Shown one piece after another: positions 1 through 42,928 of a stretch of DNA of 42,928 nt (positions are counted from its first letter, which is position 1; each line of letters starts with the position of its first letter). The notes below the pieces were generated by a model. The model saw only the letters and a program-made list of their open reading frames with translations, was not told where the DNA came from and did not search any database. The stretch spans positions 1-42,928 of IMG/VR virus record IMGVR_UViG_3300041407_000036. One strand, 5' to 3'. Both the position numbers and the translations under genes were made by a program. The stretch comes from a virus.

Positions 1-7603: not shown

Positions 7604-8583
7604 TAGAGGCGACCGATCCAGCGACCGTCCTTCTTCAGAATCATAGGCACCAACATTGGACGCCCATCCAGAATCACCCCACAGCCAACGACTGGCTTGC
7701 GCGGAAAGTGCTTGCCATAGGCGAAGGCCAGCTTGTCTTTGTCGATCAAGCATCCGAAGTACGCACCCCAGTAGATGTGCTTGCTGCTAGCCGTGTACTC
7801 CACAGAGAAGTTCCCGTGGTGGTGGCCTACCGCAAGGTTGCATTGGTTGTGTGCCGCATCGTTCAGGATAGGTCCGGACGGCTGGTGCTTGAACATGACC
7901 TCACCCAACGGGGTGTTCACGCGCCAGTTCTCTGCCCAGTGCCAACCCTCCCCGCCACCCTCAGGGAACAGGATGTCGCGGTAGTCCTTCAGGTACTGCA
8001 CAGGGATGCCGTGGTGCTTAGCCTTGCGGTAGTGCATCGACCCGTGGTTCGAGTCACACAGCAAGACATTCGGCATGATCTTGGCAAACCCAGCCAGCAC
8101 CTTGCGGGAGGCTTCGAGTTCGTCGCCTGCCGACATCAGGTTAGGGTCTGAGTCGTGGAAGCTCATTGCGTGCTTGTCCGTCTCGTCCCCGAGGTTCACA
8201 ACCAGTTCCGGCTTGAACGCCTTAAGCACTGCGCCCATGAAGGCCAGTGCGTCTTGGTGGTGATACGGGGCATGCAGGTCGGGCATCACGACAATGCTTC
8301 GGTACACCTTGTCAGGAGCGAACAAACCTCCTACGCCAAGAGGCGCAGCGGGGATCAGCTTGCGTTCTTCCTTCAGGGAGGCGTTAGCTTTGGACTTGCT
8401 GCCAGCGTAGTCCGTATAGATGAGGCGCCAGTACTTGACATTCTGTCGAGTGACCTTGATACCGGGGCCGGATGAGGCGGGGAGGATGTTGTTGTAGTGC
8501 TCGGCTGCTTTGACGTTGCACTTAGTGCGGAGGATGGTGCCGTGTTGCTTCGGGGTGAACAGGTTCATTAGTGGAGCGCGCAT
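7603..8583 (-). CDS. Calcineurin-like metallophosphoesterase
   Basis: The product has 326 residues. From about residue 95 it shows the metallophosphoesterase signature in order: VVMPDLHAPYHH (D-x-H), VVNLGDETDKH (G-D-x-x-D-x), LLCDSNHGS (a variant of the G-N-H-D/E block), and AVGHHHGN (G-H-x-H). These residues bind two metals for phosphoester hydrolysis. phiKMV relatives carry such a gene among their DNA metabolism genes, where a nuclease or nucleotidase role is inferred. The first 90 residues look like a separate, possibly DNA-binding, region. The ATG overlaps the preceding stop (TAATG). Confidence 0.88.
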   Translation of the reverse strand: MRAPLMNLFTPKQHGTILRTKCNVKAAEHYNNILPASSGPGIKVTRQNVKYWRLIYTDYAGSKSKANASLKEERKLIPAAPLGVGGLFAPDKVYRSIVVMPDLHAPYHHQDALAFMGAVLKAFKPELVVNLGDETDKHAMSFHDSDPNLMSAGDELEASRKVLAGFAKIMPNVLLCDSNHGSMHYRKAKHHGIPVQYLKDYRDILFPEGGGEGWHWAENWRVNTPLGEVMFKHQPSGPILNDAAHNQCNLAVGHHHGNFSVEYTASSKHIYWGAYFGCLIDKDKLAFAYGKHFPRKPVVGCGVILDGRPMLVPMILKKDGRWIGRL

Positions 8584-8804
8584 TACTTACCTCGTTTGTG
8601 TTTCTTCTCTCGCGGGAATCGCTTCTTGTCCGAGAGAATCTTACGTAGCTGATCCTCCCGGAATACAACTACTGACACGTCGTTGGTCTGGTTCATCTGC
8701 ACACCTCCATCCTTAGTCTGGAAGATGTGGATGAGTCCTGAGTGGCCGCGCTGGATACGGGTTTGGAACCCGTTCTGGCTGCCCTTGTAGTTCCATGTCC
8801 TCAT
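8583..8804 (-). CDS. Hypothetical basic protein
   Basis: This 73-residue protein has a mixed N-terminal half (MRTWNYKGSQNGFQTRIQRG) and a strongly basic C-terminus (KKRFPREKKHKRGK), which suggests nucleic-acid contact. It overlaps endonuclease VII by 4 bases and the phosphoesterase start by 1, so it is coupled to both. It has no recognised family. Confidence 0.75.
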   Translation of the reverse strand: MRTWNYKGSQNGFQTRIQRGHSGLIHIFQTKDGGVQMNQTNDVSVVVFREDQLRKILSDKKRFPREKKHKRGK

Positions 8805-9244
8805 GCAGTAGCTCTCGTCTTCCTCACTACGGTTCGAGCTGTGCGTGTAGCCCGAGCCTTACGGGCATCGGCGTTACGCTTCAGGCGCTTCTCGTCTTCA
8901 GTGAGGTGGGTGTGGTAGATGAGGCCACAACCGGGTTGCTTAAGGTAAGTGATAAGCCGCTCCAGCCAAGGAACCAGTACAGCGTAGTCCATGCTCTTTG
9001 CGCCCCACCGCCCAGCAGCGTTCGATACTTTGCCCTCCGCCGCGTTGCAGCTTCGATGCAGGACGCCGCGAATCTCGCCGCTCTCGTGGTCATGGTCAAT
9101 GGCTCCTTCGCCTTTGATCTTCAAGTCAATAGGCAGATTGCAGAGTGGACACAGCCCACCCTGCTCCTTAACCTGCCGTGCCTTCCAGCTTGGCATAGTG
9201 CTTCGGGCCAGCTTACGCAGTACCCGTACTTCTGGTGCTAGCAT
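8801..9244 (-). CDS. Endonuclease VII (recombination endonuclease)
   Basis: The product has 147 residues. The core CPLC, then IDHDHESGEIRGVLHRSCN, then AAEGKV is the treble-clef (His-Me) signature of phage endonuclease VII. Two Cys pairs would bind zinc, and the DHDH stretch and the following Asn form the catalytic site. It would resolve Holliday junctions and trim branched concatemers before packaging. The C-terminus is basic (RKARATRTARTVVRKTRATA). The ATG has a GGAGG site and overlaps the exonuclease stop, forming a recombination and nuclease unit. Confidence 0.92.
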   Translation of the reverse strand: MLAPEVRVLRKLARSTMPSWKARQVKEQGGLCPLCNLPIDLKIKGEGAIDHDHESGEIRGVLHRSCNAAEGKVSNAAGRWGAKSMDYAVLVPWLERLITYLKQPGCGLIYHTHLTEDEKRLKRNADARKARATRTARTVVRKTRATA

Positions 9245-10200
9245 TGAACCTCCAGATGCTCTGGGCGGAAATGCTCACGCACCTCGCCGTGTTTCAGGAA
9301 CCACTTAGCCCTTGCGCACGCCTTCACGTACTCAAGGTTCTCAGCGGTTAGGCCGCAGTCTAAAAGGTACAGGTATGCCGAGTCCTTCGGGGAACGCAAT
9401 AGCCAGAGAAGCCACGCCTCTGCTAGCACATTCTGCCCGATACGCCTGTACGCACTCACTACGAAGTTGCTCAGCTCGGCCTCCGTCTCCAAGTTCACCA
9501 GCGCTTGGTAGGCTCCATCCTTCCCACACAGACGGCCATCCAGCTTTAGGATGCCCTTCACGTTGTCCGCGTCGTCGCCCATGAGCATCTGGCACCAGAA
9601 GAACTTGACACCCCTGCCCCAGATCTTCAACGATCCCGCAGGTGTGTATTTCTTGACCAGATAACCCACCGGGTTGCTCAATCTCTCGATCACGCCCAGT
9701 TCTTGGTCCCAGTACAAATACGGGGTCAAGCACAAATCCTTGTCGTCGCTCCGTACAACACCATCATCCTTCAGCTGGTACGCCTGAATGATCATCGCAT
9801 CATCTGCCTCGATGTCGCGATGGAACTGCACGTCCCAGTCAGGCAGCCAGTGCTGTGGTTGGGCCATTGCTTGGCGCAGGGGTTCGAGTAGCGAGGGTTT
9901 GTTCTTGTTCTTCCGCTGCCCTTGGTATGGCTTGGCAGAGAGGATGGTGCCTCGGTTGTGCTTCTTGCAGTCGGAGCTGGTGAGGTGAACCGTAAGGTAC
10001 TGGCTCTGCGTCAGGAACATCTCCGTCAGCATAGCCGTCTGGTACTTCCTGATCGCAGTGTCCAGTCGAGCACTGGTGGCGGCAGCCCTGTATGCTGGGC
10101 CGTCGCCATCCATGATGAGGGTGCGCCCTGCGACGGCACCCTCGAACTCGTCCTTGATCTGCGAGCGCTTCACACCGAAGCGACTCAGATCAACGCCCAT
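9238..10200 (-). CDS. 5'-3' exonuclease (T7 gp6-like, FEN/PIN family)
   Basis: The product has 320 residues. The acidic metal-binding residues of flap nucleases appear in order: Asp31 and Asp33 (IMDGDGPAYR), Glu131, Asp133 and Asp134 (DIEADDAMI), Asp152, Asp153 and Asp155 (RSDDKDL), and Asp209, Asp210 and Asp212 (LMGDDADNVKG). It would remove RNA primers, degrade host DNA and process concatemer ends. The ATG overlaps the preceding stop (TAATG). Confidence 0.93.
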   Translation of the reverse strand: MGVDLSRFGVKRSQIKDEFEGAVAGRTLIMDGDGPAYRAAATSARLDTAIRKYQTAMLTEMFLTQSQYLTVHLTSSDCKKHNRGTILSAKPYQGQRKNKNKPSLLEPLRQAMAQPQHWLPDWDVQFHRDIEADDAMIIQAYQLKDDGVVRSDDKDLCLTPYLYWDQELGVIERLSNPVGYLVKKYTPAGSLKIWGRGVKFFWCQMLMGDDADNVKGILKLDGRLCGKDGAYQALVNLETEAELSNFVVSAYRRIGQNVLAEAWLLWLLRSPKDSAYLYLLDCGLTAENLEYVKACARAKWFLKHGEVREHFRPEHLEVQC

Positions 10201-11111
10201 TAGCCCACCATATCAGGCATTTCCAGCTCTTCATCCTGCTCAGCATCAGCCACTACGGTGCCGCCTTCGAACGGGGCATCCTTAACACGCTGAGCGTCTT
10301 CTTCGTCGTTCGCTGCGTCAGGTAGTGCAGCACCACTGGAGGCAGCCTTAGCCGCTTCCGACTTGCTGCCGTTGGCCTTGGTAGTAGGCTCAGGGATCTT
10401 GAACTCGACACCGTTACCCAGCAGCAGTTCTTCGAGGGCAGAGCCAGCGAAGTTGCGGGCACCGAGCAGCTTCTCTTGCATGAAGTTCTTCGACTTGCCC
10501 TCGTCGTTCTCGCCTTTGATCTCCAGCATGTCCCAGCATTCCATGCTCGGCTGGTCCCACAGGAAGAAGCGCAGGAAGTCCTCGTCGAACTCTGGACATT
10601 CCTCAGGCTTCTTGGTACGCGGGTTGATCGGTGGCAGGAAGCCAGTGGTGTCGATGCTCGACGACTTCTTCTTGGTCTGCTTGTTCTCGGTCTGCTTGAT
10701 CTTCAGCAGGATAGGCTCACCGATGAGGTCAACCCAAGTGGTGTGCAGGCCCTGCCAGTTCAGCGCCTTGAACAGCTTGAAGGCGTTGGACTTCGCGGTA
10801 CGGCTCACCTTGAACGGCCAAGTGCGGACCACGTACGGGGTGCCGTCTTCGTTGCAGTAGCCTTCGTCGTACAGCACGAACTCCAGCTGCACTTCCTCGG
10901 CGTCGGCTGTAGGCTTGCCCTCGAACTCCTGAGGCTGCACACCGAACTCGATCACACCAGAGCAGCGGGCCATGGTGTAGCCTTCAGGCAGGAGGCGGCC
11001 ACCACCACCACCCTTCTGTTCCTCGGTCATGTCAACGGCGGTTTCTTTAGCCAGAGCAGCGGCTTCGCGCAGTTGGGCCAGAGTCAATTTAGGCTTGGTT
11101 ACTTCAGTCAT
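10200..11111 (-). CDS. Probable single-stranded DNA-binding protein
   Basis: This 303-residue protein lies between DNA polymerase and 5'-3' exonuclease. The central part (about residues 40-200) is beta-rich, with many aromatic residues and a lysine-rich loop (KQTENKQTKKKSS). The end is strongly acidic (DAEQDEELEMPDMVG) after an Ala/Ser/Asp-rich linker. Many phage SSBs, including T7 gp2.5, use an acidic C-terminal tail to contact polymerase and helicase. The function is inferred from this tail, size and position. The start has a GGAGA site. Confidence 0.65.
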   Translation of the reverse strand: MTEVTKPKLTLAQLREAAALAKETAVDMTEEQKGGGGGRLLPEGYTMARCSGVIEFGVQPQEFEGKPTADAEEVQLEFVLYDEGYCNEDGTPYVVRTWPFKVSRTAKSNAFKLFKALNWQGLHTTWVDLIGEPILLKIKQTENKQTKKKSSSIDTTGFLPPINPRTKKPEECPEFDEDFLRFFLWDQPSMECWDMLEIKGENDEGKSKNFMQEKLLGARNFAGSALEELLLGNGVEFKIPEPTTKANGSKSEAAKAASSGAALPDAANDEEDAQRVKDAPFEGGTVVADAEQDEELEMPDMVG

Positions 11112-11142
11112 GGTGTATCTCCTGCGAATTAATGGAAGTGTT

Positions 11143-13671
11143 TCAGGCAGCTAGAGCTTCAGGCTCTACCGTGTTCTCTGCTACCAGTGCAGCGGCTTGA
11201 GCAACCACTGCGTTCAGCTCTGCCCACTGGGCTTTCAGCTGGTCCTGCACCGATGGGAAGTGCTTGCCATCCTTCTCGTACGCAGGGTCGTCTAGCACAC
11301 CCTCGTGCCAGTGGATCTTGTGGTACATCGACACACCGAACTCAACCGCAGCCGGGAACGGCACGCCAAGATCGTACCCATGAGTTTCCTCGAAGTACGT
11401 AGGCAGGCTCTCCATGATGCGCTTGACCTCGCAGCACACCTCGTCCAGTACATCCTTGTGGCAGTCGAGGTAGATGGCGTCGTGCACTGTGTTGATGATG
11501 TACACCCGAGGGCCAGTGTCATCAGCGTAGAAGTCCTTGCTCAAGAGGTAGCGGTAAACCAACCCGCACACACCTTGTACGAAGAACCCTGACTCACCCT
11601 GAATAGGGTAGTTGCGCATCTGAGTTGGCTTGTACTGCATGACGGTAGACTTCTGGCCTTTAGACCAAACAGTCTTAGGCCACTGCCGGAACTCGAACGT
11701 TGTACCCGCTGGGCTAACCCACGTACCGACACCGTACACGCGCCATGTACCGTCAACCTCTTCCCGATGCCGAGTCGTCGATGCTTCAACCGTTGGGAAG
11801 ATCGAGTCCTCATAGAACGCCTCCACATCAGGGAACAGGGCCTTCTCATTGTCGATAAAAGCTTGCGCCTCTTCTACGGAGCAGCCCGTGCTGAACGCAA
11901 TACCGAAAGCAGTCGCCCCGTATTGATACGAGAACGCTTTCGGCTTTATGTCCGTCCGCATCATGTCGTACCGCTCGTGCTCTGGGTGGCTCTGGTCTTT
12001 GCATTTCTTCAGTACGTCCTCGTACGGCTCATCCAGCTGCGCACTCAGGCGCATGCAGTGCATGTCGATGCCTTCCAACAGCGCCTTGGTAAGCGCCTTG
12101 TCCTTGCTGAATGCCGCGAGCGTTACCACTTCCAGTGCCGAGTAGTCCGCTTCTACTATATAGCCGTTCTCACCGAACCGAGACGTGAACATCTTCTTCA
12201 CGTCAGACGTGCCGCCGCGTGGGAGGTTCTGGAAGTTCGGCTTGTTCGAGGACAGGCGAGTAGTGATCGTGCTCGTCATGTTCAGGTTGTGGTGCACGAA
12301 GCTAAGCTCGTTCAGGTACTGGAGCATACCCGCTTGCTTCAGGACGTTACCGTCGTCGTCACACTCTTCACGGAGGTAATAGGTCCCAAGATCCTTGTCG
12401 AGCTTCGCAAACTCCAGTAGAGCGCCCAAGACAGCTCGGACGTCATCGGGAAACTCATTCCGCAGGCTAAGCACTTCCAGAGGGTCTTTCGCAGTGCTGT
12501 ACACAAGCGACCCGTCAGCGAGCTTCCGCTTCCCGGTGAACTCATTGTCGAACTCCTTCCGCAGCGAGTCAGGTAGTAGGCCCATGTCGGCAATGCCGGG
12601 GCAGTTGTGGATGAGGTCGAACCACTTCAGCTTCACCTCTGGCGTATCCTCCCGGAACACCTTAGGCTCGCCCTTGTTCTTGCCAGCAGTGAAGCGGGCG
12701 CATGGGCCGTGCTCGAACTCGTAGTCGCAGAAGCGCTCACCAGTAGCGTCGTCAGCGAAGTCCGTCACAGGTACACGCTTACCCTCCGCTGCCTTCGTCT
12801 TACCGAAGTAGTAGAAGTCCTGCTTCACGAACTGCTCAGGGCTGCCGTCGTAGCTGTAAGGCAAGCGGCTACGGTACTTCAGCGGACCGCCGTAGATCCA
12901 AGCAGACATGTGGTACGCACTCGTCTCCTTGAACACAGCGTCAGCTGGGAAGCCGTCACGCCACTCCTTGAACGAGTCCACGAGGATGTTCAGGCGGTGG
13001 TTCCCGATTGCCATCTGGGCGTACGCCACGTCCTTGTTCACGTACAGTCCGTTGTAGCAAGCGTCGGCGCAGAACAGCATCCCCTCCATCCGGGTGAGTG
13101 CCATCTTCCACATGCCGCGCTGGACCAGCTTCTTGTACTGACCCCAGAAGACTCGACGGGTGTTATCGATGTCGCCTGACGGTCCGTCAAGGTACTCAGT
13201 CAGCAGCGCACGGTCGATGTCCGCAGTGAGTACACCCTGCTCCCACAGGATCTTGATCCCGTCAACCTTCGGAGTACCGCCGTACATAGGGGCGATGGTG
13301 CCTAGGGCTGGGTACGTCTCCTGCTGGTTCGACAGCAGGTAGTGGGCGTACGCTGTGCAGAAGATCCGGCCGCCGCGCTTGAGGAACCGGTTGATCTCGT
13401 CCCGTGTCTCGCTGAACATCCAGTCCAGTTCGAACGGGGCGTTGTGCGCTACCAGCAGCCACACTGAGTCGGGGATCTTCAACCAATCCTTGGCTTCCTC
13501 CTTGGACTCGTAGTAGACGCTCTTGATCTCACCATTGAACGGCTTCGAGTCAATAGCTGAGCCTACCATTACAACGTAATTGTCTGGGTGCCGAGGACTA
13601 GCCACTGCCCCGTAGTAGGGTTTGTTCTGATTTTCGAGGTCAATAAACATGATCTCATTAGGCGCTACCAT
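11143..13671 (-). CDS. Family A DNA polymerase with 3'-5' exonuclease domain (T7 gp5-like)
   Basis: The product has 842 residues; T7 gp5 has 704. The proofreading domain has Asp11 and Glu13 (FIDLENQ) and the second exonuclease motif near Asn77-Asp83 (AHNAPFELDW). The polymerase domain has NFQNLPRG (about 479-486), motif A with Asp509 (EADYSALEV), the O-helix at about 572-585 (RTDIKPKAFSYQYG) and motif C with His730-Asp731 (NTVHDAIYLD). Residues around 240-350 look like an insertion relative to T7, perhaps the processivity loop. Its ribosome site (GGAGG) lies inside the 3' end of the HNH gene it overlaps. Confidence 0.97.
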   Translation of the reverse strand: MVAPNEIMFIDLENQNKPYYGAVASPRHPDNYVVMVGSAIDSKPFNGEIKSVYYESKEEAKDWLKIPDSVWLLVAHNAPFELDWMFSETRDEINRFLKRGGRIFCTAYAHYLLSNQQETYPALGTIAPMYGGTPKVDGIKILWEQGVLTADIDRALLTEYLDGPSGDIDNTRRVFWGQYKKLVQRGMWKMALTRMEGMLFCADACYNGLYVNKDVAYAQMAIGNHRLNILVDSFKEWRDGFPADAVFKETSAYHMSAWIYGGPLKYRSRLPYSYDGSPEQFVKQDFYYFGKTKAAEGKRVPVTDFADDATGERFCDYEFEHGPCARFTAGKNKGEPKVFREDTPEVKLKWFDLIHNCPGIADMGLLPDSLRKEFDNEFTGKRKLADGSLVYSTAKDPLEVLSLRNEFPDDVRAVLGALLEFAKLDKDLGTYYLREECDDDGNVLKQAGMLQYLNELSFVHHNLNMTSTITTRLSSNKPNFQNLPRGGTSDVKKMFTSRFGENGYIVEADYSALEVVTLAAFSKDKALTKALLEGIDMHCMRLSAQLDEPYEDVLKKCKDQSHPEHERYDMMRTDIKPKAFSYQYGATAFGIAFSTGCSVEEAQAFIDNEKALFPDVEAFYEDSIFPTVEASTTRHREEVDGTWRVYGVGTWVSPAGTTFEFRQWPKTVWSKGQKSTVMQYKPTQMRNYPIQGESGFFVQGVCGLVYRYLLSKDFYADDTGPRVYIINTVHDAIYLDCHKDVLDEVCCEVKRIMESLPTYFEETHGYDLGVPFPAAVEFGVSMYHKIHWHEGVLDDPAYEKDGKHFPSVQDQLKAQWAELNAVVAQAAALVAENTVEPEALAA

Positions 13672-14057
13672 CTTGTGCCTCCTTTGATTCGGCTTACCTG
13701 CGATTGACGTATACCGTAGCGGGCTGCTACTACTCGTTGTAGGTCGGTGCTAGCCCGTATGGCCTCTACATCAGCCTCGGTTAGCTTAGCTGCTGGGCTG
13801 TCTACACCACGACGTGGCCTGTGCCTGCCTTTTGATACGCAGTCCAATACGTTCTCGGACTGGGTGCCTAGTGTGAGGTGGCTGGGTTCGATGCACTTCG
13901 AGTTGTCGCAGGAGTGCAGGACTGTACCGCCCATGGTGTGGACATCTAGACCATTGGCCTCAGCGTAGACCACACGGTGTAGCAAGCAGGACTTACCGCC
14001 TCGACTGGTGTAGCCGTATCGCGACTGGTTCTGCGTGTGTTCTATGCAGGGCTTCAT
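13665..14057 (-). CDS. HNH homing endonuclease upstream of DNA polymerase
   Basis: Starting at the ATG at 14057 with a GGGAG site gives 130 residues. The HNH core is visible: CLLHRVVYAEANGLDV, then TVLHSCDNSKCIEPSHLTLG. A C-terminal helix-turn-helix (KLTEADVEAIRAS, then AARYGIRQSQVSRIKGG) would guide DNA recognition. It is clearly related to the HNH gene at 17688-18146. Genes of this type are usually selfish homing elements that cut phages lacking them. It overlaps the DNA polymerase start by 7 bases and carries the polymerase ribosome site. Confidence 0.9.
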   Translation of the reverse strand: MKPCIEHTQNQSRYGYTSRGGKSCLLHRVVYAEANGLDVHTMGGTVLHSCDNSKCIEPSHLTLGTQSENVLDCVSKGRHRPRRGVDSPAAKLTEADVEAIRASTDLQRVVAARYGIRQSQVSRIKGGTRW

Positions 14058-14059
14058 GG

Positions 14060-14635
14060 TTACTCCCGGTAGCTTGGTGGGACGGCCCAACCCGCTGCGT
14101 CGGCAATACCGATGATGTGGCGGACACGGGACTCGTCGATCTCTTCTTGGTACGGCTGTCGGTACAGCACACCCTGTGGTGCATCGCCAATGAAGTACGC
14201 TGTCTGGCGCTCGCTGTCTGCGATGTCGTCAACAACCACGCAGTAGTTGTTGATGTTGTAGTCGTGCTTCCGCAGCACCTCCTGAACGCTACGGTCCTCA
14301 GGGTGGAACAGCACGTCCAGCTCAGGGTATACAGCATGGCTGTACTGGCGGACCATCCAGACCCGTGCGTCGGCGTACTCTTCTGAGTCAGCTACTGTGT
14401 GGAGGGTGTAACCAGCCTTGTGCAACGCCGCGTCGATCTCGTCGATCAGCGTGTAGTTCTCGTCCTCGAAGTCGAAGATGATGATGTCGTGGTCTGACTC
14501 TGGTAGGCCGAGGGCAGCGTTACGAACCGCGCCACCGGCCAAGGCCAGCCCGAATTCAGTCGAAGAATCAATTGCGAGTACAGCCAGCGCATTCAAGGCT
14601 GGGCAGTGGATGTGTGGGATGTCAAGCTTCAGCAT
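14060..14635 (-). CDS. Nucleotidyltransferase (Pol beta superfamily)
   Basis: With the ATG at 14635 (AAGGA site) the product has 191 residues. The signature is LALAGGAVRNAALG followed by DHDIIIFDF, i.e. G-G-x-x-R and D-x-D, which bind nucleotide and metals in the CCA-adding and poly(A) polymerase branch. A similar gene accompanies DNA polymerase in phiKMV-like phages, but its substrate is not established. A DIDELDVLF-like third acidic block may lie in PELDVLFHPED. It is too small to be a full tRNA nucleotidyltransferase. Confidence 0.8.
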   Translation of the reverse strand: MLKLDIPHIHCPALNALAVLAIDSSTEFGLALAGGAVRNAALGLPESDHDIIIFDFEDENYTLIDEIDAALHKAGYTLHTVADSEEYADARVWMVRQYSHAVYPELDVLFHPEDRSVQEVLRKHDYNINNYCVVVDDIADSERQTAYFIGDAPQGVLYRQPYQEEIDESRVRHIIGIADAAGWAVPPSYRE

Positions 14636-14786
14636 TCGGGAATCCTTGCCAATGGGTAATCGGGCCACGTACGTCATCGCAGTAGGCCCAGTCTGTTGTG
14701 AACTCAGAACACCCGGTACTCTTGCCGTCACTAACCCATACAGGCTGCGACTGCGGAGGTGGGTTCGTTGTTACTTCGTGCCACAT
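14622..14786 (-). CDS. Hypothetical small protein
   Basis: The start is uncertain. The ATG at 14786 has an AAGGG site and overlaps the upstream gene by only 16 bases, giving 54 residues (MWHEVTTNPPPQSQPVWVSD...). A longer form from 14846 is open but would overlap by 76 bases. The protein is rich in Trp, Pro and Thr, with two Cys. No family is recognised. Confidence 0.55.
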   Translation of the reverse strand: MWHEVTTNPPPQSQPVWVSDGKSTGCSEFTTDWAYCDDVRGPITHWQGFPNAEA

Positions 14787-15007
14787 ACGTTGTAGCCCTT
14801 CAACCATTGCAGCAGCTTCCGCTGTGCCTTGCGGTACGTGCTGCATTTAACCTTCTTGTACACCAACTGACCACGCACGTACTCGTGCAGGCCTACGATG
14901 CCGTTCTTGTGCGCACCGCCGAAGCGGTTGCCTACCATGCCTTGAGTGCCGTAGGTGAACGTCTCTCCGACGCTACCCTCGACACGGGTTAGCTGATTCA
15001 GTCGCAT
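14771..15007 (-). CDS. Hypothetical basic protein
   Basis: This 78-residue protein is strongly basic in its second half (VYKKVKCSTYRKAQRKLLQW) and Gly-rich in the first (GMVGNRFGGAHKNGIVG). It could bind nucleic acid, but no known domain is recognised. It sits between the ligase cluster and the nucleotidyltransferase, with a 3-base gap to the gene before it. Confidence 0.65.
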   Translation of the reverse strand: MRLNQLTRVEGSVGETFTYGTQGMVGNRFGGAHKNGIVGLHEYVRGQLVYKKVKCSTYRKAQRKLLQWLKGYNVCGTK

Positions 15008-15010
15008 TGC

Positions 15011-15337
15011 TTACGCTCCGAATGTTATGGCCTGCACCGCGCCATGTGGGTTCTTGCCTCTGTTTAACGTGAGGTGCAAGAGGCCGAGGTCTTTGATGAG
15101 CGCCCGTGCTGTTGCCGCTAGGTTCTCATGCCCAGCCCGTAGGCCGCTGTGGTCCACGAGATCCACGGATACGAATGGCTTATCAATGGCGTCTGCGATG
15201 GCCCGCAGTGCCTGAGCTGTGGTTCGCCCGGTGGCGCGCTTCGCTTCAAGCCAGCTGTGGTACCCGATGACGCCTTTCTCAAGCATCACCTGAACGTGCC
15301 GGTCTGCACTATGCAGCGGGTGTAGTCTGAACGTCAT
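15011..15337 (-). CDS. Hypothetical protein downstream of ligase
   Basis: This 108-residue protein overlaps the end of the ligase gene by 4 bases (ATGA). It has a helical N-terminal half (EAKRATGRTTAQALRAIADA), then a strand and loop (KPFVSVDLVDHSGLRAGHEN) and a second helix and strand. No catalytic motif is certain. Coupling to ligase suggests a role in DNA metabolism. Confidence 0.75.
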   Translation of the reverse strand: MTFRLHPLHSADRHVQVMLEKGVIGYHSWLEAKRATGRTTAQALRAIADAIDKPFVSVDLVDHSGLRAGHENLAATARALIKDLGLLHLTLNRGKNPHGAVQAITFGA

Positions 15338-16272
15338 TGCTTATCCTCACGGAAGCGTATGTAGGAAGGGTGGCGGTAGCCCCCGGCTCTGTCGATCTCC
15401 ATGTACTGGAACTCGATCCACTGCCCAATGTAGTCCTCGGGGTGCGCCCACAGCTCACGGCCAAGGCCATGCGGGATACCGGCTGGGGCAGCCGTGGTTC
15501 CGTCCTCGCATACCACATTAATAGAGCCAACGCGAGCCAGCTTTTCCCCGGACTCCGAGACTGCCTCATTAAAGCCTGTGATCTTTCCATCAGCTGTGTC
15601 ACTCGGTTTGATCTTCATCCAGTCGAAGGTGCGACGGCGTTGGTACGTGTGGTCTAGGGTCTTGCCCATAGCGCCCTCATGCCCAGCCTCGCGGTACTGG
15701 TTGTAGATGAACAACACCTGAGCCTCGTTCATGGCGAGGTGCCGCTCAGGTCGGCTGCTGTTCATGCCGCACTCAGCCAACAACTCCTGAGCTGCGTCGA
15801 TGTAATGCACCCGCTGGTTGAACATGTGCTCCGACTCGGGCAGGTCGAACACGATAGCCTTCACCATGCGGACGTTCAGAGCCGGGGACACCTTGCCCGT
15901 CTTCTTGTCCAGCTTCTCGGTAGGGATACCCGAGCTGGATTGGGTCCAGCGGTACGAGTCGTTGAAGTTCCCATTCACCTCGATGCCGATGTCCAGCTCA
16001 GTGCACCCCGGCCACTGCCGGAAGAACTCAAGGAAGTACATGTCGAAGTGCTGCATGTTATACAGCGGCTTCTCGCTGAAGCTGCGGTACTCTACAGACT
16101 CTACAACAGGCCCACCTTCTCTGCTGTGGAACACCTCGCGACGGTGCAGCACACGGCAGCGGATCTCATCCGCCTTCACTTCGACGTAGATCGGGTACGT
16201 GAACCGTGCCTTACCCCGAACAAGCTTGAGTGCGTCCCTCCAAGTCTCGCCCTTCATTAACTGCTGTGCCAT
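15334..16272 (-). CDS. ATP-dependent DNA ligase
   Basis: The product has 312 residues, near the 340-360 of small phage ligases. Motif I is VEVKADEIRCRV: Lys33 is the likely adenylated residue, but the usual K-x-D-G has Glu36 in place of Gly. Later blocks fit the family: CTELDIGIEV (motif III region), HEGAMGKTLD (motif IV, E-G-x-x-x-K) and FDWMKIKPS (motif V, K-x-K). A C-terminal OB-fold follows (VGSINVVCEDG, then YIGQWIEFQYME, then HPSYIRFRED). It would seal nicks during replication. The ATG overlaps the stop of the small zinc protein gene. Confidence 0.9.
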   Translation of the reverse strand: MAQQLMKGETWRDALKLVRGKARFTYPIYVEVKADEIRCRVLHRREVFHSREGGPVVESVEYRSFSEKPLYNMQHFDMYFLEFFRQWPGCTELDIGIEVNGNFNDSYRWTQSSSGIPTEKLDKKTGKVSPALNVRMVKAIVFDLPESEHMFNQRVHYIDAAQELLAECGMNSSRPERHLAMNEAQVLFIYNQYREAGHEGAMGKTLDHTYQRRRTFDWMKIKPSDTADGKITGFNEAVSESGEKLARVGSINVVCEDGTTAAPAGIPHGLGRELWAHPEDYIGQWIEFQYMEIDRAGGYRHPSYIRFREDKQ

Positions 16273-16430
16273 CAGGTCGCTTCCCTTAGTTTATGGACCA
16301 CGCAATGCTCCGCATGATGCTTGTCATTGCACGGTAGCTCATTACCTACCTTCCTATGGCAGAATGGGCAGTACCCTTCCTGACAGTCCAACTGCTGTAG
16401 AACAGCCTTAGCCAACTGCTTGGCGGTCAT
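16272..16430 (-). CDS. Small zinc-binding protein between helicase and ligase
   Basis: This 52-residue gene is easily missed. It starts with an ATG at 16430 overlapping the helicase stop (ATGA) and ends with a TGA overlapping the ligase ATG. The sequence has C-x4-C-x2-C-H (CQEGYCPFCH), then C and H residues (CNDKHHAEHC), a probable zinc-ribbon. Perfect overlap with both neighbours strongly supports it as real. It may be an adaptor in the replication complex, which is an inference. Confidence 0.8.
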   Translation of the reverse strand: MTAKQLAKAVLQQLDCQEGYCPFCHRKVGNELPCNDKHHAEHCVVHKLREAT

Positions 16431-17650
16431 GCGCCAGTGCTCCACTCGTTCTTGCCTGGGTCGAACCAGACTTGGAATTGTTGAAAGCCGTTCTGCCCAC
16501 TCTTCGCGAGTTTGTTCTTCGGTGTGCTAAGCCCCCGGTACGCCCTCGCATCTGGGTTGGTAAGAGCGCCCATGATCAAGGCCAAGTCCCAAGTAGTCTG
16601 GATACCAGTCTTCGAGTTCTGCAACGCAGAGATCGGAGGGTACAACATGTTGAACCCCTCGGCGCTTACTTGGACCGTGCCGATGTGTGCGAAGTTGTGG
16701 ATTGCAGCTAACTGCCTGAACTCGTCCCATACTTCCTCCAGTTGCCCGATGTCATTAGCGCCACCGGACTTGTTAGATGTACTCTTGATACGCCCGGTCA
16801 TGTCAGACACGACTAGGTGTGGGTTGTGCTCTTCGATGATCCGGCTAACCTCAGCCATGTTCTTACCGTGCACGTTCACACAGCGAACCATGTCGCCGCC
16901 GCCCATCTGCTTAGCGAACTCCTTCTCCAGCTTCCCGGAGCGAGCCCACTCTAGCAGTACGTCACGCTCTTGCTGGACAGCCGTACCGTACAGTCGGTTC
17001 CGAACGCGAGCAGCCGTTCCCTCGTTGATCAACATCAATACAGGACGGCCCCGGTAGATAGAGGCCACCGCTTCGTTCTTTGATGATGCGAAGCGTGCCG
17101 CCTGCCGTTGCATGTGGCACACGATCCAACACAACAGGGAGGTCTTCCCTTGGTCGGTAGGTGCTGCCAAGCCGATGTTGTCGCCCGGTTGGAGCCCCTT
17201 TAGAACAGACTGGAGGATGTTGAAACAGTCCCATTGCAAACCACCTTCGTCGCTGTCGCCCATGAGGCTGTCGAGGATTGATCCCGACTCCCACTTAGGC
17301 TTGCTGCCATCCGTGATTGCCGAGCGTGCTTTGATTGCCATCATCAGCAGCTCGTACGAGAGTTCGAGGTCGTCGCCTTCGTCGTACTTAGTGAGCAGCG
17401 CCCCTGCACGGCCAGACAGATCCAGCTCGTGCAGGGTGCTAACGATACCCTTGATGATGTCGTCGGCCACCGGCTTACGGAGTTGCTCCGCAAGGTGCAA
17501 GGTGATGGCCAGCTGGTCTGGGTCTGCCTTCTTGCTGCGCAGCTTGATGAACGAGATGAACGGGTCCACCTCAATGTGCGTGGCCTCAGGGAAGGCCCCG
17601 AAGAAGGCGTCGTACCAAGCCAGCATGACTGCTGTGTTAGGGTTAATCAT
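16427..17650 (-). CDS. Replicative DNA helicase (DnaB/T7 gp4 C-terminal type)
   Basis: The product has 407 residues. The RecA-like core begins at about residue 140, with Walker A APTDQGKTS at 163-171 and later ADMTGRIKS-like and QLAAIHNFAHIGTVQVS blocks that fit the Walker B and H3 regions. The N-terminal 120 residues are helical and may bind the primase or form the ring. In T7 the primase and helicase are one protein. Here they are separate genes, as in phiKMV. The ATG has only a poorly spaced AGGGA before it, possibly because an HNH gene has replaced the original junction. Confidence 0.93.
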   Translation of the reverse strand: MINPNTAVMLAWYDAFFGAFPEATHIEVDPFISFIKLRSKKADPDQLAITLHLAEQLRKPVADDIIKGIVSTLHELDLSGRAGALLTKYDEGDDLELSYELLMMAIKARSAITDGSKPKWESGSILDSLMGDSDEGGLQWDCFNILQSVLKGLQPGDNIGLAAPTDQGKTSLLCWIVCHMQRQAARFASSKNEAVASIYRGRPVLMLINEGTAARVRNRLYGTAVQQERDVLLEWARSGKLEKEFAKQMGGGDMVRCVNVHGKNMAEVSRIIEEHNPHLVVSDMTGRIKSTSNKSGGANDIGQLEEVWDEFRQLAAIHNFAHIGTVQVSAEGFNMLYPPISALQNSKTGIQTTWDLALIMGALTNPDARAYRGLSTPKNKLAKSGQNGFQQFQVWFDPGKNEWSTGA

Positions 17651-17687
17651 TCCCTGCGGGACTAGGGGTTTTAGGTTACGCAGTCGC

Positions 17688-18146
17688 TTACGATCCGCAA
17701 GCGCCGCTAAGATGTTCAGTTCGATGAGGCACCTCTGGTGCTAGCTCCGGCTTCCATAAGTCACCACGCATGATTGCACTAAATGTGGGTTGATTGATAC
17801 CGTACTGCTCCCGCAGTTGGCGACCATTTCCATACTTGTTGCCCGGTCCTTTGGGCTGGTAGGCGGCTCGCATGGCCTCTACATCCGTCCAACTAAGCTT
17901 CCTGCCGTTACGGCCCTTGCGTATCTTATCTTCTACGTTTGCAGCGTGGGTACTCAGAGTCAAGTGCCCCGCATTGCAGCATGCTGGGTTGTCGCATGAG
18001 TGCAGTACAACACCACCCATAGTGAGTACATCTAACCCATTAGCATCTGCGTACGCCTTGCGGTGGGCGTAAACTGTCCTGCCTTCGTACCTAAGCTGGC
18101 CGTACCCTGCTGTGGTCTTACCGCCCGCCCACTCAATGCAGCTCAT
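17688..18146 (-). CDS. HNH homing endonuclease between primase and helicase
   Basis: The 152-residue product has an N-terminal beta region (WAGGKTTAGYGQLRYEG), an HNH core (YAHRKAYADANGLDV, then VVLHSCDNPACCNAGHLTLS) and a C-terminal helix-turn-helix (SWTDVEAMRAAY, then REQYGINQPTFSAIMRGD). It is a relative of the HNH gene at 13665-14057: most core residues around LHSCDN and HLTL are shared. It overlaps the end of the primase gene by 14 bases and lies exactly between primase and helicase. It is probably a selfish homing gene. Confidence 0.9.
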   Translation of the reverse strand: MSCIEWAGGKTTAGYGQLRYEGRTVYAHRKAYADANGLDVLTMGGVVLHSCDNPACCNAGHLTLSTHAANVEDKIRKGRNGRKLSWTDVEAMRAAYQPKGPGNKYGNGRQLREQYGINQPTFSAIMRGDLWKPELAPEVPHRTEHLSGACGS

Positions 18147-18915
18147 CCATGTATTCCCGAAGTTGTTCTATAGTGAGGTCTTTAGGATCAAACCCATCAG
18201 GAGCACATCTTGCCACTGCCTTAACCCCCAACCCGCGCATCTTCTTAGCCTCTCGATCTGCACCTACGTAGCCGGGTGCATCTCCGTCGAAGAACATCAC
18301 GACGCTTGCGTAAGCCAGAAGTTTAAGTGCGAGTACAGGCCTAACGACTGTGCCTAGTGCGCAGAATACTGATACGTCTGTTTCCCTTAGTGCCCATTTA
18401 AGCTTGTAGTATGAGAAAGGATCTTCCACTACCACTGCCACTATACCCGGCTTCAGGGATTCAAGATAAAGCGTGCCGTCGAATGTTAACCACTTCTGAG
18501 GGCTATGCCCTGTTGTGTCACGCCCAAGCCATCCTTGGCCTGTGTCGATCAGCATGCGCTTCCTCTGCTCACTGAAGTGAATCGGGGGCAGATACATCTG
18601 ATCCATGTTCTTACTGGCAAGCATCCGCAGTACAGCGTCCCGGCAGAACTCGTCGAGGTCTAGGATTGGTAGGCTGTCGCGGGGTAAGTCGAGGTGTGTG
18701 CTTGATGCAGGGGCAGTGCCCCCTGTGATCTTGACGTGATCCTTCGCGACCACGCCACCTTGCTTGCAGGACTGGCAGTACGCCCACCACTTGCCGGACT
18801 CGTTCCCGATAACAAGGTTGGGTCTGCCTTCCCTGCGGTGGTACACCCGAGTGCGCGAGCCTACTGATAGGCGCTTCGCTAGGTGCAGCCACTCTGAATC
18901 TGGAAGGCGAGCCAT
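18133..18915 (-). CDS. DNA primase (TOPRIM type)
   Basis: The product has 260 residues. The TOPRIM fold is visible as VAVVVEDPFSYYKL (Glu164) and VVMFFDGDAPGYVGAD (Asp210, Asp212), with a following helix REAKKMRGLG. The N-terminus has a C-x2-C pair (CQSC, residues 47-50) and a His-Arg-rich segment (VYHRREGR), so its zinc site is less complete than the four-Cys site of T7 gp4. It synthesises RNA primers for lagging strands. The helicase partner is encoded separately just downstream. A phage promoter motif lies inside the gene at residues 154-160 (LKPG). Confidence 0.92.
   Translation of the reverse strand: MARLPDSEWLHLAKRLSVGSRTRVYHRREGRPNLVIGNESGKWWAYCQSCKQGGVVAKDHVKITGGTAPASSTHLDLPRDSLPILDLDEFCRDAVLRMLASKNMDQMYLPPIHFSEQRKRMLIDTGQGWLGRDTTGHSPQKWLTFDGTLYLESLKPGIVAVVVEDPFSYYKLKWALRETDVSVFCALGTVVRPVLALKLLAYASVVMFFDGDAPGYVGADREAKKMRGLGVKAVARCAPDGFDPKDLTIEQLREYMDELH
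18437..18455 (-). promoter_or_regulatory. Phage RNA polymerase promoter inside the primase gene
   Basis: The minus strand reads TGAAGCCGGGTATAGTGGC. It has the full GAAGCCGG block and TATAGTGG, with one change from TATAATGG. It would serve the HNH, helicase, ligase and later genes. The weaker match suggests lower strength than the late promoters. Coincidence with the coding sequence Leu-Lys-Pro-Gly is possible. Confidence 0.55.
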
Positions 18916-18925
18916 AGCACGATCC

Positions 18926-19315
18926 TTACGCCAGCACGTTCAAGCTGTACGCATACTGAGCGAGGCCGCCAAGGGTAACGCCGACGACGCACAGCACAAC
19001 GGCCAACGACTTCCAGTTCTCGACGGAGGACTTCGCGTCACGGAGCAGACGCTCTGCGGAGTTTGCACGGATGCAATACTTGTCACGTGCGGCCTGTAGC
19101 TTGGCTACCTGCGAGGTCAACTGCAATAGAGTGTACCGCTGGGTTTGCAGTTGCTTGGTCTGGTCAGCCAGCAGGCGGGAACCATCAGTACCCTTGCCGT
19201 ATGCTTGACCCAAGCGCTCAGCCTTGAGTTCATTCTTCAGCTTACCGACTTCGAGGATCTTGGCGTTGAACTTGTGCTTCAGGGATGCCAGTGCTGCGTT
19301 TGCGGAGGACTTCAT
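18926..19315 (-). CDS. Coiled-coil protein with C-terminal membrane anchor
   Basis: The product has 129 residues. Residues 1-95 are helical and charged, with heptad-like spacing (FNAKILEVGKLKNELKAERL, then QLTSQVAKLQAARDKY). Residues 103-125 are hydrophobic (SLAVVLCVVGVTLGGLAQYAY), consistent with one tail-anchored membrane segment. Its position directly before primase suggests a protein that tethers something to the inner membrane, but nothing identifies the partner. I do not recognise a family. Confidence 0.75.
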   Translation of the reverse strand: MKSSANAALASLKHKFNAKILEVGKLKNELKAERLGQAYGKGTDGSRLLADQTKQLQTQRYTLLQLTSQVAKLQAARDKYCIRANSAERLLRDAKSSVENWKSLAVVLCVVGVTLGGLAQYAYSLNVLA

Positions 19316-19339
19316 TGTGTACCCTTACTTGGTTATGCT

Positions 19340-19424
19340 CGATAGTGAGCAGCACTACACACTGGACAGTCTTAGAGTCCGCTAGCCCGTAGGCTCCAGC
19401 CAGTGTGTAGTACTAACGCTATCG
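19340..19424 (-). promoter_or_regulatory. Long intergenic hairpin, possible RNase III processing site
   Basis: Arms 19351-19365 and 19400-19414 pair over 15 bases; the one difference is a G-U pair on the minus-strand RNA. After a small internal loop the stem extends by 8 more pairs (19340-19347 with 19417-19424). The loop has 34 bases. It fills the gap between two early genes and has no T-tract, so it resembles the RNase III sites that cut T7 early mRNA rather than a terminator. Confidence 0.65.
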
Positions 19425-19425
19425 C

Positions 19426-19791
19426 TTATTCAGCGGTAGGTGCTTCAGGTTGAGTGCCGACATCGTTGCCGTGCTCGTCCTTGACAACGCGGTCGATGTT
19501 GTACTGCATCAGCACCACGAAGGTGTTGTCGAAGGCTTCGCCGGTCGGGGTGTACTCGACCTTGTACTTCTTCACGCCTTCTGGTTCTTCCTTCACAGCC
19601 TTGACGACACCCAACACAGCGCGGCGGGTGTCCGCACGGCCAATCTTGAACTCGATGGTAGTGCCGACGGTGACGCCTTCCAGCAGGTCATACTGTTCCA
19701 GCTGCTGCTCAACCTGCTTCAGCTTCTCGGTGTCGTTCACGATGCGGGTTTGCAGGGTTTTGATTTGGGCTTCGAGTTGTACTTTAGACAT
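19426..19791 (-). CDS. Hypothetical protein with N-terminal coiled coil
   Basis: I choose the ATG at 19791 (GGAGA site), giving 121 residues. Residues 1-40 form a heptad-patterned helix (QIKTLQTRIVNDTEKLKQVE). Residues 45-105 look like a small beta domain (GTTIEFKIGRADTRRAVLG, then KKYKVEYTPTGEAFDN). The C-terminus is acidic. No family is recognised. The long intergenic hairpin follows directly. Confidence 0.8.
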   Translation of the reverse strand: MSKVQLEAQIKTLQTRIVNDTEKLKQVEQQLEQYDLLEGVTVGTTIEFKIGRADTRRAVLGVVKAVKEEPEGVKKYKVEYTPTGEAFDNTFVVLMQYNIDRVVKDEHGNDVGTQPEAPTAE

Positions 19792-19948
19792 GGTGATTCT
19801 CCGGTGCATTAGTTGGCGTGGGATTAGGCGCCTAGGTGATCCCGGTATGTGGTTGTACGGTGTAAGCATATCCTGAGTGGAGTGGCCCGAGGGCTTACCT
19901 TAGCTCAATGGCGCAATTCCAATTCAAAGTTGAGGTGCGAGTACAGCG

Positions 19949-20236
19949 CTACTGCTTAGCTGGTGGCTCCGCCCCTTCGGTGGTGTAGTACTTAATGCGG
20001 GCTACGGTGTGCAGCGGGTACATATAGGTGGTGCCATCAGGCAGAACCACATCTACTATGCCCTCGCTTACTGCGATGTGTTTGATACCGTAGAAGTCCG
20101 GGCCGGTAAACTCGGCTCGGTTGTGGTCTGCCCCTACATCGTAAGCGGGTACACCCGCCTTCGGGAAGGCAGCTGCCGCTGCCGCTGTGCGGAATGGCTC
20201 GGCAAGGTGGATCTTGCAGTGCTTAATAGTACTCAC
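19949..20236 (-). CDS. Hypothetical protein
   Basis: The 95-residue product has an Ala-rich helix (FRTAAAAAAFPKAGVPAY) followed by a beta-rich half (GIVDVVLPDGTTYMYPLHTV). The ATG overlaps the lipoprotein stop by 4 bases, so the two are probably coupled. A further 157 bases (19792-19948) downstream hold no gene. They contain the repeated word TGCGAGTACAG (19935-19945). Confidence 0.75.
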   Translation of the reverse strand: MSTIKHCKIHLAEPFRTAAAAAAFPKAGVPAYDVGADHNRAEFTGPDFYGIKHIAVSEGIVDVVLPDGTTYMYPLHTVARIKYYTTEGAEPPAKQ

Positions 20237-20379
20237 TTCGGCACCGCCTTGTGCGCATCAATCGACACAGTGCTACCACTCAGGGTGGCTTCAGTGTTGC
20301 TGGCTACGTCGATGTAGATAGGGCTGTACACACAGCCTGCCGAGACAGCCAAGGCTACCGCGAGGATCAAGTATTTCAT
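20233..20379 (-). CDS. Small early lipoprotein
   Basis: The 48-residue product begins MKYLILAVALAVSAGC, a bacterial lipoprotein signal peptide with the lipobox VSAGC, giving a mature lipidated Cys16 and only 33 residues after it. The residues after Cys (VYS) do not include Asp, so outer-membrane sorting is expected. Small phage lipoproteins made early, such as T5 Llp, block the receptor and exclude other phages. That role is an inference here. The ATG (GGAG site) overlaps the stop of a 31-residue peptide gene. Confidence 0.8.
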   Translation of the reverse strand: MKYLILAVALAVSAGCVYSPIYIDVASNTEATLSGSTVSIDAHKAVPK

Positions 20380-20471
20380 GCTGTGTGCTCCGTGCAGACA
20401 GTGCGTGGTTTGGTGCTGCGGAAGGCCCGGTACATACCAGAGGCCGCCCAGATCAGTGCGAGGATTGGCAA
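20376..20471 (-). CDS. Small membrane peptide coupled to the lipoprotein
   Basis: A TTG at 20471, six bases after an AAGGA site, opens a 31-residue frame that reads (M)PILALIWAASGMYRAFRS and ends with a TGA overlapping the lipoprotein ATG. It has one hydrophobic segment (residues 2-12) then a basic region. Ribosome site, exact fit to both neighbours and a membrane-like start support it. The non-ATG start and small size keep confidence moderate. Confidence 0.5.
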   Translation of the reverse strand: MPILALIWAASGMYRAFRSTKPRTVCTEHTA

Positions 20472-20473
20472 GG

Positions 20474-20974
20474 TTATTCCTTACCGGTGTAAGCGGCTTC
20501 GTGCTCTGCTTGGCATGCAAGGCTGTGTGGCTCCAGACCGGAGGCGGTCGAGGTACAGTCAGCCCCTTGGCATGCGTCGATGGCCTTACGCTCAGCGGAG
20601 TTCGGAACCGATGCGAGTACAGCGCTGTCGTCAGAGCCAATGCGCAGCTGTTGAGTGCCGCCTTCTGCTACAGCTTCTTCGGCGTGGGCCTTCGGTTGCA
20701 TGATGATCTCATTCGTCACCTGCACAGGGCTGACGCTGCCGCCAACCTGAGAGCGCAGCATGAAGTCCAGTAGGGAGGTGCGGACATGCCCACGGAATGC
20801 GTTCTTCACGACAGCCAGCATGAACTGGTCGTCGTCATCCGGGTACAGCTCTTGCACACGCTTCAGGAACGGCGTTGCGTCTTCAGCCAGAGCTTCCTTG
20901 CGGGCTTCTTGCAGGAAGCGCTCAGGTACTACGGCACGGGTGTCGATGGTGAGGGTTACTTGAAAGGTTTGCAT
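20474..20974 (-). CDS. Hypothetical protein
   Basis: The 166-residue product has an N-terminal region with beta and helix character (MQTFQVTLTIDTRAVVPERF), acidic helices (QELYPDDDDQFMLAVV), and a Ser/Ala/Glu-rich C-terminus with three Cys. The start has an AAGGA site. No known domain is recognised. A TGCGAGTACAG word lies inside it. Confidence 0.75.
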   Translation of the reverse strand: MQTFQVTLTIDTRAVVPERFLQEARKEALAEDATPFLKRVQELYPDDDDQFMLAVVKNAFRGHVRTSLLDFMLRSQVGGSVSPVQVTNEIIMQPKAHAEEAVAEGGTQQLRIGSDDSAVLASVPNSAERKAIDACQGADCTSTASGLEPHSLACQAEHEAAYTGKE

Positions 20975-20983
20975 GGTCTGTCC

Positions 20984-21220
20984 TTACGAGATGATTTGAA
21001 TGACGCGGTACGCTTCTTTTGGGTAGTTGCGACGGCAATCTGCCAAGGCTTCGAGGGCCTGCTCGCGATTCGAGTACCCGGTGTTACCGAAGGCGTCCGG
21101 GGCTGATCTGGTGTACCCAGTGCCAAGGTCGCGCCACTCGGCGCCCTTACCACTTACGTTGGCATTGCTGCCGTCCGGGCCTTGCACGTGTCGTTGAATC
21201 AGAAAGTTGTGACGCGCCAT
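20984..21220 (-). CDS. Hypothetical protein
   Basis: This 78-residue protein is Gly, Asn and Arg rich with a mixed fold (RHNFLIQRHVQGPDGSNANV, then SNREQALEALADCRRNYPKE). The start has a GGAG site. It lies between the 2OG oxygenase and a hypothetical gene. Nothing suggests an enzyme. Confidence 0.75.
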   Translation of the reverse strand: MARHNFLIQRHVQGPDGSNANVSGKGAEWRDLGTGYTRSAPDAFGNTGYSNREQALEALADCRRNYPKEAYRVIQIIS

Positions 21221-21235
21221 CTTATTGCTCCATTA

Positions 21236-21940
21236 TTAAAGGGAAGACCAGTGAACCAGTAGTGTGCGGGTGCCTTCGGTAACAGGCAGCCCACGGTGTA
21301 GCCGGGTACGGCCGAGGAAGAACATGGCATGCCCTACAGGCAGAGGCGGCACAGTGATCCGTGCGCCTTCCAGCAGGCCAGCAGCTACCTCTGTACCACC
21401 GCCCTCGAACTCCGTGCCTAGGTTCACAACCAACGTGACATCGCTGTCTTGGTCGTGGTGCAGGGCAGTGCCAGCGATTCCGCCAGAGGTGTACTGTGCA
21501 GCCTGAATCGTGTCGCATTGCACAGGCTCAAGGTTCCACAGCAGCTTGGCCAGCGGGATACACGTCTGCTCCCAGAGCACATGCAATGCGTCATGCAGGG
21601 GCTTGGAGCGCATCCTGAGCACGATCTCTGGGATGCGTGCCTCTGGTGGCTCTGCCTCGTTAACGTCGTACCCAGCGCCTGACAGCTCTTGTACGAGGCG
21701 GTCGCAGTACCAAGGCGCCAAGTACGGGAAGCTGAACACGCCGCCACCGTAGTCGGTCACGAGTTCCCGGACCCAGCGGATATTCGGGCCTTCCACGAGG
21801 TCAGCACTGCCCAGAAGCTCCGCTAGTGCCGCAGCAGCAGAGATAGCAGGGTACGCGGCTCGTAGTGAAGGGTGCAGCTTGTCGATGCTTGGGATGGCCG
21901 TGTCGGCGTGCTCAAGCATGATGCTGGTCAGCTCGGTCAT
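21236..21940 (-). CDS. 2-oxoglutarate/Fe(II)-dependent oxygenase
   Basis: The ATG at 21940 overlaps the previous stop (ATGA), giving 234 residues. The C-terminal half is a prolyl-4-hydroxylase-like double-stranded beta-helix: first iron ligands in LHHDQDSDVTL (His161, Asp163), then LGTEFEGGGTEV, then the distal iron ligand His215 (RTRLHRG) and the 2-oxoglutarate-binding Arg225 (TEGTRTLLVHW). An N-terminal stretch FPYLAPWYCDRLVQEL fits the start of this fold. The substrate is unknown. It might be a host protein, a nucleic acid or a small molecule. Its position among early genes suggests host modification rather than virion assembly. Confidence 0.85.
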   Translation of the reverse strand: MTELTSIMLEHADTAIPSIDKLHPSLRAAYPAISAAAALAELLGSADLVEGPNIRWVRELVTDYGGGVFSFPYLAPWYCDRLVQELSGAGYDVNEAEPPEARIPEIVLRMRSKPLHDALHVLWEQTCIPLAKLLWNLEPVQCDTIQAAQYTSGGIAGTALHHDQDSDVTLVVNLGTEFEGGGTEVAAGLLEGARITVPPLPVGHAMFFLGRTRLHRGLPVTEGTRTLLVHWSSL

Positions 21941-22137
21941 CGGATGCCCCGCACGCCTTGGAAGATCGGCACATGTGGCGGATCGTACAGCGCCCAGTAC
22001 TGGATCTTCTGAGCACACTCAAGGCAGTACCACTTGGACATCGCCTCGTTGTAGTGGTGGGCGCTCTCGGGTTTCTGACAGGCAGTGACGTTACAGTTCT
22101 GCCCTTCCAAGCCCTTGCCCGGTGTTAGCTCTGTCAT
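21937..22137 (-). CDS. Small zinc-finger-like protein
   Basis: This 66-residue protein has C-x4-C (CNVTAC), HH (AHHYNEA), and C-x2-C (WYCLEC), a treble-clef-like arrangement that probably binds one zinc. It overlaps both neighbours by 4 bases, so it is coupled to the oxygenase that follows. No enzymatic residues are apparent. A protein-protein or nucleic-acid adaptor is plausible. Confidence 0.75.
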   Translation of the reverse strand: MTELTPGKGLEGQNCNVTACQKPESAHHYNEAMSKWYCLECAQKIQYWALYDPPHVPIFQGVRGIR

Positions 22138-22469
22138 ACATCGCGTTCCTTAGCCCAGCGCCAGCAGTCCCGCACCAGCTTACGCCGATTCACGCCGTAC
22201 TCACCGCGCCACATACCCTTACTAGCGTGCGCCGCACCGAAGTCAGAGCCTTTACCTGAGTTACCAGTAGGCCCCATTACAGGGTACACATACGAGGTGG
22301 TTTGTGTGCATGCCCGTCTAGCGTCGTGGAAAGCGTCGTAAATCGCTTGGTGAGAGCAGTGGTCTTCTGGCGCTAGTAGCTCAACTAGCGCACAGACCCC
22401 CTCGTCTGGGTTATCGTGCCGCAACTCAACATCTGTTAGGATGCGACCGAGTATCTCATGCAGTTTCAT
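22134..22469 (-). CDS. Hypothetical protein
   Basis: The product has 111 residues with an AAGGAG site. The first half is helical and acidic (MKLHEILGRILTDVELRHDN). The second has His, Gly, Trp and Arg clusters (GNSGKGSDFGAAHASKGMWR, then RDCWRWAKERDV). No family is recognised. Confidence 0.75.
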   Translation of the reverse strand: MKLHEILGRILTDVELRHDNPDEGVCALVELLAPEDHCSHQAIYDAFHDARRACTQTTSYVYPVMGPTGNSGKGSDFGAAHASKGMWRGEYGVNRRKLVRDCWRWAKERDV

Positions 22470-22478
22470 ACCTACTCC

Positions 22479-22667
22479 TTAGAACTGGACCCACGACACC
22501 GGTCCCGGTAGTTCGTGCTCAGGTTTCCGACGCTTTGGAAGAGTGCGAGTATAGGCCCGCGCCCTTTCCTCCTGAGCAGTGATGGCAGCGCGTTGCTGCC
22601 GGGTTGTGCTGTGCATGTCGAACTCAGTTGCTACTGCCGCTCGACCGCCGTTGTGTGTCAAGATCAT
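22479..22667 (-). CDS. Hypothetical basic protein, start uncertain
   Basis: The frame stays open to 22730. I choose the ATG at 22667, giving 62 residues (MILTHNGGRAAVATEFDMHS...), which overlaps the upstream gene by 44 bases. The ribosome site is weak. A later ATG (22616) is possible. The C-terminal half is basic (RARAYTRTLPKRRKPEHELP). No domain is recognised. Confidence 0.55.
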   Translation of the reverse strand: MILTHNGGRAAVATEFDMHSTTRQQRAAITAQEERARAYTRTLPKRRKPEHELPGPVSWVQF

Positions 22668-23196
22668 TGTGAGCCTGAATGTACCGCAGCACAGCGTCCT
22701 TGACGTTGATACTGCCTGTGCTGATGTCATGCGCTACTGCTAAGCAGAACGCGGTCTGGTTCTCCGGGAACGCCCCGGTGAAGTGGTGCAGCCAACTCTG
22801 GCCACTGGTGTCTGCTTGGTACAGCACGTTACACCACCACCGCAGTTCCTCGGGGATGTGCGGTAGTAGCTCAGCCCACAGCAGTACATGCAGCTTCTGC
22901 TCGTCCTCGTTCGACATGTCAAGGCCGTGGGCAAGGTGACCTAGGTCATGCCACACACGGAACTCGAAGTTGCCCTGCGGGCCGTAGATACTGGACCACG
23001 AGTCGGCGGTACTGATAGGCAGCACGCCAGCCCAGACCGCCTTCTTCAAGTCAGCCAGTGAGCTACACGCCTCGGCATGGGTCCGCACAGCTACCACACC
23101 GACAGCGTTACGAAAGCGGCTCACCTTGGCTGCTGCTTTAAAGGCAGTCACCAATGCAGCAGCGAACTGCGGGAGATTATCGGTTGTAATTTGCAT
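22624..23196 (-). CDS. Hypothetical protein with an HDLGH metal-like motif
   Basis: The ATG at 23196 (GAGGTG site) gives 190 residues. A helical N-terminus is followed by FEFRVWHDLGHLAHGLD, where closely spaced His and Asp residues (H-D-x-x-H-x-x-H) could bind metal, although the order does not match an HD-domain hydrolase closely. The middle is Trp and Leu rich (ELRWWCNVLYQADTSGQSWL). Family and function are not known. Confidence 0.75.
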   Translation of the reverse strand: MQITTDNLPQFAAALVTAFKAAAKVSRFRNAVGVVAVRTHAEACSSLADLKKAVWAGVLPISTADSWSSIYGPQGNFEFRVWHDLGHLAHGLDMSNEDEQKLHVLLWAELLPHIPEELRWWCNVLYQADTSGQSWLHHFTGAFPENQTAFCLAVAHDISTGSINVKDAVLRYIQAHNDLDTQRRSSGSSN

Positions 23197-23209
23197 ACGC
23201 ACCTCGGGA

Positions 23210-23455
23210 TTAACGGCGGTTCTGGTACTGGTCGCGCTTCTTCATTGCCTGCTTAGCCAGCTTCAGCAGGCCAGTCGGCACGTACTGCGGTGTGGTGCCT
23301 ACCCGGACGAGGTGGCAGTTATCGGTGTCCTCCGGTAGCGACTCCACCACACCGACAGCACCGGCTTTATGGAAATGCCCTACACGGTACAGCCGACGGT
23401 TACTGGCGCTTACACGGACCAGATCACCTACCTGCAATTCTTTACGTGTTCCCAC
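23210..23455 (-). CDS. Hypothetical small beta-rich protein
   Basis: It starts with GTG at 23455, eight bases after AAGGAG, giving 81 residues. GDLVRVSASNRRLYRVG, then GAVGVVESLPEDTDNCHLVRV and QYVPTGLLKL look like a small SH3-like barrel, followed by a basic tail (KQAMKKRDQYQNRR). Such folds often bind nucleic acid or protein, but no known family is certain. Confidence 0.75.
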   Translation of the reverse strand: MGTRKELQVGDLVRVSASNRRLYRVGHFHKAGAVGVVESLPEDTDNCHLVRVGTTPQYVPTGLLKLAKQAMKKRDQYQNRR

Positions 23456-23809
23456 GGTGTTGCTCCTTCGTTGAATGAACTCGGGAAATGGTACGATGTA
23501 CGCTTACTCTGCTAGTCTCGTGGAGATCAACCCACTACTCGAAGTTTCGTGAAGAACTCGTACCATTTGGCTATGCTCACTCGGTGGCGCGACTGGTATA
23601 AGCAGCGGTTCCACCTAAGCAGCGGACGATTGCCCGCTATTGTTACCAGACTGATGCGACGTAGTGCGCGCTGGCCTTACAGTTATCAGGGCGGCTGCGG
23701 CTCCCGCTTCACGCCGTAACCCTACACCATGTTACACCTTCCTTGCGTAATGATTCCAATTGATACCGCCACACGGGCGGTATCTCAAGAGCACTAGGCG
23801 GAATAGTAC
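23456..23809 (-). promoter_or_regulatory. 354-base gene-free gap with two hairpins
   Basis: No credible gene was found here. Arms 23486-23496 and 23558-23568 are perfect 11-base complements around a 61-base loop that can fold further. At 23762-23784, a 9-base perfect stem (GATACCGCC with GGCGGTATC) has a 5-base loop and no T-tract. The word AGTGCTCTTG (minus strand, 23795-23786) precedes the latter hairpin, and the same word and a hairpin also follow the gene at 24379. At about 23710-23735, an excellent ribosome site (AAGGAAGG) leads to ATG GTG TAG, a two-codon frame. The gap probably holds mRNA processing or regulatory structures. Confidence 0.5.
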
Positions 23810-24316
23810 TTACGCTGGCACCGCAGCGGCAGACATGCGGACTGTAGCCAGCAGTTCGGCGCCCTTGATTTCAATACCCTTCTGCGCAGCCTTGTCAGCC
23901 TTCGCAATGAGCATGCCCAGCAGCTTGGTGAAGTCGAGTTCGGTGTCCTCCAGCTTCTCAGGTGCGCAGTTGTACCAAGGCTCCGCCTCTGCACCCAGCA
24001 GGTTCGTATTGGCGAGCTTGTTGTACAGGAACGGCTTGTCGGCCATGATCTTGCCCTTCTCGTCGAGGTGCATGACGAGCTTGCCGTACTTCACAGCCCA
24101 GTCACCCAACGCCTTCTTTCGGGAGCCCTTCGGCATGGCAGCCCACAGCGCATCGAACAAGGTGATGTCACCGTGCAGCTCGATGTGGTTCAGCACGGAC
24201 ATGCCGGCCACTTGGATCAGCTGGTCTAGCTCCTTGCCCTTCACGTTGATAACGCCGACAGCCTCAAGGATGGACTCCTTGCCAATCATCAGAACGGTGG
24301 TGATTTCAGTCTTCAT
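23810..24316 (-). CDS. Hypothetical early protein
   Basis: The 168-residue product has a GGAG ribosome site. It contains short hydrophobic and helical segments (GKELDQLIQVAGMSVLNHIE, then ITLFDALWAAMPKGSRKKAL, then DFTKLLGMLIAKADKAAQKG). It is mostly helical with no metal or nucleotide motif. I recall similar proteins in phiKMV-like phages but cannot assign a function. Confidence 0.8.
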   Translation of the reverse strand: MKTEITTVLMIGKESILEAVGVINVKGKELDQLIQVAGMSVLNHIELHGDITLFDALWAAMPKGSRKKALGDWAVKYGKLVMHLDEKGKIMADKPFLYNKLANTNLLGAEAEPWYNCAPEKLEDTELDFTKLLGMLIAKADKAAQKGIEIKGAELLATVRMSAAAVPA

Positions 24317-24378
24317 GGTGTAACTCCAACGGTTAGTGTTTCCAGTGGAGGCAACGATACGCTGCCTCGCAAGAGCAC

Positions 24379-24561
24379 TCAGTAGCCAGCCCAGTTGCGC
24401 ATTGTTTTGTAGTCGTCGAACGACTCTTCGTACGGCTCTGTGTTGTCAGGTGTGTGGCATGAGTTGAACGCATGCACAACCCACTTGCCTGTTTCAATGT
24501 TGTAGCTGGCCCGCCTGTACCAGTCGTGCTGCTGTGCCCAGCGGACGTGTCTAGCTTCCAT
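24379..24561 (-). CDS. Hypothetical small protein
   Basis: The ATG at 24561 overlaps the preceding TGA (TGATG), giving 60 residues rich in Trp, Tyr and His (MEARHVRWAQQHDWYRRASY, then HTPDNTEPYEESFDDYKTMR). A GTG three bases upstream in frame is an alternative start. The stop is followed by AGTGCTCTTG and a 6-base hairpin (24348-24368). Function unknown. Confidence 0.75.
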   Translation of the reverse strand: MEARHVRWAQQHDWYRRASYNIETGKWVVHAFNSCHTPDNTEPYEESFDDYKTMRNWAGY

Positions 24562-24719
24562 CACAGGCCTCCTAGGTCGAAGTCGAGGACCATACGCACA
24601 GCCCCAGCACTACGCACAGCTGCCTCAAGCTCAGGCCGACTCCGCTCGTAGTTCTCCCGGCTCATAAGTGTGCTGTACACCACTTCCCCAGCCTCGTTGT
24701 AGCCTGTGACCTTAACCAT
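24561..24719 (-). CDS. Hypothetical small protein (52 residues)
   Basis: ATG at 24719 with a GAGGTGA site; the protein starts MVKVTGYNEAGEVVYSTLMS and ends DFDLGGL. Its beta-then-helix pattern and its overlap of the stop with the next start support a real gene. Too short for most gene callers. No family is recognised. Confidence 0.7.
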   Translation of the reverse strand: MVKVTGYNEAGEVVYSTLMSRENYERSRPELEAAVRSAGAVRMVLDFDLGGL

Positions 24720-24722
24720 CAC

Positions 24723-25010
24723 TCACCTCGCTGCATTATGCCCTTTAGGGCTGAAGGACAAGCCAGCGGTAGGCTTCTGCCCACCGTAGTTATCGACACG
24801 CATACGCTTCTTCTCGTACGTCGCATCAGGTCCCATTTCATTCAGTTTCTGCACCTTACGTTCACGCCTTGCAATATCCTTGTGCCGTCCAGCTTGCGCC
24901 TTCATGCTAGCAATGATTGCCTTCCCTTGTTCCCGCTTCAGAGCACGCTCTGCTGGGGTTAGTGGATCAGCGCCTTCAGGCCAAGCGGTTACTTCCTTTG
25001 AACGTGCCAT
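24723..25010 (-). CDS. Hypothetical basic early protein
   Basis: The 95-residue product is Lys/Arg rich and mostly helical (LTPAERALKREQGKAIIASM, then KDIARRERKVQKLNEMG), which suggests nucleic-acid binding. It has an AGAAGG ribosome site and follows a long hairpin by 14 bases. The next gene starts 4 bases after its stop. Function unknown. Confidence 0.75.
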   Translation of the reverse strand: MARSKEVTAWPEGADPLTPAERALKREQGKAIIASMKAQAGRHKDIARRERKVQKLNEMGPDATYEKKRMRVDNYGGQKPTAGLSFSPKGHNAAR

Positions 25011-25023
25011 TCCACAACCTTCT

Positions 25024-25100
25024 GAGTAGTTTCGACAGCAACCTGATCCCGTACTTGCCCGGATCGGCCTAACCTATTCAGGTTGCTGTCGGAACTACTC
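25024..25100 (-). promoter_or_regulatory. Long hairpin in early mRNA leader, possible RNase III site
   Basis: Arms 25024-25046 and 25078-25100 pair over 23 bases with a single mismatch (A-C on the minus-strand RNA), around a 31-base loop. It lies 14 bases upstream of an early gene start and has no T-tract. Long near-perfect stems in T7 early mRNA are RNase III processing sites. The same role is inferred here. Confidence 0.65.
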
Positions 25101-25162
25101 GTGTAGTTCTTGCCTCAGTTGAGGACTTCAGAGGGTAGAGGGCTCGGAGTCGTGGGAGTGCC

Positions 25163-25191
25163 TTGTTAGGTAGCTCGACGTGCTCTGTCAA
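25163..25191 (-). promoter_or_regulatory. Possible host sigma-70 promoter
   Basis: On the minus strand TTGACA (25191-25186) is followed after 17 bases by TAACAA (3 of 6 matches to TATAAT). The -35 box is perfect; the -10 box is weak. It lies downstream of the 34-residue gene and would supplement early transcription of the genes below. Confidence 0.4.
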
Positions 25192-25293
25192 CGCTTGCTC
25201 TACAAACTCCGCCTAGGTAACGTCACATCGTGGCGTATTCTGGACCCTAGGTGGAACGCCTCACTCTACTTCAGCCTGAGGCACAACCGTACA

Positions 25294-25398
25294 TTAAGTC
25301 TTTGTCGTTAAGAGCGGGCGCTTACTGTTACGACCCCGGCCTTGGTTAGCGTCTGCTATCCGCGCCTCTGCCTTATCCCTTTGCAGTGTATCCTTCAT
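25294..25398 (-). CDS. Small basic protein (34 residues)
   Basis: An ATG at 25398 preceded by AAAGG (spacing 3, shorter than ideal) opens a frame reading MKDTLQRDKAEARIADANQG and ending in LTTKT. It is charged and helical in the first half, then basic. It follows the 39-residue membrane gene. Confidence is moderate because it is short and its spacing unusual. Confidence 0.45.
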   Translation of the reverse strand: MKDTLQRDKAEARIADANQGRGRNSKRPLLTTKT

Positions 25399-25476
25399 CC
25401 ACCTTTACGCATCTGCGTCCAGCTTCAGTAGGTAGTGACTGCCTCCAGTGTCGGTGGCATGTACCTTGGTAGTGCT

Positions 25477-25596
25477 TTAGATCAGAGCCAGAACTGCGCC
25501 GCCGATCAAACCAGTCAGGACGAACATCAGAGCAGCGAACAAGGCAACATCAGTAGAGCTAGGGCCTTGCTTATCGTAAATGCTCTTGCGTTTCAT
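25477..25596 (-). CDS. Small early membrane protein (39 residues)
   Basis: The ATG at 25596 has an AAGGAT site eight bases upstream. The protein starts MKRKSIYDKQGPSSTDVALF and has a single hydrophobic segment at about residues 18-39 (LFAALMFVLTGLIGGAVLAL), ending in I before TAA. It is the first identifiable gene after the early promoters. A positive N-terminus then one membrane span suggests an inner-membrane peptide with the N-terminus in the cytoplasm. First early genes of T7-like phages usually protect the genome or redirect the host. This one's action is unknown. Confidence 0.7.
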   Translation of the reverse strand: MKRKSIYDKQGPSSTDVALFAALMFVLTGLIGGAVLALI

Positions 25597-25622
25597 GTTC
25601 GTATCCTTAGTTGGTGAGGTGA

Positions 25623-25651
25623 ACTCTACAGCGTGTGTTGCGTCCTGTCAA
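25623..25651 (-). promoter_or_regulatory. Early host sigma-70 promoter (third of three)
   Basis: On the minus strand TTGACA (25651-25646), then a 17-base spacer, then TAGAGT (4 of 6 matches). It lies about 27 bases before the start of the 39-residue gene, so it is the closest early promoter. It corresponds in position to T7 A3. Confidence 0.6.
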
Positions 25652-25656
25652 GCTCA

Positions 25657-25687
25657 GTAGGTTGGACCTACCTTGCTACCAACCTAC
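25657..25687 (-). promoter_or_regulatory. Hairpin between early promoters
   Basis: A perfect 9-base stem, 25657-25665 with 25679-25687 (GTAGGTTGG and its complement), with a 13-base loop. It lies in the transcript of the upstream promoter and just above the third one. No T-tract follows, so it is unlikely to terminate transcription. Confidence 0.5.
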
Positions 25688-25716
25688 CCATGACATCTGT
25701 TCGGTTAGTGGTTCGC

Positions 25717-25746
25717 ATCTTACCGTGTTGCTGTGGAGCCTGTCAA
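25717..25746 (-). promoter_or_regulatory. Early host sigma-70 promoter (second of three)
   Basis: On the minus strand TTGACA (25746-25741), an 18-base spacer and TAAGAT (4 of 6 matches, with the conserved first TA and final AT). It is the second of three perfect -35 boxes within 255 bases, matching the T7 A1-A2-A3 pattern. Confidence 0.6.
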
Positions 25747-25869
25747 CCTGCTTTATTCGCTACCCTTGCCTGCCGGTCTTACGAGGTAGCTACTGAGCTT
25801 AGCTAGGTTCCGACTACCACCTCAGTATGTCGAGTCAGTGAGTCAGTCTGTAGCGTTGAACTGGTGCCC

Positions 25870-25898
25870 ATGTTGCCTAGGTTAGTGATCAGTGTCAA
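25870..25898 (-). promoter_or_regulatory. Early host sigma-70 promoter (first of three)
   Basis: On the minus strand TTGACA (25898-25893), a 17-base spacer and CAACAT (3 of 6 matches). The -10 is weak; the case rests on the perfect -35 and on forming a set with two similar promoters downstream. A 9-base inverted repeat (25912-25920 with 25948-25956) lies immediately upstream. Confidence 0.45.
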
Positions 25899-26012
25899 CC
25901 ACTATCTCTACCCTCTTCACTAGACCGGATGTGAAGTCCTTGTCTCGGTGAAGAGGTGGCCATTAAGCCTGAACCCTCTGAGCAATGCAATAGCCTAAAC
26001 AGAAGTATTTAC

Positions 26013-26105
26013 TGATCAATTAATGAGCAACCCTATGACTGATCAAATACTGACCAGTGTGATCCAATCTGGTTAAGAAGTGATCAATGCATTGAGTTGA
26101 TCAAT
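26013..26105. repeat. Cluster of TGATCAAT palindromic repeats
   Basis: TGATCAAT or TGATCAAA occurs at 26013, 26040, 26081 and 26098, with a variant TGATCCAA at 26060. The core TGATCA is a palindrome, so both strands carry it. Four copies in under 100 bases is far above chance. T7 has arrays of short repeats beside its terminal repeats; this could be an equivalent or a protein-binding cluster. Confidence 0.6.
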
Positions 26106-26141
26106 AAACAACCAATTATGACCAAAACAAGGGTTCTAGTT

Positions 26142-26160
26142 CTGAAGCCGGATAACATGG
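26142..26160 (+). promoter_or_regulatory. Phage-promoter-like motif on the plus strand
   Basis: The plus strand reads CTGAAGCCGGATAACATGG followed by TAGAGC. It matches the promoter inside the internal virion protein gene (33108-33126) at all but two adjacent bases, including the flanking TAGAGC. It is the only copy pointing this way, opposed to all genes. The change from TATAATGG to TAACATGG could weaken it. Confidence 0.55.
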
Positions 26161-26197
26161 TAGAGCAGAGCGAAACCGAGACAGATCCTTCTGTAGA

Positions 26198-26287
26198 GCC
26201 AGAGGCATGGTATGGAATATCCAGAGGTATAACCCTCTGCAATCTAAAGGAGGCTCCAGAGGTATCTATAGAGAGTCACAGAGGCAT
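26198..26287. repeat. Iteron-like CAGAGG(C/T)AT array
   Basis: Four copies of CAGAGGYAT begin at 26200, 26222, 26257 and 26279, spaced 22, 35 and 22 bases. Two further AGAGGTTAG words occur at 26592 and 26662. The regular 22-base spacing resembles protein-binding iterons or the SRL/SRR repeats of T7 ends. Confidence 0.5.
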
Positions 26288-26314
26288 CACAGAGTGAGGT
26301 CATGAGTTCGTAGT

Positions 26315-26564
26315 CTCCTGCTACGCAGTCAACCACTCACTAGAGATAGGCTAGAGGATCAGTCAGGTATCAGTCAGAGTCTAGTCAGGACTCAATAGAG
26401 ATAGAGCTAAGCACTCTAGTACTCTCACATAAAGAAACAGGACCATAGATAGGCTGAGGCAGAAGAAACAGAGCGCCCTCCCTCCTGCTATCAATCCATC
26501 CAGAACACCAGTGGTTAGGTGTACCAGTAGGCGCTTAGGCTCGCATCCTCCTGCTACGCAGTCA
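26315..26564. repeat. Direct repeat of a 17-base hairpin word
   Basis: CTCCTGCTACGCAGTCA is present at 26315-26331 and 26548-26564, each followed after three variable bases by ACTCAC. Each copy contains CTGC-TAC-GCAG, a small hairpin. Between them, AGTCAG occurs three times at exactly 11-base intervals (26361, 26372, 26383). Confidence 0.7.
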
Positions 26565-26603
26565 GATACTCACCACGCTATGCAATGAGGTAGAGGTTAG
26601 GTG

Positions 26604-26632
26604 TTGACAGTAGGCATTGAGCATGATGTAAT
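26604..26632 (+). promoter_or_regulatory. Sigma-70-like promoter on the plus strand
   Basis: TTGACA (26604-26609), a 17-base spacer and TGTAAT (26627-26632; 5 of 6 matches). It is the best match to a host promoter in the window, yet points away from the early genes and toward the 3' ends of the late genes. No open frame follows. Confidence 0.5.
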
Positions 26633-26820
26633 GCAGTCTCCTAGCTAGATCACTGAGGTTCAGAGGTTAGCTAGGCTGATGCCAAGGGATGACCCCACCC
26701 ACCCTCGCAGGCATTCAGTACGTCCGGGAGGACAGGCATGGGGGCAATAGGGATGCGTGTCGGGTCGGGAAGGCCCTCGCGAATCTAAATAACTTTTAGG
26801 TGCTCATAGAACCATCCAGA

Positions 26821-26934
26821 TCACCAGTCAGTCTTACGGGCACGCTCAAGGATACGCTCTAGTGCTCGGTTGTACTCATCTAGCTTACGCTTAGCCTCTT
26901 GGGCTGCCTTAGCCTTAGCGAAGTCCAGTACCAT
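26821..26934 (-). CDS. Small charged helical protein, last late gene (37 residues)
   Basis: An ATG at 26934 with a strong GGAGG site opens a 37-codon frame: MVLDFAKAKAAQEAKRKLDE, then YNRALERILERARKTDW. It should be one amphipathic helix. The ribosome site and composition support it despite its size. It is the last gene before the genome end. Function unknown. Confidence 0.7.
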   Translation of the reverse strand: MVLDFAKAKAAQEAKRKLDEYNRALERILERARKTDW

Positions 26935-27009
26935 GTTTCCTCCGGACGTGCAGAACTCTCCCCAGTACCCGAAGGCACCGAGGATCACTCTATGGTGGTT
27001 GGTCTAGCC

Positions 27010-27201
27010 TTAGGCTACGACAGCATCCAGCGCAACCTTCAGGGCAGCAAGGTTAGCATCGATCTCAGCTGCACGGGCTACACCGATCTCAGCGATGGTG
27101 TACTTACCTTGGCCGAGCTTCTGGATGTCCAGTGCAGCTTTACGGGTAGCGTCCAGCAGTGCAGCAACTTCAACGACGGTGGAGGTAGTGATAGAAGCCA
27201 T
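27010..27201 (-). CDS. Hypothetical small helical protein
   Basis: The 63-residue product (MASITTSTVVEVAALLDATR, ending in ALDAVVA) is Ala-rich and helical, with an AAGGAA site. It follows the Acb2-like gene by 5 bases. Its VARAAEIDANLAALKVAL resembles AAIDDALLALQTALVA in the gene at 27434, so these two may share a helical motif. Function unknown; its neighbour suggests a counter-defence role is possible. Confidence 0.75.
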   Translation of the reverse strand: MASITTSTVVEVAALLDATRKAALDIQKLGQGKYTIAEIGVARAAEIDANLAALKVALDAVVA

Positions 27202-27206
27202 GGGTG

Positions 27207-27434
27207 TTATTCCTTATTGAATGGAGAGGTAGGGCGAGCGATTGCTCTGACCGCACGGATGCAGCCATCTTCTAGGTGGGTACGGGCCAAGGCCAGATCC
27301 CTCTTGTCGAGGTCAGGCACTAAGGCTACCAGCAGCTCAAGTACATCAGCTGCCTTCTGCTCTAAGTCCTTTACCCGGTTGATGGCGCTGATCTCTACTT
27401 CAGTCAGCGCACGGTAAGTCTTGATGCTGGACAT
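27207..27434 (-). CDS. acb2: Acb2-like anti-CBASS cyclic-nucleotide sponge
   Basis: The 75-residue product reads YRALTEVEISAINRVKDLEQ in its first half and DLALARTHLEDGCIRAVRAI in its second, ending ARPTSPFNKE. This follows the Acb2/Tad1 hairpin pattern: an N-terminal Y-R-x-L-T-x-x-E-I-x-x-I-N segment, then helices ending in a conserved R-A-[IV]-A-R-P. Known Acb2 proteins form hexamers that bind cyclic di- and trinucleotides and so block CBASS effectors. It lies after the lysis genes, outside the core operons, as expected for a swapped accessory gene. The match is from memory of the family, not a search. Confidence 0.75.
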   Translation of the reverse strand: MSSIKTYRALTEVEISAINRVKDLEQKAADVLELLVALVPDLDKRDLALARTHLEDGCIRAVRAIARPTSPFNKE

Positions 27435-27751
27435 TAGCTAGCGCTCAGGACGATACCGGTAATCACGCCACCGACAATAGTAGGTGTACCGAAGGTGCCG
27501 GAGCCAGTCACAGTACCGACCGCAACCTTAACGCCACTGGTCAGGGTCTTCTGGGTACTCGGCAGCACAGGGCCTGCACCAGCAGCCACGAGGGCGGTCT
27601 GCAAGGCCAGCAAAGCGTCGTCGATTGCAGCAGCCTGTGCAGCAGTGATCGGGGATGCATCTTGTGCGAAGCGTTGGGTCAGGGTTGCTGCGATGGCACA
27701 CCGACGGCGTACCTCAAGTTGTACGGCAGCGGTCTGGGATTCAATTGCCAT
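27434..27751 (-). CDS. Hypothetical protein downstream of spanins
   Basis: The ATG at 27751 (GGAG site) gives 105 residues. Residues 1-65 are helical and Ala-rich. The last 40 are Thr/Gly/Val-rich beta (SGVKVAVGTVTGSGTFGTPT, then IVGGVITGIVLSAS), a pattern seen in virion-surface or fibre-associated proteins. It overlaps the o-spanin by 11 bases. Function is not recognised. Confidence 0.7.
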   Translation of the reverse strand: MAIESQTAAVQLEVRRRCAIAATLTQRFAQDASPITAAQAAAIDDALLALQTALVAAGAGPVLPSTQKTLTSGVKVAVGTVTGSGTFGTPTIVGGVITGIVLSAS

Positions 27752-27950
27752 TTGGCGATACTCCATTAAGTGAGTTGCACAGCTCAAGCGCTGCGTGGTA
27801 ATCCAGAAGGCCCTGTGTGAGCCCTCCGTACGTGCCTGCGTCGATCAAAGGATGGACGCATGCTACGGGGTCATTTACAGCGGAGCGTTGCGCACAGGCT
27901 GTCACGGACAGGCACAGGAGTAGCAGCATCGCGAACTTCAGGGCTCGCAT
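27741..27950 (-). CDS. Rz1: o-spanin (Rz1-like outer-membrane lipoprotein)
   Basis: The 69-residue product starts MRALKFAMLLLLCLSVTACAQ, a lipoprotein signal with lipobox SVTAC and mature Cys19. About 50 residues follow for the periplasmic part. It begins inside the Rz frame and overlaps it by 80 bases, the overlapping Rz/Rz1 arrangement. With the i-spanin it would fuse inner and outer membranes in the last step of lysis. Confidence 0.88.
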   Translation of the reverse strand: MRALKFAMLLLLCLSVTACAQRSAVNDPVACVHPLIDAGTYGGLTQGLLDYHAALELCNSLNGVSPNGN

Positions 27951-28176
27951 CGAGCACCTCCTTCAGTTGTGCTCTGGCAGCACTAGCAGCCGCCGTAGCG
28001 ACCAGCACCTGCTTCTGGATGTTCCGGCGTAGCGTGTCAGCGTCTGCCAGTGATTGCAGGGCCGTGTCGCGCTGGTCCTTGTACACACCAGCGGCACGGT
28101 GCTCTGAGAGCGCTGCGTAGCCTAGCAGGCAGCACAGCACAGCCATCGCGATGATGGTCTTGGTAGTCCAGATCAT
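27871..28176 (-). CDS. Rz: i-spanin (Rz-like)
   Basis: The 101-residue product starts MIWTTKTIIAMAVLCCLLGYAALSE with one N-terminal membrane span (about residues 5-25) and then a charged periplasmic coiled coil (DQRDTALQSLADADTLRRNI). This is the i-spanin layout. It overlaps the endolysin stop by 4 bases and shares 80 bases with Rz1. Confidence 0.88.
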   Translation of the reverse strand: MIWTTKTIIAMAVLCCLLGYAALSEHRAAGVYKDQRDTALQSLADADTLRRNIQKQVLVATAAASAARAQLKEVLDASPEVRDAATPVPVRDSLCATLRCK

Positions 28177-28670
28177 AGGCCACTCCGGCAGTACGCTGCA
28201 TCGTCCCGGCGACGGTTCTCAAGGCCCTTGCTGGGCTTCCCTTGGATCGTAGCCTTGTAGCCCTTGGCAACGCCTAGCTTGCCTTTCCATGGCGCCTCAA
28301 TCGCATTACAGGCTGCCAGCCAGTCGCCCTTACCCAGCGGCACGGTGAACCGGGTGTGAACCCAGCCACTCTTGCCGGTGTTGATGGCGAGGGATGTGAA
28401 TGCAGCGTGTACGCTCGCAGGGGCGCTCTCAGGCACATACAGCTCAATGGCCTTATGGTACTCGCGGTACATCTGCACGAGGTCTGTATCGCACTCCTGC
28501 ACGGTGTAGCGGGACTTCACGGGACCGACGGTCTGGCCGTAGCACCACGTCTTCACACCACCGCCATCAAGGTACGGGGTGTACGAGACACCCTCCTTCA
28601 GAGCGACGTACGACGCACCAGCAGCTAGGGCGCTAGTCAGCCCCATCGCCAGTAGTCTTTGTTTTAGCAT
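28173..28670 (-). CDS. SAR endolysin (P21 R-like lysozyme)
   Basis: The 165-residue product begins with a weak, Ala/Gly/Ser-rich membrane segment (LLAMGLTSALAAGASYVAL), a signal-anchor-release domain. Glu26, Asp35 and Thr41 (KEGVSYTPYLD, then TWCYG) have the E-9-D-6-T spacing of phage P21 R. It cleaves peptidoglycan after being released from the membrane when the pinholin triggers. It overlaps the end of the holin gene by 38 bases. Confidence 0.9.
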   Translation of the reverse strand: MLKQRLLAMGLTSALAAGASYVALKEGVSYTPYLDGGGVKTWCYGQTVGPVKSRYTVQECDTDLVQMYREYHKAIELYVPESAPASVHAAFTSLAINTGKSGWVHTRFTVPLGKGDWLAACNAIEAPWKGKLGVAKGYKATIQGKPSKGLENRRRDDAAYCRSGL

Positions 28671-28860
28671 TACGATCCTTGCGCCAAGCGGCGACTTTCA
28701 TTACGAGGAATACGGTCGAGATCAGGAAGTAAACCCCCGAGATGATCGCCACCCAGTCAGGCAGGCCGATGCCTGCCACACTCACGCCAGCTATAACAGC
28801 CGAGGCGGAGCTATTGCCGATAGTACCGGCGTCTTCCGCCACGTGCTGCATAACTGTCAT
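28633..28860 (-). CDS. Class II holin, probably a pinholin
   Basis: The start is the ATG at 28860, two bases from the terminase stop, with a GGAGA site inside that gene. The 75-residue product has a weak first segment (SASAVIAGVSVAGIGL) and a strong second one (WVAIISGVYFLISTVFLVMK), then a charged tail (AAWRKDRNAKTKTT). A weak first span next to a SAR endolysin matches the P21 S and phiKMV pinholin type: small holes depolarise the membrane and release the endolysin. Confidence 0.82.
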   Translation of the reverse strand: MTVMQHVAEDAGTIGNSSASAVIAGVSVAGIGLPDWVAIISGVYFLISTVFLVMKVAAWRKDRNAKTKTTGDGAD

Positions 28861-28861
28861 G

Positions 28862-30664
28862 CTAACGTCTCCGTCGTTGAATGCTGTTCCGGGTTCCTTT
28901 AAGGCGCTTAGGTGCGTCCTCGTAGCCCATAGGGTTGTCCATGAATGTACGTGCGTCCTGCTCCCGGCGCTTCTCGGCTGCCTTGTGCTCATCTACAGCT
29001 AGCACAGCCTTCCAGTAACGTACACTGCCAGCCCAAGCCTCAATCCTGTCGTCATGCGCCAGAGAGTTCCTGTCGGTGGTGATTGCGCTGATCTGCTGGA
29101 ACAGGGAGTAGTTGTTGCGCTTGTCGGCCCCGTGCTGCTTACCGTACTCTACGTCAGACAGGAACACCTGCTTGTGCAGGATCACCCGGTGGCGTTGCAT
29201 GGCACTCACTACGGAGTCGATGATGCGCTTCTCTTTCTGCCCTGTGCTGTACTCGCCAATGACGCCCACGCAACCGTACCAAGGATCGGCAGGGTAGTGG
29301 TCGCCTGTCTCAGACACGAAGCCGAGCTTGAGCTTGTCTAGCATAGCGCGCAGGTTGATCTCAAACAGGCCGTGGCCCATGTTGCTCTCCACCTGCACGA
29401 TGGTGACTGTGTAGTGCTTCATGAGCTTACACAGCTTGATGCCGTTGGCCTCGGTGAGCCCGCCCTTAATACCACCCACGTCAAGCGAGTGGATGTAAGA
29501 GCCTACCGCAGTACTGATTCCGTACCCCATCTCATCCGCACCGCCGCCAGCCGGGTCGATGTACATCATACGTAGCAGAGGCGCCACGAAGGCACACTCT
29601 ACAGACACAGGATGGTACATGCTCGTCATGGCTACAGGGAAGTCCAGAGCCAGAGGCGCTAGGTACTTCGGGTCTGCACGGTACGGGAGGATCTCAGGGA
29701 CGGACTCGTAGTCGAAGTTCGCAACCATGAGGTCGCTAAGCTTCAGCTGTTGACGGGCTTCGTCGGATAGACTGGTGTCGAGCATGTGCTGGAGACTAAA
29801 GTCTTCAGGGCCTTTGTCCAGTTCTTTCTCAATGAGGTCGTCTTCGGTGTACCGATGTGGGTCAGAGGGCTGGCCTCTGGTTCCGTCGATACCCCCACCT
29901 GTCTGCAAGGACGGGTCGGCTTGAATGCGCTCCGCAAGGAACGGTGCCAGTCGGCTTCCATACTTCTCTACCTCTTCTGGCGTTGGGAAACGTCCCGGCC
30001 AGATGCGGACTTGGAAGCCTCGACCCGGTAGGGAGTTGTAGATGCTGTCCTTAGTCTGAGGCGTGCCTAGGTACAAGATGTCGCCGTGCGTACAGATCGA
30101 CGAGAACTCTTTAGATAGATGCTTGAGCTTGTTCCTTTCGGTACTAGTCATGGCATTCTTCGGAGATTCGATGTCGTCCGGGATCAGCAAGTCTGCCCGT
30201 TTACCGGGGAGGTTAGCCGTAATCCCGACACAGGCTACCGACGGTGATTTGTCGATACCCTTGAGCGTATAATGCACGTCGAACGCGGAGATGCTTGAGC
30301 GGTCCCCTGCTTGTCTGTCTGGGCGCAGATACTCCAGAATGTCCCATGTAGTGATGATACGTACGATCAGTGTCGCAACTTCCGACGCCTGTACTTCGCC
30401 TGCGGATACGATCAATACCCGAGTCGTAGGGCGCTGGATGATACGCCACACTGCATAGAGGGCTGCGAGGGTGGACTTAGCCTCCCCTCGCTGGGCCATC
30501 ACCATGCGTAACCGAGCACCATACTGCATGTACTCTGCAATGTCTGCCTGCATCTTGGTTAGTGGGAAGCCTAGAAACGACATGCCGTCCACTGCGAAGT
30601 CTACAAAGTTTAGGTAGTTCTCCGCTACTGCCTCAGCATGTGCGAATCTAAGTGCTTGTTCCAT
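28862..30664 (-). CDS. Terminase large subunit (DNA maturase B, T7 gp19-like)
   Basis: The 600-residue product has Walker A AQRGEAKST (57-65) and Walker B LLIPDD (159-164), followed by a nuclease region with Asp residues (MMYIDPAGGGADEMG, then LDVGGIKGG, then YPADPWYGCVGVIG). It uses ATP to drive DNA into the portal and cuts the concatemer. The ATG overlaps the small subunit stop. The C-terminus is basic (LKGTRNSIQRRRR). Confidence 0.96.
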   Translation of the reverse strand: MEQALRFAHAEAVAENYLNFVDFAVDGMSFLGFPLTKMQADIAEYMQYGARLRMVMAQRGEAKSTLAALYAVWRIIQRPTTRVLIVSAGEVQASEVATLIVRIITTWDILEYLRPDRQAGDRSSISAFDVHYTLKGIDKSPSVACVGITANLPGKRADLLIPDDIESPKNAMTSTERNKLKHLSKEFSSICTHGDILYLGTPQTKDSIYNSLPGRGFQVRIWPGRFPTPEEVEKYGSRLAPFLAERIQADPSLQTGGGIDGTRGQPSDPHRYTEDDLIEKELDKGPEDFSLQHMLDTSLSDEARQQLKLSDLMVANFDYESVPEILPYRADPKYLAPLALDFPVAMTSMYHPVSVECAFVAPLLRMMYIDPAGGGADEMGYGISTAVGSYIHSLDVGGIKGGLTEANGIKLCKLMKHYTVTIVQVESNMGHGLFEINLRAMLDKLKLGFVSETGDHYPADPWYGCVGVIGEYSTGQKEKRIIDSVVSAMQRHRVILHKQVFLSDVEYGKQHGADKRNNYSLFQQISAITTDRNSLAHDDRIEAWAGSVRYWKAVLAVDEHKAAEKRREQDARTFMDNPMGYEDAPKRLKGTRNSIQRRRR

Positions 30665-30957
30665 TAGCCAAGTGCCTCCTTCTCGTCATTCTTAACCAAC
30701 TCAAGTACCTTACCGGCGCGCTTAGAGCGTTCCTCGGCAGCAGCCTTGAGCTGAGCTTGTAGACCCTTGAGGTCTTGCTTGTCTGCTGGGTCAGCAGTAA
30801 TTGCGTTGTCCTTGAGGAACTTAGCAGCACCGGACAAGGTGGCAGCGTCCGTAGGGATACCGTCAGCCAAGTCCTCAGTAATGCGGGTCGAGTACGACTT
30901 AGTTACTAGTGCGTGCAGTTCCTCCAGCTCCGTGAGGGAGCCGGATTTACGTGCCAT
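30664..30957 (-). CDS. Terminase small subunit (DNA maturase A)
   Basis: The ATG at 30957 (AAGGAG site) gives 97 residues. It is charged and helical, with MARKSGSLTELEELHALVTK at the start and SKRAGKVLELVKNDEKEALG at the end. Its place directly before the large subunit and its size match T7 gp18 relatives. It recognises the packaging junction and recruits the large subunit. Confidence 0.85.
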   Translation of the reverse strand: MARKSGSLTELEELHALVTKSYSTRITEDLADGIPTDAATLSGAAKFLKDNAITADPADKQDLKGLQAQLKAAAEERSKRAGKVLELVKNDEKEALG

Positions 30958-30970
30958 ATGGTTCTCCTTG

Positions 30971-32512
30971 TTAACGCTCGAAGACGTAGCCATAACCGAA
31001 TATAGTCAAAGACGGTGCCGGCCCTGCGCCCATGATAATCACCTGCCCCTGTGTTGCAGGCTCTCGGCTTACCTCAATTTCGTGACGGACAATCGTCGGG
31101 AAAGTCTGCCCTTGACTACCAACAACTTGCATGAAATTACCAGCTGTTGGGGTCTGCTGCTGCTCTGCCAAGAAGTAATACGCCAACCCATTCACGTTGG
31201 TCATAGCAACGATATGTGTTGTTGTCTGCGGCGGGGCCATACCAGATGTATTGATAGGCGCTGGTGTAGTACCACCGTATGCACTGAGCAGCAAGAACGG
31301 CACGACCACGCTATTGCCTTCAATGTAGGTAAGGGTGCTCTTGACTAGATCATGGCGCCACTTGTACATATTACTGGATGAGTTGGCCAACAGACTGCCA
31401 ACATAGCGCCGGGAAGTGTCCCCGGTCTTTTGGTAAGCCGTGCCATAGTATTTGACTGGGGCAGTTGCGCTGAACTCCAAGTCAGCGGCCCCGGCGTTGT
31501 TGTACAGGTACACATGCGTGAAACCCGAGGCTACCAAAGTGATGGCGGTCTTAACTAAGTCCGATGGGACGTTTAAGTAAGTGCCATTCGGGAGCATAAC
31601 CTGACCTGCGGTCACGGTCATAGCCCGCGCGCCTTGGAACGTCATGCGCAACCCGTCGATGTAACCAAGCCCCACCCCTTTGGCAGAGGCAGCACTAGTG
31701 GCAGCGGCAGCAGCGGATGCTGCACTGTCCGATGCTGAACCAGACGAAGCTGTAGCCGAGGCTGCGGCCTTGCGGGAGTAGTGGAAGGCACTGTACAGAC
31801 CTCCTGCTACAACCATATCCTCAACCTCTGCTGCCCATTTCTGAGCGAGGGTAGATGACGCGGCAGCGGCGGCTTGGGCAGCCTCCGCCCCTGTCTTAGC
31901 GGTAGACGCTAGACCGGCTTGGGTTGTCGCTACACCTGCCTGCGTGGTAGCTGTACCAGCAGCGGTTGTCGCTGTACCTGCCTGTGCAGTGGCAGTGCTT
32001 GCACTGGTGGCGGCAGCCCCTTGACTAGCAGCAGCAGCGCTAGCAGCAGCCTGCGCTTGGGAGTTCGCAAGGTATGCACCCTGCGATTCAGTCCTGACTT
32101 GACCTAGGCTGATAGCATCCCCATCTGCCACTGCTGGCCCGACGTTGGAGATGGTATTGCCGTGCATGTTCAATGGGGAGTAGATGTCACCTACGTTAGC
32201 CCCCTCTACCGCCTCCTGCGCAATGTGCAGGATCTGGCGGAAGTCGTCGTCTAGGGTTGAGTCCTTGAACTGGGCGCCTAGTGAGAACACATGCCGCACT
32301 TCAGACAGGTCAGTAGTACGACGCACTAGCAACTCTACGCCGTTAGGGACTACCGAGTTCATATGGATGCTGTTAGCAGTGGCCCATGTATAAGCAGTGG
32401 TCGGTACGTTGTTTAGGTATACCGATATCTCCGACGTGTCGAAGAAGTTAATGCTCAGACTGAGCAACTGCAACGTGCCGTCCGAGACGGCACGCTGAGT
32501 TGAGTACGCCAT
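30971..32512 (-). CDS. Tail fibre protein
   Basis: The 513-residue product starts with a T7 gp17-like N-terminal domain that attaches to the tail (residues 1-150: MAYSTQRAVSDGTLQLLSLS, then YLNNVPTTAYTW, then LNMHGNTISNVGPA). Residues 150-280 are Ala/Thr/Ser-rich repeats (ATTQAGVATTQAGLASTAK) that should form a trimeric coiled rod. The C-terminal 230 residues form the receptor-binding tip, where no enzymatic motif is seen. It sits before terminase, in phiKMV order. Confidence 0.92.
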   Translation of the reverse strand: MAYSTQRAVSDGTLQLLSLSINFFDTSEISVYLNNVPTTAYTWATANSIHMNSVVPNGVELLVRRTTDLSEVRHVFSLGAQFKDSTLDDDFRQILHIAQEAVEGANVGDIYSPLNMHGNTISNVGPAVADGDAISLGQVRTESQGAYLANSQAQAAASAAAASQGAAATSASTATAQAGTATTAAGTATTQAGVATTQAGLASTAKTGAEAAQAAAAASSTLAQKWAAEVEDMVVAGGLYSAFHYSRKAAASATASSGSASDSAASAAAAATSAASAKGVGLGYIDGLRMTFQGARAMTVTAGQVMLPNGTYLNVPSDLVKTAITLVASGFTHVYLYNNAGAADLEFSATAPVKYYGTAYQKTGDTSRRYVGSLLANSSSNMYKWRHDLVKSTLTYIEGNSVVVPFLLLSAYGGTTPAPINTSGMAPPQTTTHIVAMTNVNGLAYYFLAEQQQTPTAGNFMQVVGSQGQTFPTIVRHEIEVSREPATQGQVIIMGAGPAPSLTIFGYGYVFER

Positions 32513-32514
32513 TA

Positions 32515-35500
32515 TTACTCCTTGAGGGCTGCGCCAATAGCACGGATGCCCGGAATGATTGAGAGGATAGGGGTTGCGCTCAAGGCAGCTTCCGCTGCAC
32601 CTGCTGCACTCCCTTGGGCCACCTGCCCGGCAGTCTTGTACAGACGGTCGATCATGATTAAGCCCGGTGCGCCAAACTGCTGCTTCTGCCCTGAGATGAT
32701 ACCGAAGGCTTCAGAGAACAACCCGAAGGCACCCATCTGTCCGAGGGACTTAGCTACAAGCTCCTTCTCGTCCTTAATGGTCTTGCCTTGGATAGTGGCG
32801 TTTGCGAGGTTGGCCAAAGCCGCCAGTGGGAACTGGTACAGCATGGTCAAGCTCAGACCTGCCAAGCCATCCCGGTGCAACGTACCTGCCAGCACCTTGT
32901 TATGGGCGCCTAGCACGAAGCTACGGAAGGTGAAGATGAACTTACCGAGCTGGGAAAACTGTGCGAATGCAGGGATCTCTCCCGTGCGGTTGCGCAGCAC
33001 TGCGTCGTCAGCGGCCTTATTCAACGGACCACGGACCTTAGCCCATGTACCGTCTGACCACTTCGCAGTATCCATGCCGTGACGTTTGATGTCATCAGTT
33101 AGCTCTACCATTATATCCGGCTTCAGCCCGTACTGCTCCATGGTGTGCATAGCCCGCTTGTCGCCCTTTGCGGCCTTGTGCAAGGTGTCTACCATGAGGT
33201 TCGCCATTACACGCGCCTGATGCGTCTGCACGTACTTCTGAGCGTTCATGTACGGTACCAGCTGCTGTGCTTGGCTCATTGCAAGCTGCACGTTCGCAGA
33301 GGCAGGGATCTCGAAGTTGTCCTCCAGACGTTGCACGAACGGGCGCATGCGGATGTCCGCTGAGCTGTTGCGTGTCAGGATGTCCTTCAGTTGCGTCGAG
33401 GCACCTATGTCCTTGCTGATGCTGGTATAGAGCTGGCGGGCTCCCGGCATCTCCTTGAGCATGTACCCGAGCGTCTTCAGCATGCCGTACCGGGCCATCA
33501 TCGGAGCGTACTCAGTTACCTGCCACAACCCGGACGAGGCGAGCCCCACCATCCTTGTAGCAGCCTGTGAGGCGCGCATAAGGGCTGGCATGTCGTCGCC
33601 AACTGGTTTGCCTTGGATAGCGTCCATGGTGTCGTCAAACAGCTTCGCCGCCTTTCCACGCTCCGACTCGCCCTTGACGGAAGCCAGAGCCTCCTTCCGC
33701 AGCTTGTCTACTGCCGACTGGTCTTCTAGCCCCTTGCGAGCCAAACCAGAGCGACCGGACACAGTGTCCAAGTACCGCTCAGTGATGTTCGTTAGGTTCG
33801 TGTCGATCAGGTCAGCCACGTTCACGAACTCACCACCCGGCAACTGCAAGCCTGCCTTCATGTCGATGTCGATACGGTGCTTAAGTACAGACGCCTTACC
33901 AGCCTCGTCAGTCACGCCTGCCAGCACGTCCATCGCCCGTTGCAGGCGGTCACCCTTAACCCCGGCACCGTTCAAGATGTCCCTGATCTCAGCGAGGTTG
34001 TCGTTACCAGCGTGGGAGCGGAATGCGCTATCCTCGAAGTACCCCTTACGGCGTGTGCGGTCTAGCAGAGATTTAGCGATGTCACCTGCCAGCTCTGCAT
34101 CCCAACCGTTCGCTCTACGCATGCCTGTAGCCAGCATACGCACCAAGCGTGACCGTGCCGCATCCTCAGTCAACCCGGAGGCAATGAGGCGGGCCTCGAC
34201 ACCCTCGATCTTGCCGAGATCCCAGCGGCGGCTGAAGTAGCCCGACGACTCGGATACCTCTTCAGCACCCCGTACACCGGAGGCCTTCATCTCAGCGAGC
34301 GTGGCCTTAGCCAGCTTGTCGAGTGAGTCGGCCATGTGCTTGATGTCCTTGTCGGCATGTGCTTGGTGCATCTTACCTAGGCGCTGACTCTGCTCACGGG
34401 TGAGCATCTCGATAGCCACCTCACGCTCAATAAGGCCTTGTTGTTCCAATGCCTGCTTGGGCTTCAGGATGCGCTGCAACAGGCCGAAGCCCTTACCAGC
34501 CAGCACCTCCTTTAGCTTGTCCTCGTACGCATACTGCAACGGGGCAAAGTCTGCACGGACTGCACGGGCTTGGTTCACTACGCTGTCGCCTGTCATGTCC
34601 AGTGGGTTGTCCACGAGAATGTCGGCAGCCTTCTTCATGTCAGTACCGAAGCTGGCCAAGGTCTTGTGCAATGACCAGCTGATGCCACGGGCAACCTTGA
34701 TGGTGTTCGTGTCCTCGTTCTGTATGATCGAACCTGCGCCTGCTGGTGTATCGTCTGGAGCTGCGTGCAGCATACCTGACTCGTACATACTGGCTGTGCC
34801 GTCGGCCTCGATCACAGTGGACTTCACTGTAAGAGGCTGGGACATCAGGTCGTCAGTCAGGCCGAGTGCACGGGTGAAGGCGCTGCTCTCGTTCGCTGGA
34901 ATACCCAGCAACTTACGGACAGCCTCTACCACCTTGTTCAGCACAGTACCACCAGCGGCTGGGATACCCTTCAGGAAGTCATAGAACTCCTTGTTCCCGC
35001 TGTACAGCCCTGCCATGAACTCGTCAGCATTCCCGAGGTAGTACTTGGCTTCCTGCCCTAACGCCTTAGAGGCACCAGCTGCTTTCGCCATTGCGTGGAG
35101 ATCGTCGATCTGCTTGGACAACCCGCCGAGGGTGCTGGCAGGTGCTGACCGGCCATACCGCAGGCGGTTCGCAGTGAGGGCATGAGCGATCTCATGCATC
35201 TTAGTCCAGTCGCTCGCACCCTCTGCCAAGGCAATACGGTTACGCCCGAAGTGGTACCCAGAGCGTCTAACGTCAGCTACCACGCCCACAGGTACATCAT
35301 CAGCCAGCTCATGCAGACGCCGTGCTAGCGTACCCAACATCACGTCACCGGAGGTATCGACGATTCGCTTCAGCTCAGCCTTGGCGGTAGTCTCTGTCCC
35401 TGCGGTGAACGGCTTCATCTTGCCGCCCTTTATGGTCTGCTCGAACACCGGCACAGCCGACTCAGCTTTCTTGCCTAGCTGCTTCGGCAGGTTAAGAGTA

Positions 35501-36672
35501 CCGGGTTCTGTGACCTTAGCTTGCGCCTTCAGCTCGGCCCGTACTGCATTACCGTGGGCACGCACTCGGCTCTCAGACCATCCCATAGCATTCTGGGCGA
35601 ACTCTACGTACGCCCGGTCGGCCTTGCTGGTCTTGGTCTGGGATGCAATGTACGACGCCTTGTCGATGTCGCTCTCGAAGACCAGATCGAACTGCTTCTG
35701 CCCATACGCATACCGAGGCTTGGCCCCGGCCAGCTCTTGCGGCAGCCGTGCATCAGGGGCCTCGGTGGCCGATGTGCTTACGGTGGGCTCTACACGGGTA
35801 GGCCGCACAGTGGCAGCTGGGGTGGGTGCCGGTGCAGCAGTAACAGGCGCAACAGCTGGGATGGCCTCAGGCATAGCTGCCGGATCAACCGCTGTACTTG
35901 CTGGCCTCGCTGTAACCGGCTGAGCCACCGCCGTCAATTGCTGAGCTGGGAACTCCGGGTCGGCTACTTCCAGCTTACGGGTGAGCGGGCTGTAGAATGC
36001 AGCGGTGGCCGCCCCGTTCAGGAGAGCCCCGGCAATTACCTCGGTGTTCGAGACTACACGGGACTGCCCTTCGACTGCTGTGATGCCGACGGCCCCGGTA
36101 GCTGCGGCAGTGCCAGTAGTCAGGCGCTGCAACGCTGTACCGGCCTTAGCCGCCGCCACCAACCGCCCAGCCCCTAAGCTGAGCACGTCAACCCCAATGT
36201 ACGCTGGGTCGATCATCATGAGGCCGAAGCTAGCTACAGAGTGGTCGCCCATGAGCCGGGAGTTCTGGTTGAAGCGGGAGATGTTCCCGATCCAGTAGTC
36301 GAACTCATCCTGACTCTGGGCCTTCATCAGACGCTCGCGGTCGTCCTTGGTAAGCTGCATACTGATGCCGGGGATGTGCTCCCCGGCATTGAATCCCTCT
36401 TGGTGTGCGAAGTCAGGCCCGGACGCCCACCGATAGGCAGCCATCGGGGACATCTCGTCAAGGGTGGCATCTACAGACGTACCGAGGCTCACCTTCTCGC
36501 GGCGGTTCTCTGCCTGCTGAATGAATGCACCTGCCGTTGCAGGCTGGCCCACGAGTGCAGACTCCTGCGGGACATTCACTGGTGCCGTGTAGTTGGCTCG
36601 GGCGGCGTCTGCACGCTCCGGCAGAGTCGTGTCGAACGTAGGGCTATCGTATACTCGTGGATCAACTTGCAT
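32515..36672 (-). CDS. Internal virion protein (T7 gp16 / phiKMV gp37-like)
   Basis: This is the largest gene in the window, with 1,385 residues; T7 gp16 has 1,318. Ala/Pro/Thr-rich low-complexity sequence occurs at about 240-320 (AVAPVTAAPAPTPAATVRPT). Long helical regions follow. A metal-like H-E-x-x-H is visible in TKMHEIAHALTANRLRYG, which suggests a peptidase-like domain. Proteins of this class are ejected with the DNA and help form the channel through the cell envelope. Hydrophobic segments near the C-terminus fit membrane contact (GMTMLYQFPLAALANLANA-like). Confidence 0.9.
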   Translation of the reverse strand: MQVDPRVYDSPTFDTTLPERADAARANYTAPVNVPQESALVGQPATAGAFIQQAENRREKVSLGTSVDATLDEMSPMAAYRWASGPDFAHQEGFNAGEHIPGISMQLTKDDRERLMKAQSQDEFDYWIGNISRFNQNSRLMGDHSVASFGLMMIDPAYIGVDVLSLGAGRLVAAAKAGTALQRLTTGTAAATGAVGITAVEGQSRVVSNTEVIAGALLNGAATAAFYSPLTRKLEVADPEFPAQQLTAVAQPVTARPASTAVDPAAMPEAIPAVAPVTAAPAPTPAATVRPTRVEPTVSTSATEAPDARLPQELAGAKPRYAYGQKQFDLVFESDIDKASYIASQTKTSKADRAYVEFAQNAMGWSESRVRAHGNAVRAELKAQAKVTEPGTLNLPKQLGKKAESAVPVFEQTIKGGKMKPFTAGTETTAKAELKRIVDTSGDVMLGTLARRLHELADDVPVGVVADVRRSGYHFGRNRIALAEGASDWTKMHEIAHALTANRLRYGRSAPASTLGGLSKQIDDLHAMAKAAGASKALGQEAKYYLGNADEFMAGLYSGNKEFYDFLKGIPAAGGTVLNKVVEAVRKLLGIPANESSAFTRALGLTDDLMSQPLTVKSTVIEADGTASMYESGMLHAAPDDTPAGAGSIIQNEDTNTIKVARGISWSLHKTLASFGTDMKKAADILVDNPLDMTGDSVVNQARAVRADFAPLQYAYEDKLKEVLAGKGFGLLQRILKPKQALEQQGLIEREVAIEMLTREQSQRLGKMHQAHADKDIKHMADSLDKLAKATLAEMKASGVRGAEEVSESSGYFSRRWDLGKIEGVEARLIASGLTEDAARSRLVRMLATGMRRANGWDAELAGDIAKSLLDRTRRKGYFEDSAFRSHAGNDNLAEIRDILNGAGVKGDRLQRAMDVLAGVTDEAGKASVLKHRIDIDMKAGLQLPGGEFVNVADLIDTNLTNITERYLDTVSGRSGLARKGLEDQSAVDKLRKEALASVKGESERGKAAKLFDDTMDAIQGKPVGDDMPALMRASQAATRMVGLASSGLWQVTEYAPMMARYGMLKTLGYMLKEMPGARQLYTSISKDIGASTQLKDILTRNSSADIRMRPFVQRLEDNFEIPASANVQLAMSQAQQLVPYMNAQKYVQTHQARVMANLMVDTLHKAAKGDKRAMHTMEQYGLKPDIMVELTDDIKRHGMDTAKWSDGTWAKVRGPLNKAADDAVLRNRTGEIPAFAQFSQLGKFIFTFRSFVLGAHNKVLAGTLHRDGLAGLSLTMLYQFPLAALANLANATIQGKTIKDEKELVAKSLGQMGAFGLFSEAFGIISGQKQQFGAPGLIMIDRLYKTAGQVAQGSAAGAAEAALSATPILSIIPGIRAIGAALKE
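33108..33126 (-). promoter_or_regulatory. Phage RNA polymerase promoter inside the internal virion protein gene
   Basis: The minus strand reads CTGAAGCCGGATATAATGG then TAGAGC, a full match to the consensus. It lies about 590 bases before the end of the gene and should drive the tail fibre, terminase, lysis and accessory genes. It is the only promoter of this type found downstream of the capsid terminator. Confidence 0.78.
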
Positions 36673-36677
36673 AGGTC

Positions 36678-39350
36678 TTACCTCATAGCGGATTCAAGTT
36701 TAGAGACGTACACAGCCTTCCGTGAGTCGGGGCTGCCTTTGTACGCCGGTGTTTCCTTCAGGGCCTTCAGGGCCCCTGCTTTATCCCCAAGGGAGATGTA
36801 GGCCAGCAGGTCTGGATCTCGTGCAGATTTAGGCGACTGGTACGCCAGCTCCCCGAACAACCGGAGATACGGTTCACCCTGCACGCCAATGCTGCGCATC
36901 GTCTTCTGGGCCATCTCGGCAGCGTCGTTCGAAGCACGCATGAACGTGTCCCGGATCTGGCCCGGAGTGTACGTACCGCCCGGAGGTGGGCGCTGGTAGT
37001 GGTTGTTCGTCTGGTGGATACCCACCCCGAAGCTGGTGCCGCCTGAGTCAGCGTACGGCTTGTCGTTCACACCTTCAGATGCCACTATGTCCGACCGGAG
37101 GGTCAGCATATGCGCAGGCTCTACGTTCGCAGTGTTCAGGCCATTGAACTGCACACCCTGCACACTCTTACCGGGACCGACCTGAGCCGAGGCCTTAGCT
37201 GCGTCTGCATCGAGTTGCGACTGCACGAACGGTGCCACCGTCTTAGGGTCGAGGATACCTGACTTCACTACCCGGTTCTGCTCGTTCAGCTCACGGTACA
37301 AGAGCTTGTTCGTAGGGTCCACACTCCACGCAATGCGGTTGCCGTCAGCGGGCTTCATCATTGTGTCGATTGCTGCACCTACGTACTTCTGGTCTGCGTA
37401 CTGCGGCACACCGAAGTAGGACTGCACTGTCTGCCCACGCGGCATTGTGAGCGGGCCGCTCTCTGTGTCAACAGTCCGGGCAGCCAACGAGGCGAGGGCC
37501 TTGGCCTTACGGGAGCTGGCCGACAGGGTTGGGCTGGTCTGGGAGATGATTGCCAACTCTTCAGCCAAGCCGATCTGCCCTTGGGCTCGGATCTCAGCTG
37601 TACGGTCTGCACTCTCGAACCAGCTACGACCGGTGCCCATGCGCAGCTTCGCAGACTCATCGGCACTGAAGAAGCTCTGGGCCTTCTGGCTGATAGTGCC
37701 CAGCAGTTGTCGGTCGTCGATCTCCTGCACTACGGTAGCATCCTCCTTACGGGCTGCTGCCACCATCTCTGTGCGGAGGCCTCCGGTCTGCTTGTCCTGC
37801 ATCTGCTTAGCTCGGGCCATGCGGGTAACTGTCAGCGGATCGGCTACGCCCTCCTTCTGAAGCTCCGACATGTACAGGGCCAAGTCCTGCTGGTCCGGGC
37901 TCATGCTTTGCAGGAACTTCGACTTAGCGCCGGGGTTCGTCTGCTCCGCAATGCTCAGCGCCGACAGGGTGTCAGTCACCAGCTTGGCGTTCTGCGGGTT
38001 GATCTCGTCACCGTAGCCTAACTGAGCAAAGGCGGGCTTCAAGTACGTACCAGCCTGCGTAAGCGCCGAGTCCATGCCGCTGTTGTTGCCGATGACCATG
38101 AGGCCCTGTACGACCTGCGGAAGTGGGGCGTCCTTGTTCACCTTCAGCCAAGCCTTTAGGCCAGCGTCTTGGTCCTTACCCCGGCTGAACAGCGTCTGCT
38201 GGTCCCCGACTGAGTAAGCCTTTGCCAGTACAGAGTTATCGCCGTTGGTGGCTACTGCGTGGAAGTAGTCCTTCAGTACAGACTCCCGCTTACCGATGCC
38301 GAGGATACCGGACTCTTCAGCCTTACGCAGCTGCGCATCCACTTCCTCGTACGTCTGCGTCACGCCGATGTTTGGGTCTTTCCATTCAGTGGTCTTGGCA
38401 GCTACCCACGTCTCGAAGTCCTGCGAGCGCACGACCTTGACACGATCTACGGCAGTGCGGTGTGCCTTGTCTACCTTGATCTGGTCTTCGAACGAGAGCC
38501 GGGACATCATGGTCCCTTTCGTACCATCAGCGAAGTTCACCTCGGTGTTCTTCATGCCGTCGTACACAGCCACGTTGTCAGAGCTGGAGGCGTACTCCAT
38601 AGCCTGCCGGGTCATGTCCAGCTGCATCTGCGGGGTGAGCTTAGGGTTCTGCCACACGTCCTTATAGATAGCACCGACAAAGCCCTGCACTTCCTGCTGG
38701 TACAGCTGCATGTCGCCCTTGGCCGCGTCGAGGTTGCCCCGGCGAACAGTCATAGACTGCTGGATCGACTTCTGCTCCTGCTCCAAGATCCAAGCAGCAC
38801 GGGTGGTGGTGTACTTCTTCTGGGCGGCTACTTCATCGTTAGCCATCTGGCCGAACATGGCCGCACGCTGCTGCTTCGACATCCCGACCAGCTGATCCTG
38901 AAGCGGCTTACGCTTCTCGGCCATATAGTCCTTGAACTGCTCAGGGGTGCCCTGTGCCAACCGAGGGAGGTCGAGCTGGAGTTGGGCCTGATGCTGGCTC
39001 ACAGCTACCCGCCCTACCGTATCCCGGTAGCCTGCCGATGTCCAGTCCTTGGTGAGTGGGTTAGTGTCGAGTTCTTCCTCGCTCTTACCCTGCGCCGCAG
39101 CCTGCACACCTTCTAGGTACTTCGACTCAAGCTGCTCCTTGAACGCATTGTCTGCTATCCGCGCCCCTAGTGGGATCAGAGATGAGACGATGCGGTCTGC
39201 GGTAGACTCCGACTTAGGTGCTATGCCACCTGCCTGCCCCTGACTGAACTTACGAACGTCGGGACCAACTTGGCCGATACTGCTTTGACGCACCTGTGCG
39301 GTGCCCTGAGGCGCACTGATGTTCAGTGGCCCCGATGCACGTAATACCAT
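36678..39350 (-). CDS. Internal virion protein with C-terminal lysozyme domain (phiKMV gp36-like)
   Basis: The 890-residue product matches phiKMV gp36 in length. The last 143 residues contain ASEGVNDKPYADSGGTSFGV: Glu759 and Asp768 with a downstream Thr/Ser and G-x-G pattern as in T4-type lysozymes. It would open the peptidoglycan during DNA entry. The rest is helical and Gln/Ala-rich. In T7 this activity sits in gp16; having it at the end of the gp15-position protein is the phiKMV arrangement. Confidence 0.88.
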   Translation of the reverse strand: MVLRASGPLNISAPQGTAQVRQSSIGQVGPDVRKFSQGQAGGIAPKSESTADRIVSSLIPLGARIADNAFKEQLESKYLEGVQAAAQGKSEEELDTNPLTKDWTSAGYRDTVGRVAVSQHQAQLQLDLPRLAQGTPEQFKDYMAEKRKPLQDQLVGMSKQQRAAMFGQMANDEVAAQKKYTTTRAAWILEQEQKSIQQSMTVRRGNLDAAKGDMQLYQQEVQGFVGAIYKDVWQNPKLTPQMQLDMTRQAMEYASSSDNVAVYDGMKNTEVNFADGTKGTMMSRLSFEDQIKVDKAHRTAVDRVKVVRSQDFETWVAAKTTEWKDPNIGVTQTYEEVDAQLRKAEESGILGIGKRESVLKDYFHAVATNGDNSVLAKAYSVGDQQTLFSRGKDQDAGLKAWLKVNKDAPLPQVVQGLMVIGNNSGMDSALTQAGTYLKPAFAQLGYGDEINPQNAKLVTDTLSALSIAEQTNPGAKSKFLQSMSPDQQDLALYMSELQKEGVADPLTVTRMARAKQMQDKQTGGLRTEMVAAARKEDATVVQEIDDRQLLGTISQKAQSFFSADESAKLRMGTGRSWFESADRTAEIRAQGQIGLAEELAIISQTSPTLSASSRKAKALASLAARTVDTESGPLTMPRGQTVQSYFGVPQYADQKYVGAAIDTMMKPADGNRIAWSVDPTNKLLYRELNEQNRVVKSGILDPKTVAPFVQSQLDADAAKASAQVGPGKSVQGVQFNGLNTANVEPAHMLTLRSDIVASEGVNDKPYADSGGTSFGVGIHQTNNHYQRPPPGGTYTPGQIRDTFMRASNDAAEMAQKTMRSIGVQGEPYLRLFGELAYQSPKSARDPDLLAYISLGDKAGALKALKETPAYKGSPDSRKAVYVSKLESAMR

Positions 39351-39354
39351 GGTG

Positions 39355-39996
39355 TTACCTCGATAGTGTGAATCCGGCTTGAGCGCCGAAGCTTGGTTCT
39401 GGCTTGGAGCCTAGGCCCAAGTCCATCTTAGCGCCTACGTACTGACCTGCTACAGACATGGCTGCGCCTCCGAGCATGGCCAGCTGGCTAGCTCCCTTGC
39501 CGATCTTCTGGCCGTTCCGGAACTCGCCTGTGGATACTATGGAGTTCTGCCCATTCGTAACTAGGTCGTACAGTGCTGTGTTGTAGTTGAGGGCGTTCAC
39601 CTCGTTCTCGTCGGTGATCTGAGCCCGCACCTTGTCAAACGCCATCTGGATGTCAGACTGCACAGCGTCAACCGAGGCACCTACAGTACCAGAAGCCGCA
39701 GCGTTCACCGCCGCAGACCCTAGTGCCGCAAGTTCCCCAGACGAGGCATCGAACTTCCGCTGTTCTAGAGCACGTACCTCCTGTGACTTCTGTACGTTCA
39801 ACATCCCAACCCTGAAGGCTTGGGCTTGGAAGTTCTTAGTGTTGGCTTCCATGACGGCTTTGGACTCACCTACGTAGTCCAAAGCTCTGTCTCGTTGCTG
39901 AATGGCATAGCTACCAGCCGCATCTGCGGCCCCGGCTGCTGCCTTGTTCTGAGACATCATCGACATGGCAGCCATTGCAATCAATGGCCAAACCAC
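39355..39996 (-). CDS. Internal virion protein (T7 gp14-like)
   Basis: The 213-residue product is rich in Ala and helical, with hydrophobic N-terminal and middle segments (MVWPLIAMAAMSMMSQNKAA, then AVNAAASGTVGASVDA). Gene order and length agree with T7 gp14 (196 residues), which forms the outer-membrane part of the ejection channel. It follows tail tubular B by 3 bases. Confidence 0.88.
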   Translation of the reverse strand: MVWPLIAMAAMSMMSQNKAAAGAADAAGSYAIQQRDRALDYVGESKAVMEANTKNFQAQAFRVGMLNVQKSQEVRALEQRKFDASSGELAALGSAAVNAAASGTVGASVDAVQSDIQMAFDKVRAQITDENEVNALNYNTALYDLVTNGQNSIVSTGEFRNGQKIGKGASQLAMLGGAAMSVAGQYVGAKMDLGLGSKPEPSFGAQAGFTLSR

Positions 39997-39999
39997 GGG

Positions 40000-42351
40000 T
40001 TATCTCCTTCTGATACGTGTATTGAATCGGCCTGTGTAGTCAAGGCCGGTTAAGTTCAGCTCCCCTGTTCCCTCGGTGTACATCATCAGAACCGTAGTGT
40101 CTGCGTTCGTCCTTGCTGGAACCACGGCTCTAGAGGCTACCCCGTAACGGGCCTGCCCTAGTTCTAGCTCCGTTGAGCAGAACCGGAGGGTGGACTGATC
40201 CAACACCTCAGCGTCAAGGCTGGTGTTGTCTGTGACCTGCACCATGTACTCGCTGGAGTTCTGCGTAGAGATCCCGAACCTGAGTACCGTGAGCTTAGCC
40301 GACTCGATCTTGATCCCGTTGTGGTCTTGGGCAATCGGAGGCGTTGGGCTCATGAGGGAGCGGTACGGGAACCCGAAGCTCACCAACCCAGACGGGAATG
40401 ACCGCACCGTGGTGAGTACGTTCCCGACATGGCTAGCGATACCCACCTCTTCACCTGCCAATGGACCTGTGCTGACAGACAGCTTTAACCCGGCAATGGC
40501 ATCTGGGTCGAAGGTGGTCAGCCAAGAAGGGACCGTGCATTGGTTGTCGGTTACGGTGATCTCGCCGTTGAAGTCCAAGAACGGTCGCCGGGAGCTACTG
40601 AAGTTCAGGGCACCTTGCCGGGGGTCCATCGTACATCCTACCAGCAACCCGTTCTGAATGAAGATCACGTTGATGACCTCGTTCGAGAAGTATGCTGAGG
40701 CCACGGGGTACTTGAACCGCCAAGTGTGCCAAGCCTGCTGTACCTTTGTATCGCCGTCCCAACTGTACTCGTACACCACTAATGAAGAGGTGTCTCGACT
40801 CGGGGCAAACATCACCATGCTGGCCACAGAGGAAGCTACACCGAAGCGACACTGCCCGCCCATATACTTCGGGAGGTGGGCAGTTGCGTCGTTCGCTACG
40901 TACTGTGCGTCCGTGTACTGGCTGCTCACCATCTCCATGAACCCGAAGTAGTCCGAGGAACGTGGGGCTGAGAACAGCAGAGTCCGACCTACCGGAACAG
41001 GCTCGCTAAGGGTATCCACGGAGTACGCAGAGGTGAGCAGCACAGTGGCTGTTCGTGGAGTTACGGCATTACCACCGCTTGGGATTAGCGCTTGGTACTT
41101 ACGGGAGAACAGCAGCAAGTCCTTCTGGAATGGGACGGCGTACTGGTACTCCGCAGAGCTGTTGGCGCTAGACCCTACTGCTATGGTGTCATTGTCCAGC
41201 AGGCTTGTTACCGTCGCCCGGTAGAACCGTCTAGGGTTGTTGCTTGCAGACATGTACACCGTCGAGCCAGCGAGGATCACCAAACGATTCTGAAAGGCTG
41301 CTAGTCCAGATGGTTTACGGTTAATGCAGAATGCAGGGCTAGGATTTGAGTCCTCGTCTCCTGCTAATCTACCCTCGTATGGTACGTCACCAAACGTCCA
41401 CACACCGGCGGCGTAAGTGAGGCGAGTTGGCATACCTGTAAGGGAGGCAGGGCTGCCCCACACTCCGCACTCCAACCACTCCTTCCGTGCATCGTTGTAC
41501 CGGTAGTACCTGAGCAGCCGTTGTTCGCCTACAGACATCACGTACCCACTCCACCCTGCTGGTAGGATTTGAGGTAGGTCAGCTTCTGTCCGCACCTTAG
41601 ACACGTTGGACGGTTGGATGTAGCTCGACCCTGACGGCGACACAACAGACAGAATCCCGTTGGGTAGATTGTTTCCGCTTACACCAACGAACGCCCCACG
41701 CACCTCCACGACTACTTGGAGTGCAGCAAGGCCAGCGGGGTTCGATGCAGCTAGCCCAGCTGCAATAGCATCTGGTGTGGATGCCGCAGCGTCCCCTGCC
41801 CCAGTGCCGTTTGGTGTTGTGTAGATTAGGTCGATGGCCCCTCGGCTGTTAGTTACCGTGACCTTGTACTGCTTAGAGAATGTCCCGGCCCGTATGTAGA
41901 AGAAGCCTAGGCTATCTGGGGTGAACAAAGACTCAGACTGGGCGCCCAGTGTTGGCTGCTTAGTCACGTTCAGTAGGTAGAACTCGTCACCCACTGTGGT
42001 CCCACGTATGTCCTGAGCGGAGTTGGCCACTAGGTACGGGTTCACCGTCGGTGCGTACAGGGCTGTACTAAGATCCTCTGACATAACCAGAAGGCGCCCA
42101 GTGCGTACCCCTACGAATACGTGAACGCGCTGCCCTGCAATGTCAGTCTCCCACGCACGCACGCTGTTGACATCCTCGCCTGGGAATGCAATGTGGAACT
42201 TCTTGGTTAGCCCCGGCCTACGCCGTACGTTCGTCACGATGTCCGACACCATGTTGTCTTGTGCCGTCACCTGACCGACAAGCCGCAGCTTAGGTAGCTG
42301 CTGGGACACCCCTTGCAGGATGGTGGAGTAGGCGCCTTCGTAGCCGCTCAT
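40000..42351 (-). CDS. Tail tubular protein B (T7 gp12-like nozzle protein)
   Basis: The 783-residue product matches T7 gp12 (794). The N-terminal motif TILQGVSQQLPKLRLVGQVT and ENMVSDIVTNVRRRPGL-like block (DNMVSDIVTNVRRRPGLTKK) are typical of this family. It forms the tail nozzle through which DNA leaves. The start has a GAGGTC site and lies 1 base after the tail tubular A stop. Confidence 0.94.
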   Translation of the reverse strand: MSGYEGAYSTILQGVSQQLPKLRLVGQVTAQDNMVSDIVTNVRRRPGLTKKFHIAFPGEDVNSVRAWETDIAGQRVHVFVGVRTGRLLVMSEDLSTALYAPTVNPYLVANSAQDIRGTTVGDEFYLLNVTKQPTLGAQSESLFTPDSLGFFYIRAGTFSKQYKVTVTNSRGAIDLIYTTPNGTGAGDAAASTPDAIAAGLAASNPAGLAALQVVVEVRGAFVGVSGNNLPNGILSVVSPSGSSYIQPSNVSKVRTEADLPQILPAGWSGYVMSVGEQRLLRYYRYNDARKEWLECGVWGSPASLTGMPTRLTYAAGVWTFGDVPYEGRLAGDEDSNPSPAFCINRKPSGLAAFQNRLVILAGSTVYMSASNNPRRFYRATVTSLLDNDTIAVGSSANSSAEYQYAVPFQKDLLLFSRKYQALIPSGGNAVTPRTATVLLTSAYSVDTLSEPVPVGRTLLFSAPRSSDYFGFMEMVSSQYTDAQYVANDATAHLPKYMGGQCRFGVASSVASMVMFAPSRDTSSLVVYEYSWDGDTKVQQAWHTWRFKYPVASAYFSNEVINVIFIQNGLLVGCTMDPRQGALNFSSSRRPFLDFNGEITVTDNQCTVPSWLTTFDPDAIAGLKLSVSTGPLAGEEVGIASHVGNVLTTVRSFPSGLVSFGFPYRSLMSPTPPIAQDHNGIKIESAKLTVLRFGISTQNSSEYMVQVTDNTSLDAEVLDQSTLRFCSTELELGQARYGVASRAVVPARTNADTTVLMMYTEGTGELNLTGLDYTGRFNTRIRRR

Positions 42352-42352
42352 G

Positions 42353-42907
42353 TTATGACCTCATTGCTGAACGGAGTCGAGCATAGCGCCCAGACTTCCG
42401 GGTCGTATGTCTCATGTTCCGTAGGTGTTCGTTAGCGGCTAGGAACTCCGCAGTCTTTGCCACTTGCTTCCACTCCCCAACCACAGACTCCAGCCCGATG
42501 TCCACGAGGTAGATCTGCACCAGCGCTGTGTAGAACACGTACGTGGCTACCGACTCAGGTAGTTCCTCAAACGAGAGGCGCAGCTGGATGGTACCGGGGA
42601 CTGGCTTGTCCCATAGGAAGTCTAGGGTGGTGGTGTTGAACAACACACCGTTACGCACTGTGCCCGGCTGCCCTTCAGCTGGGATAAACGCTAGGGTGTC
42701 GGTTGGTAGCGCTATGCCGCCCTCGCTGTCAGGGTACAGTGTGGTTGGGAACTCGTTGAACCACCAACCCCGCATCAGGGTCATGTCCACGTTCGAGTCG
42801 ATCACAGGCAGGATCACTGCTAGTGTCGGGTGCTTCACATCCACTCGCGTAACCGGATGCTCGCCCAGTGCGGGCAAGATCAGGTTCACTGCTTTTAATA
42901 GATCCAT
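42353..42907 (-). CDS. Tail tubular protein A (T7 gp11-like gatekeeper)
   Basis: I choose the ATG at 42907 (184 residues: MDLLKAVNLILPALGEHPVT...). A TTG at 42922 in the same frame would add 5 residues but falls in the terminator tail. Motifs RGWWFNEFP and the C-terminal Y-V-F-Y-x-A-L segment are typical of gp11. It binds the portal and nozzle. It is the first gene after the capsid terminator, so its supply depends on read-through. The contig junction lies in its 5' end. Confidence 0.92.
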   Translation of the reverse strand: MDLLKAVNLILPALGEHPVTRVDVKHPTLAVILPVIDSNVDMTLMRGWWFNEFPTTLYPDSEGGIALPTDTLAFIPAEGQPGTVRNGVLFNTTTLDFLWDKPVPGTIQLRLSFEELPESVATYVFYTALVQIYLVDIGLESVVGEWKQVAKTAEFLAANEHLRNMRHTTRKSGRYARLRSAMRS

Positions 42908-42928
42908 GTTCTTTAGGCCCAAAAAAAA
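42802..42928. repeat. Assembly overlap, identical to 1-127
   Basis: Second copy of the window's first 127 bases, containing the start of tail tubular protein A and part of the terminator T-tract. See the entry at 1-127 for why this is judged an assembler artefact. Confidence 0.9.

Follow-up and report, generated by a model that had tools for sequence, protein, structure and literature searches.

The alarm molecules of CBASS trigger bacterial suicide on infection, and homologues of the Acb2 protein have already been listed in hundreds of phages. The Acb2 hexamer takes up three cyclic dinucleotides, which sit where protomers meet head to head, and two cyclic trinucleotides, which sit at the ends of its central channel; its ligands are released intact on denaturation (PMC12043709; PMC10419184). 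The closest described systems are Acb2 of PaMx33 and PaMx35 (PDB 8h2j, 8h2x, 8ixz), T4 Vs.4/Acb2 (PDB 7uq2), and a set of Pseudomonas podovirus homologues with a short hairpin tip. Tad1, which shares the Pfam hairpin domain, is distinguished by an N-terminal antiparallel beta-sheet (PMC12043709) that is absent from the protein described here.

The locus compared with these systems lies in a virus record of 42,928 bases (IMGVR_UViG_3300041407_000036), hereafter called the window, and its features are collected in Table 1. With a probability of roughly 0.87, the product of the gene belongs to the Acb2 (Vs.4) family: a helical-hairpin protein for which we infer a likely hexameric assembly, cyclic-nucleotide ligands and the role of a stoichiometric sponge against CBASS. 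An earlier note on this DNA had placed the gene after the lysis genes of a phiKMV-type phage, and both points stand. A head-tail connector (2175-3749) lies with structural genes beside a single-subunit RNA polymerase gene (4486-6945), which is the phiKMV order; the nearest named relatives are Krylovirinae, and among the closest named phages by DNA is Bertil, a member of that subfamily. The genes run in the order TerS, TerL, holin, endolysin, Rz, Rz1, g117, acb2 and g63, with acb2 thus following the endolysin, Rz and Rz1.

The 75-residue product at 27207-27434 is real and is encoded on the minus strand, which the note had left unstated; the plus strand of the same interval is closed by stops. 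The translation of its 75 codons is MSSIKTYRALTEVEISAINRVKDLEQKAADVLELLVALVPDLDKRDLALARTHLEDGCIRAVRAIARPTSPFNKE, which contains all of the motifs that had been quoted (Y7-R8-A-L10-T, E14-I15, I18-N19 and R63-A-I-A-R-P68). Its start is the ATG at 27434, whose A is also the last letter of the TAA that ends the gene before it (TAATG), an arrangement that suggests coupled translation of g117 and acb2. An in-frame stop two codons 5' of this ATG makes a longer start impossible.

Table 1. Features of the acb2-like locus and its late-gene surroundings in the window
Feature	Coordinates	Strand	Evidence or remark
Holin, probably a shorter ORF within this 119-codon frame	28633..28992	minus	phrog_920 holin 1.3e-07
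Endolysin (phage lysozyme)	28173..28670	minus	PF00959 2.2e-14; phrog_7 1.4e-28
Rz-like spanin	27871..28176	minus	phrog_5151 4e-4
Rz1-like spanin, overlaps Rz end	27741..27950	minus	phrog_21506 Rz-like spanin 6.5e-08; PF23793 0.0011, below cut-off
g117, upstream of acb2, stop overlaps acb2 start	27434..27751	minus	105 aa from ATG 27751
acb2-like gene, short-tip Acb2 hairpin protein, 75 aa	27207..27434	minus	PF24729, AF2 model, Foldseek
g63, downstream of acb2, 63 aa	27010..27201	minus	homologues in 7 annotated Pseudomonas phages

The Acb2-like identity proposed from the letters alone is borne out by Pfam, where the Acb2/Tad1 hairpin domain (PF24729, cut-off 27 bits) is matched over its full length (profile positions 1-58 of 58) at 63.3 bits and E 2.4e-17, far beyond chance. 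Within the 42,928-base record this match is unique to the acb2 ORF, and PF24729 matched in 0 of 14 control genomes. The window protein on its own gives a modest direct match to the solved Acb2 "p26" chains (E 4e-4, phmmer). Searched against the PDB, a profile of 20 viral relatives recovers the PaMx33-type Acb2 8h2j at 1.4e-22 and T4 Vs.4 (7uq2) at 7.6e-9, together with 9ptq ("Acb2 homolog 43", 76 aa) at E 0.95. The gene is another member of the already described Acb2 family, not a new family.

Structure prediction agrees with the hairpin pattern recognized in the earlier note. The AlphaFold2 (AF2) model, built from a 20-row alignment (pLDDT 89), consists of two antiparallel helices (12-38 and 44-66); DSSP assigns no counterpart in it to the short N-terminal helix seen in solved Acb2. 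Foldseek against the PDB returns Acb2 or T4 Vs.4 chains as its best nine matches (prob 1.00, query-normalised TM 0.71-0.77), with E-values (1.5e-3 to 8e-3) that are modest because the helical protein is so small, and Rop as the tenth (E 1.2). That Rop follows Acb2 in the fold ranking, and that the gene adjoins spanins and has in g117 and g63 neighbors that are also small and of unknown function, would suit a late-region helical hairpin with no nucleotide role, such as a Rop-like RNA binder, a lysis regulator or a minor virion protein. However, we regard such a function as very unlikely: the match to the curated PF24729 profile is well above its cut-off, and the ligand-site residues are kept despite differing neighbors, which include an XRE regulator in Sortsne and a terminator downstream of MazG/primase in PaMx35.

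Tad1 identity was considered and ruled out by the lack of an N-terminal beta-strand in the AF2 model and by the in-frame stop upstream. The model is all-helical over the 75 residues, and the missing Tad1 N-terminal beta-sheet makes the window protein Acb2-type. An Acb2-fold sponge could still have another messenger as its main ligand in place of the CBASS signal, for instance the gcADPR of Thoeris or the cA3 of type III CRISPR, since PF24729 also covers the Tad1 hairpin, Acb2 homologues do not all accept the same ligands, and those of Tad1 include gcADPR as well as dinucleotides and trinucleotides (PMC12043709). This possibility is nevertheless judged unlikely, as the Tad1-type sheet is absent and Y7 and K22 of the cyclic dinucleotide site are conserved.

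The retained residues favor a true Acb2 sponge. With the Acb2 of PaMx33 and PaMx35 the window protein shares the full-length family match, the hairpin fold, the Y/N/K motif of helix 1, and R-x-L-A...T and R-A-[IV]-A-[RQ]-P in helix 2. With T4 Vs.4/Acb2, to which it is 28% identical, it shares the fold and the equivalents of Y8, N20, K23, T68, R79 and P84. In the alignment Y7, N19, K22, R63 and P68 are invariant across the window protein, PaMx35 and T4, and Y7, K22 and T52 are equivalent to T4 Y8, K23 and T68. The residues Y11, K26 and R67 of PaMx33 (8h2j numbering), which we take to be ligand-site residues of Acb2, align with window Y7, K22 and R45. In T4 Acb2, the substitution Y8A abolishes cyclic dinucleotide binding (PMC12657218; PMC12657230) and T68M weakens binding (PMC12657230). 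R45 is present in all of the short relatives aligned, whereas T4 has no Arg at that position. On the strength of these conserved residues, we expect the window protein to bind cyclic dinucleotides, and it probably also binds cyclic trinucleotides.

In the mechanism that we propose, the predicted helical-hairpin protomer would most likely assemble into a hexamer, as in the rest of the family. Cyclic dinucleotides would occupy putative pockets between head-to-head protomers through Y7 and K22, and cyclic trinucleotides would probably lie at the three-fold ends, where R45 would replace PaMx33 R67. Such a stoichiometric sponge would keep CBASS effectors, for instance CapV or NucC, from firing. Judged by its position, acb2 would be a late gene, read together with the structural and lysis genes; late expression would fit the reported finding that major-capsid mutations help phages to escape CBASS (PMC10419184), which points to late sensing.

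The window protein differs from the solved structures mainly in size. By alignment, its inter-helix loop, the hairpin tip, has about 18 residues fewer than that of PaMx35 or T4 Acb2, and the same holds against PaMx33; the DNQHKK N-terminus of the PaMx33 and PaMx35 proteins is missing. Most relatives also extend 3-6 residues further at the N-terminus, and the window protein has no DNQHRK. A single-protein scan of viral contigs did not find relatives, whereas an alignment query found 221 stretches encoding them; a Vs.4-like query alone matched 1,195 records. Since 30 of the 30 kept loci that were translated encode short-form proteins of 70-82 aa, the short tip is, as far as these translations tell, a clade feature and a widespread form and not damage. 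A decayed or non-binding Acb2 remnant, to which the shortened N-terminus and tip might otherwise point, is very unlikely, given that the frame is open, dN/dS is about 0.16 against its relative L013, and the short tip runs throughout a large viral clade. In that comparison dN is 0.14 and dS 0.89, which means that acb2 is retained and under purifying selection with respect to L013, its closest relative. Sequence and model together indicate that the window gene is a true, probably functional Acb2 homologue.

The gene has a history of its own within the late region. The phage L015 is almost identical to the window in the late-gene region (amino acid identity 99.7% for TerL, 97% for Rz1 and 98% for g63), whereas acb2 is only 62% identical. 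Correspondingly, dS is 1.11 for acb2 but 0.10 for Rz1 and 0.28 for g63, DNA identity is 44-64% in acb2 against 82-96% in the flanks, and the acb2 tree groups the window with L013 (support 99/97) instead of L015. This near-identical backbone, high dS, identity dip and tree pairing make it most likely that recombination has exchanged the acb2 allele. Where the window protein has Thr (T52, equivalent to T4 T68), the L015 allele encodes Ala. Exchange-like patches also occur in Rz and in part of g117, and acb2 is therefore not the sole exchanged segment. The Rz spanin is 54% identical to that of L015 in amino acids, its dN and dS are nearly the same (0.45), and the Rz1 that overlaps it remains 97% identical despite the divergent Rz.

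Presence of the gene also varies. L013, L014 and L015 carry acb2 at the g117/g63 junction; these three were fetched through acb2, and their counts are uninformative on its frequency. Bertil has both g117 and g63, separated by about 60 bp, with acb2 absent; Draal01 has 15 bp in place of acb2; and none of the seven annotated phages carrying g63 has an acb2 match genome-wide at E 0.01. The short-tip homologues of the Pseudomonas podoviruses MKPT02, pphageBV72, MR5 and HHBS14_1, of equal length and 51-68% identical, lie after endolysin/Rz genes, directly after Rz1 in MKPT02. In contrast, the acb2 of PaMx33 and PaMx35 adjoins MazG and primase genes, whereas that of the window follows a lysis cassette; T4 Acb2, like theirs, has a longer hairpin tip. 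We conclude that acb2 is an optional single gene at a variable junction.

Panoptes is a defence triggered by Acb2. A tentative and rather doubtful proposal is that acb2 is a swap-in/swap-out locus under opposed selection, gained against CBASS and lost or replaced where the sponge is a liability; if so, near-identical sister phages would carry acb2 alleles of differing ligand range. Near-identical phages with divergent alleles, together with relatives that have no acb2, form a natural set for comparing CBASS resistance with Panoptes sensitivity.

These data add a clear Acb2 homologue for a phiKMV-like phage and reveal that related genes are unannotated or misnamed in deposited phages. The homologue in Pseudomonas phage MKPT02 (PQ015601; L002:4986-5222) carries no annotation, and those in pphageBV72 and MR5 (L003:3980-4210; L006:3980-4210) are named "NAD/FAD-utilizing enzyme apparently involved in cell division," apparently a misannotation.

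The suggestion in the earlier note of a counter-defence island was not supported. Searches of Pfam, PHROGs, NCBIfam and PADLOC, which contain few counter-defence families, link neither g117 and g63 nor the small ORFs that follow to any family of defence or counter-defence proteins, and on present evidence acb2 appears to stand alone, as one optional gene in the variable tail of the late genes. For g117, the TTG at 27787 opens a longer ORF of 117 aa. A tblastn search with g117 gave no matches, probably because of low-complexity masking; with masking off, a 76% identical homologue is found in Bertil, directly upstream of the empty acb2 site. Its C-terminus has a Gly/Thr/Val-rich stretch (phrog_9732). 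Homologues of g63 occur solely in Pseudomonas phages, all of them relatives of Bertil and Drael01. Paralogy of g117 and g63, raised by a common weak phrog_17528 match, was rejected, as BLASTP yields no alignment between them.

Downstream of g63, a strong stem-loop with a UUCG-type loop lies at 26950-27000 (z -2.24 for the 111-nt stretch); it lacks a T run and may be a site of processing or a late terminator. Beyond it, about 2.3 kb (24500-26800) contain short repeats and few convincing genes, and probably represent the ends of the phage genome and its early promoter region; if they hold the genome ends, the record, with a tail gene at 42922 and the capsid at 173, would be circularly permuted. 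Sigma-70-like promoters occur there on the minus strand at 25746 and 25651, no more than expected by chance. The same region includes an inverted repeat of 23 nt at 25024-25100, whose arms are 96% complementary and separated by 31 nt.
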